From: Fibrobacter sp.
GTDB taxonomy: Bacteria > Fibrobacterota > Chitinivibrionia > Chitinivibrionales > Chitinispirillaceae
Assembly (NCBI GenBank): GCA_012513915.1
Contig: JAAZBG010000153.1
Span: 1 to 64,000, forward strand
Reading direction: 5' to 3'
Length of the DNA stretch: 64,000 nucleotides
Part shown: positions 1 through 64,000 of the stretch, piece after piece
Numbering within the stretch: position 1 is the stretch's first letter
Layout: each line of letters opens with the position of its first letter
The notes under the pieces: model-generated
What the model was told of the DNA's origin: nothing
Database searches by the model: none
What the model saw: the letters and a program-made list of their open reading frames with translations, nothing else
Made by a program: the position numbers and the translations under genes

Positions 1-3000
1 TATTTGGATTATATGTAACAGTATATGTTGGTTTTCCACTCCATCTTGCATATAACGTATCATCCCTTTCACCTTTTACAAAAACAGCATTTGAAGCATA
101 GGATACACCACTGCCATCAGCTTTTGTATTCCACCCGACAAATGTAAATCCACTTTTGACAAGAGAACCCGAATTATCCTTAACCGTCACATTTACTCCG
201 GGAAGATAGAGATTTTCATCTTTTGGAACCGCTCCGTTTGTACTCCCGTTTGCAGAATAAATGACTTTATACAATTTCTCTGTTGTCCAGACTGCATATA
301 AGGCAATATTATCCGACATTACAATTGTATCACCGGGCATATAGATTTTAAGCGTATGATCAGGATCATAAGAAGAACGGCTCCATCCTGCAAATGAATA
401 GCCGATTTTGAGAAGAGAACTCATGCTGCCCGTTATGACAGCAGCAGAACCTTCTTTATAAAGCGAATTATCAGCCGGCACGTTACCTGATGTCGCCTCA
501 TTTCCATAGTATGTCAATTTATATGTCAAGGCAGTATTTTTTGTCCAGACAGCGTACAATACAACATTTTGGGTATCTATCTTAATATCTGCATTTGGTG
601 AATAGGATGTCCCGGTGCCTTCAGCATTTACATTCCACCCGGTAAAGATAAATCCATCCTTCTGAAGATTACCGGTATTGCCAAGGACAATAGCTGTAGC
701 GCCATTTTCATACGCATTATTATCAACAGGTACGTCACCGGTAGTTTTTCCGTTATCCTGATACGATACTGTATAGGTTCGTTTAGTCGACCATCTTGCA
801 TAGAGCGTTGTATTTTCAGTGATTGAAAAGGTAGCGCCTTCTACATACGGATTTCCCGTTCCATCAGCGTTCGTATTCCACCCTGTAAAGGTAAATCCGG
901 TTCTTACAAGATTGCCATGATTGGGCAACACCGACACCAATGCACCTGATTCGTAATTATTACTGTCAACAGGTACAGTTCCATCCGTGCTCTCATTATC
1001 AACGTAGGTAACTGTGTATGTTTCACCTTCAGTCCAATATGCATAGAGTGTGACATTTGATGAATCCATACTAAACTTGTCATTTGCGTATAGTTTTTTC
1101 CCACTACCATCAGATTTCGTGTTCCATCCTGCAAAGGTGAAACCATCCTTAGCCAGATCATTGCTATTGTTGCGAACAATAACGAGACTTCCCGGTTCAT
1201 ACAGATTTGTATCAACCGGTACTGAACCCGATGTCTTCCCGTTATCATCATAAATAACATTGAATGCTATAACCTGTGACCATACAGCATATAAAACAAT
1301 ATCCCCAAGTACCGATATGCTGTCCTGGGGTGCATAGTGCTTCCCGTTTCCGTCTTTGTCAAAACACCACCCTGTAAACCGGTAACCTACTCTCTGAAGG
1401 TTGTTGTCATTAGCTTTGATCAGAGCCGTAGCGTGAAGTACATAATTGTTTACATCCTCAGGAACCCTACCGCTTGAATGCCCGTTACCATCATAAGTAA
1501 CTGTATACGTTTCATCCTGCGTCCAACTGGCATAAAGTACAATATTCGAATCTGCGACTGTGATTCCAACATCTGCCATATAGGTAATTCCACTACCATC
1601 AGGTTTGGTATTCCATCCTGCAAATGTATACCCGTCCCTGACAAGATTCCCCGTATTGGCTTTCACGACAATTCTCTGGCCGGATTCATACTTATTGTTA
1701 TCTTCAGGAACAGAACCGCTTGATTTTTCGTTACCATCGTAGGTTATCGAATACACGTCACGTTCGGTCCATTGGGCGTAAAGCTTTATATTACCTGTAA
1801 GTTTCAAGCTTACCAAAGCAGCATAGGCGACGCCACTGCCATTTTTCGCAGTATTCCAGCCGACGAATTGATACCCCGTTTTAACTAAACCACCGGTATT
1901 ATCCTTTACAATAATCGTCGCATTGGGTTCATATTCATTTCCGTCAACAGGTGGATCGCCGTCGGTTTGATCATTCCCATCGTACATAACAAAGTAGGTC
2001 TGTTTCTTTGTCCACCTGGCATACAGAACAATATCCTGGTTTATATTAGTTATTTCATAACCACCGACATATATATTACCCGATCCATCCGGTTGCGAAT
2101 TCCATTCACTGAAAACGAATCCATCTTTTACCAGACCATTTACATTACCCTTTATTGTAACATTATCACCGGGAGTATACGCGGTTGGATCAAATGGTAC
2201 TTTACCTCCGGTACTTCCGTTGTCATTATATGTAACTCTAAATGTTGGAGGTTGATTCCATTTTGCATACAGATGCACATTATCAGTACCGAACAGTACT
2301 ACGCCACCAGCTTTAATCGGCTCACCGGTAAAAAGAGTGTCTGTATACCACCCAACAAATTCGAATCGATCTTTTAGAAGCTGCCCGGTAATTGCCTTGA
2401 CAGTTGCACTATCACCTTTCCCGTAGAGTGTGTTGTCTGATGGTACATTTACAGCAACACTGTCATTGTCATGATACATTACCGAAAAAATCTTTTCGTC
2501 ACCAACAATTGACACTGTAAATAACGGTCCGGTTATTGTATCAAACTCATTTGCAACGATATAATAATAAACACCAGTACGATCGACCGTAACAGAATCA
2601 ATGACAAGTACACTGTCTGTCTCTCTGTCAATCAACGCAGTATCCTTATACCACTGATAAGTAAATGGGCCCGGCCCCGTAACAGCAGCACGTAAGATAA
2701 CCGTTTTCCCCGTATCGGTGTACACCTGCGAATCTCTGTTATTTATAAATTTTGGAACATAACCGTCGGTAAGTGCTGTAAAATGAACGGTATCTGAAAA
2801 AATATCGTTACCACCGTCATATTTACAATTTACAACAACTTCATGATCACCGTTAGTGAGTGACTTCAAAAGAAATGTACCATCACTCTGCCATTCTGTA
2901 AAATCACTACTGTCAACGTTTACCTGAAAAAAACACGCGTTATGATTTCCTTTAACCACCAGTAGTGCAGATGTTTTATGAATTGTATCATTTTTACCAA

Positions 3001-3163
3001 GATTACCCTCGTCATCATCATTAATTCTAAATGATGGTGGAACATAGTTGACACCATTCGGGTCAAGTGGATTAGAATCATTAAACACGCATAAAAACAG
3101 CAAAAGAAACGGGAAAATCAGGCTTATCGGAAAAAACCTGCTACTATGCACAAACGTTACCAT
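1..3163 (-). CDS. Surface protein with Ig-like domain and ten InlB-type repeats (3' end outside window)
   Basis: The reading frame starts at ATG 3163 behind a GAGGTG ribosome site and stays open to the window edge, which is why the ORF track omits it. The first ~30 residues form an N-terminal hydrophobic segment ending LFLC, a possible but non-ideal lipobox, followed by NPLDPNG. Around residues 135-220 there is an Ig-like segment (TYQWYKD, then GVYYYIVAN). From about residue 221 come repeats of ~81 residues of the Listeria-Bacteroides (InlB B-repeat) type, each with an F-x-GW core and ending in a YAxW-like strand. I count ten such ends, near 40, 287, 547, 786, 1032, 1282, 1522, 1765, 2009 and 2258, and those I checked are in frame. 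A cell-surface adhesion or binding role is inferred. The C-terminus, with any anchor or sorting signal, is not visible. It lies 17 bp after the beta-helix gene, so the two are probably one operon. Confidence 0.85.
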   Translation of the reverse strand, partial: MVTFVHSSRFFPISLIFPFLLLFLCVFNDSNPLDPNGVNYVPPSFRINDDDEGNLGKNDTIHKTSALLVVKGNHNACFFQVNVDSSDFTEWQSDGTFLLKSLTNGDHEVVVNCKYDGGNDIFSDTVHFTALTDGYVPKFINNRDSQVYTDTGKTVILRAAVTGPGPFTYQWYKDTALIDRETDSVLVIDSVTVDRTGVYYYIVANEFDTITGPLFTVSIVGDEKIFSVMYHDNDSVAVNVPSDNTLYGKGDSATVKAITGQLLKDRFEFVGWYTDTLFTGEPIKAGGVVLFGTDNVHLYAKWNQPPTFRVTYNDNGSTGGKVPFDPTAYTPGDNVTIKGNVNGLVKDGFVFSEWNSQPDGSGNIYVGGYEITNINQDIVLYARWTKKQTYFVMYDGNDQTDGDPPVDGNEYEPNATIIVKDNTGGLVKTGYQFVGWNTAKNGSGVAYAALVSLKLTGNIKLYAQWTERDVYSITYDGNEKSSGSVPEDNNKYESGQRIVVKANTGNLVRDGYTFAGWNTKPDGSGITYMADVGITVADSNIVLYASWTQDETYTVTYDGNGHSSGRVPEDVNNYVLHATALIKANDNNLQRVGYRFTGWCFDKDGNGKHYAPQDSISVLGDIVLYAVWSQVIAFNVIYDDNGKTSGSVPVDTNLYEPGSLVIVRNNSNDLAKDGFTFAGWNTKSDGSGKKLYANDKFSMDSSNVTLYAYWTEGETYTVTYVDNESTDGTVPVDSNNYESGALVSVLPNHGNLVRTGFTFTGWNTNADGTGNPYVEGATFSITENTTLYARWSTKRTYTVSYQDNGKTTGDVPVDNNAYENGATAIVLGNTGNLQKDGFIFTGWNVNAEGTGTSYSPNADIKIDTQNVVLYAVWTKNTALTYKLTYYGNEATSGNVPADNSLYKEGSAAVITGSMSSLLKIGYSFAGWSRSSYDPDHTLKIYMPGDTIVMSDNIALYAVWTTEKLYKVIYSANGSTNGAVPKDENLYLPGVNVTVKDNSGSLVKSGFTFVGWNTKADGSGVSYASNAVFVKGERDDTLYARWSGKPTYTVTYNPN

Positions 3164-3180
3164 AATAATTCACCTCAATG

Positions 3181-4140
3181 TCAAAACACCACATTACAAG
3201 CAATACCGTTATAATCTCCAGTCAGCGGAACTACCGAAACCTTATTTTTTTGTTTTTTATTCCAGAAGTAAAAAGTTACTCCCCCACCGGCTAAAAGAAC
3301 TGCCGGAATAAAGGATACAGTAGAATATGTTGCACTTGAATTTCTTCTCTTTTTATTAGATTCCATTGCCGTTCCGGCTGTATTGTGATACTTATTATCA
3401 TAGTCATACGCTTTAACCATATAGATCCCCGACATAACCAGACACACCCCCCCAGCCCCCATCGCACCTATCGCTGTCGGGTTGCGCCATGCATCAGGCG
3501 ATCGTTGTTTTTTAGGTTTTGAAACAGGTTGATCTTTTAGTTCAGGTTGCTGGCCAACTTGTTGTGAATCAGTATCCTGCATCTTGAAACTGATATTTAT
3601 TGATGGTTCCTCCTGATAACTGTATGGAATACCATCAGCGACATTTTTCATAGTTTCTTTAATTGTCAGATTTGACTGCCCGTTATTACTGAAAACGCCA
3701 TTTTCTATAACAATATCACCCTTGTACGACTTGACACCGTACACAGAATATTTAACAATAAAATTACTCATGATAACTTCTGTTGCATTTGCATTAATCA
3801 GAATACCATTCCAGTCAAAAGGATTCGGAAACTGAGGAGATACGTGATTAAATTTATTATCATTCTCTGTTGTAAAAACAACCGGTTTTTCAGGATCACC
3901 CTGAATGAGTAAAGACCCGCTGACAGTGATTCCGGTAAACGGTTTAAATAAAATTATACAACCTCGAGAAATTACAAGTTTTTTTCCGGGAGGAATGACA
4001 ACATCATCTGTGATCACATATGGATTTTGATCCATCACCAGTGTCATATCATCTACATCACCACTGAGTTTTACTTCAGCAAAAATGCAGAGAACATAAA
4101 ACAATATTCCCACACCTACCAGACAAAACCTCATATCCAT
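3181..4140 (-). CDS. Exported beta-helix-like protein with C-terminal membrane segments
   Basis: The 319-residue protein begins with a signal-like hydrophobic stretch (residues 5-21). Residues ~30-160 have the short alternating pattern of a right-handed parallel beta-helix: a VIPPGKKLVI cap-like strand, then SGSLLIQGDPEKPVVF and a W-N-GI-L-I-N turn. This is the layout seen in pectate-lyase-like (PbH1) surface proteins. A polar, lysine-rich linker (~185-220) follows, then two hydrophobic segments (about 222-245 and 275-292) and a short tail. No catalytic residues can be named. The helix is short, so it may be a structural or binding module rather than an enzyme. It sits directly upstream of the InlB-repeat gene on the same strand. 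The fold is inferred from the pattern; the family is not recognised. Confidence 0.65.
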   Translation of the reverse strand: MDMRFCLVGVGILFYVLCIFAEVKLSGDVDDMTLVMDQNPYVITDDVVIPPGKKLVISRGCIILFKPFTGITVSGSLLIQGDPEKPVVFTTENDNKFNHVSPQFPNPFDWNGILINANATEVIMSNFIVKYSVYGVKSYKGDIVIENGVFSNNGQSNLTIKETMKNVADGIPYSYQEEPSINISFKMQDTDSQQVGQQPELKDQPVSKPKKQRSPDAWRNPTAIGAMGAGGVCLVMSGIYMVKAYDYDNKYHNTAGTAMESNKKRRNSSATYSTVSFIPAVLLAGGGVTFYFWNKKQKNKVSVVPLTGDYNGIACNVVF

Positions 4141-4454
4141 TCGCCTTATTTAGAATTTAATCAGTCACTTACAATTCGAACCAACTAATACCACGCGGAG
4201 AAAAACCACATCTTTGTTCTTTGAAATATACATTAAACAAAGTCAAACTGTTAATAGACCAATATAATTAATTAAATATCCTTCTGATTAGTTATATTTT
4301 TTGAATTTTAAAAAAAAGTAACACTTATACTGAAACTGTTTTTGAAAAATGAAAACCATTAATTTTAAATTAATATATATCTTTATTATTACACACATCC
4401 TGGCAGGAAAACCCATTGGATTACCATCCGCAATCCGTAAACAGTACCAATAGT
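4141..4454. other. AT-rich intergenic region with one inverted repeat
   Basis: This gap lies between the beta-helix gene and the copper ATPase stop. It is strongly A/T-rich near 4260-4390, as expected for the promoter of the minus-strand surface operon, but I cannot assign -35/-10 boxes with confidence. At its edge an inverted repeat ccgtaaac/gtttacgg (4435-4442 and 4453-4460, 10-nt loop) overlaps the ATPase stop codon. It may be a weak terminator for the ATPase gene, although it has no T-run. Confidence 0.4.
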
Positions 4455-6860
4455 TTACGGAGATAATTTAACCCTGAATTTTTTGAGCATTAATGATAAA
4501 GAAATCACTGTGACTGAACTAAGCGACATTGCAAATGCAGCGTATTCCGGTTTAAATGAAAATCCCCAAAGTGGATATAACGCCCCGGCAGCCAAAGGAA
4601 TAAGTGATATATTATATGCAAATGCCCAGAAGATATTTTGTTTTATCCTGTTGTAAATCATCCTTCCAAGCTGTATTGATGTCACTATGTCAAGAGGATC
4701 ATTTTTAACAAGAATTATATCTCCACTTTCCAGTGCTATATCAGAACCATTTCCAAATGCGATACCGACATCGGCACCGCTTAGTGCAGCAGCATCATTG
4801 ATACCATCTCCTGTAAAAATTACTTTATTGCCGTTTTTTTGAAGTTCCTGAATTTTCTGCAACTTTCCTGATGGCAATACGGGGGCTATGGCAGTATCGA
4901 TCCCTACCCTTTCGGCAATACTTTTCGCAGACTGATAATTATCACCGGAAAGAACCATTGTATAAAACCCCATTGTTTTAAGCATTGCAACAGCCTGTTT
5001 TGAGTTTTCACGTAACGCATCTTCAATTGCTGCAACACTGGACAAGACACCGTTAACACTAAAAACAATAATACTACGCCCGGTTTTAATATGTTCTGCT
5101 ATAAAGGGATCTGCAGAAGACGTGTCTATTTTATTCGTTTTTGTAAATTCAACACTTCCCGCAACAAGGTCCATATTGTCAATACGACCAACAACTCCAC
5201 ACCCTTCAACTGAGACAAAATCATAAACAGGAACGCATTGAGCGCCCTGATGTTCTGCATATTTTATGATTGCATCAGCAAGCGGATGATTTGACTGTTT
5301 TTCGAGAGACATCATGAGAGAAAGGATTCGATTTGTATCTTCACCTTGAATATACAGATCAACTACCAGAGGAACTCCTTTCGTCAATGTTCCCGTTTTG
5401 TCAAATACAACAGTGTCACATTTTTTCATTGCTTCCAGAGATTCACCGTTCTTGATAAGTATACCCAGTTCTGCACCCCTGCCGATTCCTACTGAAACCG
5501 CAGTCGGAGATGCAAGCCCGAGTGCACACGGACAGGCAATCACAAGCACCGCTATCATTGATGTCAGACTGAAAAACACTGATGCATCAAAAATAAAATG
5601 CCACACAGTAAATGTCAGCAATGCAATACCAAGTATCACAGGAATAAACCATTGCACTACCCTGTCTGCGATTTTCTGTATCGGCGGTTTCATACGTTGA
5701 GCTGTTTCCACAATCTTTACAATTTGCGCAAGAACAGTATCATTCCCGACTTTTTGTGCAATAATTGTCAGTACTCCATTTTTATTGATTGTCCCGCTTG
5801 AAACAGTCAATCCTTCAGTCTTTTCAACCGGTATCGCTTCACCGCTAAGTAACGATTCATCAACAGAACTGTGTCCCCCCACAACCATACCATCAACTGG
5901 AATACTGTCACCGGGACGAATCCTGAGAACATCACCGGGAACTACTTCCACTATATCAACTTCATGTTCTGTATCGTCCAATACCTTTATTGCAGTCTTA
6001 GGTTGTAAACGAATCAGTTTACTGATCGTATCAGAGGCTTTTGCTTTTGCACGACTTTCAAGATATCTGCCAAGCATCAGAAACCCGCCAAGCATCAGTA
6101 CGGTATCAAACATTACAAATGAATGATCAAGCAGTATGTTAAATGTACCCAGGATACTTGATACAAGCGCGGTCCCGATCCCCAGGCAATACATCACATC
6201 CATGGTGAGCGATTTATTTACAATATCACGAATACCATTTCTGATAATAGGAAATATTACAAATGTAATTACAGGTGACAGTACAATTAATTGATATAAT
6301 GCGAATTTATGAATCGAAAGTTGAGGAATGTACATCATGATCATTAACGGAATACTGAAAACAAATGCTGCGACAATTCTGGCAATTGCAATCATTTTCC
6401 CGCGCAGTTCCTTTTGTAAGTCAATAGGGATATCATAATGTTCCTTGATTCCATTGAATTCAAAACCGGCATCTTTAACGAGATCTGGTATTGTGTCCAT
6501 ACCGTTAAATCCTTTAATCGTATGGATCAGAGCCTTCTCTCCAACAATATCAATGGAAATTTCAGAAACATTATTCAGTTCTGATAACGCATCATGAATC
6601 CTGGATGCACACGATGCACAATGCATTCCCTTTATGGATACTGTCAGTATATCTTTTTCACGAACAGAAAATCCCAGTTCCCTGATACAGTCACAAACTT
6701 TCAGACTGGTAATTTTCTTATTATCAATATCAATTACAGCATTGCCACTAACATGATCGATTGCAACACCGACAACACCAGGTTCTCTCAGTAGACGCTT
6801 TTTGATATTTTGTGAACAATTTACACAATTCATACCATCAATAATAATTTCCATGTTCAT
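4455..6860 (-). CDS. copA: Copper-translocating P1B-type ATPase
   Basis: An 801-residue heavy-metal P-type ATPase that uses ATP to move Cu(I) across the inner membrane, normally outward. Two N-terminal HMA metal-binding domains each carry CxxC (GMNCVNC near residue 10, GMHCASC near 78). The membrane metal site is CPC in the ACPCALG motif (~442). The phosphorylation site DKTGTLT is near 487 and the hinge GDGIND near 684, followed by the GNGSDIALES segment of this family. Length and order match CopA, and no key residue is missing. Two nearby ATGs (6860 and 6854) could start it; neither has a strong ribosome site. No CueR or CopZ gene adjoins it. The neighbouring deaminase is divergent, with 274 bp between the two starts. 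Confidence 0.95.
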   Translation of the reverse strand: MNMEIIIDGMNCVNCSQNIKKRLLREPGVVGVAIDHVSGNAVIDIDNKKITSLKVCDCIRELGFSVREKDILTVSIKGMHCASCASRIHDALSELNNVSEISIDIVGEKALIHTIKGFNGMDTIPDLVKDAGFEFNGIKEHYDIPIDLQKELRGKMIAIARIVAAFVFSIPLMIMMYIPQLSIHKFALYQLIVLSPVITFVIFPIIRNGIRDIVNKSLTMDVMYCLGIGTALVSSILGTFNILLDHSFVMFDTVLMLGGFLMLGRYLESRAKAKASDTISKLIRLQPKTAIKVLDDTEHEVDIVEVVPGDVLRIRPGDSIPVDGMVVGGHSSVDESLLSGEAIPVEKTEGLTVSSGTINKNGVLTIIAQKVGNDTVLAQIVKIVETAQRMKPPIQKIADRVVQWFIPVILGIALLTFTVWHFIFDASVFFSLTSMIAVLVIACPCALGLASPTAVSVGIGRGAELGILIKNGESLEAMKKCDTVVFDKTGTLTKGVPLVVDLYIQGEDTNRILSLMMSLEKQSNHPLADAIIKYAEHQGAQCVPVYDFVSVEGCGVVGRIDNMDLVAGSVEFTKTNKIDTSSADPFIAEHIKTGRSIIVFSVNGVLSSVAAIEDALRENSKQAVAMLKTMGFYTMVLSGDNYQSAKSIAERVGIDTAIAPVLPSGKLQKIQELQKNGNKVIFTGDGINDAAALSGADVGIAFGNGSDIALESGDIILVKNDPLDIVTSIQLGRMIYNRIKQNIFWAFAYNISLIPLAAGALYPLWGFSFKPEYAAFAMSLSSVTVISLSLMLKKFRVKLSP

Positions 6861-7085
6861 GATCGCTGTTTTCTTTTTCTGTATCAGGTTCGGATACTAT
6901 TACTTACAATTCCGGTATTTTTTAATCTCATATAGTATCATTACACGCAATCTATTAGTTTTAAATAAATGCGCACAGATACATCAACTTATTTTTGAAT
7001 TAACTGATAAGTATATGTATCTCTACTCAATATAGTGCATTATATTTATTGTTTTCAACAGATTAGTACTATTAAAAAGTACTGA

Positions 7086-7119
7086 TTGATTCCTGACGCC
7101 AAATGATATCGTCAATCAA
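7086..7119 (+). promoter_or_regulatory. Leader hairpin touching the deaminase ribosome site
   Basis: TTGAT-tcc-TGACG (7086-7098) can pair with CGTCA-ATCAA (7110-7119), leaving a 3-nt bulge and an 11-nt loop. The 3' arm overlaps the first bases of the AAGGAG ribosome site at 7118-7123. Such a stem could modulate translation, but this is only a structural observation. Confidence 0.3.
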
Positions 7120-7134
7120 GGAGATACTTCATCA

Positions 7135-7704
7135 ATGACTCAACCTTCATTCACATTAAAACTTCCTGAATGGATTAATAAAGAAATTGAAAAAAATGGT
7201 ACATTTTCAAGTGACGAACAAAAAATGCAGTTTGTGATCAATTGTGGTATTCAAAATGTCAAACTTCAGACTGGTGGTCCCTTTGCAGCCGCACTTTTCA
7301 ATGCAAAAACGCATGAACTTATTGCACCGGGAGTGAATGTCGTTGTTGCTTCACACTGTTCACTTGCACATGCGGAAATGATGGCAATCGGAATTGCTCA
7401 ACAGAAACTTGGATCTTTTGAACTTGGGAAAGACACAGAACTGTTTACAAGTACAGCACCATGCGCCATGTGTCTTGGTGCAATACCATGGTCAGGAGTC
7501 GGGCGGGTTGTCTGTGCCGCACGCGATGAAGATGCACGGGCAATCGGATTCGATGAAGGTGCGAAAATTGATAACTGGATAGATGCACTTACACAAAGAG
7601 GTATTTCTGTTACCGTTGACTTCATGCGTACCGAAGGAAAAGCAGTACTCGATTTGTATGCATCACTCGGCGGGAAAATTTACAATGGAACCGGGGAAGA
7701 GTAG
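7135..7704 (+). CDS. Nucleoside/guanine deaminase family protein (zinc-dependent)
   Basis: A 189-residue member of the cytidine/deoxycytidylate deaminase superfamily. The zinc site is visible as HAE near residue 79 and PCAMC near 109; the glutamate is the proton shuttle and the His and two Cys bind zinc. The segment GGPFAAALF near the start and the following helix fit the guanine-deaminase/TadA-like branch. It is longer than TadA (about 150-165 residues) because of an N-terminal extension, and it lacks obvious tRNA-binding features. A free nucleobase or nucleoside substrate is therefore more likely than tRNA, but I cannot name it. The start is supported by AAGGAG 11 bases upstream. It is divergent from copA and 86 bp before the esterase. 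Confidence 0.85.
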   Translation: MTQPSFTLKLPEWINKEIEKNGTFSSDEQKMQFVINCGIQNVKLQTGGPFAAALFNAKTHELIAPGVNVVVASHCSLAHAEMMAIGIAQQKLGSFELGKDTELFTSTAPCAMCLGAIPWSGVGRVVCAARDEDARAIGFDEGAKIDNWIDALTQRGISVTVDFMRTEGKAVLDLYASLGGKIYNGTGEE

Positions 7705-7790
7705 GAGCGATAAACTATCAGACTGTTTCGCGGGCAATGTGAGTAATTCCATATTAGCTTTTGCGGTTATTTTCAAAATACTACGAACGG

Positions 7791-8615
7791 ATGTCAAATA
7801 TGAAAATTGCAAGAAGTCGAATCATTACAGCGTTTCTGGTGATTTCTGTGCTATCTTGTTGCATGTTGACAGAATGTATCAACGGAAATGATATAGTATA
7901 CTGGACGCCAAAGGCATACAGTGTGAAGTCGTTTCTTACAGAGAAATCCGCTTATAACGGAAAAAAATACCTGGTATATGTAGTTCTGCCACCGGATTAC
8001 GAAAAGTCCGACACTCCATATCCAGTACTCTATACACTGGACGGCGAAGAATTGTATTGGCAATTCGGGAAAACCCTGGAAGAAAAGAAAAAGAGAGTCA
8101 TCCTTGTGACGATTGGAAATATGGGGGACCTAAACCGCAGTGAGGATAACGGAATGCCCGGAATAAAAAATTTTACTAAATTTGTAACTCAAGAGCTGGC
8201 TCCAATTATTGAAGACAATTATAATATTGATCCTCATAGAAGAGCAATTCTTGGACAGTCCTGGACCGGGGTTGGAGTGAGTTTCATGGCATTTATTGAA
8301 CCCACCGAAAACAGATATTTTCAGACATACATCTCCGCTGATGGTGCATATATCAGCTCTGTAAATGATGCTATTCATTCTCTGGCAAATACATTGAAAC
8401 AAAAGACTGACAGTTTACCGGTTACTTTAATTTTACGTTCGGCACAAAACGGAATGTATCAACTGGGAACGGCTTTTTATAATCAAATATCTCAATATAC
8501 CTTTAAAGACTATAACGTTTCATTTTCTGTTATTTCCAGGACATATCATGGCTGGTCAATAGTAGAGCCGGTTTTTCGGAGCTATATAGAAAATTATGAA
8601 GAAATAGAAGAGTAA
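7791..8615 (+). CDS. Putative exported esterase (esterase D / enterochelin esterase-like)
   Basis: An alpha/beta-hydrolase of about 274 residues resembling the putative esterase (PF00756-type) family that includes enterochelin and feruloyl esterases. The order is typical: YLVYVVLPPDY near the start, YPVLYTLDGEE, then the nucleophile elbow GQSWTG (~155) and a C-terminal YHGW that supplies the catalytic His. The signal peptide (MKIARSR then a hydrophobic run ending VLSCC) suggests export and possibly lipidation. The ORF-track start (a TTG at 7761) is unlikely. ATG 7791 or ATG 7800 fits the signal peptide, and neither has a strong ribosome site. The substrate is unknown; it could remove acyl groups from plant or microbial polymers or act on a siderophore. 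Confidence 0.75.
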   Translation: MSNMKIARSRIITAFLVISVLSCCMLTECINGNDIVYWTPKAYSVKSFLTEKSAYNGKKYLVYVVLPPDYEKSDTPYPVLYTLDGEELYWQFGKTLEEKKKRVILVTIGNMGDLNRSEDNGMPGIKNFTKFVTQELAPIIEDNYNIDPHRRAILGQSWTGVGVSFMAFIEPTENRYFQTYISADGAYISSVNDAIHSLANTLKQKTDSLPVTLILRSAQNGMYQLGTAFYNQISQYTFKDYNVSFSVISRTYHGWSIVEPVFRSYIENYEEIEE

Positions 8616-8698
8616 GTGATGCAGGAAAAAAACTATTCTTGTGTATTCCTGTCAGGAAGTGTTCCGTAAGCGAATTAATTATTTATATGTAGTTTTGA

Positions 8699-9265
8699 TC
8701 ACTTCCCATAGATCGGGAGATCCACTGTAGCACTAACCGGCACGATGTATAAAATCGTTTTTTTCTCAGTATCGATCACTTCCATGACCGGTCCGGTAAT
8801 AGAGATGTTTTTATTTTTGGCGTATTTTTCAAGTGATCCGTAAATTTTATAAATGCCTGTCGTAAATGAGAAAAAGGAGCGAAGTGGATATTTTCCGATA
8901 ATACAGTAGGATTTTCCGAATACATCAGATTTAAAAGGGGATTCCACCGGAATAAGTGAATCGGTCATGACACCGGAAATACTCCTAAGACTATCAGCAC
9001 TTTTATTGACAGGATTATCATAAAAAATGGTGAATCCACCTTTTATAAAAGGTACTTTCTTTACATCGCTCAGGTATTGATGAACGTTTTTTATTCTCGC
9101 ACCGACAGCTGAATAAGTACCGGTATACTCCTTGTACACAAGATAATACGGCCCTTTCTGCTCTTCAAAAAACTTTACTCTGTCAAAAACTCCAGCCTGA
9201 TAAAAAAGCAACCCGGAAGCAATAACAACAAACGATGCAATGGATGCTAGTGCGATCTTTAGCAT
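8699..9265 (-). CDS. Membrane-anchored GyrI-like domain protein
   Basis: 188 residues: one N-terminal membrane segment (about 3-25), then a GyrI/SOUL-like small-molecule-binding domain. Its two halves begin with PYYLVYKEYTG and PVMEVID and end in a LYIVPV strand. This is the anchored arrangement seen in bacterial relatives of the TEX264/GyrI-like group. No ligand is known from the sequence. It follows smc by 24 bp on the same strand and is likely co-transcribed, although a functional link to chromosome condensation is not implied. Confidence 0.7.
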   Translation of the reverse strand: MLKIALASIASFVVIASGLLFYQAGVFDRVKFFEEQKGPYYLVYKEYTGTYSAVGARIKNVHQYLSDVKKVPFIKGGFTIFYDNPVNKSADSLRSISGVMTDSLIPVESPFKSDVFGKSYCIIGKYPLRSFFSFTTGIYKIYGSLEKYAKNKNISITGPVMEVIDTEKKTILYIVPVSATVDLPIYGK

Positions 9266-9289
9266 GTAGTCAACCGCCTTTTTGTAAAT

Positions 9290-12200
9290 TTATGCTGCCG
9301 CGAGCGCAGGATCATCAAACTTTACCGAAACAATTGTGGAAATACCTTTTTCCTGCTGTGTCACTCCATAAAGCAAATCCGCAGCTTCCATGGTGCGTTT
9401 ATTGTGAGTAATAACAATAAACTGAGTCTTTTCTGCAAATTTCTTGAGAACCTTGACAAACCGTCCAACATTCGCTTCATCAAGTGGTGCATCAAGTTCA
9501 TCAAGAATGCAATACGCTGATGGTCTTACGAGGTAAAGTGCAAACAGCAGCGATATTGCAGTAAGTGCACGCTCTCCTCCCGAAAGAAGCTGTACACCCC
9601 GCATTTTTTTCCCTGCTGGACGCACATTAATATGGATAGGTGCTTCGAGTGGATCAACATTTTCTTCGAGTGCCAGGTGGGCTTCACCACCTTCAAACAG
9701 TGTTGTGAACAGTTCGACGAAATTTTTCTGTACCTGTTCAAAAGTTTCAAGAAACTGGACTCTTGCTTCTTTATCAAGTTTTTTAATTGCCCGTTCAAGC
9801 TCATCAACAGCAGTCTGAAGATCATCACGCTGTTTTGTCAATTCCTGAAGACGTGCATTTTCAGTTTCGTAGTCCTCAAGCGCAGCCATATTAACCTGAC
9901 CCACGTGCTTGATACGTTCCTTTAACATCTGGATATTTTGTATAATCTCACTGTCTTCTTCTTCAATATGAGGAATCGGTTCCGGCGGAGAATCGAGATC
10001 AAGCTCGTATGCTTCCCAGATTCTCTCACGTATACGACGCTGCTCCTGTTCATCACGGGTATATTTGATTTCAAGGTCATGAATCTGATTTGATATTGTG
10101 TCAAGTTCAGACTGACCAGTGCGCGCTTCTTTTCTAACGTCTTCAATTTCAAGTAATTGTCCGTTATACTCTTCCCGCTCCCTGTCGCGAACAGCCTCAA
10201 GACCAGTTCGTACTTCCCGCTGTTTTTCAAGTTCATCTTTGAGTACAAGCATCTGGTTTTCAAGGTCAGCAATATCAGAAAACGCACGCTGTTTATCTTC
10301 AATTTTCCCCTGTTTACGATCACCTGCGGATTTAATATCGCGCGTCAGACGTTCAATGTCCTGCTTATCCTGGATAATACGATTTTTCAGCCCGTGTACA
10401 TCAAGTTCAATGTTTTTGAGGTGCTCAACAAGTGTTCTGCGCTGCTCGTCCATTGAACGCACAGCAGCTCTCGCTTCGTCAACCTGCGATTCAAGAAGAT
10501 CCTTACGGCTCTGACAGGTTGCAACCTCTGCTTCGTGAGTTCCAATCTGTTCTTCAAGCTGACCAATTTTTACGGTAATATTGTCAAGTTCAGGATTAAG
10601 CACCGAGATTCTGTTCATGATAGTATGCGTTTCATTCTCATAATGCTTGATATTCGTCTGCTGTTCCTGCTGCTGACGCTGACCTTTATTCAATTTTTCG
10701 TCAACCTCAATAAGTGCAACCTTTGCCTCATCGCGGTTAATAATGCATATATCCTTGTCACTAAGAATCTTTGTATGCTCTTTTTCCCATTTTTCAATGT
10801 CAAAAGTCAGTTTTTCAATCTGCTGCTTGCGCTGTAAAATACCTGCCTTCTCTTTTTTTGCATTTCCGGCAAAAACCGTTCCATCCTGACGACAAATAAC
10901 GCCATCACGGCCAGCAAACAAACAGGATGGATTCTTAAGCGACAACCCGATAGCACTGTCAGCATTATCAGTAATAATAATATGATTCAGAAAATGATCT
11001 GCGAGTGCATCACAGCCTGATGCTACCTTGACAAGAGATCGTGCAGATACTCCTTCCGCAACCGCCGGCGGCATTTTATTTTTCAATGATGCTACACGTT
11101 CAAGCGAAATCATGCATGCTTCACCAATACGCTCTGCGCTCAGCTGTCCAACCGCATTTCGTAAATCAACCTCAGTATTGAAAACCACTGTCTGTACCGA
11201 TGTTCCAAGAATCTTTTCTACAAGCCCTACCAAGTGTTCATCCGAAACGGAGATAAGATCTGCAACGATTCCCCTGACGCCCGAAACTTTACGAGTAAGA
11301 AGTTCCTTGACACCGGCATCATACCCTTCATAGGCAGCATCAAGCCCGCTTAGAAACCTGAGTTGTGATTTACTTGTGGAAACCTGTGCCTCAAGAAGCT
11401 TTTCTTTTTCGACAAGTTCCTGATACCGTTTATCCTCTTTTTCGATTCTGCCAAGAAGAACTTCTCTCGATTGATGTAGATTTCTGTTCTCGTTGTCAAC
11501 AGCATGAAGCTGCTGGCGACATACGATAATCGCCTCCTGATACTCTTCCAGACGCATCTCAAGATTCTGAACCTCACGCTGATCACGTTCTCTGCGTTCA
11601 AGTGCGTTGTTAAGATTGCTTTTTAAAGTACTGAGAACATTTCGTGTTTCACCAAGCTGATTGATAAGCTCGATCTGATCGCGCCCAAGTTGATCCGCTT
11701 TATCTCTCTGAAGCTGCATACTGCTGTCAAACTGCGCAAGTTCATCGGTTGCACCATTGACACGCTCAGTGCTCTTCTGAAGCTGTGTTTCGCGGTCGAT
11801 GATACTTTTCTCAATCTGTGTCCGTAAACGGCTGTTTTCCTCAATCTGCATCTCGATAGACTGCACATCCTGATCAAACCGACTGACATTCTGTTTCAGA
11901 TTATTCAAACGCTCTGTTGCAACACTTATATCCCGGTCGAGACGAATAATACGTTCGTTTGACTCACTTACATTCCGTGATGCAATCTCAAGTTCTTTTT
12001 CTTTCTCAAGAGCACCAAGCTGCATTCGTTCAATGCGTGATTCCGCAGTTGCTATCGACGCCTTAAGTGTCTCGCGGCGTGTTTCCAGCTCTGTCAACAT
12101 CGACTTACGCTCTTTCATCGCCACACCAAGCATCTGGTAGCGGCGGTTTTCGTAGCCGACTTCCTGCGCCTTGAGATCGTCGAAATATGTTTTGTAGCGT

Positions 12201-12838
12201 TTTGCTTTTTCAACATGACGCGCCAGCATCCTTACCTGACGATCCGCTTCCTGCACCTTGTCGTTAATACGCAGTAAGTCCTGACGGGTTTTCTCAAGCT
12301 GACGCTGACTCTCTTTCCTCCGCTGCTTATATTTTCCAATTCCAGCAGCTTCCTCAAAAAGAATCCGGCGTTCTTCGGCCTTATCACTTAAAATGGCATT
12401 GATCATTGAATTTTCGATTGTCGTGTAAGCACTGCTGCCGATACCGGTATCAAGAAACAGGTGGTGAATATCGCGAAGACGACATGGAACTTTATTAATC
12501 CTGTATTCACTTTCACCACTGCGATAGATTCTGCGTGTAATCGCAACTTCACTATATTCAACAGGCAAAATGCCCTTATTATTTTCAATTGTAAGCGTTA
12601 CTTCAGCCATATTAAGGGCTTGACGGTTTTGGGTACCACTAAAAATTACGTCAGCCATATTGGAACTTCTCAACATTGATGCCTTCTGTTCACCAAACAC
12701 CCAGCGGATTGCATCAACAACGTTACTCTTGCCACACCCGTTTGGACCGATAACCGCAGTCATCCCCTCACCAAAGCGCAGCTCTGTCTTATCTGCGAAC
12801 GATTTAAATCCGAAAATAGAGAGTTTGCGAAGAATCAT
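9290..12838 (-). CDS. smc: Chromosome segregation/condensation ATPase SMC
   Basis: A full-length SMC protein (about 1182 residues from the corrected start). The Walker A is GPNGCGKSN near residue 35. Long coiled coils flank a hinge around 510-650 (GYDAGVKELL, then GVRGIVADLI), and the C-terminal head has the signature LSGGERAL (~1087) and Walker B CILDELDAPLD. It dimerises at the hinge and, with ScpA/ScpB (not in this window), forms the bacterial condensin that organises newly replicated origins. The ORF-track start (12883) adds 15 residues. I prefer ATG 12838 because it follows AAAAGGA and gives the conserved M-x-L-x-x-L-x-x-x-GFKSF start. Confidence 0.97.
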   Translation of the reverse strand: MILRKLSIFGFKSFADKTELRFGEGMTAVIGPNGCGKSNVVDAIRWVFGEQKASMLRSSNMADVIFSGTQNRQALNMAEVTLTIENNKGILPVEYSEVAITRRIYRSGESEYRINKVPCRLRDIHHLFLDTGIGSSAYTTIENSMINAILSDKAEERRILFEEAAGIGKYKQRRKESQRQLEKTRQDLLRINDKVQEADRQVRMLARHVEKAKRYKTYFDDLKAQEVGYENRRYQMLGVAMKERKSMLTELETRRETLKASIATAESRIERMQLGALEKEKELEIASRNVSESNERIIRLDRDISVATERLNNLKQNVSRFDQDVQSIEMQIEENSRLRTQIEKSIIDRETQLQKSTERVNGATDELAQFDSSMQLQRDKADQLGRDQIELINQLGETRNVLSTLKSNLNNALERRERDQREVQNLEMRLEEYQEAIIVCRQQLHAVDNENRNLHQSREVLLGRIEKEDKRYQELVEKEKLLEAQVSTSKSQLRFLSGLDAAYEGYDAGVKELLTRKVSGVRGIVADLISVSDEHLVGLVEKILGTSVQTVVFNTEVDLRNAVGQLSAERIGEACMISLERVASLKNKMPPAVAEGVSARSLVKVASGCDALADHFLNHIIITDNADSAIGLSLKNPSCLFAGRDGVICRQDGTVFAGNAKKEKAGILQRKQQIEKLTFDIEKWEKEHTKILSDKDICIINRDEAKVALIEVDEKLNKGQRQQQEQQTNIKHYENETHTIMNRISVLNPELDNITVKIGQLEEQIGTHEAEVATCQSRKDLLESQVDEARAAVRSMDEQRRTLVEHLKNIELDVHGLKNRIIQDKQDIERLTRDIKSAGDRKQGKIEDKQRAFSDIADLENQMLVLKDELEKQREVRTGLEAVRDREREEYNGQLLEIEDVRKEARTGQSELDTISNQIHDLEIKYTRDEQEQRRIRERIWEAYELDLDSPPEPIPHIEEEDSEIIQNIQMLKERIKHVGQVNMAALEDYETENARLQELTKQRDDLQTAVDELERAIKKLDKEARVQFLETFEQVQKNFVELFTTLFEGGEAHLALEENVDPLEAPIHINVRPAGKKMRGVQLLSGGERALTAISLLFALYLVRPSAYCILDELDAPLDEANVGRFVKVLKKFAEKTQFIVITHNKRTMEAADLLYGVTQQEKGISTIVSVKFDDPALAAA

Positions 12839-13423
12839 TGTAATTCCTTTTAATTTAGCAGTTTGCGACACCCGGACATCCATCGGACACCATATATCGC
12901 CGTAATTACTCTTTCAAGATACTATATATTGGGTTTCGAGTCAAGATCCCGGGCAATCTTTTTTTGTAACATTTTTAATTTTCCCAAAAGAATCGAGACC
13001 TGTGATACGCAAGAGAAGTGTTGTAAAATTATATAATGGGATGATTCAGGTAAAGGGTAAAAATACCCATCCAATATATATGGATGGATATTTAACCCGT
13101 AGGGATGGCTCTCGTGGCCATCCGTTCTTTCGCGTATATATTCATGTACATATTTAATGAATCTGGCAGAAACCCCGGGCATGATATCGCCACCCAAAAC
13201 CAGATTTCCCATTTCAACATTTACAATCCATTGAACAGTAGCACATTAAACAGCGATTCACACACCTGATCGTAAAAATTGAGGGGGACAACAAACATAA
13301 CCAATTTCTCACTCCGGACATCAAAAATCGCACATTTGATTGAAAATGCCCCCTACCCCAAACCCGGCCGGAACTGTATAATTACACTGATATTCCATAC
13401 GTTTATTTGTTACAGGATAACAC
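12839..13423. other. 585-bp intergenic region with palindromic repeats
   Basis: No convincing gene lies here. The minus-strand ORF 12922-13212 is mostly a read-through of palindromes and is rejected. Two inverted repeats follow one another: 13061-13073/13081-13093 (13-bp arms, one mismatch, 7-nt loop) and 13103-13109/13117-13123 (7-bp arms, 7-nt loop). The region should also hold the divergent promoters for smc and for the 13424 gene. Confidence 0.6.
13061..13123. repeat. Compound palindromic intergenic element
   Basis: The left arm aaatacccatcca pairs with tggatggatattt across atatata. Immediately after, cgtag leads into ggatggc/gccatcc across tctcgtg. Both stems contain the same CCATCC/GGATGG word, so the two hairpins could also pair with each other. 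The gtaggg lead-in resembles the one at 58145. This looks like a REP/MITE-like dispersed element rather than a terminator. Confidence 0.55.
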
Positions 13424-16360
13424 ATGCGTTTTTTCCGGATACAATTACTTCTTTTTATGCTTAGTTTTACCCTGTTGGCATTTGAACCCGACTGGTTTAC
13501 CGACATGCGTGGAAATAATTCCGGGCATACTACATGTCAGTTTCTGACACTTCCACACTCTGCAGTAAGTCTTGCAACCGGTCTTGCAGCATCGGGCGGC
13601 AACGGGGATGCTACCGACATTCCCTTTTTTACCGCCAATACTGCACTTGCCGACCGATACCGTTTTTCACTGACACACCTTGAATGGTTCATGGGCTTAC
13701 GAAAAGAGTATCTTGGTGCATATTTTCCTGTGCTTGATGTTGGCACATTTGGATGTTACTCGCAACTATTTACACCCGGCGCGTTTCACTATGCAAGGAC
13801 CATTGACGAAACACCGTCAGACCCTGAAATTTACGAGTTTTCAATTGGTGTATCCTTTGCCCGTCAGATCATTCTTAACCGGCTCAGTGCCGGAGCCGGT
13901 ATCGCGTTTCTCGAAAGCCATCTTGACAAAAGCATTGGCCGCACAGCTATTGGGAATTTAGATATTTTATACACGCCGTTTAGTGTACTTTCAGCGCATC
14001 TGTATGCAGCCAATATTGGGAAATCAATCACCTATGACCTTACTCCCGAGAGCCTCCCAACTGAAGCAGGTTTATCGGTGCAGTATTATCCGCTGTCAAA
14101 ATCATTTATTGAAAAAACGCATCTCAATCTTAAAGTGTCAATTGGTGCCCGAAAAATTGCCGACAATCCCGTTATAAGTGGCCTGAGTGCTGATTTCAGT
14201 GTGATGGAAACATTCTCAGTACGTACAGGATACGAGTTCACATATGGTAATGACTTTTCAGCTGAAGGGCTTGGTGCCGGAGCATCATTACAATTAGGTA
14301 AATATGCGCTGGATGGCTCCTGGCGCTATGAATCGAAGGACCTCGGTTTTGTCTGGGCTGCAACGCTTCGCATGCAGCTTGAGGAAATTACACACAGGAC
14401 CGCAGAACAATACTATGCAATCGCCATTAAGCATTACAAAAAAAATCGTACGGTTCTCTGCGAATACTTTGCTAAAAAAGCGCTCGCAAAAGATCCGAAT
14501 CTCTGGAAAGCGTATGCCCTGCTCAGTAAACTCCGCTCAGATATGCTGCGTCAGGAGAACCTTGAAGTCGGCATTATTTACGCCGGAAATATGCGCGGTA
14601 ATTTTACTGTTCCAATTGAACGATCAATGCCCGGTGGTCTTGCCCGCATGACTTCTGCAATCAGGAGCCTTCAGTCGCAGTTCTCCACATCAGTGACAAT
14701 CAGTACCGGCAATGTCGGTTCTTCAATCAGTGATACAAACAGAATTGCAATCAGCGGTACCTATTTCAATCGTATCAGTCCTGATATTCTTGCTGCCGGT
14801 AAAAACGAAATACTGTCATATCCGGACAGACTTCTGCATTACATGAAATTAACAACCAATAAGAAATTCATTCTTAATAACGCAAACATTTCAAATGGTT
14901 CAGTACTTACAAAACAGATTATTGAAAAAAACAACTACCGTTTTTTTATTACATCAGTTGTCAACAAATCACTGATTACCGATTCTACTGCACAAAAGCA
15001 GCTTAAACCACTGCTTCCGTCAGAGTTGTTAAACAGTGATGCCCTGCGGTGTGATGTAAAGATTGTCATTGTTGATGACACCTGGGAAAATATTAAAAAA
15101 AATACTGCTATTTACAAAGGATTTGACATTCTTATCTGTTCAGACCTTGATCAGCCCTTTCACTCATCAATGAAACTTGATTCTCTTATTGTATTAAGTG
15201 CTGGATCTGATTGTATGTATGCCGGTAATCTGATTCTGCGTTTTGATAACAACCGGAAACTGCTTGGAACAGAGAACAGGCTCTATCCGCTTTCCGATGA
15301 TATCAAACAGGATTCTGTCGTCGCAGAGGCAATGAGAAAAATTTCCATGCCGCAGAGTAATTCTGATTCAACTTCACCGCAGGTCTTACTTAAAAACACC
15401 ACACCTGACGGAGTATTCACGTTTTTGTCTAATCGTAACGAAACAGAGCAGTTATTTCTAAAAATTCTTGCACAAAAAGCGGAATTCCCGATTTCTGCAA
15501 CAGATCAGACAGCGTACTGTCCAGTGATGTCATTTTCGACATCACGTATTGCGTACATTGTAAAAACTGATACGCGGAATCGCTTTGTTATCAGTTCGAT
15601 GGACGGAAGTACGATAGTGGCAAGCCCGGACAGCCTCAACGTCAGAAACATTGCTGTTTCACCTGATGGAAAATGGCTCTATATATCGGCGTATGTTGAC
15701 AAAAACGACTATGCCGACATACTCCGGTGCCGCTTTGATGGAGGTCCTTTTTACAGTGTGATTCAATCTGACAGTATCAATGAACATGATATCGCTATTG
15801 CACCAAAAGAAAATCTGATGGTGTACAATGCCAGTAAAAACAGATCATATCAACTCTATTTTGCTGATATGACTGGACAGAATCCGATACAGATTACTGA
15901 TGTCAACGCGGATCATTTTTCTCCTCAGTTCAGCCCTGACGGCAAACGGATTGCATATCTGTCAGACCGATCCAATTTCGGCGGAAAACTTGACTTATGG
16001 GTATTTGACAGAGACAAGGCTGCACATGAGCAAATTACCAGTTACTCAAATGTCAAAGAGTTCTGCTGGCTTGATGATGCAAAAACGCTCTGTTTTTCTT
16101 CCGGAGTCAATGTTTTCAGTCTCTATAAGGTTGATATCAACAGTTCCCGTTATTCACAACTTATTTTGCGTGATTCCACAGTAACCTTTAACGAACGTTC
16201 ACCGATATTTGTTAAAGATTCAACAACTGAAACAATTATTTATACAAGGGAATATCAGGATGGTACACGAAAAATTTATCAGGTTACAACAAACGGGACT
16301 GGTGAGAAACGGATTGTTAACAGTAAAGGAAATGACTGGCTGCCATCCTATCGTAAATAG
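13424..16360 (+). CDS. PorV-like barrel / degenerate metallophosphoesterase / TolB-like propeller fusion
   Basis: 978 residues with a signal peptide (1-20) and ATG supported by CAGGA. Residues ~35-330 look like the PorV/UPF0164 family of 14-strand outer-membrane barrels, with LAASGGNGDAT, a TANTALA helix, a GYEFTYGN strand and the final VWAATLRM strand. Residues ~335-380 are helical and TPR-like. Residues ~385-640 resemble the N-terminal domain of 5'-nucleotidase/UshA-type metallophosphoesterases (VGIIYAGNMRGNF, GGLARMTSAI, TISTGN). The usual metal-binding D and H residues (DxH, GD, GNH) are replaced, so catalysis is unlikely. Residues ~690-975 carry PD40/TolB-like propeller blades (SPDGKWLYISAY, FSPDGKRIAYLSD). 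PorV proteins act in type IX secretion. An outer-membrane scaffold or secretion accessory role is inferred. It overlaps the convergent smr-like gene by 13 bp. Confidence 0.75.
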   Translation: MRFFRIQLLLFMLSFTLLAFEPDWFTDMRGNNSGHTTCQFLTLPHSAVSLATGLAASGGNGDATDIPFFTANTALADRYRFSLTHLEWFMGLRKEYLGAYFPVLDVGTFGCYSQLFTPGAFHYARTIDETPSDPEIYEFSIGVSFARQIILNRLSAGAGIAFLESHLDKSIGRTAIGNLDILYTPFSVLSAHLYAANIGKSITYDLTPESLPTEAGLSVQYYPLSKSFIEKTHLNLKVSIGARKIADNPVISGLSADFSVMETFSVRTGYEFTYGNDFSAEGLGAGASLQLGKYALDGSWRYESKDLGFVWAATLRMQLEEITHRTAEQYYAIAIKHYKKNRTVLCEYFAKKALAKDPNLWKAYALLSKLRSDMLRQENLEVGIIYAGNMRGNFTVPIERSMPGGLARMTSAIRSLQSQFSTSVTISTGNVGSSISDTNRIAISGTYFNRISPDILAAGKNEILSYPDRLLHYMKLTTNKKFILNNANISNGSVLTKQIIEKNNYRFFITSVVNKSLITDSTAQKQLKPLLPSELLNSDALRCDVKIVIVDDTWENIKKNTAIYKGFDILICSDLDQPFHSSMKLDSLIVLSAGSDCMYAGNLILRFDNNRKLLGTENRLYPLSDDIKQDSVVAEAMRKISMPQSNSDSTSPQVLLKNTTPDGVFTFLSNRNETEQLFLKILAQKAEFPISATDQTAYCPVMSFSTSRIAYIVKTDTRNRFVISSMDGSTIVASPDSLNVRNIAVSPDGKWLYISAYVDKNDYADILRCRFDGGPFYSVIQSDSINEHDIAIAPKENLMVYNASKNRSYQLYFADMTGQNPIQITDVNADHFSPQFSPDGKRIAYLSDRSNFGGKLDLWVFDRDKAAHEQITSYSNVKEFCWLDDAKTLCFSSGVNVFSLYKVDINSSRYSQLILRDSTVTFNERSPIFVKDSTTETIIYTREYQDGTRKIYQVTTNGTGEKRIVNSKGNDWLPSYRK

Positions 16361-16782
16361 ACAAGTGTTGCACCATCACCGCCATCTTTACCAACAGCAG
16401 GCCGGTAGTCCCTAACATTCAGACACAGCTCATTCTCAAGCATGCTTTTCACCATATCCTTGAGCACCGGCCCTCCGGTAAGTACCGAGTGATACCCTAC
16501 CCCGTGAATGATCAGCAGTTCTTTTGCACCAGTCTCAACACATCGGTTTATTACAAACCGTAACCGTTGTGATGCTTCTTCACTTCGCATTCCGTGAAGA
16601 TCCAGCGTTTCTCTGGGCTGACCGCGACTATTGACAGAACGGGTAGACTGTTTCTTTTTTACAGGAGAAACACCAAGATCCTTATTGCGGGTACCGTATT
16701 TTTTTACAAATGCAAGTATTTCATCAGTGTGATCGATATCATCACTGTTCTCCGACTGGGAATCATGTCTGTTTTTTTTCAT
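16348..16782 (-). CDS. Smr domain protein
   Basis: 144 residues from the preferred start. A charged, probably disordered N-terminal half precedes a C-terminal Smr domain with LDLHGM, IIHGVG and a final GATLVYL strand; the LDxH and HGxG motifs are the conserved nuclease-associated elements. Stand-alone Smr proteins are endonucleases acting on branched DNA or on mRNA in stalled-ribosome rescue; which applies here cannot be told. The ORF-track start (16878) would run 58 bases into the upstream peptidase gene. ATG 16782, with AGGA upstream, avoids this and begins MKKNRHD. Confidence 0.85.
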   Translation of the reverse strand: MKKNRHDSQSENSDDIDHTDEILAFVKKYGTRNKDLGVSPVKKKQSTRSVNSRGQPRETLDLHGMRSEEASQRLRFVINRCVETGAKELLIIHGVGYHSVLTGGPVLKDMVKSMLENELCLNVRDYRPAVGKDGGDGATLVYLR

Positions 16783-16819
16783 CGCCGGAATCCTGACAGG
16801 TAGAGTCTCAATGCAAGTC

Positions 16820-17755
16820 TCAATCAATCGCTCCGGCGTTAACAAACAGTTTGTCATCAATCCAGACCGACGCGCCACTTACGCATGCATCAAGATGTAC
16901 CGGCATATCATCACCGCCGCCGATTGTAACATGCACCGATCCCCTGACTTTTTTATCCTCGAGAAGCGTACACCCGAACTCTGCAAGTTCGTTTGTTCCA
17001 ATGCCAAGTTCAATAAGCGAACGGGCGCCACTGCGGTTTTTTACAAATAGCTTCTCAAGTTCAAGCTGGCAATCATGACCTTCAATCTTTACGACATTAC
17101 CTTGACGTATCGTTATTACAAGTGGTTTATCCATCGGTCCATCAACAAGGGCAAATGACTGATTTACAATAACAGTACCATTTGCCGTCCCGCTCTTTGG
17201 ACGTAAAGACACTTCACCACCGGGCAGATTGCCGAATGTCCCGTTTGACATCAGACGGCCATCATCAGCCCTCGCGGGATTTCCATCACACTCAAATGTC
17301 AATTCGGCCGAATCACCGCTGATTAAACGCACCACTGATGGCGTCCCGACCCGTCCGGCGACTTTCCTTGTGTAAATTCCAAGTTTTCGCCAGTCTGCAA
17401 CCATTGTTCTGCAAAACGACTCATCAGTCACCCCGGGCAACGTGGCAATCCTGACAGGTTTTTCAGTTGCAAGTTTTTCGATAAGTTCCGGTGAAAATGC
17501 TTTTTGGGTTGCAATTGCAATACAGTCAAATTTGTCAAGTACCGGAACAATAATCTCCGGGATCATACTCCCATCGTATTTTCGTGACTGCACCATTACA
17601 AGCATGGTTTCCTTGCATTTGCCATCAGCCGAGTTATATAACGCACGCCCGATCTGCATGCAATATGCATCGCAAAGCACAAGAAACTGTTCATTACGAC
17701 GAATATTAAGACAATCATTTACAGCAATTTCTGCACAAGCCTGCACCGAGTTCAT
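16820..17755 (-). CDS. M29-like aminopeptidase family protein
   Basis: About 311 residues resembling the thermophilic metallo-aminopeptidase M29 family and its NicX-like relatives. Features are the PGGEV segment (~180), the IELGIGTNELAEF motif (~255), a GSVHVTIGGG stretch and VHLDAC near the C-terminus, which carry Glu/His/Asp residues in the positions used for metal binding in the family. It is shorter than classical M29 enzymes (about 400 residues), so activity on peptides is not certain. The ORF track starts at a TTG; ATG 17755 is preferred. The Smr gene follows 37 bp later on the same strand, so they likely share a transcript. Confidence 0.7.
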   Translation of the reverse strand: MNSVQACAEIAVNDCLNIRRNEQFLVLCDAYCMQIGRALYNSADGKCKETMLVMVQSRKYDGSMIPEIIVPVLDKFDCIAIATQKAFSPELIEKLATEKPVRIATLPGVTDESFCRTMVADWRKLGIYTRKVAGRVGTPSVVRLISGDSAELTFECDGNPARADDGRLMSNGTFGNLPGGEVSLRPKSGTANGTVIVNQSFALVDGPMDKPLVITIRQGNVVKIEGHDCQLELEKLFVKNRSGARSLIELGIGTNELAEFGCTLLEDKKVRGSVHVTIGGGDDMPVHLDACVSGASVWIDDKLFVNAGAID

Positions 17756-18114
17756 CTTCAACCAATCATTTTTAATTTTTTAAATCTTAAAATATCTTAC
17801 AATATAATGTATAACCAAATATAACATTTCGCACCAGAATCATCCAATATCACTGTATCACTATAAAAATCAACAGGTCAGTTTTAAAAAAGTTACCAAT
17901 CTTTTTTCAGTGAAAAAACGTCGCAGAAATACCCCCCCAAAAAAATGATCGATTTTAATTGTCCTTGTTTATTTCTCACATCCGGAATGTTACAATTAAG
18001 CTGTTCATTAACGTATGTCAGGCTATCAGCAGAGTACCTGATATATGTCCGCTTAATCCAAATTAAATAATAAATCCTTGTTTCAGGATTTAAACTTTTT
18101 GCAGGGGGGCTTTT
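17756..18114. other. Intergenic region between divergent genes
   Basis: About 360 bp, A/T-rich, expected to contain back-to-back promoters for the peptidase and the first DUF4197 lipoprotein. A small hairpin aaatcct/aggattt (18072-18078/18085-18091, 6-nt loop) sits just upstream of the strong GGGGGG ribosome site of the lipoprotein gene. No gene was found. Confidence 0.5.
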
Positions 18115-19068
18115 ATGAAAAAAGAACTACGTTCATTAGCGATGGTTCTGCCGTTATCGTTGTCCATGTTTACTTCATGTGATGTCTTATCTCCACTTGA
18201 TCCCGGTAATTCATCACCAACTGACAAAACGGAAACAGATATTGTTTCAGGACTCAAGGGGGCTCTGGTTCTTGGCGCTAAAACCGCAGCGTTTACATTA
18301 AGCGACACAAGCGGAAATCCAAATCAATTCAACGAGGTTACCGGATATTTTGCCAATGAGCTGACAAAGATAAATCTTCCAGCCGATGCCGTGAATGCAC
18401 TCAAGATGTTGGAGGGTCTTAACAACAGTGAAATCGGTAAAACGCTCCTTGATGCCGCAGGTATTGATATCTCGCAATATCGTGAATCGATGATCCTTGG
18501 ATTAAACCGGGGTGCAGAAATAGCCGCTGCTCTTTCTGTTGATGTCTTTGAAAAAGTAATACGTGAAATGGACATCCCATCAGCACAGGATATTCTGTTT
18601 GGTCAGGATTCAACTGCTGCAACAAGCTATTTACAAAGTACAACTAGTGATATCTTGACAAATGGATTTACACCTATTGTTGACAGTGTATTCAATGAGG
18701 TTATGGTAACTGCTTTCGGCAAACAGTTCACGGTTAATGATCTCTGGCGTGAATTTGCAGAAAATTACAATAACGTTGTCATAGAATATCAAAGACTTAC
18801 AACAGAAGCGGCATCAACAGATCCAATGGCAGTATTGGCACTGGAGGCTGCTATGTCTGACATTGGAATTACCTCTGTTGACCCACTCGACATCAACATT
18901 GCAAGCTTCGCAACAAGCGAGGCACTCGAAGGATTGTTTTATATGGTTGGTAAACAGGAAGTTAAAATCCGTCGTGATCCGGTTGCAGCATTATCAAACG
19001 CTATTAATTTTTATACCGATACACTCTACAATCTGATAATGACAATATTTTCAAAAACAACCGAGTGA
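18115..19068 (+). CDS. DUF4197-type lipoprotein, copy 1
   Basis: 317 residues. The signal peptide ends in FTSC (Cys ~22), a good lipobox, so the protein should be lipid-anchored in the periplasm or outer membrane. The remainder matches the DUF4197 pattern: GLKGALVLGAKTAA near the start, a helical body with ILGLNRGAEIAA, a TSYLQSTT segment and the C-terminal EGLFYMVGKQEVKIRRDP, where family members have a GLF-x-x-xxxEExxIR motif. The function of DUF4197 is unknown. The ribosome site is GGGGGG. The next gene is a close paralogue, and each copy is followed by the same type of hairpin. Confidence 0.85.
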   Translation: MKKELRSLAMVLPLSLSMFTSCDVLSPLDPGNSSPTDKTETDIVSGLKGALVLGAKTAAFTLSDTSGNPNQFNEVTGYFANELTKINLPADAVNALKMLEGLNNSEIGKTLLDAAGIDISQYRESMILGLNRGAEIAAALSVDVFEKVIREMDIPSAQDILFGQDSTAATSYLQSTTSDILTNGFTPIVDSVFNEVMVTAFGKQFTVNDLWREFAENYNNVVIEYQRLTTEAASTDPMAVLALEAAMSDIGITSVDPLDINIASFATSEALEGLFYMVGKQEVKIRRDPVAALSNAINFYTDTLYNLIMTIFSKTTE

Positions 19069-19093
19069 TAACTGCGCTACTACTATTTATTAA

Positions 19094-19125
19094 AACAGAG
19101 ACCTTTAAAGTGAAAGGTCTCTGTT
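19094..19125 (+). terminator. Hairpin terminator after DUF4197 copy 1
   Basis: AACAGAGACCTTT and AAAGGTCTCTGTT form a perfect 13-bp stem with a 6-nt loop, 25 bp after the stop codon. No T-run follows. A nearly identical stem follows the paralogue. Confidence 0.7.
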
Positions 19126-19322
19126 ACTGAGTTCTCAGATGCCTATGTCAAAAGGCTCACATGTAATTGCCAAAGTTTGCGTATCCCTGTCACAATAGTT
19201 TAACTGACCGTACCATTTATGTATATTATGTCAGCAGCAGTATAAAAATTTATGAGTCTGCCTGTTCGACTGAATTTCGATTCTATAATTCAGTGTTTGT
19301 ACATTTTAAAATGGAAGGTGTT

Positions 19323-20285
19323 ATGAAAAAAAGCAAACTATTTTTGGCACTGATATTGCCATTATCGACACTAATGCTTGCATCATGTGATTATGTATCT
19401 CAGTTTGAAGATCTAAATCCGTTATCAACAGAACTTACAGATTCAGAAATTATTGACGGCCTGAAGGAAGCGCTGGTGCTTGGATCTCAAACAGCCGCAA
19501 AAACATTAAGTGATACAAACGTGGGAACAAATTCATTCAATGAAGTTACCGGGTACCTTGCCAATGATCTGATCAGGATCAATCTCCCCCCTGATGCAGA
19601 AAAAGCAATTGCAACGATGGAACTTCTCAATTCCAATACTGTTGTTAAAACGCTGCTGACTGTTGCAGACATTGATTTTTCAAAATATCGTGACGCAATG
19701 ATCCTTGGACTAAACCGGGGAGCCGAAAAAGCAGCAGATCTTTCTGTTGATGTTTTTAAAACGGCAATACTTGAAATGACCTTTACATCTGCCCGTGATA
19801 TCCTGCTTAGCGGGGATTCAACCGCTGCAACAAAGTATTTAACTACAACAACAAGTGGTGTTTTGACAAGCGGCTTTACTCCTATTGTTGACAACACATT
19901 TAGTGCTGTCAAGGTAACTGCTTTCAGCAGAGAATTCACAGTTAAGGGTTTGTGGAGTGATTTTTCTGTAAACTACAATAAAGTTGCCGATGTCTATCAG
20001 ACTCTTAATACTAATGCTGCATCATCGAATTTTTTGACATCACAGGCAGCAAAAGCAAGTCTAAAATTAATTTCCGATGCAGGTGTTGAAGCTATTGACC
20101 CGCTCAACACCGACATTGTAAATTTCGCAACAGGTAAAGCACTTGACGGGTTGTTTTATATGGTTGGCAAACAGGAACTCAAAATTCGCCGTGATCCTAT
20201 GGCAGCGTTGGCAGCTGTGGGTGATTTAGTAACCCAGACTGTTAGCGATCTGATCAAGAAAGTATTTAAAAAAACAACGACCTGA
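19323..20285 (+). CDS. DUF4197-type lipoprotein, copy 2
   Basis: 320 residues from ATG 19323, which follows GGAAGG. The ORF-track start at 19167 is too early because it precedes the signal peptide. The lipobox is LASC (Cys ~21). It shares with the upstream gene GLKEALVLGSQTAAKTLSDT, ILGLNRGAEKAADLSVDVF, GFTPIVDN and GLFYMVGKQELKIRRDP, so the pair arose by tandem duplication. Copy 2 carries a short insertion before the C-terminal motif. Function is unknown; periplasmic or outer-membrane anchoring is inferred. Confidence 0.85.
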   Translation: MKKSKLFLALILPLSTLMLASCDYVSQFEDLNPLSTELTDSEIIDGLKEALVLGSQTAAKTLSDTNVGTNSFNEVTGYLANDLIRINLPPDAEKAIATMELLNSNTVVKTLLTVADIDFSKYRDAMILGLNRGAEKAADLSVDVFKTAILEMTFTSARDILLSGDSTAATKYLTTTTSGVLTSGFTPIVDNTFSAVKVTAFSREFTVKGLWSDFSVNYNKVADVYQTLNTNAASSNFLTSQAAKASLKLISDAGVEAIDPLNTDIVNFATGKALDGLFYMVGKQELKIRRDPMAALAAVGDLVTQTVSDLIKKVFKKTTT

Positions 20286-20308
20286 CAATTAAAGAACTGT
20301 TACATTTA

Positions 20309-20340
20309 AACAGAGACCTCATAGTAGAAAGGTCTCTGTT
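20309..20340 (+). terminator. Hairpin terminator after DUF4197 copy 2
   Basis: AACAGAGACCT pairs with AGGTCTCTGTT (11 bp, 10-nt loop). The arms match those after copy 1 while the loop differs, so the hairpin was duplicated with the gene and its stem has been conserved. Confidence 0.65.
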
Positions 20341-20361
20341 ACAGAGGACTCTGACATTTAT

Positions 20362-22167
20362 ATGATTCAAAAAAACAGTCTGGTTCTATACAAATCAGCA
20401 CCAGCGATTGTTATAAGTACCGGTGCCAAGATCGAAATCGAATTATCAGACAAAAAAAGAGTATCGGTCCGGGATAAGGACATTACACTGCTTCATGAGG
20501 GCCCGCTGGCAAAACTTTCCGATATTGAAAATACACCAGTTGGTGAAATTGATGAAGCGTGCTCAATGATGAGCGGTGAAACGACGACACTTTCAGAACT
20601 GTCTGATCTGATCTATGGTTCGTTTACACCTGCAAGTGCCTGGGCAATCTGCAAATTGCTTTCTGAGAATGTGGTTATTACCGGTACACCAGACAAAATC
20701 ACTGTCCGTACGCCTGATGAAATCCAGAAACTACAGGCGGAGAAAAATCAGAAAAATGCTGAAAAGGATGCATGGAACGCATTTATTGACCGTGTACGGA
20801 AAAACGCAATTATTCCTGATGACCATCCGCGGTTTGCACAACTTGAAGATGTTGCGTTTGGTAAATCAAATACCTGCCGGATTTTAAAGGAACTATCACT
20901 TCAGGACTCAGCAGTAACCGCACATGCGCTGCTGTTAAAACTTAAGGTATGGGATTATTCTGTTAATCCCTATATCAAACGTTCAGGATTAACAACAGAC
21001 TGTACCTATCCGCCAATGGATGCAATTCCTGATGAACCCCGTGTTGACCTGACCCATCTTGCTGCATACGCAATTGACGATGAGGGAAACAGGGATCCTG
21101 ATGATGCTATCAGCATTGATGGTAACCGGTTATGGGTACATGTCGCAGATCCGTCATCGGTGATTACCCCTGATAGTCCGGCAGATCTGTATGCGCGCGA
21201 ACTTGCAACGACGTTATATTTGCCGGAAAAACATGTCACCATGCTCCCGCCTCAGGCAACAGATCTGTTCGGCCTTGGATTACAGACTCTATCACCGGCG
21301 CTCTCCTTCGGCATTGATCTCAACGATGATGGCTCTATCGGGACCTTTGACATTGTACTATCAACGATTAAAGTAACCCGTTTGACATATGCGGAAGCTC
21401 AGACCAGAATACATGATGAGCCATTCTGTTCGATATACCGTATGACACGCAACTATCGTGAATATCGTAAAGCCGCAAACGCAGTGTTCATCTCCTTACC
21501 GGAAGTAAAAATCAGGGTAGTTGACAATAGTGTAACAATAACACCGTTACCCGAAATGGACTCAAAGGAACTTGTAACCGATTGCATGGTTATGGCCGGC
21601 GAAACTGCCGCGCGATTTGCATCGGCAAATGCAATTCCATTCCCGTATACATCACAGCCGCCCCCGGAAACGATTGAACATCCAACCGATTATGCATCAA
21701 TGTTCAGTTACCGCAAACAACTGCAGCCCGGCACTGTTAAATGTACACCTGATATGCATGCAGGTTTGGGTGTTAAACTATACAGCAGAGCAACCAGTCC
21801 ATTACGCCGATATCTTGATCTTGTCGTACACCAGCAGCTTCGTGCTTTTATCAGTGGTAAACCAATTCTTGACGACAAGGCAATTCTCAATCGCATTGGT
21901 GCTTCGGCATCAATCACCGGCACTGCAGCATTTCTTGAACGTCAATCGAATCTTCACTGGACACTTGTATATCTGCTTCAGCATCTAGACTGGCAGGGTG
22001 ATGCCGTTGTGGTAGAAAAACGGGAACGATTCTCGATCATTATAATTCCTGAACTCGCACTTGAGGCCAGGATACATGAGAAAAATGTTACGCTTAATCA
22101 GCAATTACGTGTAAAAGTAAATGGAATCGACCTGGCGGAACAAATGGTGTTTTTAAGCATTGTTTAG
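20362..22167 (+). CDS. RNB-domain exoribonuclease (RNase II/R family)
   Basis: 601 residues. The catalytic RNB domain spans roughly 215-530 and contains AIDDEGNRDPDDAISID, which carries the four metal-binding aspartates of RNase II/R. It is followed by WVHVADPS, LPEKHVTMLPP and the later TSPLRRYLDLVVHQQL, all diagnostic. The N-terminal ~200 residues are a winged-helix/cold-shock-like region as in short bacterial and cyanobacterial RNase II-like proteins, and the C-terminus is a small S1-like fold. It should degrade RNA 3' to 5'. The start is 22 bases after the hairpin of the preceding lipoprotein gene, with GAGG about 15 bases upstream. Confidence 0.92.
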   Translation: MIQKNSLVLYKSAPAIVISTGAKIEIELSDKKRVSVRDKDITLLHEGPLAKLSDIENTPVGEIDEACSMMSGETTTLSELSDLIYGSFTPASAWAICKLLSENVVITGTPDKITVRTPDEIQKLQAEKNQKNAEKDAWNAFIDRVRKNAIIPDDHPRFAQLEDVAFGKSNTCRILKELSLQDSAVTAHALLLKLKVWDYSVNPYIKRSGLTTDCTYPPMDAIPDEPRVDLTHLAAYAIDDEGNRDPDDAISIDGNRLWVHVADPSSVITPDSPADLYARELATTLYLPEKHVTMLPPQATDLFGLGLQTLSPALSFGIDLNDDGSIGTFDIVLSTIKVTRLTYAEAQTRIHDEPFCSIYRMTRNYREYRKAANAVFISLPEVKIRVVDNSVTITPLPEMDSKELVTDCMVMAGETAARFASANAIPFPYTSQPPPETIEHPTDYASMFSYRKQLQPGTVKCTPDMHAGLGVKLYSRATSPLRRYLDLVVHQQLRAFISGKPILDDKAILNRIGASASITGTAAFLERQSNLHWTLVYLLQHLDWQGDAVVVEKRERFSIIIIPELALEARIHEKNVTLNQQLRVKVNGIDLAEQMVFLSIV

Positions 22168-22235
22168 GGTGGTTGTTCCGAAAGAAAAGCTCTATTGCTG
22201 AGGGGGCAATGTGTAGTTACAACACCGGAGCAGCC

Positions 22236-22291
22236 CGGCATTGCAACTCAATCTCAATCTCAATCTTAGTCTGAGTCTTAGCCTTATCGTC
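22236..22291. repeat. Simple-sequence intergenic repeat (caatct / tcttag units)
   Basis: Three tandem tcaatc units grade into tcttagtctgagtcttag and end ccttatcg. The same vocabulary and the same cttatcg end occur at 61170-61200, which suggests one repeat family placed after genes. Confidence 0.55.
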
Positions 22292-22768
22292 TTACTCTTC
22301 ATCCTCTTCATCAAGAGATTCAATCTCTTCAACGAGGGCATCAAGACTCTTGTAGTCTTTGAGTTTTAGAGTTTTGCCGATTGCACTCAGCTGATCACTG
22401 ATTTCAAGGATAAGATCGAGTGGGTCAATTTCATAACCGGTCAACTCAGTATCAAGATCGACACCGATTACAAGACCATCATTAGCCATTCCAACACACC
22501 AGTGTTCAAGAAAATCACCAAGTTCAACCTGGACAGTCTTATAGCCTTTCCATTCATCCTTTGCACAGACATCAGCAAGCTTTTTCTCCGACCAGAAACA
22601 CATAAGTTCTATCGGTTCACCATCTTCATCCTCGAACTCTGACGAACTTGACATGGCAAAGCCATCATCATTTTCAAGTCCCCAGACAATTCCGGTTTCA
22701 CTTACTTTTTTAATAAAGTTTTCAAATTTTAGTTCCAGTTCGTTTGTTTCATCAATTGTTTCATCCAT
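22292..22768 (-). CDS. DUF2750 family protein
   Basis: 158 residues, very acidic. The pattern fits DUF2750: FIKKVSETGIVWGLENDDGFA, then a FWSEKKLADVC segment, a FLEHWCVGMANDGLVIGVD stretch and a C-terminal acidic tail (EEIESLDEEDEE). It is cytosolic and of unknown function. ATG 22768 is preferred over 22777 because the only ribosome-like site (GAAGG) touches the first ATG directly but lies 9 bases before the second. Confidence 0.75.
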   Translation of the reverse strand: MDETIDETNELELKFENFIKKVSETGIVWGLENDDGFAMSSSSEFEDEDGEPIELMCFWSEKKLADVCAKDEWKGYKTVQVELGDFLEHWCVGMANDGLVIGVDLDTELTGYEIDPLDLILEISDQLSAIGKTLKLKDYKSLDALVEEIESLDEEDEE

Positions 22769-23139
22769 AACGCGCATCCTTCATTGTATTTAGGTACTTC
22801 AATTGTTAACTGTATTTTCCGGATGCACCAGACGCACCCCAGTAAAAAACGTTAGTATTATTTGTTAAATTCAGCATTAACTAGCTGATGGCCTAAAATA
22901 GTATTCGGAATAAACGTTGGAAATAATTTGTTTAAAAGTTGAGCTAAATAAATATGGCCATTTGCTAAAAATTCCATTGCCAAAATTCATTACTGTAATT
23001 TATATAATTTTGATTGATTCTAGTCAAAGTAATTCCGCAATTTTCTTTTTTCCCCTGCCATCAAATTTCATTTCAGATAATTCTGGTATTTGGTAACCGG
23101 GACTACAAGGATGGTAAGTCCCGGTTTTTACACGACATA
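22769..23139. other. Intergenic region with a terminator-like hairpin
   Basis: 370 bp of A/T-rich sequence between two minus-strand genes. It should carry the promoter of the DUF2750 gene and the end of the aroC transcript. The only clear element is the hairpin at 23095-23126. The plus-strand ORF at 23014-23391 runs into aroC antisense and is not a gene. Confidence 0.5.
23095..23126 (-). terminator. Terminator hairpin after aroC
   Basis: Perfect 10-bp arms aaccgggact (23095-23104) and agtcccggtt (23117-23126) with a 12-nt loop, 13 bp beyond the aroC stop. The T-run is on the plus-strand side, so it could also work in the opposite direction. Confidence 0.6.
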
Positions 23140-24222
23140 TTACTGCTGGTATGCTTTTTGTATCAATGCACAATCAGCAAGAACAAGTGCAGCCATACTT
23201 TCAACAATCGGAACTGCCCGTGGGACAACACAGGGATCGTGACGCCCCTTGGCCTCAAGAACCGTTTGTTTGCCGTTGAAATCGACTGTCTTCTGGGATT
23301 TTCCTATCGTTGCAGGTGGTTTAAAAGCAATGCGGAATGCTATGGTTTCGCCATTTGTGATACCACCCTGAACGCCTCCGCTATTATTTGACAAAGTCCG
23401 TAATTGCCCGTTATCCCATGTAAACGGATCATTGTGTTGTGAGCCGCGAAGTGCTGTACCGGCAAAACCTGATCCAATTTCAAAACCTTTCGTTGCAGGA
23501 AGCGAAAGCATTGCCTGTGCAAGCCTTGCCTCCATTTTGTCAAAGACCGGTTCACCCCATCCGGCCGGAACCCCACGGATAACGCAGGTTACAATGCCAC
23601 CGACAGAATCCTGATCATCCCGTACCTCACGTACGAGATCGATCATTTTTGATGCAACAGCACTATCCGGACACCTGATTATAGTCTCGTCAACTACCTT
23701 ACGATTGACAGTATGATAATCAACCCCTGATGCATTGATGCCGCCGACGCTGCTGACAAACGCGACAATCTCAACCCCACAGGTTTCTTTAAGAAACTTT
23801 TCCGCAATAGCTCCTGCTGCAACACGCCCGATTGTTTCCCGTGCACTTGAACGTCCGCCACCGCTTGATGCCTTGATACCATACTTTGCCATATAGGTAA
23901 AATCTGCATGTGACGGTCTCGGGATTTCGATCATTTCACTATAATCACCGGGACGCTGATCTTTATTCATTACCATCAGACAGATTGGTGTTCCAAGTGT
24001 TTTCCCGTTTTCAACACCAGACATAATAGCCACCGAGTCAAGTTCCTGACGCGGCGTTGCCAAATCACTCTGTCCGGGTCTTCTTCTATCAAGCTGAACC
24101 TGAATATCCTTTTCACATAATGCAATCTGTGACGGGCACCCGTCGACTATCGCCCCGACTGCTTTACAATGTGACTCACCGAATGTACTTACCCTGAAAA
24201 GGGTGCCTGTTGAGCTGCTCAT
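23140..24222 (-). CDS. aroC: Chorismate synthase
   Basis: 360 residues, the usual length. It catalyses the last step of the shikimate pathway (EPSP to chorismate, needing reduced FMN). All signature blocks are present: [16 protein letters not shown] at the start, [27 protein letters not shown] and RAVPIVESM near the end. It overlaps aroK by 4 bp (ATGA), so the two are translationally coupled, which fits the shared pathway. Confidence 0.97.
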
Positions 24223-24746
24223 ATATGTTCCAATACCTCCGTTACAATTTCATCAATATTTTTTTTGTTTGTATCGATAGTCAGATCAGCCATACTACGG
24301 TAAATATCATGGCGTTCATTCCAGATCTTATTGAGGTTTTCGACCGTTGGGTTATCTGCAAGAAATGCAGGATATCCCTTTGACTTCATTCTATCAAGTA
24401 ACACCTCCGGCTCAGCATAAAGATACACAACAAAACCGAACTGCTTCAGAATAGGACGATTTGCAGCGGTCATAGGTGCACCGCCGCCAGTTGACAATAC
24501 TGTAGACTCAAGAGTCAGAAGACTTCCCAGCACTTTTGTCTCAAGGTTTAAAAAGTACTCATTACCATATTGATTGTAGATCTGACGGCATGAAAGCGTT
24601 TCCTTTTTATCGTACTGGAAACGTTCTTCAATCACCGAATCAAGATCAACAAATGTAAAACCATGTGCAGCAACAGCTTTTCCGGCAGTTGATTTGCCAC
24701 ACGATGCGAATCCTATAAATACAACATTTCTACGTCTCTGTACCAT
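24219..24746 (-). CDS. aroK: Shikimate kinase
   Basis: 175 residues. It phosphorylates shikimate with ATP. The P-loop is GFASCGKST, followed by [10 protein letters not shown] (DxD-like shikimate contact) and STGGGAP, the conserved GGG substrate loop. The ORF track starts at a GTG two codons earlier; ATG 24746 is the more usual choice. It is the first gene of the aroK-aroC pair. Confidence 0.93.
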
Positions 24747-25000
24747 TATCACTTTCTACCCGCTCTTTTGCAATTTCCCGACCCGGAACTGATTTCAGTA
24801 TCACGATCGACCTACAAAATGATTCACAGCTGGGCGTTCAATCAAGAAGAAATACGTTTTTCCTTATGGTTGAAACAGGCAGATCAGAAAACACAGCTTT
24901 TAAACCTGATTATACAAAAGTATCTGTCTATATGAATTCCTTTGCCGGATTATATATTTATAGGAAGTCACATAAACCATTTTCAATAATGAGGAGCACT

Positions 25001-25582
25001 ATGAAAACGAATATATCATTTTTAATATTTTTTCTTTTGATATCAGTATCTTACGGAGCGAAAGTGCAAAATCCCATTGTTATTAAACCGATTGTGACAC
25101 AATTTGATTCAATTCCGGCGCTACATGAAGGACTCAAACTCTACCCCCAGTCATTTATCGATACGACACCATCAAAAGAAAACGGCATACTTGGCACCAC
25201 CCGGACCGGCATAAAAAAGACAGCGCCAATTGTAATACAACCATCACTTGTTGAGTCTTTTCGAGCCTCGTTTCAATCGCTGCTTGAATCCAGGGGAAAT
25301 TACAGTGCGGATATCAGCGTGGCAACATATGCCATTGACATTAAAATTATCGAGTGCACCATCGTTGAAAAAAGTTCCGGACTTAGTCAGACAATGACTG
25401 CGACAATGAAAGTTGAGGTAACCATTGCACCACCACTCGACAATTCGCAAACCCGGACGTTCACAGTTGCAGGACAAAACGCTACAACATCGATGGATAC
25501 ATCAAAATATGCAGAACGAATCATGCGGGATACATTTGCCAATATATGCAGTGAAATTGTCAAGGTTATCAATAAAATCTGA
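25001..25582 (+). CDS. Exported protein of unknown family
   Basis: 193 residues from ATG 25001, which follows GAGGAG; the ORF-track start (24866) is too early. A signal peptide ends SYG-A. The body has an extended beta-rich pattern with a Ser/Thr-rich strand (MTATMKVEVTI) and the C-terminal helix YAERIMRDTFANICSEIVKVI. The layout recalls YajG-like or LptE-like periplasmic proteins, but I do not recognise the family. The sensor kinase gene begins 102 bp downstream. An imperfect stem (aacagg/cctgtt, about 25591-25636) ending in a T-run separates them, so they may be distinct transcripts. Confidence 0.7.
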   Translation: MKTNISFLIFFLLISVSYGAKVQNPIVIKPIVTQFDSIPALHEGLKLYPQSFIDTTPSKENGILGTTRTGIKKTAPIVIQPSLVESFRASFQSLLESRGNYSADISVATYAIDIKIIECTIVEKSSGLSQTMTATMKVEVTIAPPLDNSQTRTFTVAGQNATTSMDTSKYAERIMRDTFANICSEIVKVINKI

Positions 25583-25684
25583 TCTGTAAACAGGTACCAG
25601 AAGTGTATTACTGTAATCGCCTGTTACTAAGTTATTTTTTTGTACTATAGCTGGATATTGATTGATTAAACACTGCGGGAAAAG

Positions 25685-26680
25685 ATGTTCAACATTGACT
25701 CAAAAAAGCGTTTCGGATTCTTCTTCCCATCAATATTTATTATTACGCAAATTACCGGTATTCTGCTGAGTCTTGTAGTCTGTTACATTCTTAACGATTT
25801 CACCTGGCAATTCATTCATGCTGCATTGATAAATTCATTTATTCTTGGTGCTGCACTTGTTGGAAATTGCACTCTTACACAATCTCTTCTTGTAAAAACA
25901 CGTATCATTTTTATACTGATCATCACCTTTTCAGTAATTACAGGTGTTGCGTGTATAAATCTTTTCCTGTTATTATTTCTTGAACCAGCGCTTTTTGTCT
26001 ACTATAACCGGGGTGCGATCTCTTTTCTTTTGCTTAATTATCTTTTTATCACAGCATTGCAAACGATCTGTACCGGTTCAATTATTTACAAAGAGATTAT
26101 GATCGAAAAAGAGAAAACAATCAGTAGTGAACGGCTTCTGAAAAATCAGATGGAAATGAAACTGCTTTCCGAACGTATTAATCCACACTTCCTTTTTAAC
26201 ACGCTAAATATGATCCTAACCCTGCTAAAAGATCCTGTTAAGGCAGAACATGCCCTGCTTAATCTCTCAGATCTTCTTCGGGACAATCTTGACAATTCTG
26301 ATAAGGAGCTGATTACCATTCAGGAAGAGGTTGACAATGTACGAAAATATCTTGAAATCCAAAAGCTCCGTTTTGAGAACAAATTAGACTTTTCCATCAT
26401 ATGCAACACGTCATTTCTTATTCCTCCATTGATACTGCAACCACTTGTTGAGAATTGCATCAAGCATAATATTAAATCGGTTCAATCACTTTCGGTCGAT
26501 ATTACCATATCCCGTATAAACAATAAACAGGTTATAACAATTCTCGATTCCAGAAAAGTTCTCAATGACACGATGCTGAATCATGGCCATGGATTAACAA
26601 TTACCAAAAAACGAGTTGAAAAAAGCGGTGGAGTATTTTCATTTGTCAACGGAGGCGTAGCAATATCATTCAGAGCATGA
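25685..26680 (+). CDS. LytS-type sensor histidine kinase
   Basis: 331 residues. Four or so membrane helices (about 10-140) precede a His_kinase (PF06580-type) domain beginning ERINPHFLFNTLN, where the His is the phospho-acceptor. The N box is LVENCIKHNI, and a GHGLTITKKR segment stands for the G2 box. The usual DNG-x-G is reduced to LDSRKV, an odd feature shared by some small LytS-type kinases. It lacks a recognisable sensor domain beyond the membrane helices. It overlaps its partner regulator by 4 bp (ATGA). Confidence 0.9.
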   Translation: MFNIDSKKRFGFFFPSIFIITQITGILLSLVVCYILNDFTWQFIHAALINSFILGAALVGNCTLTQSLLVKTRIIFILIITFSVITGVACINLFLLLFLEPALFVYYNRGAISFLLLNYLFITALQTICTGSIIYKEIMIEKEKTISSERLLKNQMEMKLLSERINPHFLFNTLNMILTLLKDPVKAEHALLNLSDLLRDNLDNSDKELITIQEEVDNVRKYLEIQKLRFENKLDFSIICNTSFLIPPLILQPLVENCIKHNIKSVQSLSVDITISRINNKQVITILDSRKVLNDTMLNHGHGLTITKKRVEKSGGVFSFVNGGVAISFRA

Positions 26681-27402
26681 TTAAAACAATTATAGCCGAT
26701 GATGAAACCCATGCCCGTCAGCGGTTACGTGAGCTTCTTGACAGATTCGGTATCTTCGAAATTATCGCTGAGGCATCAGATGGCAATGAGGCACTACAGC
26801 AGATAATCACACACAGGGTTGACGTTGCATTTCTTGATATCAATATGCCAGGTATTCCTGTTTTTCAAACAGTATCATCACTGCAGCACCCGCCGCTGAT
26901 TGTTTTTCAAACCGCTTATTCTGAGCATGCTGCGGAGGCATTTGAAATTGATGCCCTTGATTATCTGCTTAAACCGGTGCGATATGAGCGGCTCGAAAAG
27001 ACAGTTGAGAAGATAAAATCAAGGCTATTTACCAGTGAATCGACTGTCAGGCAACCTGGCCATATTGTAAAGCAATCAGATCATATTACAATTACCATAC
27101 AGGGGAAAACGAGGGTGATTCAATCATCTGAAATCATCAGGATCTCCCTGGATGAACACTTTTGTTATGTCTACACGAATAGTGAGAAACTGATATCCGA
27201 TAAATATCTCAATTATTATGAGGAGCGTCTGAACTCATCAGTATTCTTCAGAACCAGTAGAAACGACATTATTAATCTTAATTATGTTGCGTTTATTAAT
27301 AAAGAGTTACAAAACGCCTATACTATCAGAATGAAAAATGGTATGACTATAGAACTATCAAGAAGAAGAGCACAGGAGTTACGAAAGCTCATTGATTTTT
27401 AG
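26677..27402 (+). CDS. LytTR-family response regulator
   Basis: 241 residues. The receiver domain (1-120) has DDE near the start, the phospho-acceptor Asp in AFLDINMPG (~54) and the Lys in YLLKPV (~105). The LytTR DNA-binding domain (about 145-238) contains RISLDEHFCYVYT and FFRTSRNDIINLNYV. It is the partner of the overlapping kinase. The stop codon overlaps the first of three 21-bp-spaced direct repeats that lead to the exported bactofilin gene, the likely target. Confidence 0.93.
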   Translation: MIKTIIADDETHARQRLRELLDRFGIFEIIAEASDGNEALQQIITHRVDVAFLDINMPGIPVFQTVSSLQHPPLIVFQTAYSEHAAEAFEIDALDYLLKPVRYERLEKTVEKIKSRLFTSESTVRQPGHIVKQSDHITITIQGKTRVIQSSEIIRISLDEHFCYVYTNSEKLISDKYLNYYEERLNSSVFFRTSRNDIINLNYVAFINKELQNAYTIRMKNGMTIELSRRRAQELRKLIDF

Positions 27403-27452
27403 CCATTCAGGAGTGGATATCAACCATTCAGCTATGATTTTTAACCACCCGG
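27401..27452 (+). promoter_or_regulatory. Three direct repeats at 21-bp phase: probable LytTR operator
   Basis: agCCATTCAG (27401), aaCCATTCAG (27422) and aaCCACCCGG (27443) start exactly 21 bp apart. LytTR regulators typically bind two ~9-bp direct repeats separated by about 12 bp, which gives this same 21-bp phase on one face of the helix. The motif core resembles ACCxTTC-type sites I recall for some LytTR regulators. It lies between the LytTR gene and the bactofilin gene, about 100-150 bp before that start. Confidence 0.65.
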
Positions 27453-27551
27453 TCGCATATCAATACTGATTATGTACTATTTAGTGTATCTTATAGATGT
27501 GATTGTACAATACACGTAAAGAACATGCTGGATTTTAAACTGGAGTATACT

Positions 27552-28691
27552 ATGAAAACGATGTATTACCTATGTATGATGTTATTTCTGTGCAGTTCAT
27601 CATTGAGCAGTTCAGTTGTCATTAAAAATTATGCAGAAGAAAAAGAAGCATCGATAAAAACCGATAATACGGTATATGATGACGACTACCTGTTTCTTGG
27701 AAATGAGCTTAATTTTTCAGGGAAATCGGAAGATCTGATTTTTCTTGGAAAACACCTGACCTTTGATGGTACAACAAAACTAGGTCTGACCGCCGTCGGT
27801 GAACATCTGATTATCAATGGTACTACCGGAAATGGCATCATGGCTGCTGCAGTAAATACAGTTGTCAATGGCCCGATTCATGGAAACAACTACTTTGCTG
27901 GAAAGTCAATTAATATCAGTGAAAAAAGTACTATTGACGGATACGTTTTCATGGCAGGTGCTACACTTTCCATTGATGGCATTGTTAACGGAAATGTATA
28001 TGCCGCTGCAGGTCAGGTGCTACTTAATGGTACTGTTAACGGTGATGTAAAAGTGTATGGTGGCCGGATTACATTCGGTGACAAAGCACATGTTAATGGA
28101 AATCTTATTTACGGATCTAAAGAGAAAATTGACGAACGTGCAAAATCAAAAATCACCGGTACCATTACACACGACAAAAAACTGTCCTGTGAAATGGATA
28201 ACTCGGCATTTAATAAGACTATAAAATCCATTGGTGCATTTTTCAAAGTTATACTCTTTATCTCGTTTGTACTTCTCGGGTCACTTATACTACTGCTTCC
28301 ATCATTCAGATATCTTGACAATAAACAGACATCACAGCAGTTCTGGAATACATTTGTCTGGGGAATCATTCCGCTGTTAATGTATCCCGCGATCATAATT
28401 CTCTGCTTTGTGATGATATTTTCTATACCGCTTGGCGTGATGCTCATACTTGGACTTTTACCGCTATTTTTCTTTACTTATATAACCGGAGCCACACTTA
28501 TCGGTAAACAACTTGTCAGTGTATTTAAATGGAACATCGTGAAACGACACTACCAGTTTCTTATCGGTGCTGCAGCACTTTGCATTATATCAATTATTCC
28601 GGTACTTGATTTTCTCAGTTTTCTTTTTGTCACAGCATGCGGCTTAGGAGTATTTGTTAAATTTCTTTTTGACAAAAAGACATCACTTTAA
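27552..28691 (+). CDS. Exported bactofilin-like protein with C-terminal membrane helices
   Basis: 379 residues from ATG 27552 (GGAG upstream; the ORF-track start is nine codons too early). A signal peptide ends near residue 20. Residues ~35-205 form a beta-helical, polymer-forming (bactofilin/DUF583-like) domain with short repeated strands: DLIFLGKHLTFDG, HLIINGTTGNG, LSIDGIVNGNVYAAAG, VLLNGTVNGDVKVYGG. Residues ~230-370 hold four to five membrane helices. Bactofilins are normally cytosolic scaffolds; here the signal peptide puts the beta-helix in the periplasm with a membrane anchor behind it. It is probably controlled by the adjacent LytTR system and may act in envelope shape or stress response. 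Confidence 0.8.
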   Translation: MKTMYYLCMMLFLCSSSLSSSVVIKNYAEEKEASIKTDNTVYDDDYLFLGNELNFSGKSEDLIFLGKHLTFDGTTKLGLTAVGEHLIINGTTGNGIMAAAVNTVVNGPIHGNNYFAGKSINISEKSTIDGYVFMAGATLSIDGIVNGNVYAAAGQVLLNGTVNGDVKVYGGRITFGDKAHVNGNLIYGSKEKIDERAKSKITGTITHDKKLSCEMDNSAFNKTIKSIGAFFKVILFISFVLLGSLILLLPSFRYLDNKQTSQQFWNTFVWGIIPLLMYPAIIILCFVMIFSIPLGVMLILGLLPLFFFTYITGATLIGKQLVSVFKWNIVKRHYQFLIGAAALCIISIIPVLDFLSFLFVTACGLGVFVKFLFDKKTSL

Positions 28692-28713
28692 TTGTAATTT
28701 AAACATATCAGTT

Positions 28714-28762
28714 GTTCACCAGGTATGGTGAACTAATATAATACTGCATGTTTTGCAGTATT
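28714..28762 (+). terminator. Two consecutive hairpins between genes
   Basis: gttcacc/ggtgaac (28714-28720, 28727-28733) is followed 6 bp later by aatactgca/tgcagtatt (28740-28748, 28754-28762, 5-nt loop). They lie between the bactofilin gene and the C_GCAxxG gene. They are likely termination or mRNA-end structures; the next gene starts only 31 bp later. Confidence 0.5.
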
Positions 28763-28793
28763 GTCATCATCCACATTCTGAAAGGCTACCATT

Positions 28794-29633
28794 ATGGCCA
28801 AAATACATAATAATGCACGCTTAAAATTTATCACTATTGGTACATGCTCACAAACAATGTTTTACCTTCTGAATCATGAAACCGGTTTACGTACCAGTGA
28901 TGAAGAACAGGCATCCGATCTTCTTGCAGGAGGATTACTTACGAAAGGGTTTCAATGCGGAATGCTCTGGGGAGCGTCTCTTGCAGCTGGTAATTATGCA
29001 TTCAAACGACATGCAGATATGAATCAATCAATCCATACTGCAATCTGTAGTTCACAAAATATTACCAATTCTTTCTCGAAATGCAGCGGATGTATAAATT
29101 GTCGTGATTTTACTAAATGCAAATGGAATAATCCGTTAAGCATTGCAAGGTATTTTATAACGGGTGGCTATTTAAAATGCCTGAATCTTATTGCAAACTG
29201 GGCACCTGATGCTCTTGACATTATACAGCAGGAAGATGAAATAACACCTCAAATTGATCTACAATGTCTCAGCTGTGCATCAGAGGTAATTAAAAAAGCC
29301 GGTGGGAGCAATAAAGAGGCGGTTTTAGCTGCGGGATTTGCAGGTGGAATCGGATTAAGCGGGAATGCCTGCGGAGCTCTCGGTGCTGCTATTTGGTACA
29401 AAACCCTTCACTGGTGCAGAAACAATCCGAAAAAAACACCGCCATTTTTTAAAAATCAGGAAATCACATCAATGATGAAACGATTTTCAACATTGACTAA
29501 CAATGTTTATGAATGCAGATCTATTTGCGGCAAAACATTTACAACAACGGATGAACATTCTGATTATATTGTAAATGGTGGTTGTCAGGAAATTATTACC
29601 GTTTTGGCTGGATTATGCAAAAAAAGTAATTAA
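28794..29633 (+). CDS. C_GCAxxG_C_C family protein, duplicated domain
   Basis: 279 residues, 15-plus cysteines. The second half has the family signature CLSCASEVI then GLSGNACGALGAAIW and WCRNN. The first half repeats the layout with TCSQTMFYLLN, FQCGMLWGASLAAG and CSGCINCRDFTKC, so the protein looks like two copies of the C_GCAxxG_C_C unit joined together. Such proteins are thought to bind a metal or redox centre through the cysteines; the biochemical role is unsettled. The start follows GAAAGG. It is convergent with the regulator gene to its right, with a strong inverted repeat between. Confidence 0.75.
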   Translation: MAKIHNNARLKFITIGTCSQTMFYLLNHETGLRTSDEEQASDLLAGGLLTKGFQCGMLWGASLAAGNYAFKRHADMNQSIHTAICSSQNITNSFSKCSGCINCRDFTKCKWNNPLSIARYFITGGYLKCLNLIANWAPDALDIIQQEDEITPQIDLQCLSCASEVIKKAGGSNKEAVLAAGFAGGIGLSGNACGALGAAIWYKTLHWCRNNPKKTPPFFKNQEITSMMKRFSTLTNNVYECRSICGKTFTTTDEHSDYIVNGGCQEIITVLAGLCKKSN

Positions 29634-29652
29634 AATTGCCACCCTATGTGCC

Positions 29653-29689
29653 CAATGGTTACAAATATTCTATATACTTGTAACCATTG
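29653..29689. terminator. Perfect 12-bp inverted repeat between convergent genes
   Basis: CAATGGTTACAA (29653-29664) and TTGTAACCATTG (29678-29689) flank a 13-nt loop. It stands between the ends of two convergent genes and could stop transcripts from both sides, although it has no long T-run. Confidence 0.5.
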
Positions 29690-29702
29690 TAAATGCGATA
29701 CA

Positions 29703-31076
29703 CTACCGAAGATCTCTGCAATATTCTGTTTCCATATTCTGGATTCCGGCTTCTGAATTCTGGCTTCTCGCTTCCGTCTGCCGGCTCCCAACCATCCCCC
29801 CAACATTCCCGTTGTTTGCCCGTTGAATTCGCTGTGCCAGCAGCCTGCAAAGAAATAGTGCATAGTGAGGTTTTTCGCGGATTGCTTCAATAAAACTTTT
29901 TTTTGATATCTCGATCAGCTTGCCATCAGTCGCAGCGATAATTGTTGCATTGCGTTCATTATTCAGGAGAAATGACATCTCACCCATAAAAATGTCATCA
30001 GGTGTCAGCGTTGAAACGACTTCACCCTGCACTACTACATTGTAAATACCTTTGACAATATAGTACAGATAATCTCCCGGTTCGCCCTCATTGAAAATCA
30101 CGTCACCGCCTTTAATTTCCTTTGCGGGAATAAATTCAAACAATCCGGGCATCAACACTGTCCTCTCCCTTTCAAAATGCACTTCAAAGGTGACTTCATT
30201 ACCCTTTTCGTTATAGCGGAGATTATGTACAAGTGATTTTGTTATCAGTATTCCCCTGCCATGAAGCTCCAGGATAAACTCGTCTTTAGTTACATCCCTG
30301 ACATGACGCCAATCAAACCCATTCCCCTGATCGCCGATGGTAAAAATGGCCATTTCAGGAGTTATGGTATACTCGAATGATACTTTTTTCCTGTTTATGG
30401 CTTCTTCACGGTTTTTTAAAGCTATCAGTTCGGCAATATCAAGCGATTTTTCGAGCCATTCCGATTTTTCATCATAGGTGACTCCGCAATTACCATGTTC
30501 AATTGCATTGGTAAGCATCTCGGTAAGTGCAAGCCTGACATTAAATTTCTGTTCCATTTTTATTCTGTTTGAGTTGTACAGAAAATTACAGATAAGGTTT
30601 ACATAACACTTTACATCATAGATATCATTATCAAGTTCAAATGCACCACTGATATTATTCAGAAAATCACTGCTCAATTCACGTTGAAACAGAATTCTTC
30701 TATTGTTAAGTATAATTGCTACCACTTTGGCAATATAACACTGATAATCTGCGGTATCAAGTGCAATAATCAGATTTGCACCTTTGATTAATTCGACACG
30801 TTCAATTTCATTATTGGAGTCGCATATGGCAATGATCCCCCCATGAAGCAACCAGGCGTCACTCATAATATTTGTAAGTAATTCAAACGCATTGATACCC
30901 TTGTCACTGAAATTGACAATTATTAATTCTGGCATCTCAATGCCAAGATAATCAAGTGTTGATGAGCTGTCAGAAAGTTGATGCAACACTATCTGATGCA
31001 ACCCGTTTTTTGAAAGGTATTCCTCAGTTCGCTCTACAAGAGCACTGTCGCTGGTAACAATCGGTAATTTATACAT
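29703..31076 (-). CDS. Receiver-like / RsbW-type HATPase / cNMP-binding regulator
   Basis: 457 residues with three parts. Residues ~1-125 resemble a receiver fold (PELIIVNFSDKG, where the usual phospho-Asp block is altered). Residues ~150-310 form an RsbW/SpoIIAB-type HATPase with LTEMLTNAIEHGN (N box), IGDQGNGFDW and GRGILITKSL. Residues ~320-430 form a Crp-like cyclic-nucleotide-binding domain (GDVIFNEGEPGDYLYYI, FMGEMSFLLNNERNATI). It probably acts in a partner-switching or sigma-control circuit sensing a ligand; no partner is adjacent. The last ~35 residues are encoded by a degenerate short repeat and do not belong to the domain. Confidence 0.85.
   Translation of the reverse strand: MYKLPIVTSDSALVERTEEYLSKNGLHQIVLHQLSDSSSTLDYLGIEMPELIIVNFSDKGINAFELLTNIMSDAWLLHGGIIAICDSNNEIERVELIKGANLIIALDTADYQCYIAKVVAIILNNRRILFQRELSSDFLNNISGAFELDNDIYDVKCYVNLICNFLYNSNRIKMEQKFNVRLALTEMLTNAIEHGNCGVTYDEKSEWLEKSLDIAELIALKNREEAINRKKVSFEYTITPEMAIFTIGDQGNGFDWRHVRDVTKDEFILELHGRGILITKSLVHNLRYNEKGNEVTFEVHFERERTVLMPGLFEFIPAKEIKGGDVIFNEGEPGDYLYYIVKGIYNVVVQGEVVSTLTPDDIFMGEMSFLLNNERNATIIAATDGKLIEISKKSFIEAIREKPHYALFLCRLLAQRIQRANNGNVGGMVGSRQTEARSQNSEAGIQNMETEYCRDLR
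29712..29790. repeat. Degenerate ~14-bp tandem repeat fused into a coding end
   Basis: On the minus strand the units read AGAAGCCAGAATTC, AGAAGCCGGAATCC and AGAATATGGAAAC, with a related cggaagcg lead-in. They encode the tail SRQTEARSQNSEAG of the regulator. The plus strand shows the same as ttctggattccggcttctg. Such repeats are usually intergenic; here one has replaced or extended the gene end. Confidence 0.6.
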
Positions 31077-31170
31077 TTAAGGATGTGGCTCCGTAATCAA
31101 ATACCAATACTCACACCATTACTCTGTTCAATAATTACCAATTATAACATTGGCCATTAATCAAGTGCTC

Positions 31171-31204
31171 AAAAAAAAGCAGAGACTCTATTAAAAGCCC
31201 CTGC
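31171..31204 (-). terminator. Rho-independent terminator of the solo TonB-like gene
   Basis: On the minus strand GCAGGGGCT pairs with AGTCTCTGC (two G-U pairs) around a short loop and is followed by a run of eight T. It lies 32 bp past the stop codon. Confidence 0.7.
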
Positions 31205-31235
31205 ATTACATCACAAACCGGAATTACAGTATGTT

Positions 31236-31499
31236 TTATGATGAGAACACAAACGGATAGACTATTTCGGTAACATCACCAACTTTGTCGATCTTTTCAA
31301 ACCGCCAGCGGCTGATCATGCCCTTGATTTTTGCCTCAAGTACATTATCCAGCACTGTTGATTCAACGATATCACACATAAGTACATTCCCGAACTCATC
31401 AATGGCAAACCTGCAAACAACTTTGCCTCTCAATTCCGGTTTATCTCTAAGCCTTTGATTATAAACATATCGAAGCGATTGGATATTCTGCATAACCAC
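31236..31499 (-). CDS. Stand-alone AgmX/TonB-like C-terminal domain
   Basis: 87 residues that correspond almost exactly to the C-terminal domain of AgmX/PglI-type (TonB-like) proteins: VMQNIQSLRYVYNQRL, then GKVVCRFAIDEFGNVLMCDIVEST and the final RWRFEKIDKVGDVTEIVYPFVF. In complete proteins this domain follows a membrane helix and long linker, which are missing here. The frame is open only a few codons further upstream before a TAA and has no good ribosome site, so this may be the surviving end of a truncated gene. It does keep its own terminator. Confidence 0.6.
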   Translation of the reverse strand: MVMQNIQSLRYVYNQRLRDKPELRGKVVCRFAIDEFGNVLMCDIVESTVLDNVLEAKIKGMISRWRFEKIDKVGDVTEIVYPFVFSS

Positions 31500-31625
31500 T
31501 TTTAATATTTCTGAGGTGATGATGATTTTTTGTTAATAATTTATAGGGATTTTATTATTTTTTGTACGCGTCCAAATTTGATCAGGACTGCGATTATTTA
31601 TTACAATTCAGGGAAAGTGATTAAA

Positions 31626-31898
31626 ATGTCTAAAAAAGCAAAAACAGTCAATATATTGTTCAATCTGCTTATAGCTATAGCAGTTGTCTCAGCGTTTGTA
31701 AAAATACCGGATCACCAAACGAATGTATCACTTGCTTATCTTGATCCAGGTACCGGTTCGATGATCATTTCAGCAATAGTTGGTATTTTTGCGACAATTG
31801 CCCTTGGAGTTAAAACGTTCTGGTATAAAATTGTCAGGATCTTTAATCCGTCAAAGAAAATGACAGAAACAAATAAAACATCCGGATCAAAAAAGTAG
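31626..31898 (+). CDS. Small membrane protein with LDPGTGS motif
   Basis: 90 residues from ATG 31626; the ORF-track start (31530) is too early. There are two hydrophobic segments (about 8-24 and 43-64), between them AYLDPGTGSMII. The DPGTGS motif marks a small family of membrane proteins often found next to exopolysaccharide or envelope-polymer genes; the biochemical role is unknown. It is the first gene of the tight cluster that runs to 38226, with 30 bp to the next start, so it likely serves the same polymer pathway. Confidence 0.7.
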   Translation: MSKKAKTVNILFNLLIAIAVVSAFVKIPDHQTNVSLAYLDPGTGSMIISAIVGIFATIALGVKTFWYKIVRIFNPSKKMTETNKTSGSKK

Positions 31899-31928
31899 CA
31901 GCTGTACCACACTGTCAAGCAGGGACAC

Positions 31929-33104
31929 ATGAGTCAGAAAAAAGGATTTTCGCTTAATACCTTTATCAAGTCATTCAGGAATTACCGTGCCTATTACAAA
32001 CTGCATCCGGATTTCAGAAAAATTGTTATCTATTCAGAAAGCGGTCAGGATTGGCACCACTTCAGTGATATTATCGGTAAACTACTTGACATGGGTAAGA
32101 AGGTCACGTACATTACATCCGATTTAAACGATCAGGGTCTGTCATTTACACACCCTGAATTCAGATCGATATTCATTGGTGATGGATTCTGGCTTATTAC
32201 CTTTTTTCAGTTTTTGAAGGCTGATTGTCTTGTACTGACAATGATTGACCTTAATATTTTTCAGTTAAAGAGGTCGATTAATCCAGTGCATTATATCTAT
32301 CTGTTCCATGCAATGGGCAGTACGCACATGGTTGATTTTGAGAACTCATACGATCATTACGATACGGTTCTTTGCAGCGGCCAGCACCAGATTGACGAAA
32401 TACGAAAAAGAGAATCACTAAAAAATCTTCCTGCTAAAAATCTTGTTCCTCACGGATATGCCCGTATTGAAAATCTTATGAAACAGGCGTCAGTACGCAG
32501 CCATAAATCCGTGAAGCCGTATACCGTTCTCCTCGCTCCGACCTGGGGTCCGGATTCAATTCTGAATATCTGCGGTAAAAAGCTTGTCACGATTCTGCTT
32601 GATGCCGGATTTAGGGTGATACTCAGACCTCATTATCAAACTGCAAAATTAACACCTGAAGTGATACAGGATATTGTTGATACCTGTTCCGGGAACCCAC
32701 TTTTCTCTCATGTGTCAAAAATGGGTGATACTGATTCACTCTTTGATTCCGACATTCTCATCTGCGACTGGTCATCGATGTCAATAGAGTATGCACTCGG
32801 ACTCGAGAAACCGGTGTTGTACATTGATGTTCCCAAAAGAGTAAGAAATAACAACTATACAGAACTCGGCCTTGAACCCATGGAAATAAGTATACGGAAT
32901 CAGGTAGGTGCAGTGCTTTCTCCTGATAATCTATCCGATGCGCCTTCGCTAATTAATTCACTCTGTGCAAATCCGGAAAAATTCAAAGCGGGTATCCGTC
33001 AATTCAGGGAAAAAGTTGTGTTCAACCTTGGTAACAGTGTTGCAGTCGGCGCTGCTGCTATTGCAGAAATTGCGGATAAAGTAAAAGTTAAGGAAGATAT
33101 GTAA
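31929..33104 (+). CDS. CDP-glycerol:polyglycerophosphate glycerophosphotransferase-like protein
   Basis: 391 residues with the GT-B-like layout of TagF/TagB-type glycerophosphotransferases: YLFHAMGSTHMVD in the N-terminal half, VLLAPTWGPDS (~205) opening the second half, VILRPHYQ, and the donor-site block DILICDWSSMSIEYALGLEKPVLYID (~270-300). Family enzymes transfer glycerol phosphate from CDP-glycerol to build teichoic-acid-like polymers. In a Gram-negative host the product may be an O-antigen or capsule-like chain. The ribosome site AGGGA precedes ATG 31929. Second gene of the five-gene operon. Confidence 0.85.
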   Translation: MSQKKGFSLNTFIKSFRNYRAYYKLHPDFRKIVIYSESGQDWHHFSDIIGKLLDMGKKVTYITSDLNDQGLSFTHPEFRSIFIGDGFWLITFFQFLKADCLVLTMIDLNIFQLKRSINPVHYIYLFHAMGSTHMVDFENSYDHYDTVLCSGQHQIDEIRKRESLKNLPAKNLVPHGYARIENLMKQASVRSHKSVKPYTVLLAPTWGPDSILNICGKKLVTILLDAGFRVILRPHYQTAKLTPEVIQDIVDTCSGNPLFSHVSKMGDTDSLFDSDILICDWSSMSIEYALGLEKPVLYIDVPKRVRNNNYTELGLEPMEISIRNQVGAVLSPDNLSDAPSLINSLCANPEKFKAGIRQFREKVVFNLGNSVAVGAAAIAEIADKVKVKEDM

Positions 33105-33160
33105 CTGTACTTTATTATTTCCTGTTACTACCACCATTTTCTCAATCGAAATGAATCAAT

Positions 33161-34984
33161 ATGAAATCAAATAATCCATTTTTTTCTATAAAAGAACGCC
33201 TCACACTGCTTAAATGGAGTGCAGAATTTATTACTATTGCCGCAATTGTTTTTGTTATTGCAGGCCTGCGTTACTTTTTTGTCTACCACTTTCCCACCGA
33301 ACTACCCGGAATAGCCTATACAATTGCAGCGTTTTCAAGTCACTTTCTATCAATCGGCCTTTTACTGTTTATCGGAATTTCACTTCCGCTGATACTTCTA
33401 ATGCCATTTCGTAAGCTAATTATCAGCATATCGGTTATCGCTGCTGCGTTTGTTGTTTCGTTAATTCTTCTTGATTCACAAATCTATACCGCACATCGCT
33501 TTCACTTTACAATTCTGACAATTAAAATTCTTGGCTGGAAAACGTGGGGCTTTGGAATCTTTTATTTTCTGATTTTTACGGTGCTATTTTCATTAATTGC
33601 CCGTAATTCCTGGAAACGTGCTATTGTTGACAAAAAGGGCATGAGATCCATTGTCGCAGCACCACTCACCATTCTCCTTCTCGGATTTACCCATGTGACA
33701 CATATGTGGGCCGATGCAACCGGGTATATGCCGGTCACACGATTTACGACAACACTCCCCCTCTTTTATCCATCAACAAGTAAACGGTTCATGATAAAAC
33801 ATGGTTTTAACGACATCGCAAACCGCAGATCGCTTCCGAAGAACTTTTCACCGGAATCGTCCGGGTTTTATTATCCTCAGAAACCATTACAATTTGACTC
33901 TCTTATTGCAAATAAAAATATTATCATCATCTGCTTAGATGCCTTACGTGCAGATGTCGTTACGGATTCCCTGATGCCCGGAGTTATGAATCATGCCAAA
34001 GAAAGCGGCACAATATTCAATAATCACTGGAGTGGCGGGAATTCAACCAAGATGGGTATGTTTTCCATTTTTTACGGAATTCCACCAACGTATCAGCAGT
34101 ACGTCGAGAGTAACAAGGTCTCCTCTGTTCTTGTAAATACGATGATTGACAAGAATTATTCGATGGGAATTTATACAAGTTATAAACTCTATGCACCAGC
34201 ATGTCTTGATATTACTGCATTTGTAAAAATACCCAATCTTCGTCTCGAAACAAAAATTGACGGTCCTCAGGACGTATACCGTAAAGATAGTGCACTCACC
34301 ACCGAATGGAAGCAATGGCTTGACACAATACCAACAGACAAAAACTTCTTCGGATTTCTCTTCTATGATGTTCTCAGCGTTGAAGGGTATCCGCCTCATT
34401 ACAAATCGAGAATCAGGATCAACGGTTCGATGAATGATATGCAGAAGAAATTTGAACATTACAAGGCAGGAGTTCAATACCTTGACTCATTGACAACGGC
34501 AGTGCTTGATGACTTAAAGGAACGGGACCTGTTAAAAAATACAATCGTTATGATTACATCAGATCATGGTGAGGAATACAATGAGAATGGACTGAACTTT
34601 ACCGGTCACGGCAGTGCATTCAGTACAATTCAGATGAGAACACCCATGATCGTTTTCGACCCGGGAAATGGTGCATCAACGGTTACCAGACGGACAAGCC
34701 ATTATGATATCGTTCCGACGCTAATGCAAAAAGGACTTGGTTGTACCAGCCCGGCAAAAGATTACTCATCAGGTAGTGATCTTTTCAGCAGCGAACCCTG
34801 GCAATGGCTGATCGGCGGCAGTTATTATAACTTCGCCATTATTGAACCTGACAAAATCACAGTTCAGTTCCCTGGCGGCTACTATGAAACCCGTGATACC
34901 AGCTACCACCTGATAAATAATCCTGCGTTATCGCCCTACCTCACTGATGCACTTGCTGAAATGGGGAGATTTTACAGGCGATGA
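33161..34984 (+). CDS. YejM-like membrane phosphotransferase/sulfatase-fold protein
   Basis: 607 residues: five N-terminal membrane helices (about 15-195) and a periplasmic alkaline-phosphatase/sulfatase-fold domain (about 245-590), the arrangement of YejM/PbgA (DUF3413) and of LTA synthases. The metal and nucleophile region reads IIIICLDALRAD, then SGGNSTKMGMFSIFYG, whose Ser/Thr would be the nucleophile. TSDHGEEYNENG and TGHGSAF carry the second Asp/His set. Family members transfer phosphoglycerol or phosphoethanolamine groups, or sense lipid A. Its place beside a glycerophosphotransferase and a cytidylyltransferase suggests transfer of a phospho-headgroup to a surface polymer. It overlaps the YidC-like gene by 4 bp. 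Confidence 0.85.
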   Translation: MKSNNPFFSIKERLTLLKWSAEFITIAAIVFVIAGLRYFFVYHFPTELPGIAYTIAAFSSHFLSIGLLLFIGISLPLILLMPFRKLIISISVIAAAFVVSLILLDSQIYTAHRFHFTILTIKILGWKTWGFGIFYFLIFTVLFSLIARNSWKRAIVDKKGMRSIVAAPLTILLLGFTHVTHMWADATGYMPVTRFTTTLPLFYPSTSKRFMIKHGFNDIANRRSLPKNFSPESSGFYYPQKPLQFDSLIANKNIIIICLDALRADVVTDSLMPGVMNHAKESGTIFNNHWSGGNSTKMGMFSIFYGIPPTYQQYVESNKVSSVLVNTMIDKNYSMGIYTSYKLYAPACLDITAFVKIPNLRLETKIDGPQDVYRKDSALTTEWKQWLDTIPTDKNFFGFLFYDVLSVEGYPPHYKSRIRINGSMNDMQKKFEHYKAGVQYLDSLTTAVLDDLKERDLLKNTIVMITSDHGEEYNENGLNFTGHGSAFSTIQMRTPMIVFDPGNGASTVTRRTSHYDIVPTLMQKGLGCTSPAKDYSSGSDLFSSEPWQWLIGGSYYNFAIIEPDKITVQFPGGYYETRDTSYHLINNPALSPYLTDALAEMGRFYRR

Positions 34985-36441
34985 AACGATTTACTGTACC
35001 ACTTTTGCTTATACTGCTTTCAGGGATCATTGCAATCTCCAGTGCAGATTCAATATCTGTAAAGGTTAATGCATTTTCCTATATTTTTTCAGTATCAGGA
35101 AATCTGCACTCAGTCATCTATGAAGAATCACGACTGTCAAAACCTGTGCGTATCAGCAGTTCTGATTCTGATATTATCTCATTAACACCGGAACATCACG
35201 ATTCTTATCTATCGGAAACCACACCCGCATATCAGATTGCGGAAAATGACAGTCAATCCGTTATTTCATTTCGCTACATCGGTGAATCTTATACATTTGT
35301 CAAACAGTTCTGTATATCGAAGTTTACAAATACCGTTACCATTTGTTGTTTAACCGCATCAGGTACAGACAGTACTGCATCAACCAAAATTGCTCTTAAT
35401 GTGGCATTGAACAAAATTCAACATGAACATTATAAGTTCATTTCAATTGACAACAGAAATAAAAAAGTTTTCTCTTTAAATAAGAATTCATCACAACCGA
35501 TCACCAGTTCAGACTGGATGGGTATCAGAAGTCGTTTTACAACAATACTGCTCCGTTCAGATTCAGACACTCTTGTTCTGAAACATTACAATGACAGTTC
35601 GATTCATTTCTCCGGTACGATTTCAGAAAATGACACACTGACCTGTCTGGTGTATGCCGGTCCTGTAAAGTATTCCATACTCAGGAATATCGGCAATAAT
35701 GCAGAACGACTTATGTTTTCGTTATGGTTCTGGATGCGGTGGTTTTCACTTGGCATACTATACCTGTTTGATTTTCTGACAACGCTGAGCGGTAACCTTC
35801 TTATTGCAATCATACTTCTTTCTATTTGTGTAAAGATTATCCTGTCACCGCTGTTTCATATTGCTGATAAGTGGCAGAAAAAAGTCAATTATCAGAACAA
35901 TATTATCCAGCCCCGAATTGCCGAAATTAAAAAACATTATAAAGGTGAAGAACAGACACGGCGCATTATTGCTTTACATAAAGAGATTGGAATAAGTCCG
36001 CTGTATTCGTTAAAAAGCCTCCTGAGTGCAGCAATTCAGATCCCTATTTTCTTTGCCGCATACCATGCGTTAAGTGAACACTATGCCCTATTCCAGTCAT
36101 CTGCGGGATTTATCGCAGATCTGTCACAGGCTGACGGCTTATTGCCGCTTCCGGTTACACTTCCGGTATTAGGCAATGCAATTAATATTCTGCCATTCGT
36201 GATGACCTCCATTACCTTTGCGTCATCATGGCTGCATACCGATACGTCGATGTCTGCAGTGATGTTAAAAAAACAACGGACAAACCTTTACGGTATGGCA
36301 CTATTGTTTTTTGTTCTCCTTTATACATCTCCGGCAGGAATGGTTATTTACTGGACAATGAATAATCTTCTTGCCTTTTTATCTACAGTTTTTTCATCAT
36401 TTCTCCATCATCGACACCAACAAATCCATAAAAGGAACTAA
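34981..36441 (+). CDS. YidC/Oxa1-family insertase paralogue
   Basis: 486 residues. A signal-anchor (1-20) is followed by a periplasmic domain (~25-235) and the Oxa1 core (~245-480), with NLLIAIILLSICVKIILSPLF, a coiled hairpin (QPRIAEIKKHY) and SLLSAAIQIPIFFAAYHAL. The hydrophilic-groove Arg of canonical YidC lies in a V-R-x-x-x-x-P context; here the place is taken by Lys (VKIILSPL). This protein sits in a polymer operon rather than beside rnpA/mnmE, so it is probably a dedicated paralogue, perhaps inserting the other operon membrane proteins. It ends 3 bp before the next start. Confidence 0.85.
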   Translation: MKRFTVPLLLILLSGIIAISSADSISVKVNAFSYIFSVSGNLHSVIYEESRLSKPVRISSSDSDIISLTPEHHDSYLSETTPAYQIAENDSQSVISFRYIGESYTFVKQFCISKFTNTVTICCLTASGTDSTASTKIALNVALNKIQHEHYKFISIDNRNKKVFSLNKNSSQPITSSDWMGIRSRFTTILLRSDSDTLVLKHYNDSSIHFSGTISENDTLTCLVYAGPVKYSILRNIGNNAERLMFSLWFWMRWFSLGILYLFDFLTTLSGNLLIAIILLSICVKIILSPLFHIADKWQKKVNYQNNIIQPRIAEIKKHYKGEEQTRRIIALHKEIGISPLYSLKSLLSAAIQIPIFFAAYHALSEHYALFQSSAGFIADLSQADGLLPLPVTLPVLGNAINILPFVMTSITFASSWLHTDTSMSAVMLKKQRTNLYGMALLFFVLLYTSPAGMVIYWTMNNLLAFLSTVFSSFLHHRHQQIHKRN

Positions 36442-36444
36442 ACC

Positions 36445-38226
36445 ATGAAAGCAATAATTCTTGCAGCAGGCTATGGAAACAGAATGCGTCCATTGACTGA
36501 TAATTGTCACAAAACAATGCTTCAGGTTGCCGGTAAAACCATAATCGGAAGAATCATTGATGGACTTCTTGCGAATAACGTACGCGATATTGTCGTTGTT
36601 ACCGGCTACCGGGCCGACGAACTGACCGCATACCTTAAAAGCACCTATGCCGATATTGCATTTACCTTTATACATAATGACAAATTCAAGGAAACAAACA
36701 ACATCTACTCAATGGCGCTCGCGTTTGAGCAGATCACGATTGATAGTGATATTATCCTGATTGAATCCGACCTTCTTTACAGGCCGGATGTCATTACCCG
36801 CCTTATCCGGTCCGAACACAGTAATGTTGCACTTGTTGACAAATACAGAACTGGTATGGATGGCACCGTTGTTACTGTGGAAGATCAGATTATCACCAAT
36901 GTTATTCCACCTCATTTACAACCTGAGACCTTTGATTTTTCAGATAAATATAAAACACTCAATATTTATAAGTTCTCACAGGCTTTCTGCGAGACATCAT
37001 TTCGTAAACTGCTTGTCTACTATGCGAATGTAATTGATAACAACTGCTATTACGAACTTATCCTCGGTATTTTAATTTATATGCAAAAAGAGACGATTTA
37101 TGCAGAGATGGTTGAGGGTGAGAACTGGTCCGAAGTTGATGACCCCAATGATCTTCAGGTTGCGGAATTTGATTTTAATGAACACAGAAAAGAGATTCTG
37201 GAGCATGCATTCGGAGGTTTCTGGAACTATTCCATGACCGATTTCTGTTTTATCAGAAACATGCATTTCCCGAATGCGTCAATTATTTCAGAACTTAAAA
37301 ACACATTGCCATCACTGATTCACAATTACGGATCACGGCAGGTAATTCTTGACAAAAAGATGGCCTGGTTCTTACTGTGTAATGAAACACGGGTAACTGC
37401 GCTCAATGGAGCATCACAGATCTATCCGCTGCTACGTAACAGATACTCAACATGTAAAGCACTTATTCCTGCACCGACCTTTGGAGAGTATTCGCAAATA
37501 TTCTCATCGTATGAAACTTATAGAGATTTTGGTGCCTATGATCTTACCGATTTCGCACATAAAGCGAAGGCGGCAGATTGTATTGTTGTAGTAAATCCAA
37601 ATAATCCAACCGGTACAGAGTTTCCATCAGACTGGCTCCTTACCTTTGCAATTAATAATCCATCAAAGACAATTATTGTTGATGAATCGTTTATTGAATT
37701 TTCTGACAACCATTCACTCATGGGCGCTCTCGAAAAACAGCCGCTTGATAATGTCATTATTATTAAGAGCCTGAGTAAATCGCTTGGCATTCCCGGAATA
37801 CGGCTTGGTTACGTCTATACATGCAATCGCGAATTAAACCAGTATATTAAATCAAATATCCCGATCTGGAACATGAATTCCATTGCAGAGCACTTCCTTG
37901 AGATAATTCTGAAACACCGCAATGTGCTGAAACAATCATTTATTGATACAATACGTGACCGTACAGACTTTATTAAAATGCTCAAAAACATACCCGTTTC
38001 AGAACAGGTGTTTTCAAGTGGTGCCAATTTCGTTCTTGTAAAGCTTCGTTACGATAAACGCTGTGCACAGGCCATTACCGAGCGGGTGCTTTCTGAACAT
38101 GCTACCTATATCAAGGATGTCAGTTCGAAATTTCCCGATACAAACGGATATCTCCGTTTGGCGGTGCGTTTGCATGAGGAGAATAAGCGGTTGTGTGATA
38201 TTTTACGGGCTGTCAATTGGGAGTAG
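36445..38226 (+). CDS. Nucleotidyltransferase (LicC-like) fused to HisC/CobD-like PLP aminotransferase
   Basis: 593 residues in two halves. The N-terminal half (1-245) is an NTP-transferase of the LicC/sugar-nucleotidyl type: LAAGYGNRMRPLT (~6), a VVTGYRADEL turn, LIESDLLYR with the catalytic Asp, and WSEVDDPNDL near the end, as in CTP:phosphocholine cytidylyltransferases. The C-terminal half (~255-593) is a class I/II PLP enzyme of the HisC/CobD group: NPNNPTG, IIVDESFIEF, and SLSKSLGIPGIRLGY, whose first Lys (~442) binds PLP. HisC-like enzymes include aminotransferases and the phosphothreonine/phosphoserine decarboxylases. A route to a CDP-activated amino-alcohol such as CDP-ethanolamine is an attractive hypothesis, not shown. 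Confidence 0.85.
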   Translation: MKAIILAAGYGNRMRPLTDNCHKTMLQVAGKTIIGRIIDGLLANNVRDIVVVTGYRADELTAYLKSTYADIAFTFIHNDKFKETNNIYSMALAFEQITIDSDIILIESDLLYRPDVITRLIRSEHSNVALVDKYRTGMDGTVVTVEDQIITNVIPPHLQPETFDFSDKYKTLNIYKFSQAFCETSFRKLLVYYANVIDNNCYYELILGILIYMQKETIYAEMVEGENWSEVDDPNDLQVAEFDFNEHRKEILEHAFGGFWNYSMTDFCFIRNMHFPNASIISELKNTLPSLIHNYGSRQVILDKKMAWFLLCNETRVTALNGASQIYPLLRNRYSTCKALIPAPTFGEYSQIFSSYETYRDFGAYDLTDFAHKAKAADCIVVVNPNNPTGTEFPSDWLLTFAINNPSKTIIVDESFIEFSDNHSLMGALEKQPLDNVIIIKSLSKSLGIPGIRLGYVYTCNRELNQYIKSNIPIWNMNSIAEHFLEIILKHRNVLKQSFIDTIRDRTDFIKMLKNIPVSEQVFSSGANFVLVKLRYDKRCAQAITERVLSEHATYIKDVSSKFPDTNGYLRLAVRLHEENKRLCDILRAVNWE

Positions 38227-38472
38227 AAGGATATCTGAAAACCATTTATTCCGCTCTTCCCAGAAAAAAGAGCCTATCTACGAAACAAATGCACGTTTTT
38301 ACGATTTCGGGTTAGTTTAAAGAAGAAATCCATTGGCCTAGCTGCAAAACCGGGAAATTTGCAGTCACGTATTGAATACTATCCCAAACTAACGTAATTC
38401 ATTTTATATCTATACATTACGACATAAACTATATCCAATACAAACTTGATTTTTCATCTTCTACTGTTTGAC
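38227..38472. other. Intergenic region after the polymer operon
   Basis: No gene found. Small stems are present: gctctt/aagagc (38253-38258, 38268-38273) just after the operon and ctgcaaa/tttgcag near 38341-38363, either of which might end transcription. The promoter and operator of the toxin-antitoxin pair follow immediately. Confidence 0.45.
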
Positions 38473-38517
38473 TTGCAAATGAACACACCAAATGGTATAA
38501 TTACTAATACCATTTGG
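38473..38517 (+). promoter_or_regulatory. Promoter with embedded palindromic operator of the Xre-RES operon
   Basis: A -35 TTGCAA (38473-38478) and a perfect -10 TATAAT (38496-38501) are 17 bp apart. The -10 is inside a perfect 11-bp inverted repeat CCAAATGGTAT/ATACCATTTGG (38488-38498, 38507-38517; 8-bp spacer). This is what an autorepressing Xre antitoxin would bind to block RNA polymerase. Confidence 0.75.
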
Positions 38518-38539
38518 GAAGACGACAGGAGTACTAACT

Positions 38540-39022
38540 ATGCAGACAAAAGCAAAAACCAGTGTAACAAAAGGAAAAGTTGTTGGAATAACACGTGTAA
38601 ATCTAAACGATGTAACACCAACGATTCCTGGTACAGGCAAGGATTTTTTACCTAAAAAAAATAAAGATATTGAAGCTGTACTTAATGGTTATCCCTACAA
38701 CGAATTTGTTGCACTCGCTGAAGACATTAATTTACCAATAAGTCAACTCTCCAAAATAGCCGGGATAGCATCATCAACACTTAACAGAAGGGAAATAAAA
38801 GGAAAGCTTACTGCACCGGAATCCGACAGGTTGTACCTGACACGAAAAGTATTTGATCTTGCTGTTGAGGTTACAGGTTCTAAAGAGAATGCACGTATCT
38901 GGATGGTAACACCGCAGATTTCACTTAATAACGAAAAACCCATTAGTTATTTACGAACAATTCCCGGGGCCGACATTGTAATTAATCTTTTATACGCTAT
39001 GGAATATGGGGTATATTTATGA
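38540..39022 (+). CDS. Xre/MbcA/ParS-type antitoxin
   Basis: 160 residues. The N-terminal ~90 residues contain a helix-turn-helix (FVALAEDINLPISQLSKIAGIASSTLNRR). The C-terminal part is the toxin-binding MbcA/ParS (DUF2384-like) domain with SDRLYLTRKVFDLAVEV, ENARIWMVTPQISL and a final DIVINLLYAMEYGVYL helix. It neutralises the RES toxin encoded next and should repress the operon at the palindrome upstream. The ribosome site AGGAG is 9 bases before ATG. It overlaps the toxin gene by 4 bp. Confidence 0.92.
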   Translation: MQTKAKTSVTKGKVVGITRVNLNDVTPTIPGTGKDFLPKKNKDIEAVLNGYPYNEFVALAEDINLPISQLSKIAGIASSTLNRREIKGKLTAPESDRLYLTRKVFDLAVEVTGSKENARIWMVTPQISLNNEKPISYLRTIPGADIVINLLYAMEYGVYL

Positions 39023-39474
39023 TCCATATTTTTCGTATTGTAAAAAAGAGATATGAAAAGTCTGCTTTTTCGGGAATTGGTGGAATGTATAGCGAAGGCC
39101 GCTGGCATTCAAAAGGTAAACCGGTAGTTTACACATCCATGTCAGCATCGTTGGCTGCACTTGAAGTTTTGGTACATTGGCAGCCATCCAGCATTATCCC
39201 TGTATTTGTTCTGTGTCATGCAACAATACCAAAATCCTGCGTAGAGTCAACCTATAAAAAAATCAATCTGCGTGACCCTGCAAATGATCAGAGTTTAACC
39301 CAGACAGTTGGAGATAACTGGTTTAATTCTTCAAGCGCCCTTGCCCTTGAAGTCCCCTCGATAATCATACCGTCTGAGTATAATTTCGTAATCAATACAT
39401 CACACCCGGATTACAGTAAACTGAAAATTGTAACAATTGAAGACTTTTCTTTTGATCGCAGACTTGTTCAATAG
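39019..39474 (+). CDS. RES-domain toxin
   Basis: 151 residues, a complete RES domain: IFRIVKKRYEKSAF at the start, GGMYSEGRWHSKG, TSMSASLAALEVLVHW with the catalytic-pocket Glu, and a C-terminal SEYNFVINTSHPDYSKL. RES toxins degrade NAD+, stopping growth when the antitoxin is lost. Translationally coupled to the antitoxin (ATGA overlap). Function as toxin is family knowledge; activity was not tested. Confidence 0.92.
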   Translation: MIHIFRIVKKRYEKSAFSGIGGMYSEGRWHSKGKPVVYTSMSASLAALEVLVHWQPSSIIPVFVLCHATIPKSCVESTYKKINLRDPANDQSLTQTVGDNWFNSSSALALEVPSIIIPSEYNFVINTSHPDYSKLKIVTIEDFSFDRRLVQ

Positions 39475-39517
39475 TCTTTTTTCCGGCAGCACATAAGTAC
39501 ATAACCGTCTTGTAAAT

Positions 39518-39985
39518 CTACGGTAATGCTACTGTCATCAGGTGCTCTGCAACGATCCTGGGATCTATTCTGAATGGCGAAGAGGTTCCCTGAAAAAAAC
39601 CATGTGTTTTTATAAGATGCAGAGAGAGCGGCGAGATTATAAGCGGTGCGTGTAATACGCCTCCGGAAAGGGTAACCTGCCCCTTTGCAAAGGTGCCGCA
39701 TTTTCCAAACGGACAGGGAAGTTTGCCCCGAATATCAATGAGCTCCCCGGTGATACCATTCGGAAAAGTTACCGGATCCCCCATTGCAAGTTCACATTTC
39801 CTATAGATGAGCTCCAGGGCTTGTGCAACCTTTTCCGTTGTTAGTCCGCACTCTTCGAGGAGTGCATAATCGGTGTCAATAATGTCACGTATCGATGCAG
39901 TGCCGGTATCACTCCCTAAAAAACCCGGAGCGGAAATGGGAGATGGTTTGAATTTACTGACAGGATCTTCACGCAGCTCTTTCAT
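39518..39985 (-). CDS. Unknown protein downstream of nqrF
   Basis: 155 residues, no signal peptide or membrane helix. I do not recognise it. Visible features are ITGELIDIRGKLPCPFGKCGTFAKGQVTL with a CPFGKC pair that might bind a metal, the preceding ELAMGDPVTFPNG, and a C-terminal helix-rich SPLSLHLIKTHGFF. It starts 30 bp after nqrF on the same strand with a GGAAGCG ribosome site, so it belongs to the nqr transcript and may serve assembly or regulation of the complex. It is convergent with the RES toxin gene, 43 bp away. Confidence 0.65.
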   Translation of the reverse strand: MKELREDPVSKFKPSPISAPGFLGSDTGTASIRDIIDTDYALLEECGLTTEKVAQALELIYRKCELAMGDPVTFPNGITGELIDIRGKLPCPFGKCGTFAKGQVTLSGGVLHAPLIISPLSLHLIKTHGFFQGTSSPFRIDPRIVAEHLMTVALP

Positions 39986-40015
39986 ATAGTTCGCTTCCGG
40001 TTAAGTGGTGTTCAA

Positions 40016-41131
40016 TCAGGAAAATTTGTCAAAGAATATTTTTTCTTTCTGCAGTCCGCTTTTGACGAATTCCTCGACCGTGGAGTCGATCATCGCCGGA
40101 CCTCCGCACAGGTATGCTTCAAAGGCACTTATATCGCTGATATATTTTTTGAATGTAGTTGTTGTATATCCCCTCTCGCCGGCCCATCCACTGTCAACTG
40201 CTTCACGGGAGAGAACCGGAATAAACGAAAAGGATGGTATCGCTTTTTCTATCAACCTGAATTCATCAATAAAAAAGAGGTCGCTTTGGGTGCGCGCTCC
40301 GAAGAAAAAGAGGCACTTGCGTGTATCGCCGTTCTTCTGTAATGTGCGTACCATGCTCCAGATGGGAGCCATCCCGCTGCCCCAGGCCATAAAAAGAAGC
40401 GGTGAAGTATTTTCTGATAGAAAGAAATCTCCATAAGGCCCCGAGAAAGACACCTTCTGTCCCTCCTTAACAACAGAGAATGCCCAGTTCGAACAGATAC
40501 CCTCGGGCACCTGACGAATAATAAGCTCCACGTAGCCGGAATCATGCGGCGGTGATGCTATCGAGTAGGCCCGCGTTACCGATTCACGGCCTTTATAGGG
40601 CTCCGATTGAAGTTGCAGATACTGGCCCGCTTTAAACGTGATCGTCTCGGGAGCAGTGAGCCGGATGCGAAGCTCAACCATATCTTTGGTAAGAAACCGC
40701 TTGCGTTCAAGAATCCCTGCGAATTTTTTTACTGAAAACAACTCAGGGGGAACGTGAATCCTGATATCACTGCGGATCTTGACCTGACAGGAAAGACGGA
40801 TATTGTTTTTCTGTTCGACAGAAGTCAGGCTTGACTCTTCCACCGGTCCAATAAAACCGCCGCCATTTTCGACTTTCAGTTTACAAAAAGAACAGGTACC
40901 GCGCCCGCCGCAGGCTGAAGGAATAAAAACGTTCTGCTCGGCAAGAGAGGATAGCAGCGATGATCCCCCTGCCACCGTAAGTTTTCTATCACCATTATTA
41001 ATGTCAATTGTACACTGCCCGTAGTTAAGGACCTTCTTTTCCGTTAAAACGATAAACCCCGCAAGCAGGCAGCCAAGCAGCGTTAAAAAGCCAGTAGAAA
41101 GAGCGATCAGAAAAAATAGTGAATGATCCAT
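40016..41131 (-). CDS. nqrF: Na+-translocating NADH:quinone reductase subunit F
   Basis: 371 residues. One N-terminal membrane helix (~5-28) anchors a 2Fe-2S ferredoxin domain with ACGGRGTCSFC and a later SC (~75-125), then an FAD-binding region (YSIASPP near 195) and an NADH-binding domain (FFGARTQSDLFF, YLCGGPAMI). It takes electrons from NADH and is the entry point of the Na+-NQR complex. NqrF is specific to NQR and not found in RNF, which fixes the identity of this operon. It begins 1 bp after nqrE. Confidence 0.95.
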   Translation of the reverse strand: MDHSLFFLIALSTGFLTLLGCLLAGFIVLTEKKVLNYGQCTIDINNGDRKLTVAGGSSLLSSLAEQNVFIPSACGGRGTCSFCKLKVENGGGFIGPVEESSLTSVEQKNNIRLSCQVKIRSDIRIHVPPELFSVKKFAGILERKRFLTKDMVELRIRLTAPETITFKAGQYLQLQSEPYKGRESVTRAYSIASPPHDSGYVELIIRQVPEGICSNWAFSVVKEGQKVSFSGPYGDFFLSENTSPLLFMAWGSGMAPIWSMVRTLQKNGDTRKCLFFFGARTQSDLFFIDEFRLIEKAIPSFSFIPVLSREAVDSGWAGERGYTTTTFKKYISDISAFEAYLCGGPAMIDSTVEEFVKSGLQKEKIFFDKFS

Positions 41132-41132
41132 T

Positions 41133-41741
41133 TTAAATTTTTATCATCCCGGAAAATCCAATAAACGCCAGCGACATGATACCTAAGATAATAAGTGTAA
41201 TGCCCGGACCCTCAAGCCCCGGAGGCAGATTTTTCTCATTAATTTTTTCACGGATACCACCAATAAGCACGATTGCCACAAACCATCCGAATCCGCCTCC
41301 CGCACCATACATCAATGCTTCAAGAAAGCTGTAAGGTTTAACCAGCATAAATATACTAATACCCAGAATCGCACAGTTGACAGCAATGAGGGGTAGAAAA
41401 ATTCCCAGGGCGTAATAGAGCTTTGACGAGTACTTTTCCATAACCATTTCAGTGAGTTGCGTGAACGCGGCAATTATTGCTATAAAAGTGACCAACATCA
41501 GATAGGTGAGATTAAATGGTACCAGAACGTAATAATACGTCAGGTAGTTGAGCCCCGCCGTACACGTGGTGACAAACACTACGGCGAGACCAAGCCCAAG
41601 AGATGTATCCACTTTTTTCGATACCCCCAGGCATGAGCACATGCCGAGAAAACGAGAAAGCAGAATGTTATCAGTAAAGGCGGCTGATGCAAAAATCAGA
41701 ATCAGAGAGCCAATGGTTGTTGCATGTGGTGTCAGTTCCAT
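41133..41741 (-). CDS. nqrE: Na+-NQR subunit E
   Basis: 202 residues, six membrane helices. The conserved DNILLSRFLGMCSCLGVSKK near residue 25 contains the Cys of the membrane iron centre shared with NqrD, and GAGGGFGWFVAIVLIGGIREK lies in the C-terminal half. It forms the pseudo-symmetric partner of NqrD in the membrane. The gene is 12 bp after nqrD. Confidence 0.95.
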   Translation of the reverse strand: MELTPHATTIGSLILIFASAAFTDNILLSRFLGMCSCLGVSKKVDTSLGLGLAVVFVTTCTAGLNYLTYYYVLVPFNLTYLMLVTFIAIIAAFTQLTEMVMEKYSSKLYYALGIFLPLIAVNCAILGISIFMLVKPYSFLEALMYGAGGGFGWFVAIVLIGGIREKINEKNLPPGLEGPGITLIILGIMSLAFIGFSGMIKI

Positions 41742-41753
41742 ATCTATTCCCCG

Positions 41754-42392
41754 CTAAGATTTCGCTGCTGATGTTGTGGTTGTCGGTTTATTTTGACGGG
41801 CAATCATTCCCCTGGCAATCCAGGTGACAATGGCAAGCATGAAAAATGCTCCCGGAGCCTGAACCATTATGATCCACTGGTGCCACCAGAGTTCACGGGC
41901 CGGCAGAGGAAACCCGAGAATGGTTCCGAACCCAAGCGGCTCTCGGACACAGGCGATAATAATGAGTATAAAGCTATATCCGATCCCCTGCATGCACCCA
42001 TCCAGAAGCGAAATACCCGGCTTGTTCTGTCCTGCAAATGCTTCAAGTCTGCCCATGACAATGCAGTTGGTGATTATAAGTCCTACATAGGGCCCGATGA
42101 TGCGGTGAATCTCCGGGTCCAGCACCTTAATGAGGATTTCTACTATCATGACAAAAACCGCAATAATCATGACCTGAGTAATTATTCTGACACGCGGTGG
42201 TACAAAATTACGGATAAGCGAAAAGACCCAGTTTGAGAGCGTTGTAGTAAAAACCAGCCCGAAACACATATAAAGTGTATTTATCAACTGGTTGGTCACC
42301 GCAAGTGTCGAGCATATTCCCAGAACCTGAAAGAATATCGGATTCTCTTTCCATAATGCGTTTATTGCAACCTGCTTAGGCGTAAGTGCCAT
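41754..42392 (-). CDS. nqrD: Na+-NQR subunit D
   Basis: 212 residues, six membrane helices. The start LWKENPIFFQVLGICSTLAVTNQL carries the conserved Cys, and the middle has GPYVGLIITNCIVMGRLEAFA, typical of NqrD/RnfE. The plus-strand ORF 41793-42236 is only its shadow. It starts 17 bp after nqrC. Confidence 0.95.
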   Translation of the reverse strand: MALTPKQVAINALWKENPIFFQVLGICSTLAVTNQLINTLYMCFGLVFTTTLSNWVFSLIRNFVPPRVRIITQVMIIAVFVMIVEILIKVLDPEIHRIIGPYVGLIITNCIVMGRLEAFAGQNKPGISLLDGCMQGIGYSFILIIIACVREPLGFGTILGFPLPARELWWHQWIIMVQAPGAFFMLAIVTWIARGMIARQNKPTTTTSAAKS

Positions 42393-42409
42393 AATACCAC
42401 AATCCCCTG

Positions 42410-43042
42410 TTATAATCCGTTTTTGCTATCATGGGCATTTTTAAACGATGCAAGACTTCTGTTTAGTGATTTCATGACAGCCATCGATGTCTGCGTCGCT
42501 CCCGTAATGGCATCGACTCTGTTGACCTGAGTTTTATCACCTGCACCGATTATGATTCTTTTCCCGATCGGGTTCTCCCATAGAATTTTCCTGCCCTTAA
42601 ACTGACTACGAAACCACTCCTCTTCGATACGGGCCCCAAGTCCGGGTGTTTCGTGTTGCTCGGTGAAATAAATGCCGCTTATTGTCGAGAGATCTTTTGT
42701 CACGGTAATAATTCCCTCGATCCTGTCCCAGAAACCGACACCGGAAAAAACGATACCAACAGTGTAAGGTGCACTTTTCTGTGTGAGAGTAATAATACTC
42801 TCTCCATCATGCCGGAGTGTATCCCGGACAATATTTTCTTCAACAGCTTTTTCGTAGCCTGCAGCATTATCTGATGCAACGGGCAGGTCAAAAACAGTAC
42901 AAATCGCCCGGTTCAGAAACAGCACCTCGTTTGCTTTTACTATGGGTAGTGATGTATAGTAGACGGATGCAATACTGATACCAAGCAGGCTCGATACAAT
43001 TCCCATAAAAAGTATGATGTATAAAGGTGATTTCTTGTTCAA
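42410..43042 (-). CDS. nqrC: Na+-NQR subunit C (FMN-binding)
   Basis: 210 residues. One N-terminal membrane helix and a periplasmic FMN-binding domain ending in DAITGATQTSMAV, where a Thr is the site of covalent FMN attachment by ApbE (not in this window). The segment TPGLGARIEEEWF is also typical. It is shorter than NqrC of Vibrio (about 257) but complete in motifs. It overlaps nqrB by 4 bp. Confidence 0.93.
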   Translation of the reverse strand: MNKKSPLYIILFMGIVSSLLGISIASVYYTSLPIVKANEVLFLNRAICTVFDLPVASDNAAGYEKAVEENIVRDTLRHDGESIITLTQKSAPYTVGIVFSGVGFWDRIEGIITVTKDLSTISGIYFTEQHETPGLGARIEEEWFRSQFKGRKILWENPIGKRIIIGAGDKTQVNRVDAITGATQTSMAVMKSLNRSLASFKNAHDSKNGL

Positions 43043-44100
43043 GCAGCGTCCCCTTTTGCCGGGTTTGTCTTTGGTTTCTGCGCCCTTTTAATCCACAGGT
43101 CAAGCGATGGTGCAACCATATTGCCAAAAAGTATGGAAAAACCAACCGCACCGGGGAATATTGAACTGTAGCGAAGAAATACTATCATTACGCCAATAAA
43201 AATGCCATAAATCCATTGCGATAAAGGAAGTTTAGGCGCACTCACTGGCTCTGTCACCATGAATACCGAAGCATAAAGCAGACCACCGGAGAAAAGTGTA
43301 AATAAGACAGATGGTGCTGCTTCCAAACCAAGTATATACTTAAGAAACAGATTCATTGCAACAGCCCCGATAATCGGGGAGATAAGAAGACGCAGCATGA
43401 CGGTCTTAGTAAAAATAAGATAAAGTGCCGAACAGAGAATAATTGCGGCCGATACCTCCCCCGCAGAGCCGGCGCTCAGAATAACCGTCCGGTTGTCCCA
43501 TGAAAAAACACCACCGATCGTACCAAGAAACAGTTCCAGCGTCGGTGCCGTAAACCCCATCCCCTTGTGCGCCGACATAGGGGTTGCTGCAGAAATTGCA
43601 TCAATAACACTCTGGCCGGAATCCGCAAGATAGGCAGGAAGTGCAGACATTGACGTAAAGCTCCAGTGGGCAAATCCTCCGGGAAAACCACCTATCACCG
43701 GTACAAACGAATTGACAAGTTCAATGGGAAAACAGACATACACAAAAGCCCTGCCGACGATAGCCGGGTTGAAGATATTTTTGCCAAATCCTCCGAAAGC
43801 CTCTTTGCCGAAAAGAATACCGAAAACAATCCCTGTAATAGCTATCCAAAAGGGTGTCGTGGATGGAAGGGATAACCCATACAGCATTGTGGAAACAAAG
43901 CAGGCCATGGATATTTTTCCATTGCGGCTCTTTACCATGATCCATTCGGTAAGTAATCCTGCAACAGAGGAGACCGCGACAAGGGCAAGAACACGCCAGC
44001 CAAAGAAATAGATAGCACCCAGGAGTACCGGCACAAGCGCATAGATAACACGGATCATATTGGGCTGCTTTAAAAATGGCGGGGGTTTTATATCTAACAT
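43039..44100 (-). CDS. nqrB: Na+-NQR subunit B
   Basis: 353 residues, about ten membrane helices. GKNIFNPAIVGRAF and the FMN-attachment segment DAISAATPMSAHKG, a variant of the SGAT motif, are visible. It lacks the longer N-terminal arm of Vibrio NqrB (about 410 residues) and so is closer in size to RnfD, but it leads an nqrB-C-D-E-F order ending with nqrF, so NqrB is preferred. It has GAGG just before ATG. No nqrA is found upstream; the next 230 bp are non-coding. Confidence 0.88.
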   Translation of the reverse strand: MLDIKPPPFLKQPNMIRVIYALVPVLLGAIYFFGWRVLALVAVSSVAGLLTEWIMVKSRNGKISMACFVSTMLYGLSLPSTTPFWIAITGIVFGILFGKEAFGGFGKNIFNPAIVGRAFVYVCFPIELVNSFVPVIGGFPGGFAHWSFTSMSALPAYLADSGQSVIDAISAATPMSAHKGMGFTAPTLELFLGTIGGVFSWDNRTVILSAGSAGEVSAAIILCSALYLIFTKTVMLRLLISPIIGAVAMNLFLKYILGLEAAPSVLFTLFSGGLLYASVFMVTEPVSAPKLPLSQWIYGIFIGVMIVFLRYSSIFPGAVGFSILFGNMVAPSLDLWIKRAQKPKTNPAKGDAA

Positions 44101-44331
44101 TGCCTCATACCTGGATAATGAACTTGTACCTTATCTGAATGACTCTTCATGTTCCTTTAAAATACTTTTGGGTAGTAAACTTACAAACAATTTTGGAGAT
44201 CGTTTGTAATTATCAGTCTTTACAAGGGTATATCGCTGTAAAAGGGTTCACCAGAAACAGGTTATAAAGTGGGATTAAACAGTTGCATGGAATATAAAAA
44301 CACATATCATTTTTTTCCACACTATCAATAA
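44101..44331. other. Intergenic region upstream of nqrB
   Basis: 230 bp expected to contain the nqr promoter on the minus strand. I see no gene, no nqrA remnant and no clear boxes. It ends at the in-frame stop that precedes the alcohol-dehydrogenase remnant. Confidence 0.4.
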
Positions 44332-44703
44332 TACGCTCATTCAGCCGGATCAAAATTTCATCTCACCCATCGATTTGTTTGTGCCTGTGCTCTTCCTGAA
44401 GTAATAAAATATGCGGCAAATATCGATAAAGAGAAAGTTAAAATTGTCGGTGAAGCCATGGGTTTAAGCTTTACAGGGAAAGAAAGTGATAATGAAACCG
44501 GAGAAATTACAGCAGATGCAATCCGTAATTTCCTTAAGAAAGTAAATATCAAGTCAGTTAAATCAATGGGAATTTCTAAAGAAGATTTTATGGGCATAAC
44601 TCCCATGGTCTTTAAGGATGCATGTTATAATTTTGTACCGAAAGAATTGACCAGATCAGAACTTGAACTTATTTTAAGTGCTGTTTATGATAATTATTCT
44701 TGA
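44332..44703 (+). pseudogene. C-terminal remnant of an iron-containing alcohol dehydrogenase
   Basis: Reading upstream of the ORF-track start (44458) in the same frame gives AHSAGSKFHLTH, CACALPEVIKYAANID and then the listed 81 residues with GISKEDF, ACYNFVPKELTRSELE and AVYDNYS. This is the C-terminal third of a group III-type (iron) alcohol dehydrogenase, including the AHxxG region near the metal site. A TAA at 44329 and the absence of the NAD-binding half show that the 5' part is lost. The HG usually found after the metal His is HR here. There is no plausible start with a ribosome site. Confidence 0.7.
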
Positions 44704-44795
44704 ATCGGACGATTCTAATGCAGATGGCAAACTCGTAATCGATCTGACTTATCCATCTCATTAAAATCCTGGTGTGCATAATAAATTGTGCGGAT

Positions 44796-44822
44796 AATTT
44801 TGCCACGGCTTGTGGCAAAATT
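44796..44822 (+). terminator. 11-bp perfect hairpin after the dehydrogenase remnant
   Basis: aattttgccac (44796-44806) and gtggcaaaatt (44812-44822) with a 5-nt loop; A/T at the base and G/C at the top, as in a bidirectional terminator. Confidence 0.6.
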
Positions 44823-44916
44823 GAAGTCCTGTATTCTTAGGCAATACTAAACAAACAGGTTAATACGTCCACAAGACTTTATGTAAAAATTTCAGAGATT
44901 CACAGTAACCAGACTA

Positions 44917-44955
44917 ATCAATTAAGTGTTTTAAAAATTGAAACACTTAATTGAT
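44917..44955. repeat. 15-bp perfect inverted repeat upstream of the C25 protease
   Basis: atcaattaagtgttt (44917-44931) and aaacacttaattgat (44941-44955) flank a 9-nt loop, about 170 bp before the protease start. It could be an operator, an mRNA stem or a terminator that shields the protease from upstream transcription. Confidence 0.55.
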
Positions 44956-45125
44956 CAGGGCGACTATTCATTCCTGAAAAATCAATTATTTTTATTGAAG
45001 TTGCTGGTCCTGAAGACTATGAACAGGATTAAAATTTCATAGTGAAGTAAAAGTATTGTTGGCCAACTGATACATTTACATTGATAAATGAGTGTTATGA
45101 AAATCACCTGAAAAAGGATATTTTT

Positions 45126-48100
45126 ATGTTTAAGAGAAAAATAATAGGAGCTCTATCGGCTATTGTACTTATGAGTGCCGGTATTTCAGGAGCTGATAAA
45201 TTTTCGGTAAAGATGCCGTACAAAGAGGTTACTGTAGACAATGTCAATGGAAAGGCTGTGTTTGACGGAACCACACTTTACGGACAAGCCGGACAGCCAA
45301 ATCTTCCATTCTATTCTGTAACATTTCTTTTGCCTTCAGATGCTGATATAGACAGGGTTTCTGTTGTACTTGAGAATGAAAAGGAGGTCGAGCTTGTCGA
45401 TCAATACGATGTGGACGCAGTTCTTCCACCTGTATCAGGAACAAAAACGCTTTGGCCAAAAGACCGAAGAATAGTCAATGGTAAAGATACTGACGTATAT
45501 GAAAAAGATGCGTTTTTCCCTGCTTCGAATGCCGGGAAATTATCGTTCAGTAAAATGGGCAACCATAATCTCGTGACAGTTCCGTTTTACCCGGTACGCT
45601 ACAATCCGGTTACTAAAAAGCTTAAAATGATTACCGGGGGGGATCTTTCTGTACTGATAGCCTCAGGATCTTCTTCGAAGGCAAGAACAAACAGTATGAG
45701 TTTTGCAGATCACCGTCAGGATGCATTACTTAAAAAACTGGCTGTTAATTATGAACAAATAGCGGCTGGCTACAACCAGAACAGATCATCAAAAGCGTAT
45801 AGGTCAAATGCAGCCCTTGCAGAAGCATCAACAGGTGATGTTTATGTTATTCTCACAGTAAAGGATATTATCAATAAATCTAAAGAGCTGCAGAATTTCA
45901 TACGCTCAAAGGAAAATCGCGGTTTTAATGTAAAGGTTATTGATGAAGACAAATGGGGCGGAAATACTGGTGATGCCGCGGCTGAAAATATGCGCACCTG
46001 GCTTAAGGGAAATTATCTTAAAGAAAGTATTAATTATGTTCTGCTTATTGGTAATCCCAACCCTGATACAGGTACTGTTCCTATGAAAATGGCTTGTACA
46101 CAACTTGACACCACCGATACAATCTTTTGTCCAACAGATTGTTACTATTCTGAACTCAGTGGAAATTGGGATCTGGATGGAGACGGACTGTTTGGTGAAT
46201 ATAATGGTGACTATGGTCCCGGTGGAGTTGATAAGGTCAACGAATTGTCGTTGGCAAGAATCCCGTATTATGATAACATCGAAGACCTTGACAAAATACT
46301 TGCCAAGATAATTACCTATGAAAACAGTGATGGTACATCGAGTTCCTGGCGTTCAAAGATACTGCTGCCTATGGAACCTTCTGATTACAGCACTCCAGGG
46401 TGTGATCTTGGAGAAGCGATCGTAAATGATGTTACAGACCCTGCGGGGTGGAAAAAAACCCGGATATATGAAAAAAACTACGGTGTCAATCCGGAAATAG
46501 TACCCACATCCACTGCTACAGTACTTCACAGCTGGAAGACTGATCCGGCAGGGCTTGTTATATGGTGGACCCACGGGTGGTATGAGTCCGCATCTGATAT
46601 AATGACCAGCAGATATGCTCAATATCTTGATGACCAATATCCGGCATTTACATTCCAGGTAAGCTGTTTGAACGCCCATCCCGAGACTCCGGATAATCTT
46701 TGTTATTCCATTCTCAAAAATGGCGGAATTTCTACAATTGGCGCAACAAGGGAATCATGGTACATGCCGGGGCAGGCAAATTTTGAGGCTTCAAATTCAA
46801 GAATATCATATGAATTTGCCAGGTCTTTTGTTAAAGATGGATTTAATGTTGGATCGGCTTTGACATCTGCAAAGAGCAACGTAAATATCGAGTCTGGGTG
46901 GCAGTTGTCGAACTGGATGATGTTCTGTATTTATGGAGACCCGGCTTTAAGCGTTTATACATCCACGGAAAACACATTACTGCTTGGTAATATACCTGAT
47001 CAAAAAAAATATGCAGGCGAAAAATTTGAAGATGTTGATCTTAATAGTTATGTTTTCAGTTCTGCATATGCCTCAAACGAGATTAATTGGAGTGTCAACG
47101 GCTATAGAGAATTGAGAGCGTCTATAGTAAACGGTGTCCTGTCGGTGATCACTCCGAACACCTTCTGGTCCGGTTCGGAAACACTAACCATTGAAGCAAG
47201 AACACCCGATGGTAAAACGCAAACGCATACGTTTAAATATCGTATGGTTGGAAGCGACATGGTTTATCTAAGTGATTTAGAACCGAGTTTCGCAACCGCA
47301 GGATGGTCATCTGTCAAAAAAGATATGAGCGTAGGTGGCAATCCGATTCGTATTGCCTCAGAGGAGTATAAAAAAGGTTTAGGGACTCATGCAAACTCGG
47401 AAATAGTATACAATATTAATGGTCAGTACGATATTTTTTCGGTTACTATCGGGGCAGATGATGAGACAGACGGTTCGGTTATTTTTGAAGTTCTCGGTGA
47501 TAATCAGAGGTTATTTAAAAGCGGTACTACAATGCAGAAGGGCTTTGCTGAGAAATGTAATATTGTAGTCAGGGGAGTACACGAACTGAGGCTGCTTGTC
47601 ACTGATGCATATAATGGCATTAATAGTGATCATGCCGACTGGGCGGATGCAAGACTAATCAAAAATGCAGGTATTAAAACAGTAAATGCGACTATTCATG
47701 AATATAGTTTTAATGGTTGCTGGCAGGACGCCTGGTCTTCAACTATATCTTACAAAAAGGGGGATCAGTGTACCTTTGCAGGAAATTCCTGGAGAGCACA
47801 TGAAGATAATTTTAATAACATTCCGACTGACACACAATCTTCCTGGTATGACCTTGGGCCATGTCCATCTTCCCAGACTCAATATTTCGGTTCTTTATCC
47901 CAATATGGAATAATTGCAGTTGAGTCGGGAGATCAATTGACATTGTCCCCCAATCCAGACTATAAATTTGAATTGACACAGCTGCTGATAGATGGACAAT
48001 CGGGAACATGCAACGTCAATGGAACCATTGATCTTGGTACAATTACTGATAACCGTACACTTGAGGTAACATTTGACAGAGAACAGAAAGGTTATCTTAG

Positions 48101-49709
48101 ATTGTCAAAAAAAGGTCTCAAGTACAATTATGAAGATTGTGTACTCGGTCAGGATAATTACGTACTCTTTGGAAAACCGGCATATGTATATGCTCTTCCG
48201 GTTGAAGGTTACCGCTTTGTCCGCTGGGAAAAAACCTCTGGTAATGCCAGAATAGAGCATCCTGAGAGTGAATATACTTGTGTATTTATGGATGGCGGTG
48301 CTAATATTGAGGCTGTTTACGAAGTCGATGACAATCCAGTGTACGAACTCTCCGTTGAACCAACGATATTCAAAACGGGGGCATCAGTTACGGTTACAGC
48401 ACCATCTTCAGCCAACGGAAAAGAAGTAACATTTACGCTATATAGAGTTTCCAAAAATGCAACAGTAGCGGGTGATTTTGTGGAAGAATTTACAAAAACA
48501 CTGAGAGCCGGCACTCAGACATTTACTTGTCCTTCATGGGATTACCTTCCTGTCGCTGGATATTATAATGTTGAGATGACGCATTCAGGAACACTTCTGG
48601 CAAAGGAATATTTCGAGAAATTATCGAATGTTTTTGAACTGAATTTGACAGCGACCTCTGCTCAGGTGACGGATAAAGTAACCTTATCTTTTGATAATCC
48701 AAGCCCATATCTGGTTGGAAAGACTGCAGACTTCAAATTGAGCTGTGGTAATTCAAGCTTTAAAATTTCAAAACAGATAGTAGAAGGCGTAAACATTTTT
48801 ACAGAGACACTCAGTGACAGATATTATCCTTTTGGAAAGTATGAAGTGACCATGTATATCGAAAATACTCAGCGTGGTACAGCATTTTTCGAAAAAATTT
48901 CAAAACAGTACAACCTCAACGTATCTGTAAAAAACATTGACTTTGGTACAATCGATGCAGGTACGACAAAAAAGAATATGGTGACATTAACAAATGATGG
49001 AAACAGCCCGGCTCTGATTTCAGATATTTTCATGAAGGAACCTTTTAGCGTTGAACAGAAAACGCCGATAACTGTTCCTGCCGGAGAATCAATTACTCTT
49101 ACAGTTCTGTATAAACCGCTTTCTGCTGGTAATTATAACGCTACCATGACGATAGTGAATGCACCTGATGCTCAGGTACAGACTCTTACGATTGGCCTTT
49201 CAGGGAGTGCTGAGAACGAGGTGATCGCAACCGGGTCATCATTTGAAATTATCATGATTCCCGATAGTGATCCAACCGGCAATTCAATTCAACCTCAATT
49301 TAAAATTAAAAATACCGGAAAGGATGATGTCGATCTGTCAAACGTTATTGTTGAATATTATACATGTGATCCTTTGGTTTCAGAAAAATCACTTAACGGA
49401 TTGATCTATTACTGCAGTGTTCCAAACGCTGAAACAGGTATACAATTCACCCGATTAAATCAGACCTTCGGAAATAATGATCTAAAGGCTGATACAAGAA
49501 TTGAATTCTATTTTAAGGGTGGATCGTTGGGTTCCGGCAAAAGTTTCGAATTAAAGGCAGGAATTAACGAGATCAACTGGGGACACAATTTCATGGAAAA
49601 CGATGACTGGTCCCATCAGGTGCAGACAGGAAACGTAGCACCAAATGTAGTGATTCGTGATAGGATATCAAATAAGATACTGTATGGTACGTTACCAGAT
49701 GGACTATGA
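45126..49709 (+). CDS. Gingipain-family (C25) protease with multiple carbohydrate-binding modules
   Basis: 1527 residues from ATG 45126 (AAAAGGA upstream; the ORF-track start is 15 codons early). Order: signal peptide; C25 propeptide (~25-190); C25 catalytic domain (~235-630), with catalytic His in WWTHGW (~480) and Cys in VSCLNAH (~512); NPCBM-like module (~710-846; GLGTHANSEIVY, VTIGADDETDG); CBM5/12-like chitin-binding module (~858-915; WSSTISYKKGDQCTFAGNSW); two beta-repeat segments (~920-1070); two Ig-like segments (~1070-1260); an ASH/DUF1573-like segment (~1262-1365; IDFGTIDAGTTKKNMVTLTN); and a CBM3-like module (~1370-1505; NSIQPQFKIKNTGKDDVDLS). No typical type IX sorting tail is seen at the end. 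It probably cuts proteins embedded in chitin- or cellulose-rich material. A bidirectional hairpin follows. Confidence 0.88.
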   Translation: MFKRKIIGALSAIVLMSAGISGADKFSVKMPYKEVTVDNVNGKAVFDGTTLYGQAGQPNLPFYSVTFLLPSDADIDRVSVVLENEKEVELVDQYDVDAVLPPVSGTKTLWPKDRRIVNGKDTDVYEKDAFFPASNAGKLSFSKMGNHNLVTVPFYPVRYNPVTKKLKMITGGDLSVLIASGSSSKARTNSMSFADHRQDALLKKLAVNYEQIAAGYNQNRSSKAYRSNAALAEASTGDVYVILTVKDIINKSKELQNFIRSKENRGFNVKVIDEDKWGGNTGDAAAENMRTWLKGNYLKESINYVLLIGNPNPDTGTVPMKMACTQLDTTDTIFCPTDCYYSELSGNWDLDGDGLFGEYNGDYGPGGVDKVNELSLARIPYYDNIEDLDKILAKIITYENSDGTSSSWRSKILLPMEPSDYSTPGCDLGEAIVNDVTDPAGWKKTRIYEKNYGVNPEIVPTSTATVLHSWKTDPAGLVIWWTHGWYESASDIMTSRYAQYLDDQYPAFTFQVSCLNAHPETPDNLCYSILKNGGISTIGATRESWYMPGQANFEASNSRISYEFARSFVKDGFNVGSALTSAKSNVNIESGWQLSNWMMFCIYGDPALSVYTSTENTLLLGNIPDQKKYAGEKFEDVDLNSYVFSSAYASNEINWSVNGYRELRASIVNGVLSVITPNTFWSGSETLTIEARTPDGKTQTHTFKYRMVGSDMVYLSDLEPSFATAGWSSVKKDMSVGGNPIRIASEEYKKGLGTHANSEIVYNINGQYDIFSVTIGADDETDGSVIFEVLGDNQRLFKSGTTMQKGFAEKCNIVVRGVHELRLLVTDAYNGINSDHADWADARLIKNAGIKTVNATIHEYSFNGCWQDAWSSTISYKKGDQCTFAGNSWRAHEDNFNNIPTDTQSSWYDLGPCPSSQTQYFGSLSQYGIIAVESGDQLTLSPNPDYKFELTQLLIDGQSGTCNVNGTIDLGTITDNRTLEVTFDREQKGYLRLSKKGLKYNYEDCVLGQDNYVLFGKPAYVYALPVEGYRFVRWEKTSGNARIEHPESEYTCVFMDGGANIEAVYEVDDNPVYELSVEPTIFKTGASVTVTAPSSANGKEVTFTLYRVSKNATVAGDFVEEFTKTLRAGTQTFTCPSWDYLPVAGYYNVEMTHSGTLLAKEYFEKLSNVFELNLTATSAQVTDKVTLSFDNPSPYLVGKTADFKLSCGNSSFKISKQIVEGVNIFTETLSDRYYPFGKYEVTMYIENTQRGTAFFEKISKQYNLNVSVKNIDFGTIDAGTTKKNMVTLTNDGNSPALISDIFMKEPFSVEQKTPITVPAGESITLTVLYKPLSAGNYNATMTIVNAPDAQVQTLTIGLSGSAENEVIATGSSFEIIMIPDSDPTGNSIQPQFKIKNTGKDDVDLSNVIVEYYTCDPLVSEKSLNGLIYYCSVPNAETGIQFTRLNQTFGNNDLKADTRIEFYFKGGSLGSGKSFELKAGINEINWGHNFMENDDWSHQVQTGNVAPNVVIRDRISNKILYGTLPDGL

Positions 49710-49748
49710 TCCTGAAACGATTTAACAAAATCGGATAGTGCTGGTGGC

Positions 49749-49775
49749 AGACCCGGGGGTTCTCTTCCCGGGTCT
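49749..49775. terminator. Bidirectional terminator between convergent genes
   Basis: agacccggg (49749-49757) and cccgggtct (49767-49775) form a perfect 9-bp G/C-rich stem with a 9-nt loop; catttt follows on the plus strand. It ends the protease transcript and probably the HDOD transcript. Confidence 0.8.
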
Positions 49776-49788
49776 CATTTTCTATGCA

Positions 49789-50691
49789 TCAACCCCTGGT
49801 TCCATCATTCTCGTGAAGAAAAGACATGAACGTTTCTGACTTGTCAAATTCAATGAGGAATTCATCCTGAAGCCGCACTATATCAGGTTCATCAATTGGA
49901 ATATTTTCTTTACTAAAGATATCCCATAACTGTTGATCCAATACCGGCGGTGCAATTCGTCCGCTGTGACCAAGTCCTGACAGATGACAAATATAGTCCG
50001 CAAGGGTGATCGTTGCGACAAACACCGGATCAATCCGGGATTCCCAGGGGGCATGATGATATCCAAGCGTATCGGCAATTAATTTAGGTAGATTCCACTT
50101 GTCTGCAAGCCATGATCCTATTTGCGAGTGACGTGTTCCGATCACACTGTCCTCTGCATCCTCAAGCAGCTCACCTGCTGATGATCGTTTCATTATCTCA
50201 ATAAATTCCTTATTGAAATACTGATTAAGGATTACTTTACCAATATCATGAAGCAACCCGGCAACAAACGCCTCCCCTGCATATCGTGACCGATAGGTAC
50301 GTGCAATCATCCGTGATGCAATGCCACAGGCTATTGAATGCTCCCAGAAGCGTGAGATGTCAAACGATGATGTTACATCCTGATTCTTGAATGCATCAAA
50401 GACACTTAGCGATAAGCCCATATCCTTCACCGTATTAAAACCAAGCACAACAATCGCCATATTGACCGTTGAGATCTCTCTCGGAAAACCGTAATATGCA
50501 GAATTTGCCAGCTTTAATAACCGTGCAGTCAATGTCTGATCAGTCGATATAAGACGTGAAAGTGACGCTGCGGATGTTCTTGGATTGTCAACAAGCTCAA
50601 TCATTTTTGAAACCACCGTCGGCAGTGTCGGAAGCCCGATAATGCTCTCAGTAATTCGCTTAATGCGCAGTGTATCCGGATTCATTACCAT
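49789..50691 (-). CDS. HDOD-domain signalling protein
   Basis: 300 residues, almost entirely an HDOD domain: LPTLPTVVSKMIELVDNP, then LISTDQTLTARLLKLANSAYYG and GLLHDIGKVILNQYF. The last keeps an HD pair, although HDOD proteins are generally not active phosphohydrolases. They usually act as signalling adaptors in chemotaxis and flagellar control. Its place at the end of the flagellar run supports that. Two ATGs (50691 and 50685) are possible and no strong ribosome site separates them. Confidence 0.9.
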   Translation of the reverse strand: MVMNPDTLRIKRITESIIGLPTLPTVVSKMIELVDNPRTSAASLSRLISTDQTLTARLLKLANSAYYGFPREISTVNMAIVVLGFNTVKDMGLSLSVFDAFKNQDVTSSFDISRFWEHSIACGIASRMIARTYRSRYAGEAFVAGLLHDIGKVILNQYFNKEFIEIMKRSSAGELLEDAEDSVIGTRHSQIGSWLADKWNLPKLIADTLGYHHAPWESRIDPVFVATITLADYICHLSGLGHSGRIAPPVLDQQLWDIFSKENIPIDEPDIVRLQDEFLIEFDKSETFMSFLHENDGTRG

Positions 50692-50739
50692 TATGTTAAA
50701 CCTGTATAGTATCTATTATCTTATCGTATCAAAAACAGT

Positions 50740-51051
50740 TTATGCTTCGACATCAACAATCAGCCCGCCACTTCCCCCCGAATTGTTGTGTTTTCGCTTA
50801 TCCTGATCCTCCCGGCGTTCTCTTTTCTGCTTTTTTTTACGCTCTTCCTCAATCTTTTTCTGATTCGGATCAATTAGCTGGCCCTTGCCCTGCTCAACCT
50901 CAACCGGCATATTCAAACGCTGTGCGATCTCGTTATTGGCGATTTTTGCATTCTGATCCTGATTGACAATAGGATTTTTGTGAATATCATTCTGATGTCT
51001 GTCGAATTGCGGCAGATTATTTACAGAGATGTTTACATTAACACTGCTCAT
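50740..51051 (-). CDS. Small charged protein in the flagellar cluster
   Basis: 103 residues, no membrane helix. An Asn/Gln-rich N-terminal part is followed by a long charged helix (KKIEEERKKKQKRERREDQDKRK) and a Gly-rich end GGSGGLIVDVEA. Small proteins with a charged helix and a short hydrophobic C-terminal strand occur at this position in flagellar operons of several phyla, but no function is established. The ribosome site AGGGGTGA is good. It lies 17 bp after fliA and 48 bp before the HDOD gene. Confidence 0.7.
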   Translation of the reverse strand: MSSVNVNISVNNLPQFDRHQNDIHKNPIVNQDQNAKIANNEIAQRLNMPVEVEQGKGQLIDPNQKKIEEERKKKQKRERREDQDKRKHNNSGGSGGLIVDVEA

Positions 51052-51068
51052 CAGTTCACCCCTGAAAA

Positions 51069-51833
51069 TCAGGCATTAATTCTTTGCAACAGCTTCGCGC
51101 GTAATTTCAGGATTGCTTTGGAATGTATCTGACTCACCCGCGATTCTGTTATATCAAGCACAACACCGATTTCCTTTAATGTCAATTCTTCGTAATGATA
51201 GAGCGCAACCACCAGTTTTTCCTTCTCAGGAAGATTCATGATAGCGTCTTTCAGAATTTCCTTTACTTCTGCAAAGCCGAGTTCCTTCAAAGGATTATCA
51301 CTTCCAGGATCTTCAATTGTGTCAATGATCCGCAATTCCTTCGAATCGCTACCCCTGTCCGGCATCGCTTCCTCAAGTGAGATGATTGTTGTCGGTGTAA
51401 CCTCTGCAAGCATCTCTTCATACTCCTGAATGGTGATATTCATCGACTCACACACTTCATCATCGTATGGTGCACGTCCCAGCTCATTTTCAAGTTTCGC
51501 AAATACCTTCTGAAGTTCCCTGGACTTCTGCCTGACAGAACGCGGCACCCAGTCAAGCGCCCTCAGTTCATCAAGTATAGCACCGCGGATTTTATGACCT
51601 GCATAGGTTTCAAATTTAAAACCCCGTTCAGGTTCAAACGTTTCAACCGCTTTAATTAACCCAAGAACACCGGCGCTGGTTAAATCATTTCTGTCTACCG
51701 ATTTTGGCAGATTGATCGCGAGACGGTTGGTAATATACTTTACAAGATGCGCATACTCAACAAGTAGTTTGTCTTTTGCGATCTTTGAATCCGTCTCTTT
51801 GTACTCACGCCACAGATTATCTAATCCAGACAT
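51069..51833 (-). CDS. fliA: Flagellar sigma factor (sigma-28, FliA/WhiG family)
   Basis: 254 residues. Region 2 has AHLVKYITNRL and DLTSAGVLGLIKAVETFEPERGFKFETYA. The RGAILDELRALDWVPRSVR linker is diagnostic of the FliA/WhiG group. Region 4 ends LTLKEIGVVLDITESRVSQIHSKAILKLR. It directs transcription of late flagellar and chemotaxis genes. GGGAG precedes ATG 51833. No FlgM anti-sigma gene is in the window. Confidence 0.95.
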   Translation of the reverse strand: MSGLDNLWREYKETDSKIAKDKLLVEYAHLVKYITNRLAINLPKSVDRNDLTSAGVLGLIKAVETFEPERGFKFETYAGHKIRGAILDELRALDWVPRSVRQKSRELQKVFAKLENELGRAPYDDEVCESMNITIQEYEEMLAEVTPTTIISLEEAMPDRGSDSKELRIIDTIEDPGSDNPLKELGFAEVKEILKDAIMNLPEKEKLVVALYHYEELTLKEIGVVLDITESRVSQIHSKAILKLRAKLLQRINA

Positions 51834-51922
51834 TACCGGTCACTCCCGAAGTTAAAAAAGAAATGTGCCGAATTCATACATTGTATTCTTTGTTGTAACA
51901 TTTTTAGCAAACGACAAAGCGC

Positions 51923-52285
51923 TCATTCATCGTTACCTTTACGTTTGAGAACCCTTTGATAGGTCACCTTTTCTTCCACAAACGGTACCGCTTTACCGCC
52001 AGGAATATGCTTTTCCTTTTCGGTATATATCCGCTGCACTAAACCGCCTTCCAGGAGATTACTGGTATCTTTTTCATCAATATCTGTCAGTACCGCTTTA
52101 AAAATGATATCACCAAGAATAAATCCCGTGAACCAGAACAGCGCACCTCCCAACAGCGCTTTCAGCAGTGCTGGCACAAGATGCTCCGGCCGCATAGGAT
52201 CAAGTCCGAGCATGCTCAGGAGCAATATTATAAAAAACACTGAAATCCCAAGCAGCATCGCACCTTTTTTAATCCAGTAGTTCAT
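51923..52285 (-). CDS. Small membrane protein between flhG and fliA
   Basis: 120 residues: two membrane helices (about 8-28 and 38-62) and a hydrophilic C-terminal half with GGKAVPFVEEKVTYQRVL. The family is not recognised. It starts 4 bp after flhG and lies 89 bp before fliA, so it is expected to be co-transcribed with the flagellar genes; the role is unknown. Confidence 0.7.
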   Translation of the reverse strand: MNYWIKKGAMLLGISVFFIILLLSMLGLDPMRPEHLVPALLKALLGGALFWFTGFILGDIIFKAVLTDIDEKDTSNLLEGGLVQRIYTEKEKHIPGGKAVPFVEEKVTYQRVLKRKGNDE

Positions 52286-52289
52286 ATGC

Positions 52290-53177
52290 CTACTCTATTA
52301 GTCCCTTCGGCTCTTTATTCCAGAAACGTGCGAAAAACCCCCGTTTTTCAATCACCTGAACGCCGCTGATCTTTCGGGCTATATCAAGCACCTTTTTATT
52401 AAACGACTCGTGCCCTTTATCCAGTACCATGAGTTTTTGTTTTTTAACACATTGCGAAACATCACGATCCAGCGGCAATGTCCCGAAAAGCTCAAGCGGT
52501 CTTTTTAAGAATTTTACCACCAAAGCATTGAGTCTGTCAAATGTTTCATTTCCCTCACGTTCCGATGCACACATGTTAACCACCACAGCAATTTTGGGAC
52601 ACCCTTTATCATACAGCACTTTCACCATCGCGTACGCATCTGCAAGCGAGGTCGGTTCCGGTGTCATTACAATCAGTGACAAATCGGTTCTGGAAGCAAA
52701 TTGTATTACATTGTTTCCAATCCCCGCACCTGTATCAATAATAATAAAATCATAGTTTGATTCGAGTTTCATAAACTCATTCTGAAGCATCCCAAGCCGG
52801 CCCAAATCGATATTTGCAAGTTTCTCAAATCCGGATGCTCCGGGGATAATATCAATGCCTCCCGGTCCACGATAGAGTATTTTATCAAGCGAACATTGTC
52901 CATCAATGTAGTGGGATATATTTTTATCGGGAACCATTCCAAGCATTATATGCACATTCGCAAGTCCCAGATCGGCATCAAGCAGCAATACTTTTTTCCT
53001 GAATGCCGCCACAAATACCGCAGTGAAAAGTGCAACATTCGTTTTGCCTACCCCACCTTTACCACTGGTTACTGCAATACTTTTGCAACTTCCTGATAGT
53101 TTATCAGGTTGATGATACACAGATTCCACACCCCGTTCCATAGCCAACTCACGCAGTTTCTGAGCCTGATCTCTCAC
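52290..53177 (-). CDS. flhG: Flagellar number regulator FlhG (MinD-like ATPase)
   Basis: 295 residues. The deviant Walker A is SGKGGVGKTN (~38), followed by LLLDADLGLANVHIMLG and DFIIIDTGAGIG. It is the MinD-like partner that stimulates FlhF GTPase activity and limits flagellar number. An N-terminal QAQKLRELA helix resembles the FlhF-activating region. The C-terminus lacks a clear membrane-targeting helix as in MinD. It overlaps flhF by 4 bp. Confidence 0.93.
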   Translation of the reverse strand: MRDQAQKLRELAMERGVESVYHQPDKLSGSCKSIAVTSGKGGVGKTNVALFTAVFVAAFRKKVLLLDADLGLANVHIMLGMVPDKNISHYIDGQCSLDKILYRGPGGIDIIPGASGFEKLANIDLGRLGMLQNEFMKLESNYDFIIIDTGAGIGNNVIQFASRTDLSLIVMTPEPTSLADAYAMVKVLYDKGCPKIAVVVNMCASEREGNETFDRLNALVVKFLKRPLELFGTLPLDRDVSQCVKKQKLMVLDKGHESFNKKVLDIARKISGVQVIEKRGFFARFWNKEPKGLIE

Positions 53178-54439
53178 ACTCGTACCCCTTCCCAGAGATG
53201 CTGTACAAACCGTGTAGTCTGAGCAAGCTCAATGTCATCAGGGACACTCTGACCAAAAGTAAAATATGAAACCGGAATCCTGCACTCATTAACTATGTTC
53301 AGAATATTACCGGTTCTGACAGTTTCGTCAAGTTTTGTAAAAAGCAGCCTGTTAACATTTACACACTTATAGCGGTTGATGATATCAAGAAGATCACTAT
53401 CCTTGGTTGTAGCACTCATTACAAGATGGGTCTCATCGGGATGAAGTGCATTGACAAAAGCAACGAGTTCGTCCATATGCTCCTTATTTCGCTGACTTCT
53501 TCCCGCTGTGTCAACAAATACGATATCATCCTGGGCACATGCTGTAAGCGCACTTTGAATTTCGTCCGGAGAAAACACTACCTGTAAATTGATTTTAACA
53601 ATTTCTGCAAACATTTTTATCTGTTCAATTGCTGCAATCCGATAGGTATCCGCAGTGATTATGGAAACACGTTTCTGCTTGTTGACACAACAGTGCGCTG
53701 CCAGTTTCGCAAGCGTCGTTGTTTTTCCGGCTCCTGTAGGTCCGACAAATGCGACAATTAGTGGTGCCTTTTTTTTAAGTTTAAGCGGCCCGGCAACAGG
53801 AAAAAAGTCTGACAACGCATGAACAAACTTTTTCTCAGCCTGCGTATCAGCCAGTAAAATGTCAGTACCGCTGATCTCTTTTATAAGTTTATATGCTACC
53901 TTCTGCTTTACTTCTGACTCAAGCAGTTTCCGGTACAGGATCGACCATTCACCGGTAAAACCATTAACATTTGCAACAGGTGCAGCTGCAGTTGCTTTCT
54001 CCTTTTTAAGAATTTCAGCAACGATATCTTTGAGTTCGCGCACATTCTGCTTTAATTCGTCAATCTGCTGATCCTTTGCTGCTGCATCCTGTACGGGTAC
54101 CGTGTTAAAACGAGGCTGCCTGATCGGTTGCATCTCCTGCGGCTTCCACGGCCGGACGGACGGAGCATTTGCTTTTGTTGTATCAACAATTGCAGATGTT
54201 CTGTGTCTGTTATACAGACCAGGATTACTGAGTGTAATCGGCTGAAATGATTGTTTTGGCGTTTTCACGGCATCCTCATCAACCGCAGCAGTCACTTCAA
54301 TCTCTTCCTGCCCTGCAATGCCGAACACTTTTTTAGGTAATTTGCGTGTTTTGAGGATAATAGCATCCTCACCAAGTTCATCCTTGATCTGCAGCAGCGC
54401 TTCACGCATACTGTTTGCTATATACTTTTTAATTCTCAT
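53174..54439 (-). CDS. flhF: Flagellar GTPase FlhF
   Basis: 421 residues. An N-terminal basic segment (MRIKKYIANSMREALLQIKDELGEDAIILKTRK) is typical of FlhF. A variable linker (~70-150) precedes the SRP-type NG domain: G1 GPTGAGKTTTLAKLA (~230), ITADTYRIAAIEQ, DIVFVDTAGRSQRN and LFTKLDETVRTG. It places the flagellum at the pole together with FlhG. The polar position is an inference from this pair. Confidence 0.95.
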   Translation of the reverse strand: MRIKKYIANSMREALLQIKDELGEDAIILKTRKLPKKVFGIAGQEEIEVTAAVDEDAVKTPKQSFQPITLSNPGLYNRHRTSAIVDTTKANAPSVRPWKPQEMQPIRQPRFNTVPVQDAAAKDQQIDELKQNVRELKDIVAEILKKEKATAAAPVANVNGFTGEWSILYRKLLESEVKQKVAYKLIKEISGTDILLADTQAEKKFVHALSDFFPVAGPLKLKKKAPLIVAFVGPTGAGKTTTLAKLAAHCCVNKQKRVSIITADTYRIAAIEQIKMFAEIVKINLQVVFSPDEIQSALTACAQDDIVFVDTAGRSQRNKEHMDELVAFVNALHPDETHLVMSATTKDSDLLDIINRYKCVNVNRLLFTKLDETVRTGNILNIVNECRIPVSYFTFGQSVPDDIELAQTTRFVQHLWEGVRV

Positions 54440-54492
54440 CGCTTAATCCGCCTATCGTATACTGTTGCTGTTATCATCATTCAAAAACAGCA

Positions 54493-56592
54493 TTACGTTA
54501 ATGATATCATTCCAAGAGACCGTATTTCAATTCCACTGGTTATTTCATTATATGATAAAACAACAAGATCACGATAATTACTTTCTGTCAATTTTTTGAA
54601 CTGTGACCGGATTGTTGGCGAACACAACACTACCGGCAGTTCTCCTGCCTGTTTCACACTCTCGACAACTTCCCCTGTTGCATCAAGTATCTTCGCAACA
54701 TCCGCAGGTGAAATTGCAAGTCTGAATCCGCCCTCACTCTCCTGTACCGACCCCTCAAGCTTCGCCTCAAGGTTCGGATCGATGGTTATAACCGGTATAA
54801 TGTTTTCATCTGTCTTGTATGCATCGCAGATTTGTGATGCCAGTGCATTTCTTACATATTCGGTCAATATTTCAGGATTTTTATTACGCGGAGCAATATT
54901 TGCCAGTGTTTCAAGAATCAGCAACAGATCACGGATCGATACCTTTTCCCTGAGCAGATTCTGAAGAATTTTATGTACATCACCAATAGACATCATACCC
55001 GGTATCAACTCATCAACCACAACGCTGCCGCTTGACTCCTTGATATTATCAAGTAAGCCCTTTACATCCTGACGCGTAAGGATTTCATGTGCATGGTGTT
55101 TAATAATCTCGGTCAAGTGAGTCGCGAGCACTGCCGGCTGTTCAACAACGGTATACCCCGCAACCTCAGCATCATCCTTCTGACTTTCAGTGATCCATAA
55201 TGCAGGAAGATTGAACGCAGGTTCAACGGTCGGTATACCCCTGATCTTTTTTGTTACCGTCCCCGGATCCATCGCAAGATACGCTCCGCTCATAAGTTCA
55301 CCTTTTCCAACCTCAATCGTGCGTATTTTAATACGATATTCATTGGGTTTAAGCTGAATATTATCACGGATACGTATTGGCGGAATGATAATACCGAGAT
55401 CCGTTGCAAGCTGACGGCGTATCATAGTAATTCTATCAAGAAGATCACCGCCCTGTTTTACATCCACAAGCGGGATCAGCCCGTACCCTATCTCAAGCTC
55501 CATCGGATCAACATGAAGATAATCCTCAACGCGTTCCTCCTTTGGTTTACCTGCCGCTGCAGCAGCAGGAAGCTCTTTCGCCTTTGCTTCCTCAATAATA
55601 CGTCTGTTGCCTAAATACGCAGCCGCAAGACATGATACACCAAGAAAAATAAACGGTATCTTTGGAAAACCCGGCATCAATGCAAAAAACAGCATCATAC
55701 CTCCAGCCACCCCAAGTACCTTCGGACGGGAAAACAACTGTGTCGTGATTTCGCTGCCAAGATCACTCTGTGACGCAGCACGACTGACAAGAATACCTGC
55801 TCCTACCGAGATCATCAAAGCCGGTACCTGGGTTACCAGTCCATCACCAATGGTCAGAATGGTATACGTCTGCAGCGCTTCACCCCAGTCCATACCCATC
55901 TGGGCTATACCGATGATAAATCCGCCAATAACGTTAATAATTGTTATCAGTATCCCGGCGATGGCGTCACCGCGTACAAATTTTGACGCTCCATCCATGG
56001 CGCCGTAAAAGTCAGCCTCGCGTGAAATCTGGGAACGACGTGAACGCGCCTGTTCCTCATTGATCAATCCGGCATTGAGGTCGGCATCAATCGCCATCTG
56101 TTTTCCCGGCATTGCATCAAGGGTAAATCTTGCTGCGACTTCTGCGATGCGGCCGGCACCTTTAGTGATCACAATAAACTGAATCAATACAATTATTAAA
56201 AAGATAATGCCGCCGACAACCATATTACCGCGCGTCACGAATGTGCCGAAAACCTCGACAACATGCCCGGCATCAGCCTGACTGAGAATCAACCGTGTCG
56301 TTGCCACATTGAGTGCAAGCCGAAAGAGAGTCACCGTGAGTAGTAACGATGGAAACACTGAAAATTCAAGCGCTTCATTTGTATACATGGAAACCAGCAG
56401 TATGATCAGAGCAAGGCAGAGATTCAGTGACAGCATTACATCAATAAGGAATGTCGGCATCGGAATGATCATCACCAGCAATATACCGATGACACCAAGC
56501 ACAACTATCAGATCCCGCTGACGGGCCAGGTGTTTGACAAATGAAGAGTTAAGCGCTGACGATAGTCCGCCCGATATATTTGAAGAATTCAT
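54493..56592 (-). CDS. flhA: Flagellar export gate protein FlhA
   Basis: 699 residues, the usual length. About eight membrane helices (1-330) include the FHIPEP-family block ALDAMPGKQMAIDADLNAG and SREADFYGAMDGASKFVRGDAIA. The cytosolic C-terminal domain (~350-690) has YGLIPLVD, RRQLATDLGIIIPPIRIRDN and the late LCSPTIRSQFKKL. It forms the proton-driven gate of the flagellar type III export apparatus. It is first in the visible flhA-flhF-flhG run; flhB, which often precedes it, is not in the window. Confidence 0.97.
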   Translation of the reverse strand: MNSSNISGGLSSALNSSFVKHLARQRDLIVVLGVIGILLVMIIPMPTFLIDVMLSLNLCLALIILLVSMYTNEALEFSVFPSLLLTVTLFRLALNVATTRLILSQADAGHVVEVFGTFVTRGNMVVGGIIFLIIVLIQFIVITKGAGRIAEVAARFTLDAMPGKQMAIDADLNAGLINEEQARSRRSQISREADFYGAMDGASKFVRGDAIAGILITIINVIGGFIIGIAQMGMDWGEALQTYTILTIGDGLVTQVPALMISVGAGILVSRAASQSDLGSEITTQLFSRPKVLGVAGGMMLFFALMPGFPKIPFIFLGVSCLAAAYLGNRRIIEEAKAKELPAAAAAGKPKEERVEDYLHVDPMELEIGYGLIPLVDVKQGGDLLDRITMIRRQLATDLGIIIPPIRIRDNIQLKPNEYRIKIRTIEVGKGELMSGAYLAMDPGTVTKKIRGIPTVEPAFNLPALWITESQKDDAEVAGYTVVEQPAVLATHLTEIIKHHAHEILTRQDVKGLLDNIKESSGSVVVDELIPGMMSIGDVHKILQNLLREKVSIRDLLLILETLANIAPRNKNPEILTEYVRNALASQICDAYKTDENIIPVITIDPNLEAKLEGSVQESEGGFRLAISPADVAKILDATGEVVESVKQAGELPVVLCSPTIRSQFKKLTESNYRDLVVLSYNEITSGIEIRSLGMISLT

Positions 56593-56838
56593 ACTGTAAA
56601 CTGCTTACCCCGCAAAATTACATAACTTTAGCAATTTAAAATGATTATATCATTACGGTGTGATCCGGTGTGTAGTTTTTTCACATGTTCAATCAAATAT
56701 TTATGTATTCCACAGAATCATACAGAAACCTTTTACCGGCCAGTAGCAACACCATTTTATATTGTCTCTACAGATAATGTTGTTCAATTGAATTCTACAA
56801 GGTATTTTAGATTAAAATGTAACCATGGGAGATAACCT

Positions 56839-57021
56839 ATGAATGTAAAAACGACCGCAAAACACGTTATTGATGGGATGCCAAAGAATGTCACAATGGA
56901 TGATGTAATTCATGCATTGTATGTTGCATCAAAATTTGACCGCGGGGAACAGGAAATCAAGGCTGGAAAAGGAATTAGTGATGAAGATGCACGAATCAGG
57001 TTAAAAAAATGGCAGAAATAA
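56839..57021 (+). CDS. ParD/RelB-like antitoxin
   Basis: 60 residues, too small for certainty alone, but it overlaps a ParE-type toxin by 13 bp. Visible: GMPKNVTMDDVIHALYVASKFDRGEQEIKAGKGISDEDARIRLKKW, the usual G(K)-x-S/T-x-E-E/D-W end of short ParD/PHD-like antitoxins that wrap the toxin. The ribosome site GGGAG is 9 bases upstream. The gene is divergent from flhA. Confidence 0.8.
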   Translation: MNVKTTAKHVIDGMPKNVTMDDVIHALYVASKFDRGEQEIKAGKGISDEDARIRLKKWQK

Positions 57022-57305
57022 TCTGGTCACCGGCATCATTGGATGATATCGATAGTATTGCAGAATATATTGCAAAGGACTCTGTATACCATGCGTCTCT
57101 CTTTATTGATCGGCTCTTTGATGCAACCGGCCAATTAAAAGAAAATCCTCAATCTGGCAGAATTATTCCTGAAATTGGTAAAGATAATTGCCGTGAAATT
57201 ATTTATGGTTCATACAGGATTATGTACAAAATCGAAAAGAACAAGATCTGGATCACCGGTGTAATTCATGGCGCCCGAAATTGGCGTCCACCTCGAATCC
57301 GGTAG
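57009..57305 (+). CDS. ParE/RelE-family toxin
   Basis: 98 residues. IIWSPASLDDIDSIAEYIAKDS at the start, LKENPQSGRIIPEIG in the middle and REIIYGSYRIMYKIEKNKIWITGVIHGARNW at the end are the ParE/RelE pattern. ParE toxins act on DNA gyrase, RelE toxins cut mRNA; the short form with NPQSGR and GSYRI is closer to ParE. It overlaps the antitoxin gene, as usual for such pairs. Confidence 0.9.
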   Translation: MAEIIWSPASLDDIDSIAEYIAKDSVYHASLFIDRLFDATGQLKENPQSGRIIPEIGKDNCREIIYGSYRIMYKIEKNKIWITGVIHGARNWRPPRIR

Positions 57306-57405
57306 AAACATAATTGAAACAACTGTTATTCTGAGCGTATTATCATCGCCGGTGCGTCTTATGAAGTTTGATAAATCTATTATTGTATATGGAAGGAATA
57401 GAATC

Positions 57406-58098
57406 ATGAAAAAGTTACTCTCAATTGCCTGCGTAACTGCGGCAATGCTAATGCCATCAATCGCAAATAGTCAGGATGTCCGTCTTACACCCTCGAAACC
57501 ATCACATTACTTTTACACGCCGACAGCGTACGTTACTAAACCGTTCACCCTTGTGGCATCACTGCACGAAGTCTCCTACAGTTTTCCAGGACGGTTTCAG
57601 GTGCACGCATCGTTAATCGATAATATCGGCCGTATCAATTTTGGCGGGAAATATGGTATCCTTGAAAATATGAGCGTTGGTGCAGGTCTTGCCTACTCTC
57701 TGGGTCATATGGGGAAAGGTGATCATGGTATCCCGAATTATGCGGATCCCCGCTTTGGAACCTACCTAGCTGTTGGTCTTGTCAGAACACCAACCGTTGA
57801 ATGCGCAATTACACCACACATGCAGGTGGGCGACAGAGTCTCTTCCGGTGTTGATTTCGGTATTATGGGAACACTATCAGACTGGGTTTCAATCATTGGT
57901 GAAGTTGGTTCATCATTTGATTTTCACGATGATTTCTTCTATCTTAATTTTGATAGTGGTGTACGTATTCATCCACCAAAAATCCCCTATCTTCAATTTG
58001 ATGGAGGAATTGATATTGAGGAGTGGCCGGTTGGCGAACGTAGTCCTACCGTAGCACCATTCATTGATGTTATATTCTGTATAAGGACAAATAATTAA
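57406..58098 (+). CDS. Outer-membrane beta-barrel protein
   Basis: 230 residues from ATG 57406 (GGAAGGA upstream; the ORF-track start at 57268 overlaps the toxin gene and is rejected). A signal peptide ends ANS-QDV. The rest shows alternating strands with turns: FTLVASLHEVSYSFPGRF, INFGGKYGILENMSVGAGLAYS, FGTYLAVGLVRTP, VSIIGEVGSSFDF and a terminal VAPFIDVIFCIRTNN. A small barrel of about ten strands is plausible. No family is recognised. A palindromic element and then uvrB follow. Confidence 0.7.
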   Translation: MKKLLSIACVTAAMLMPSIANSQDVRLTPSKPSHYFYTPTAYVTKPFTLVASLHEVSYSFPGRFQVHASLIDNIGRINFGGKYGILENMSVGAGLAYSLGHMGKGDHGIPNYADPRFGTYLAVGLVRTPTVECAITPHMQVGDRVSSGVDFGIMGTLSDWVSIIGEVGSSFDFHDDFFYLNFDSGVRIHPPKIPYLQFDGGIDIEEWPVGERSPTVAPFIDVIFCIRTNN

Positions 58099-58142
58099 TA
58101 CATACCTGCCTGACGGGGGCAACGATTCGATTGGCTGGGACT

Positions 58143-58180
58143 GGTAGGGACAAGGCATAAAGGTATACCTTGCCCCTACC
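58143..58180. repeat. Palindromic element upstream of uvrB
   Basis: ggtagggacaaggcata (58143-58159) and tataccttgcccctacc (58164-58180) pair at 15 of 17 positions around a 4-nt loop. The GTAGGG-type lead-in resembles the start of the 13100 element. It lies 44 bp before uvrB and 45 bp after the barrel gene, so it may also act as a terminator. Confidence 0.6.
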
Positions 58181-58223
58181 GACCACAATGACAATGAATC
58201 TGTAGATAGGGTTAAAAACATCT

Positions 58224-60233
58224 ATGAAATTTAAACTCGCATCTACCTACAAACCAGCCGGAGATCAACCTCAGGCAATAAAAGATCTTGTCACCGGTGT
58301 TCGCAGCGATCAGAAACAGCAGGTACTCCTTGGCGTTACCGGCTCAGGGAAAACCTTTACCATCGCCAACGTCATCGAACAACTACAGCTTCCCACACTG
58401 ATTATTTCTCATAATAAAACACTCGCTGCTCAGCTTTTTCAGGAGTTCAGAGAGTTCTTTCCTGAAAATGCGGTGGAGTACTTCGTCTCTTTTTACGATT
58501 ATTATCAACCCGAAGCCTACATTCCATCTACCGATACCTTCATCGAAAAAACATCAATGATCAACGATGAGATTGACCGGCTCCGCCTTAAAGCAACAAG
58601 TTCACTTCTATCAAGAAACGATGTAATCATCGTCGCCAGTGTTTCATGCATCTATGGTATCGGTTCCCCCGACGCCTATCTCGCATCAAGTGTGCGTGTC
58701 AAGGTTGGTGATCATCTCGAACGACGCAGTTTCCTTAAAAGCCTGACCGAAATGCAGTATACCCGAAACGATATATCACTACAGCGTGCTACCTTCAGGG
58801 TGAAGGGTGATGTCTATGAACTGCAGCCAGCCTATGATGAGAATGCATTACGATTCGAGACTTTTGGTGATACCATTGAGGCGATCCATATAGTCAATCC
58901 GGTCACGGGAAAAATTATGGGTTCACTTGACGAAGTAACCATTTTTCCTGCCAAGCACTACATGACCCTTGACCTCAGCATGGACAACGCTATTGCGCAG
59001 ATACAATCAGAACTGGAGTCACAGCTTGAACGGTTTAAAAGTGAAAACAAACTAGTTGAAGCGCAGAGGCTTGAGCAGCGTACCAATTACGATATCGAAA
59101 TGCTCCGTGAGGTCGGGTATGTTAACGGCATCGAAAACTACTCACGAATTCTTGACGGTCGCGAGGCAGGTACCCGCCCCTATACCCTGATCGATTTCTT
59201 CAGGAAACCCTACCTGCTGGTCATTGATGAATCACATGTGTCACTGCCGCAGATTCAGGGAATGTATAATGGTGACCGGGCACGAAAACAAACACTTGTC
59301 GATCACGGCTTCAGACTCCCCTGCGCGCTTGACAACAGACCTCTGCGTTTCGCAGAGTTCGAAACACTTGCCGATAATGTGATCTACGTTTCAGCGACTC
59401 CCGGAGACTATGAACTTAATCAGAGCGGTGGTGTATTTGTAGAGCAGGTGATCCGCCCGACACACCTTGTCGATCCGCCGATTGAAATCCGCCCGGCAAC
59501 AAATCAGGTTGATGATCTTATCGAGCAGCTCAGGGGAATTGCCGAAAAAGGCGAACGGGCACTTGTAACAACACTTACTAAAAAGATGTCTGAAGACCTG
59601 ACCGCGTACCTCGAAAAAATAAATTTCCGGGTGAAGTATCTTCATTCAGAAATCGATACCCTTGAACGGACCGATATCCTGCGTGATCTTCGAAAAGGCG
59701 AGTTCGACATTCTCATCGGTATCAACCTTCTCAGAGAAGGTCTTGATCTTCCGGAAGTCGCCCTTGTTGCCATCCTCGATGCAGACAAAGAGGGATTTCT
59801 ACGATCTGCCAGATCGATTATTCAGATCTCGGGACGTGCGGCACGTAATATCAACGGACGAATTATTCTCTACGCCGATACAATGACCGACTCGATCAAT
59901 AAAGCGGTATCCGAAAGTGAGCGGAGACGTCATAAACAACTTGAATACAACATTAAACATAATATTATACCGAAAAGTGTTGTTCGAAAAATTGATGATG
60001 GTATAATATATGGTGCCAGTGTGGAATCAGATCAATACCTTGCAGCAGCTGAACCTGCAGCGGCGTATGGATCACCGGCCGGTAAAGGCAGAGCAAAGAA
60101 AAAATCATCAAAGAAGACGACAATCCAGGATCTCGAAAAAGAGATGGCTGATGCAGCAAAGAAACTCGATTTTGAACGTGCTGCAATTCTTCGGGACAAA
60201 ATTGCTGAATTACGGAGTACCAATGGATCTTGA
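58224..60233 (+). CDS. uvrB: Excinuclease ABC subunit B
   Basis: 669 residues. Walker A TGSGKT (~39), the damage-probing beta-hairpin block FYDYYQPEAYIPSTDT (~92), DESHVSLPQIQGMYNGD, INLLREGLDLPEV, QISGRAARN and the C-terminal UVR motif (LEKEMADAAKKLDFERAAILRDKI) that binds UvrC are all present. It receives damaged DNA from UvrA in nucleotide-excision repair. It ends 11 bp inside the HEAT-repeat gene. Confidence 0.97.
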   Translation: MKFKLASTYKPAGDQPQAIKDLVTGVRSDQKQQVLLGVTGSGKTFTIANVIEQLQLPTLIISHNKTLAAQLFQEFREFFPENAVEYFVSFYDYYQPEAYIPSTDTFIEKTSMINDEIDRLRLKATSSLLSRNDVIIVASVSCIYGIGSPDAYLASSVRVKVGDHLERRSFLKSLTEMQYTRNDISLQRATFRVKGDVYELQPAYDENALRFETFGDTIEAIHIVNPVTGKIMGSLDEVTIFPAKHYMTLDLSMDNAIAQIQSELESQLERFKSENKLVEAQRLEQRTNYDIEMLREVGYVNGIENYSRILDGREAGTRPYTLIDFFRKPYLLVIDESHVSLPQIQGMYNGDRARKQTLVDHGFRLPCALDNRPLRFAEFETLADNVIYVSATPGDYELNQSGGVFVEQVIRPTHLVDPPIEIRPATNQVDDLIEQLRGIAEKGERALVTTLTKKMSEDLTAYLEKINFRVKYLHSEIDTLERTDILRDLRKGEFDILIGINLLREGLDLPEVALVAILDADKEGFLRSARSIIQISGRAARNINGRIILYADTMTDSINKAVSESERRRHKQLEYNIKHNIIPKSVVRKIDDGIIYGASVESDQYLAAAEPAAAYGSPAGKGRAKKKSSKKTTIQDLEKEMADAAKKLDFERAAILRDKIAELRSTNGS

Positions 60234-61092
60234 GCAGGCCAGAACCAATCTAACAGGTGCCTCCACCGACATAACACTTGTTGCGCTCAGAATTCTTGGA
60301 AAAAACGGAAAATTAAATGATCTTCAATCAGTTCTTGCTCTGGTAAAAAGCACAAATCCGTCCATTCGTAATGCTTCGATACAGGCATCAAGCGGTCTGA
60401 TAAAAGAAAATCTCATCAATCACTATCATGATCTTGATCATTCAGTCAGAGAAAAACTCGGTCAATTACTGCACTCACTTGATCCATCGGTGGTTAATGA
60501 GATCAGTAACGACCTCTACTCCGATATCGAGGAACGCCGGGTCCGTGCGGTACAGATTCTTGGCCTCCTGAAAAAGCATCCGCAGCTCAGAGAGATCCTC
60601 GCAAAGCTGATTCATAGCAAAGATGTAAAAATCCGGGCAACTGCAGTTTGCCTGCTGGGGAGAATCATCGGTCCGAATGATCATGATCTTATACTGTCGC
60701 TATTGAACGACAAAGATCTCAGAGTTCGCGCCAACACCATCGAAGCACTTGAGTCAATTAACAACAAGCGAATAGTACCTATTCTGCTGCGTTTCAGAAA
60801 AGATCATAATAACAGAATCCGCGGAAACGTATTAAAAGCACTTTACAATCTTGGATTTACTGAAATAGAACCGGATCTTACCGAAATGCTTAAAAGCACA
60901 AACCACCTCATGCAGGCGTCGGCGATCTGGGTTATGTCAAAAATAAAATATTCATCAAACAGTATTGAAGATCTTATTGCATTTTGTCTGCTCTCAGATC
61001 ACGAAGTAGTCACCAGCAATGCAAAAAAAACACTCCGACATATACATACACCAAGAGCTGAAGGGTATCTGAAGTACCTGGAAGTGCAGTAA
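60223..61092 (+). CDS. HEAT-repeat protein
   Basis: 289 residues from ATG 60223, which follows GGAG; the ORF track starts 71 codons early inside uvrB. The protein is a run of HEAT-like helix pairs (RVRAVQILGLLKK, KIRATAVCLLGRII, RVRANTIEALESI, RIRGNVLKALYNLG) forming a solenoid for protein contacts. No enzymatic motif is seen. It overlaps uvrB by 11 bp, so translation may be coupled, but a role in repair is not shown by the sequence. Confidence 0.85.
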   Translation: MDLEQARTNLTGASTDITLVALRILGKNGKLNDLQSVLALVKSTNPSIRNASIQASSGLIKENLINHYHDLDHSVREKLGQLLHSLDPSVVNEISNDLYSDIEERRVRAVQILGLLKKHPQLREILAKLIHSKDVKIRATAVCLLGRIIGPNDHDLILSLLNDKDLRVRANTIEALESINNKRIVPILLRFRKDHNNRIRGNVLKALYNLGFTEIEPDLTEMLKSTNHLMQASAIWVMSKIKYSSNSIEDLIAFCLLSDHEVVTSNAKKTLRHIHTPRAEGYLKYLEVQ

Positions 61093-61096
61093 GGAA

Positions 61097-61199
61097 AGGT
61101 TAAGATAGAGGTTAAGGTTAAGGTTAAGGTTAAGAAAGAAGGAAAAATGTATTCTTCCTTCATGTCTTCCTCAATCTCAACCTTAACCTTAATCTTATC
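61097..61199. repeat. GGTTAA hexamer array forming a long palindrome
   Basis: Four tandem ggttaa units near 61109-61135 are followed by gaaagaaggaa and then by the complementary ctcaaccttaaccttaatctt near 61176-61195. The two halves can fold into a ~100-nt hairpin. The right end, with cttatcg, repeats the vocabulary found at 22236-22291. Confidence 0.65.
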
Positions 61200-61243
61200 G
61201 TGTCCCTGAATTATTTTTAGGCATTACTAAAGGGAGAACTATT

Positions 61244-62362
61244 GTGACGATTCAGGAACCGTTTAAAGTAAACCCCGTTTTTCTTGAGAAAATCTGGGGC
61301 GGTGATGCACTTGCAAAGAAACTTGGCAAATATGTTGATACTGCTATAAAAGTTGGCGAATCCTGGGAGGTTTCCGGAGAGAATCCACACCAATCGACCA
61401 TACATAACGGGCCCTACAAAGGATTACCACTCGGTGATTTTTGTGAACAGTATGGCAAAGATTTTGTCGGTGCCTGCGAATACACCTCTTTTCCACTGCT
61501 GTATAAATTCATTGATGCAAATGATAAACTGTCAGTGCAGGTTCACCCCGATGACACGCAAACGATTAGCAACGCCTGGGGTATACGCGGCAAAACTGAA
61601 TGCTGGTATGTGGTGGACGCACAGGATGGTGCAACAATAATCACCGGGCTTAAAAAAGATATAACCCGTAATGAGATGCGTACAGCAATCGCTGACGGCT
61701 CGTTCAGATCGATGCTTCAGGAGGAAACGGTACATCCCGGAGATCTGTTTTTCATACCGGCCGGAACGATTCATGCAATAATGGCAGGCACGTTGATCTA
61801 TGAAGTTCAGGAAAGCTCTGATACTACTTTCAGGGTATACGACTGGGACAGATATGACGCAACAGGGAATCCAAGAGATCTCCATATTGACAATGCAATA
61901 ATGGTTTCTGATTGCACCGCCCACGGCAGCGCCAGAATTACTCCGGTGATTATCGAGCACAATGGCTACACACGCAGTGTTCGTGTAATTTGCCGTTACT
62001 TTTCACTTGAAGAGTACATCTTGACCAAAGGAGTATCGATAGTCATTTCCGCAAAGAAGTCATTCAGCGTAATCACCGCAGTTAACGGTGCGGTAACACT
62101 ACAATGCAATAATTCCACATTTGAAATCAATCGCGGTGAAACGGCATGCATTCCGGCATTATCAGATTACACCATTATGTCAAAAGAGATGTCAACAATG
62201 CTAATCTCATCAGTGCCCGATATTTTCAATGACTATGTCGTACCGCTTCGTGCTCACGGGGTTTCTGATAGTGCCATTATTGCACTCGGAGGAAATATCA
62301 GAGAAAAGAATGATGTTTTACGTGCCATTGAAAGCACTCATTTGAGTATGCAATCCGTTTAA
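61244..62362 (+). CDS. manA: Class I mannose-6-phosphate isomerase
   Basis: 372 residues with GTG start behind GGGAGA. The cupin metal site residues are in VQVHPDD (~98) and the later GTIHAI, and the start FLEKIWGGDALAKKLG and GESWEVSG are typical of bacterial type I PMI. It interconverts fructose-6-phosphate and mannose-6-phosphate, for mannan use or for GDP-mannose in surface polymers. A terminator follows. Confidence 0.92.
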   Translation: MTIQEPFKVNPVFLEKIWGGDALAKKLGKYVDTAIKVGESWEVSGENPHQSTIHNGPYKGLPLGDFCEQYGKDFVGACEYTSFPLLYKFIDANDKLSVQVHPDDTQTISNAWGIRGKTECWYVVDAQDGATIITGLKKDITRNEMRTAIADGSFRSMLQEETVHPGDLFFIPAGTIHAIMAGTLIYEVQESSDTTFRVYDWDRYDATGNPRDLHIDNAIMVSDCTAHGSARITPVIIEHNGYTRSVRVICRYFSLEEYILTKGVSIVISAKKSFSVITAVNGAVTLQCNNSTFEINRGETACIPALSDYTIMSKEMSTMLISSVPDIFNDYVVPLRAHGVSDSAIIALGGNIREKNDVLRAIESTHLSMQSV

Positions 62363-62368
62363 AAAATT

Positions 62369-62402
62369 AAAGGGCGCAAGTCCGAAGAGCTGCACCCTTT
62401 TT
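62369..62402 (+). terminator. Rho-independent terminator after manA
   Basis: aaagggcgca (62369-62378) pairs with tgcacccttt (62391-62400), one G-U pair, 12-nt loop, continuing into a T-run. It lies 6 bp after the manA stop and also serves as a boundary to the convergent hydrolase gene. Confidence 0.8.
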
Positions 62403-62421
62403 CATCAGTTGTCGTTTGTAC

Positions 62422-64000
62422 TTACTGCAGAATAAATGAACTGATTTTTGATACACCGGCCTGATTTACCTCAACAAGATACTTCCCTGATGCAAAAGCA
62501 CTGCAATTAATCGTGTGTGCAGTACCAGCTGCACCAACCAGCGCTGTAGTCTTAAGGGTTTTTCCCGAAAGATCCAGTACCCGGATATTGGCATCTGATG
62601 ATGTGTTCTTTGTAATCACAAGGTTTCTGTTTACCGATGCAATTTTAAACCCATTAACACTTTTTATAAAGAGACTATGTCTCACTGATGAACTACCGGG
62701 CCGCTGTACAAGACTGATCTGAATATTGTCGTCTGTACCAACTTCATATTCTGCCCATGTTGAACCGGTTTTGTTAAAATCTGAAATAACCGTTTCGGTT
62801 GTACCCTTCTTTGATCGCACGTTGTCAATAAGAAGCGTGCCGTTATATGAGCCGGCTGATGGTACAAACTGAATCAGAATCTGCTTGATATCAGTAAGGT
62901 CGATCGAGCCTGATGATGCAGTAAATGATGCAATCGGAGCAGAATACCTCAGCCATGTTCCGGCAGATGACGGGGTAAATGAAACACTTGATGGACACCA
63001 GGTCCAGCTGCTGGATGACTTCATCACCATCAGTAACTTGACACTTGTGGAAGTTCCTTCAGGCAGATACACATCAGCTATCAGACTGTCAACATCACTG
63101 AAATCATAAGTACCATTGAGTTCAGCTTCAGGTGTTGCAGTTGCTCCGGGAAGATCGAGTTTGATCTGCATGGCAAGATCACCGCTAAGCTCAGTAATCG
63201 TAACATCCCTGATCATAATGTCATCCTTGTGCTTTGTAAAAAGATCGTTCAATGACGGTGCAGTTGTTTCGTAGGAACCGAAAAATGAGTTCTGTTCGGT
63301 CATCGCCCAGCTCATCGCACCGGCATATCCTTCATCATACGCCCAGTTGAATGCAGCTTTACTGGTCATGGACGTTTTAAGTGGCTGATTACTTGATGGT
63401 CCTTTTGTCGACGAGCTCCAGTCATTGGCGGGAAATTCACCGATCAGGATCGGTCTGTCCATATTCCATTTTGATGCATCATTGTGGAATGGAGAAATTT
63501 CTGAACCCTGCCATTCCGGATAATAATGAGCCATATAAAAATCAAGATACCCGTCTGGATCACCTCCTGCAGCGATCAGTTTTTCTGTGCTGTATTCACT
63601 GCAGTATTGAAATGATGCGAGTCCTGTTGATGCCATTTTTTTACTGTTTCTGTGCACAAAACCTGCGATTCTGTTAGTGATACGAAGAATATCATTCTGT
63701 GTGATCTTCTTTGTAACATGCGACCAGCCTGCAGATGCCAGCATCCCTTCAGGTTCATTAAAAACCTCCCAGCACATTACTGCGGGATGATTTCCCACAC
63801 TGTCAAGTATCGGTTTCAATCCATTGTTCAGATAAGTTGTAATTTTTGATGTATCGGTAAGAAACTTATAATTATTGTCGAGATTAAAACTGCTGTATGC
63901 AGTCTTCCCGGTACCATCACCGGGTACGAGCAGATCAAAAGAGAAAAGACACATATCAACGACAACACCATAAGCATAAGCAGTATCAAGTGCAATTCTC
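62422..64000 (-). CDS. GH5-type glycoside hydrolase with sugar-binding module and sorting tail (5' end outside window)
   Basis: The frame continues past the ORF-track start (63954) to the window edge, adding RIALDTAYAYGVVVD, so at least 526 residues are seen and the N-terminus is missing. The catalytic (beta/alpha)8 region has the acid/base Glu in WEVFNEPEG and the nucleophile in LIGEFPAND, with a helix HRNSKKMAS between. A galactose-binding-like beta-sandwich follows (IADVYLPEGTSTSVKLL, then IKQILIQFVPSAGSYNGTLLIDNVRS). The last ~75 residues (RVLDLSGKTLKTT, ASGKYLVEVNQAG) are a type IX secretion-like C-terminal sorting domain. The substrate may be mannan or cellulose; the adjoining manA is suggestive only. 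Confidence 0.85.
   Translation of the reverse strand, partial: RIALDTAYAYGVVVDMCLFSFDLLVPGDGTGKTAYSSFNLDNNYKFLTDTSKITTYLNNGLKPILDSVGNHPAVMCWEVFNEPEGMLASAGWSHVTKKITQNDILRITNRIAGFVHRNSKKMASTGLASFQYCSEYSTEKLIAAGGDPDGYLDFYMAHYYPEWQGSEISPFHNDASKWNMDRPILIGEFPANDWSSSTKGPSSNQPLKTSMTSKAAFNWAYDEGYAGAMSWAMTEQNSFFGSYETTAPSLNDLFTKHKDDIMIRDVTITELSGDLAMQIKLDLPGATATPEAELNGTYDFSDVDSLIADVYLPEGTSTSVKLLMVMKSSSSWTWCPSSVSFTPSSAGTWLRYSAPIASFTASSGSIDLTDIKQILIQFVPSAGSYNGTLLIDNVRSKKGTTETVISDFNKTGSTWAEYEVGTDDNIQISLVQRPGSSSVRHSLFIKSVNGFKIASVNRNLVITKNTSSDANIRVLDLSGKTLKTTALVGAAGTAHTINCSAFASGKYLVEVNQAGVSKISSFILQ

Follow-up and report, generated by a model that had tools for sequence, protein, structure and literature searches.

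A PorV/PorQ-family barrel fused to a predicted inactive 5'-nucleotidase-type domain and a TolB-like propeller in Fibrobacterota

The locus and its surroundings

The window, a 64,000-nucleotide stretch at the start of contig JAAZBG010000153.1 from a Fibrobacter sp. assembly, contains on its forward strand an ATG-started open reading frame (13424-16360) that codes for 978 amino acids plus the stop and has an AGGA motif 6 nt 5' of the start codon. As the upstream gene, which codes for an SMC-like protein (9290-12883), runs the opposite way and the downstream gene (16348-16878) is convergent, with an overlap of 13 bases, the gene stands alone. Its neighbors are housekeeping-like and vary between the 31 loci compared. 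Those that recur are a small convergent gene, whose product looks by eye like an Smr domain, a gene for ~315 aa, one that resembles, also by eye, a tRNA-guanine transglycosylase, and an upstream radical-SAM gene. None of the 31 neighborhoods has type IX secretion genes beside the fusion gene, which leaves no operon or neighbor link, and we rejected the neighborhood as a guide to function for this reason. A frameshift or chimera artifact was rejected as well, because many genomes hold intact frames of ~980 aa; the gene is real and conserved.

The genomes of families f10 and f11 have a DUF2225 gene just before the fusion gene (L061:636-1604, L062, and L064). Elsewhere in the window, two DUF4197 genes lie in tandem (18115-20285), and positions 45081-49709 code for a 1542-aa protein with a gingipain-type propeptide and NPCBM, choice-of-anchor D, and cellulose-binding domains, in which no TIGR04183 tail was found.

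Domain architecture

The AlphaFold2 model of the 978-aa protein, built with 31 aligned relatives, has a mean pLDDT of 87.2 and a pTM of 0.49, meaning that the individual domains are good and that their mutual placement is not fixed by the model. The chain begins with a signal peptide in which we saw no lipobox cysteine (approximately aa 1-19, 13424-13480; helix 2-19 in the model) and a plug-like region (aa 20-77, 13481-13654), where the alignments to PorV and FadL begin (aa 29-39). These are followed by a 14-strand barrel (aa 78-321, 13655-14386) and by three helices (residues 327-377 of the model) that form a TPR-like hairpin (aa 325-378, 14396-14557), the most conserved stretch of the protein. 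An alpha/beta domain of the 5'-nucleotidase type comes next (aa 380-641, 14561-15346; residues 381-641 in the model), separated by a disordered and poorly conserved linker (aa 642-660, 15347-15403; pLDDT of <50 at 642-655), the least conserved stretch, from an all-beta region (664-955 in the model) that corresponds to a PD40 propeller similar to those of TolB and S9 peptidases (aa 661-972, 15404-16339). All of these features are on the forward strand.

Profiles built from the relatives agree with these assignments independently of the models, with the barrel leading to PorV (5.1e-10), the middle domain to 5'-nucleotidases (1.4e-21), and the propeller to TolB (3e-25). The sequence-only reading of this DNA had proposed a three-domain protein with a PorV-like barrel, a phosphoesterase that has lost its metal residues, and a TolB-like propeller. 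That anatomy is confirmed by the model, the profiles, and the structure matches, down to the 14 strands of the barrel and a middle region that is a phosphoesterase fold and not an unrelated one. Two features can be added: the TPR-like hairpin that lies between the barrel and the phosphoesterase-type domain, and the conservation of the architecture across much of the phylum Fibrobacterota. In the closest pair of relatives (L006/L010), the sole pair with unsaturated dS, the dN/dS values are 0.16 for the barrel, 0.09 for the TPR-like hairpin, 0.25 for the phosphoesterase domain, and 0.19 for the propeller.

The barrel

The whole protein matches the NCBIfam family that comprises PorV and PorQ (NF033709) at aa 36-305 with an E value of 1.6e-20. 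The barrel of the window protein scores 78.5 bits, just under the curated 90-bit cut-off, relatives of the same architecture exceed it (e.g., 112.7, 107.1, and 95.9 bits), and the family model is matched by the barrels of 29/29 relatives (best, 3.7e-35). The FadL-type 14-strand barrel with an N-terminal plug that is a feature of this family is present in the model, and its best PDB structure match is PorV from the type IX translocon (8gl6_F; Z score of 31.7 over 287 residues, 4.1 Å), with a second PorV structure close behind (6h3i_F; Z score of 31.2). The earlier barrel assignment therefore stands at the level of family architecture. Its more specific naming as PorV does not, as the window barrel reaches only 20.5 bits on the PorV model (NF033710) against a cut-off of 250. 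Moreover, in the alignment to Flavobacterium johnsoniae PorV, the PorV residues jump from 238 to 323 while the profile advances from 204 to 233, so that a PorV stretch of ~55 residues is missing from the barrel. The Pfam family suggested in that reading, PF03687, gave no match. On the PorQ model (NF033711) the window barrel also remains under the cut-off (34.4 bits versus 220), and this model matches the barrels of 24 of the 29 relatives (best, 2.9e-24), versus 17 of 29 for the PorV model (best, 3.8e-11). The barrel belongs to the PorV/PorQ family by its architecture, and in several relatives by score as well; it is nearer to PorQ, and neither PorV nor PorQ proper. The same genome gave 18 PorV-family matches over more than a dozen genes, among them one PorV-like barrel (390 aa), one PorQ-like barrel (328 aa), and further composite barrels, which makes the window protein one paralogue and not the PorV of the cell.

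The affinity of the relatives for the PorQ model, together with the presence of PorU-type sortases, could be explained by a PorQ-like anchor of the surface attachment complex, in which the barrel would hold a PorU/PorZ-type protein on the cell surface and the tail would clamp this protein to periplasmic components. We consider this unlikely, given the distance of the window barrel from the PorQ cut-off and the existence in the genome of a separate and better PorQ-like barrel (L084; E value of 1.2e-23). Equally improbable in our estimation is a channel of the FadL type that would carry small hydrophobic ligands or others, with a tail that would receive or sense the ligand and a function unrelated to secretion. 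The FadL and TodX structures do match the barrel (Z scores of 27 to 29), and small-molecule binding is within reach of both the 5'-nucleotidase fold and the propeller, but the sequence matches are to PorV and PorQ, and PorV is the only PDB sequence found with the barrel profile (5.1e-10). As FadL shares the barrel fold, the fold by itself is no proof of a type IX function.

The propeller

The C-terminal region contains Pfam PD40 repeats (E value of 4.5e-14) and is annotated by NCBIfam as a TolB-like propeller at aa 802-971. TolB was also ranked first by Foldseek and was the family found with the propeller profile (3e-25), in line with what had been read from the sequence, while the PDB structure matches are to S9 peptidase propellers (8wt1; Z score of 29.2). 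The score on the TolB model (TIGR02800) is 64.5 bits, with 343 needed. Pfam found neither a TolB N-terminal domain nor an OmpA_C domain in the window protein, which ends past the propeller, where PorE carries its OmpA_C, and the same genome has another TolB-like gene, of 415 aa. The low TolB score, the missing domains, and this second gene argue against a general envelope scaffold that would connect the outer membrane to Tol-Pal or peptidoglycan through the propeller; the TolB-like character of the propeller speaks for such a role, which we nevertheless regard as very improbable.

The phosphoesterase-type domain

The Pfam scan of single middle domains, including that of the window protein, gave no meaningful family match, as these domains have diverged too far to be detected from one sequence at a time. 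The profile of the middle domain of 31 relatives, on the other hand, leads to 5'-nucleotidases (E value of 1.4e-21), and the domain matches the 5'-nucleotidase 3ivd within the full model (Z score of 27.8). Folded alone (pLDDT of 93.2, pTM of 0.92), it matches 3ivd_A over the whole domain (Z score of 27.5, 260 residues, 2.6 Å). The domain has the calcineurin-like/5'-nucleotidase fold, as had been suspected, and a viral fold library returned ordinary phosphoesterases only.

We transferred UshA numbering through the profile alignment to 3ivd and tabulated the residues over the 31 relatives at the metal and catalytic positions, which we take to be D41, H43, D84, N116, H117, H217, H252, and 254. 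Histidine is found in 0/31 relatives at H43, at the catalytic H117, and at H252. Asparagine replaces D41 in 30/31 relatives and D84 in 25/31 (Asp in 3/31), N116 is kept in only 2/31, and position 254 has Gln in 4/31 and His in 1/31. The ligand His at H217 is kept in 18/31 relatives but not in the window protein, whose residues at the eight positions are, in order, N389, R391, N430, K460, N461, D551, D574, and D576. The two-metal ligand set and the catalytic His of an active 5'-nucleotidase are thus lost in essentially all of the 31 relatives, which bears out the replaced metal residues noticed earlier. The second domain of 5'-nucleotidases, which binds the substrate, is absent too, with the propeller in its place. 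These two losses make the loss of activity about as secure as a sequence allows, and the domain is almost certainly devoid of phosphoesterase activity. One could still argue for phosphoesterase activity at an unusual metal site from the His at the H217 position in 18/31 relatives and the Asp at the D84 position in 3/31. This is scarcely credible, as nearly all relatives lack the remaining ligands and the catalytic His, and as the eight positions of the window protein hold Asn (three times), Asp (three times), Arg, and Lys.

The dead domain does not appear to be decaying. The Asn residues that have taken over at 389 and 430 are nearly invariant among relatives, which suggests a new constraint, and both belong to the best-conserved positions of the entire protein, together with Y386, G404, G405, R408, G429, G594, and G601. 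No stop codons intrude, and the dN/dS of 0.09 to 0.25 in all domains of the L006/L010 pair indicates that the domain is maintained.

Outside the fusion itself, the middle domain is most closely related to proteins of ~770 aa (L054:1170-3467, L055, L056, and L057) with a 5'-nucleotidase-like start, a CDC motif, and altered metal sites; Pfam gave no match on the single one that was scanned.

Distribution in Fibrobacterota

Of the 40 genomes of the order that were searched, 33 have matches. As read from the table of matches, the fusion of barrel and phosphoesterase domain is present in 30/40, some of them split by contig ends. Two genomes of one genus (G023 and G024) have a barrel-less version of 660 aa that starts at approximately aa 350 and has a signal-like N terminus (L066:4188-6167 and L067:4535-6517). 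The fusion is absent in 8/40 genomes (G002, G003, G025 to G029, and G031), and the match in G026 is a TolB-like propeller only. Outside the order and within the same phylum, barrel and middle domain are found in one frame in ten genomes (G043, G146, G153 to G159, and G166), and the domain order is identical in all seven of the ten that were inspected. The phylum search found no fusion in the large genus g29, with propeller matches in other proteins only; this genus is presumably Fibrobacter itself, so that the genus Fibrobacter seems to lack the fusion.

A single pattern scan of GTDB genomes returned 13 relatives, some full and some partial, every one of which bears a Fibrobacterota name. These names (Chitinispirillaceae, Chitinivibrionales, and "Fibrobacter sp." MAGs) place the window on the Chitinispirillia side of the phylum. 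Another phylum gave one match, to the propeller only. No relative of the fusion protein was found among viral contigs.

Type IX secretion in the host genomes

SprA is present in 167/167 genomes of the phylum, 159 of them over the cut-off, and is a 2091-aa frame in this genome (contig C203). PorU-type sortases occur in 40/40 genomes of the order (26 over the cut-off; 517 bits in this genome), as do TIGR04183 cargo tails, of which we counted 82 in this genome. Together, these components indicate that the host has a type IX translocon and its cargo, and the co-occurrence with SprA and PorU that had been proposed as a check is found. SprE/PorW gave below-cut-off matches in 40/40 genomes, which are only suggestive because unrelated control genomes match too, and the search for GldM, a marker of the type IX motor, with no match in the 40 genomes, was uninformative because its controls were equally silent.

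The fusion gene does not accompany SprA everywhere, as it is missing from 8/40 SprA-bearing genomes of the order and from the SprA-bearing genus g29. The suggestion of a type IX-like route thus fares unevenly: the machinery co-occurs with the fusion protein, while gene linkage and a strict association with SprA are lacking. These absences and the fold shared with FadL keep the type IX setting just short of an even chance, and we regard participation of the fusion protein in type IX secretion as a plausible proposal that falls slightly on the doubtful side.

Topology and proposed role

A barrel that follows a Sec signal and has an even strand count keeps its two termini on the periplasmic side, as PorV and FadL do. 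The barrel-less versions of G023 and G024 have hydrophobic N termini with no lipobox Cys, and with such a start their phosphoesterase-propeller tail should be periplasmic. Between the two locations initially considered for the last two domains, periplasm or surface, the even strand number and this exported version favor the periplasm, and a barrel with a periplasmic tail is highly probable. Conservation is higher in the seven outer loops, among them aa 89-92, 118-135, 200-213, and 246-250, than in the six inner turns (mean JSD, 0.557 versus 0.462; Mann-Whitney P = 0.003), in a test that presupposes the predicted topology and treats residues as independent. Conservation of outer loops is unusual for outer membrane proteins and is weakly suggestive of a partner outside the cell or in the translocon.

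From these data we can draw a tentative model. The fusion protein would be exported by Sec, and its barrel would sit in the outer membrane with its two termini facing the periplasm, where the chain would run on as the TPR hairpin, the 5'-nucleotidase fold, and the TolB-like propeller. The nucleotidase fold would neither hold two metals nor cleave, and the tail domains would serve as protein-binding surfaces. The conserved outward-facing loops of the barrel would engage a partner at the surface or in the translocon, as PorV and PorQ do, and the tail would tether this partner to something periplasmic. The likeliest partner is a component of type IX secretion, be it SprA, a cargo tail, or a protein of the attachment complex. 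In the solved structure of the extended translocon, PorV spans the lateral gate of SprA. Three of its outer loops enter the pore, where they hold on to the tail of the cargo, while the base of PorV on the periplasmic side is in contact with SkpA in a dish formed with SprE (PMC10994853). A scaffold or adaptor role for the fusion protein is reasonably probable, while the complete picture, an outer-membrane-anchored, nonenzymatic periplasmic scaffold with loops that bind a type IX partner, we judge to be evenly balanced.

Other composite barrels and significance

The top PorV-family scorers in the order are proteins of ~800 aa (L039:1423-3840 [G000:C63], L037, L041, and L043) in which a propeller of Reg_prop repeats is inserted within a PorV-like barrel. 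They have a weak match to PorZ (E value of 2e-9), resemble a PorV-PorZ-like fusion, and are adjoined by a secreted-metalloprotease-like gene in 4/4 loci. Other proteins, several per genome, consist of a PorV/PorQ-like barrel followed by a TPR tail of at least ~350 residues (L089, L092, L094, and L096; G000 contigs C126, C146, C205, and C76), and two have the reverse order, an N-terminal soluble domain and then a PorV-like barrel (L097 and L098; G000 contigs C124 and C270). The barrel with a periplasmic tail is a recurring theme in these genomes.

To our knowledge, what is known of type IX secretion comes almost entirely from Bacteroidota. In Fibrobacterota, a phylum of importance for the degradation of cellulose and chitin, SprA is found throughout, and the construction of the outer membrane machinery has been little studied in the literature searched. 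It is conceivable, if rather unlikely, that type IX secretion in this phylum uses barrels with covalent periplasmic scaffolds and a retired nucleotidase as a binding platform. If so, the fusion protein and its sister TPR-tailed barrels would be carriers or anchors in which the tail replaces the separate periplasmic proteins of Bacteroidota, such as SkpA, SprE, and PorE. The conserved single chain of barrel, pseudoenzyme, and propeller offers a handle on such envelope-tethered carriers or anchors and is a clear case of a pseudonucleotidase fixed across much of a phylum.

Comparison with known systems

The fusion of a PorV/PorQ-family barrel to a dead nucleotidase and a propeller is undescribed in the open papers searched, and these papers gave no description of an outer membrane pseudonucleotidase either. 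PorV (6h3i_F and 8gl6_F), the top structural match, shares the 14-strand FadL-type barrel with its N-terminal plug. However, PorV is a stand-alone barrel, whereas the window protein continues for ~650 residues after the last strand, scores far under the equivalog cut-off, and lacks the ~55 PorV residues at profile positions 204-233. PorQ, a barrel of the type IX attachment complex, provides the closest specific model for the barrels of most relatives, although the barrel of the window is under its cut-off, and we know of no PorQ with any such C-terminal tail. The likeness to the N-terminal domain of the 5'-nucleotidases UshA and CD73 extends to the whole fold (Z score of 27.5) and to a conserved frame of GG-x-x-R and GxxE, and the differences are the missing metal ligands, catalytic His, and C-terminal substrate-binding domain. 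With TolB, the protein shares a PD40 propeller with SPDGK motifs, without the TolB N-terminal domain and far under the TolB cut-off. Last, PorE/PG1058, a periplasmic type IX lipoprotein that is thought to be a scaffold, has the same succession of TPR and TolB-like PD40 propeller (PMC5053529). PorE also carries a CRD and an OmpA_C domain and has no barrel, whereas the window protein combines that succession with a barrel and a dead nucleotidase fold.

Follow-up and report, generated by a model that had tools for sequence, protein, structure and literature searches.

Why does a gingipain-type protease end in modules that resemble carbohydrate-binding modules (CBMs), and what might they anchor it to? 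The question is raised by one open reading frame in the window, by which we mean the whole 64,000-nucleotide stretch of DNA that was analysed, from a genome placed in the Chitinispirillaceae (Fibrobacterota). The explanation we favour, to which we assign a probability of roughly 0.55, is that the product would be a substrate-anchored, exported protease digesting proteins or glycoproteins in cellulosic biomass.

A C25 protease with a modular tail

The reading frame lies where the initial annotation had placed it, at 45126-49709 on the forward strand, with an ATG at 45126 and a product of 1527 amino acids. Its features, in order from the N-terminus, are as follows.

45126..45194 (+): predicted Sec-type signal peptide MFKRKIIGALSAIVLMSAGISGA, lacking a lipobox; the n-region reads FKRK and leads into a hydrophobic core whose Kyte-Doolittle maximum is 2.7, and the extent is estimated
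45261..45686 (+): gingipain-type pro-domain (Propeptide_C25); PF08126, 32.5 bits (cut-off 22), E 5.8e-8; fold match to the RgpB pro-domain 4ief
45843..46955 (+): peptidase family C25 catalytic domain; PF01364, 114.4 bits (cut-off 23), profile positions 1-374 of 374; AlphaFold2 pLDDT 85
46572..46574 (+): catalytic His483 in WWTHG, invariant in 66 homologues
46665..46667 (+): catalytic Cys514 in FQVSC, at least 90% conserved in 66 homologues
47262..47657 (+): NPCBM/NEW2 (CBM51) module, residues 713-844; PF08305, 148-154 bits (cut-off 23.9), E 1.9e-43
47730..47846 (+): degenerate CBM5/12-like module; PF02839, 17.8-22.7 bits, below the cut-off of 26.2; lacking the WW pair
47877..48326 (+): two InlB-B / Flg_new-like segments; the second matches PF18998 at 28.7 bits (residues 1008-1067), the first was recognised by eye only
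48417..48899 (+): two Ig-like spacer segments, from a repeat pattern seen by inspection; no Pfam match
48915..49193 (+): ASH / HYDIN-like / choice-of-anchor D Ig module, residues 1264-1356; NF012200, 50.3 bits; PF22544, 45.9 bits
49263..49706 (+): C-terminal CBM3 (cellulose-binding type), residues 1380-1527, at the protein end; PF00942, 29.2-34 bits (cut-off 22.4)

Per-protein hmmscan reports PF01364 in the orthologue L027 as well as in L028 and L030 but leaves it unlisted in the window protein, where a whole-genome profile search found it. Against the PDB, the sequence profile of the catalytic region reached only gingipain pro-domains, and the catalytic domain itself needed a fold search. With an AlphaFold2 model built on the 66 homologues (pTM 0.83), each of the ten PDB matches at E <= 0.001 was a gingipain catalytic or pro-domain, led by RgpB (1cvr) and Kgp (6i9a), with 4ief among the top matches. 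The profile score above cut-off, the His and Cys in the proper order, and the gingipain-like fold and pro-domain of the predicted structure agree with the gingipain-type catalytic domain that was originally proposed, as the choice-of-anchor D match does with the proposed ASH-like segment.

Like the window protein, the gingipains RgpB and Kgp of Porphyromonas gingivalis (MEROPS C25) combine a pro-domain and a C25 fold with a His-Cys dyad, at about 17% identity to it in the fold alignment. Gingipains carry adhesin/Ig modules plus a T9SS CTD, whereas the window protein has C-terminal CBM modules instead. Judged by its sequence, the product is genuinely a C25 protease, bearing a signal peptide and two credible CBM-type modules, a third having degenerated.

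The carbohydrate-binding modules

Outside the catalytic region, no profile match in the protein comes near that of the NPCBM, and as a profile assignment NPCBM/CBM51 at residues 713-844 appears beyond doubt. Among PDB sequences it is closest to 7js4, which we take to be the M60 peptidase ZmpB, with the 2vmg/2vmh chains also among the best matches. There are hints that its ligand may be galactose-type or a glycoprotein, rather than chitin or cellulose.

The three kinds of CBM named in the initial annotation fared differently in the HMM scan of the C-terminal modules: the NPCBM and the CBM3 pass their Pfam cut-offs, while the CBM5/12 falls short of its own. The exposed aromatic (WW) pair of CBM5 serves chitin binding; in the aligned stretch, the relative L027 reads AKWWTQGQEP and the window protein AHEDNFNNIP. 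The window module may at best be assigned to that fold family as a degenerate form. Profile searches of the genome found no other NPCBM or CBM5/12 beyond this protein.

For the CBM3, the best PDB matches by phmmer are the CBM3 structures 6d5b, 4b9f and 1nbc (E 1e-9 to 7e-9). The planar cellulose-binding strip of CipA, which we take to consist of D56, H57, Y67, R112 and W118, is represented in the window CBM3 by W118 but not by the other four residues (1/5, with an uncertain loop alignment). L027 likewise keeps the W118 equivalent, whereas the CBM3s on the GH9 enzymes of the window's own genome do not. An AlphaFold2 model of the CBM3 module alone was set aside (pLDDT 34). Since the module scores above cut-off, has CBM3s as its nearest solved sequences and keeps W118, though not the other strip residues, cellulose binding by it is plausible.

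Relatives within and beyond the Fibrobacterota

The closest relative, L027 (G016:C146), belongs to another genus and is 52% identical over pro-domain and catalytic domain, and 50% through the end of the NPCBM. Both proteins have the order pro-C25-NPCBM-CBM5/12-InlB-ASH-CBM3; in the G016 ORF as assembled, a frameshift splits the CBM5/12 from the remainder. Across the phylum, 13 of 168 genomes gave a match at E <= 1e-20. Four of the 13 did so with an NPCBM that sits in a different protein: one is esterase-like, one a phosphoesterase, one an alpha-galactosidase and one an ORF without other Pfam domain.

A scan of GTDB genomes for C25 relatives retained 80 loci, which span many phyla and include archaea; for 48 of these, either the C-terminal tail or the whole protein was scanned individually at Pfam cut-offs. 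CBM-type modules scored above cut-off in six: malectin, CBM6 and CBM4_9 in a member of the Spirochaetales (L043), three CBM25 in a Firmicutes MAG (L044), two CBM3 in a member of the Fibrobacterota (L054), two CBM4_9 in the Bacillota (L067), CBM6/35 in the Phycisphaerales (L085) and two F5/8C in the Chitinispirillaceae (L051). All belong to the same C25 clade as the window protein and likewise carry their modules C-terminally, but these are mostly of other CBM families, with CBM3 common to L054 only; NPCBM or CBM5/12 occurred in none of the 48. Local HMMs based on two to five of our own sequences had suggested that other C25 proteins lack NPCBM, CBM5/12 and CBM3, which the Pfam match in L054 refuted for CBM3; these profiles missed it because they were too narrow. 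L051 and G018:C70, both from the Chitinispirillaceae, have an identical 1471-aa ORF.

The presence of CBM-type modules in 6/48 relatives across phyla indicates that fusion of C25 with CBMs recurs, and going by these profile matches, CBM gain by C25 proteases is a recurrent yet minority trait. The remaining scanned tails consist mostly of Ig, Fn3, BACON, FG-GAP, laminin-G or beta-helix modules, or have no Pfam match. As most are thus generic, a tail in the C25 family need not mean polysaccharide targeting.

Genomic context and export

The host genome encodes three GH9 cellulases with CBM3, two of which have a weak, below-cut-off Por-type tail. By ORF inspection, the C25 gene adjoins an Rnf/Nqr-type electron-transport operon and flagellar genes on the opposite strand; genes further away are mostly housekeeping, and it stands alone, with no glycoside hydrolase or CBM-bearing neighbour recognised among the surrounding ORFs. 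A C25 paralogue elsewhere in the genome (C127) has Fn3 and F5/8C modules and runs off the contig end.

A SprA homologue of the T9SS is present in the genome, and its secretins match the GspD model below cut-off. In the window protein, whose last module is the CBM3, Pfam and NCBIfam scans detect no Por_Secre_tail or other T9SS C-terminal sorting domain, as the initial annotation had it, and we reject T9SS export via a sorting tail. As this tail is absent, extracellular export is only predicted, and the protein would probably be released by a route other than the T9SS.

Possible functions

In the reading that we favour, the C25 cysteine protease would be made as a zymogen and exported, and removal of the pro-domain would allow the His483/Cys514 dyad to cleave proteins. 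The C-terminal CBM3 and the NPCBM/CBM51 would anchor the enzyme to cellulosic biomass and its glycoproteins, with the Ig, ASH and InlB-B modules acting as spacers. The likely gain would be nitrogen from protein and easier access to cellulose for the organism's own GH9-CBM3 cellulases; clearing of matrix proteins ahead of hydrolases, as originally suggested, is plausible. This reading is favoured by the C25 profile score, pro-domain, gingipain-only fold matches and conserved dyad, by the NPCBM and CBM3 scores above cut-off, and by the three cellulases, the conservation of module order in G016, the other CBMs found on C25 relatives and the precedent of known CBM-bearing proteases (PMC3267712). 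Counted against it are the single CipA strip residue kept, the lack of a recognised GH or CBM-bearing neighbour or a T9SS tail, and the generic tails of most relatives.

The initial annotation had named chitin or cellulose as the target, of which cellulose is reasonable, given the CBM3 and the three GH9-CBM3 cellulases. The chitin half would have the CBM5/12 anchor the enzyme to arthropod cuticle or fungal wall and the protease strip proteins so that chitinases can act. The CBM5/12-like module is there, and G016 has an intact one (32-37 bits) together with one GH18, but this is a single case, and GH18 also occurs in G018 and G014, where no CBM5/12 was found. The window module itself, with its sub-threshold score and without the WW pair, speaks against chitin, as does the host genome (rated 99.97% complete), in which no GH18 was found by a search that was positive in control genomes; a GH19 search gave no match there and none in control genomes either, and is uninformative. 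These absences are provisional, given the draft status of the genome and its estimated contamination of 8%. With three GH9-CBM3 cellulases and no detectable GH18, cellulose or the plant wall is a better target, and the first interpretation is at its weakest on chitin; we have demoted chitin as the main target, and a chitin-directed deproteinase seems highly improbable.

The protein could instead be a C25 counterpart of Clostridium perfringens ZmpB or Akkermansia AMUC_1438: its NPCBM/CBM51 would recognise glycans attached to the very protein that is cleaved (arabinogalactan proteins of plants, or glycoproteins from algae or animals), and its remaining modules would be structural. The strength of the NPCBM match and the rank of 7js4 among PDB sequences fit such a mucinase-type protease, and the CBM51 on AMUC_1438 raises activity about 2-fold (PMC13003899). 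The C-terminal CBM3 kept in both orthologues, however, points also to a fibrous polysaccharide, and we consider a purely glycoprotein-directed role decidedly unlikely. A last alternative dispenses with sugar binding: the enzyme would be a general nutritional or surface-processing protease, and the tail a stalk or a means of protein-protein adhesion. The prevalence of Ig/Fn3/BACON/beta-helix tails among C25 relatives, the degenerate CBM5/12 and the mostly unconserved CBM3 strip are in its favour, but the NPCBM is still very strong, and W118 persists in the CBM3 of both orthologues while the organism's own GH9 enzymes lack it, which makes this rather unlikely as well.

CBM-targeted proteolysis

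As of 2012, MEROPS showed 16 peptidase families with CBM32 and nine with CBM5_12, C25 being in neither list and CBM51 on no entry, while M60-like mucinases carry CBM32, CBM51 and CBM5_12 (PMC3267712). The M60-like mucinases (ZmpA/B/C) and AMUC_1438 are extracellular proteases fused to NPCBM/CBM51, sometimes with CBM5_12 (PMC3267712, PMC13003899), as the window protein is predicted to be. In these proteins the CBM helps to target the protease to glycans, a role that the modules of the window protein would share; their catalytic folds are not C25, they are mostly host-associated, and no CBM3 is reported there. The M60 domain (PF13402) is absent from the Pfam scan of the window protein, and the resemblance is one of strategy only. 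Another peptidase-type module tied to a cellulose-degrading apparatus is that of Ruminococcus flavefaciens, which is papain-like and lies in a cellulosome-related protein (PMC3573020), as against a C25 domain with CBMs of its own. CBM-targeted proteolysis is an established strategy, as these CBM-bearing proteases show, and what is new here is the C25 catalytic family and the set of NPCBM and CBM3. We found no paper on C25 with carbohydrate-binding modules in open-access text, most subscription journals being outside this scope, and as far as could be searched, the pairing of C25 with these particular anchors is undescribed.

More tentatively, and at somewhat less than even odds, an environmental C25 clade spread over many phyla may have repeatedly and independently gained CBM3, CBM4_9, CBM6/35, CBM25, NPCBM and F5/8C, giving polysaccharide-anchored proteases that work alongside glycoside hydrolases as biomass is broken down anaerobically; the window protein, with its NPCBM plus CBM3, would be among the most elaborate members. 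Accounts of plant-biomass breakdown stress glycoside hydrolases, and less so the proteins that coat or crosslink cellulose. If our reading is correct, polysaccharide-targeted proteolysis would become a testable part of biomass breakdown, given this enzyme in a cellulolytic member of the Fibrobacterota and the C25 proteins of other phyla that carry different CBMs, and the idea of CBM-guided proteases would reach environmental polymers beyond host mucus.

Other genes in the window

Two neighbouring DUF4197 genes, encoding proteins of 317 and 372 amino acids, form a tandem pair at window positions 18115-20285. Further along, the HEAT-repeat open reading frame (ORF) at 60010-61092 overlaps the uvrB ORF at 58224-60233, which lies on the same strand, by about 220 bases; the real start of the HEAT-repeat ORF is probably downstream of the one listed.

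Further C25 proteins

In the nearest orthologue of the window protein (L027; G016:C146:15000-26000, positions 2234-7179, minus strand), the gene is divided into two overlapping reading frames, with the break falling between the CBM5/12 module and the remainder of the tail. This split may be either an assembly error or a real frameshift.

Among the other C25 relatives, one from a Spirochaetes MAG (L083:2588-11671) has an open frame of 3028 amino acids, and its tail holds numerous RCC1 repeats and PASTA domains. In another, from a Desulfobacteraceae MAG (L086:9147-12902), a papain-family (C1) domain is joined directly to C25 and there is also a C13 match, which gives a multi-protease polypeptide.

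The genome that carries the window protein encodes a further C25 protein (L001; G000:C334:30964-32058), the open frame of which spans 1337 amino acids and ends in a FlgD/T9SS-type tail. Size and tail together make this protein a possible PorU-like T9SS sortase.
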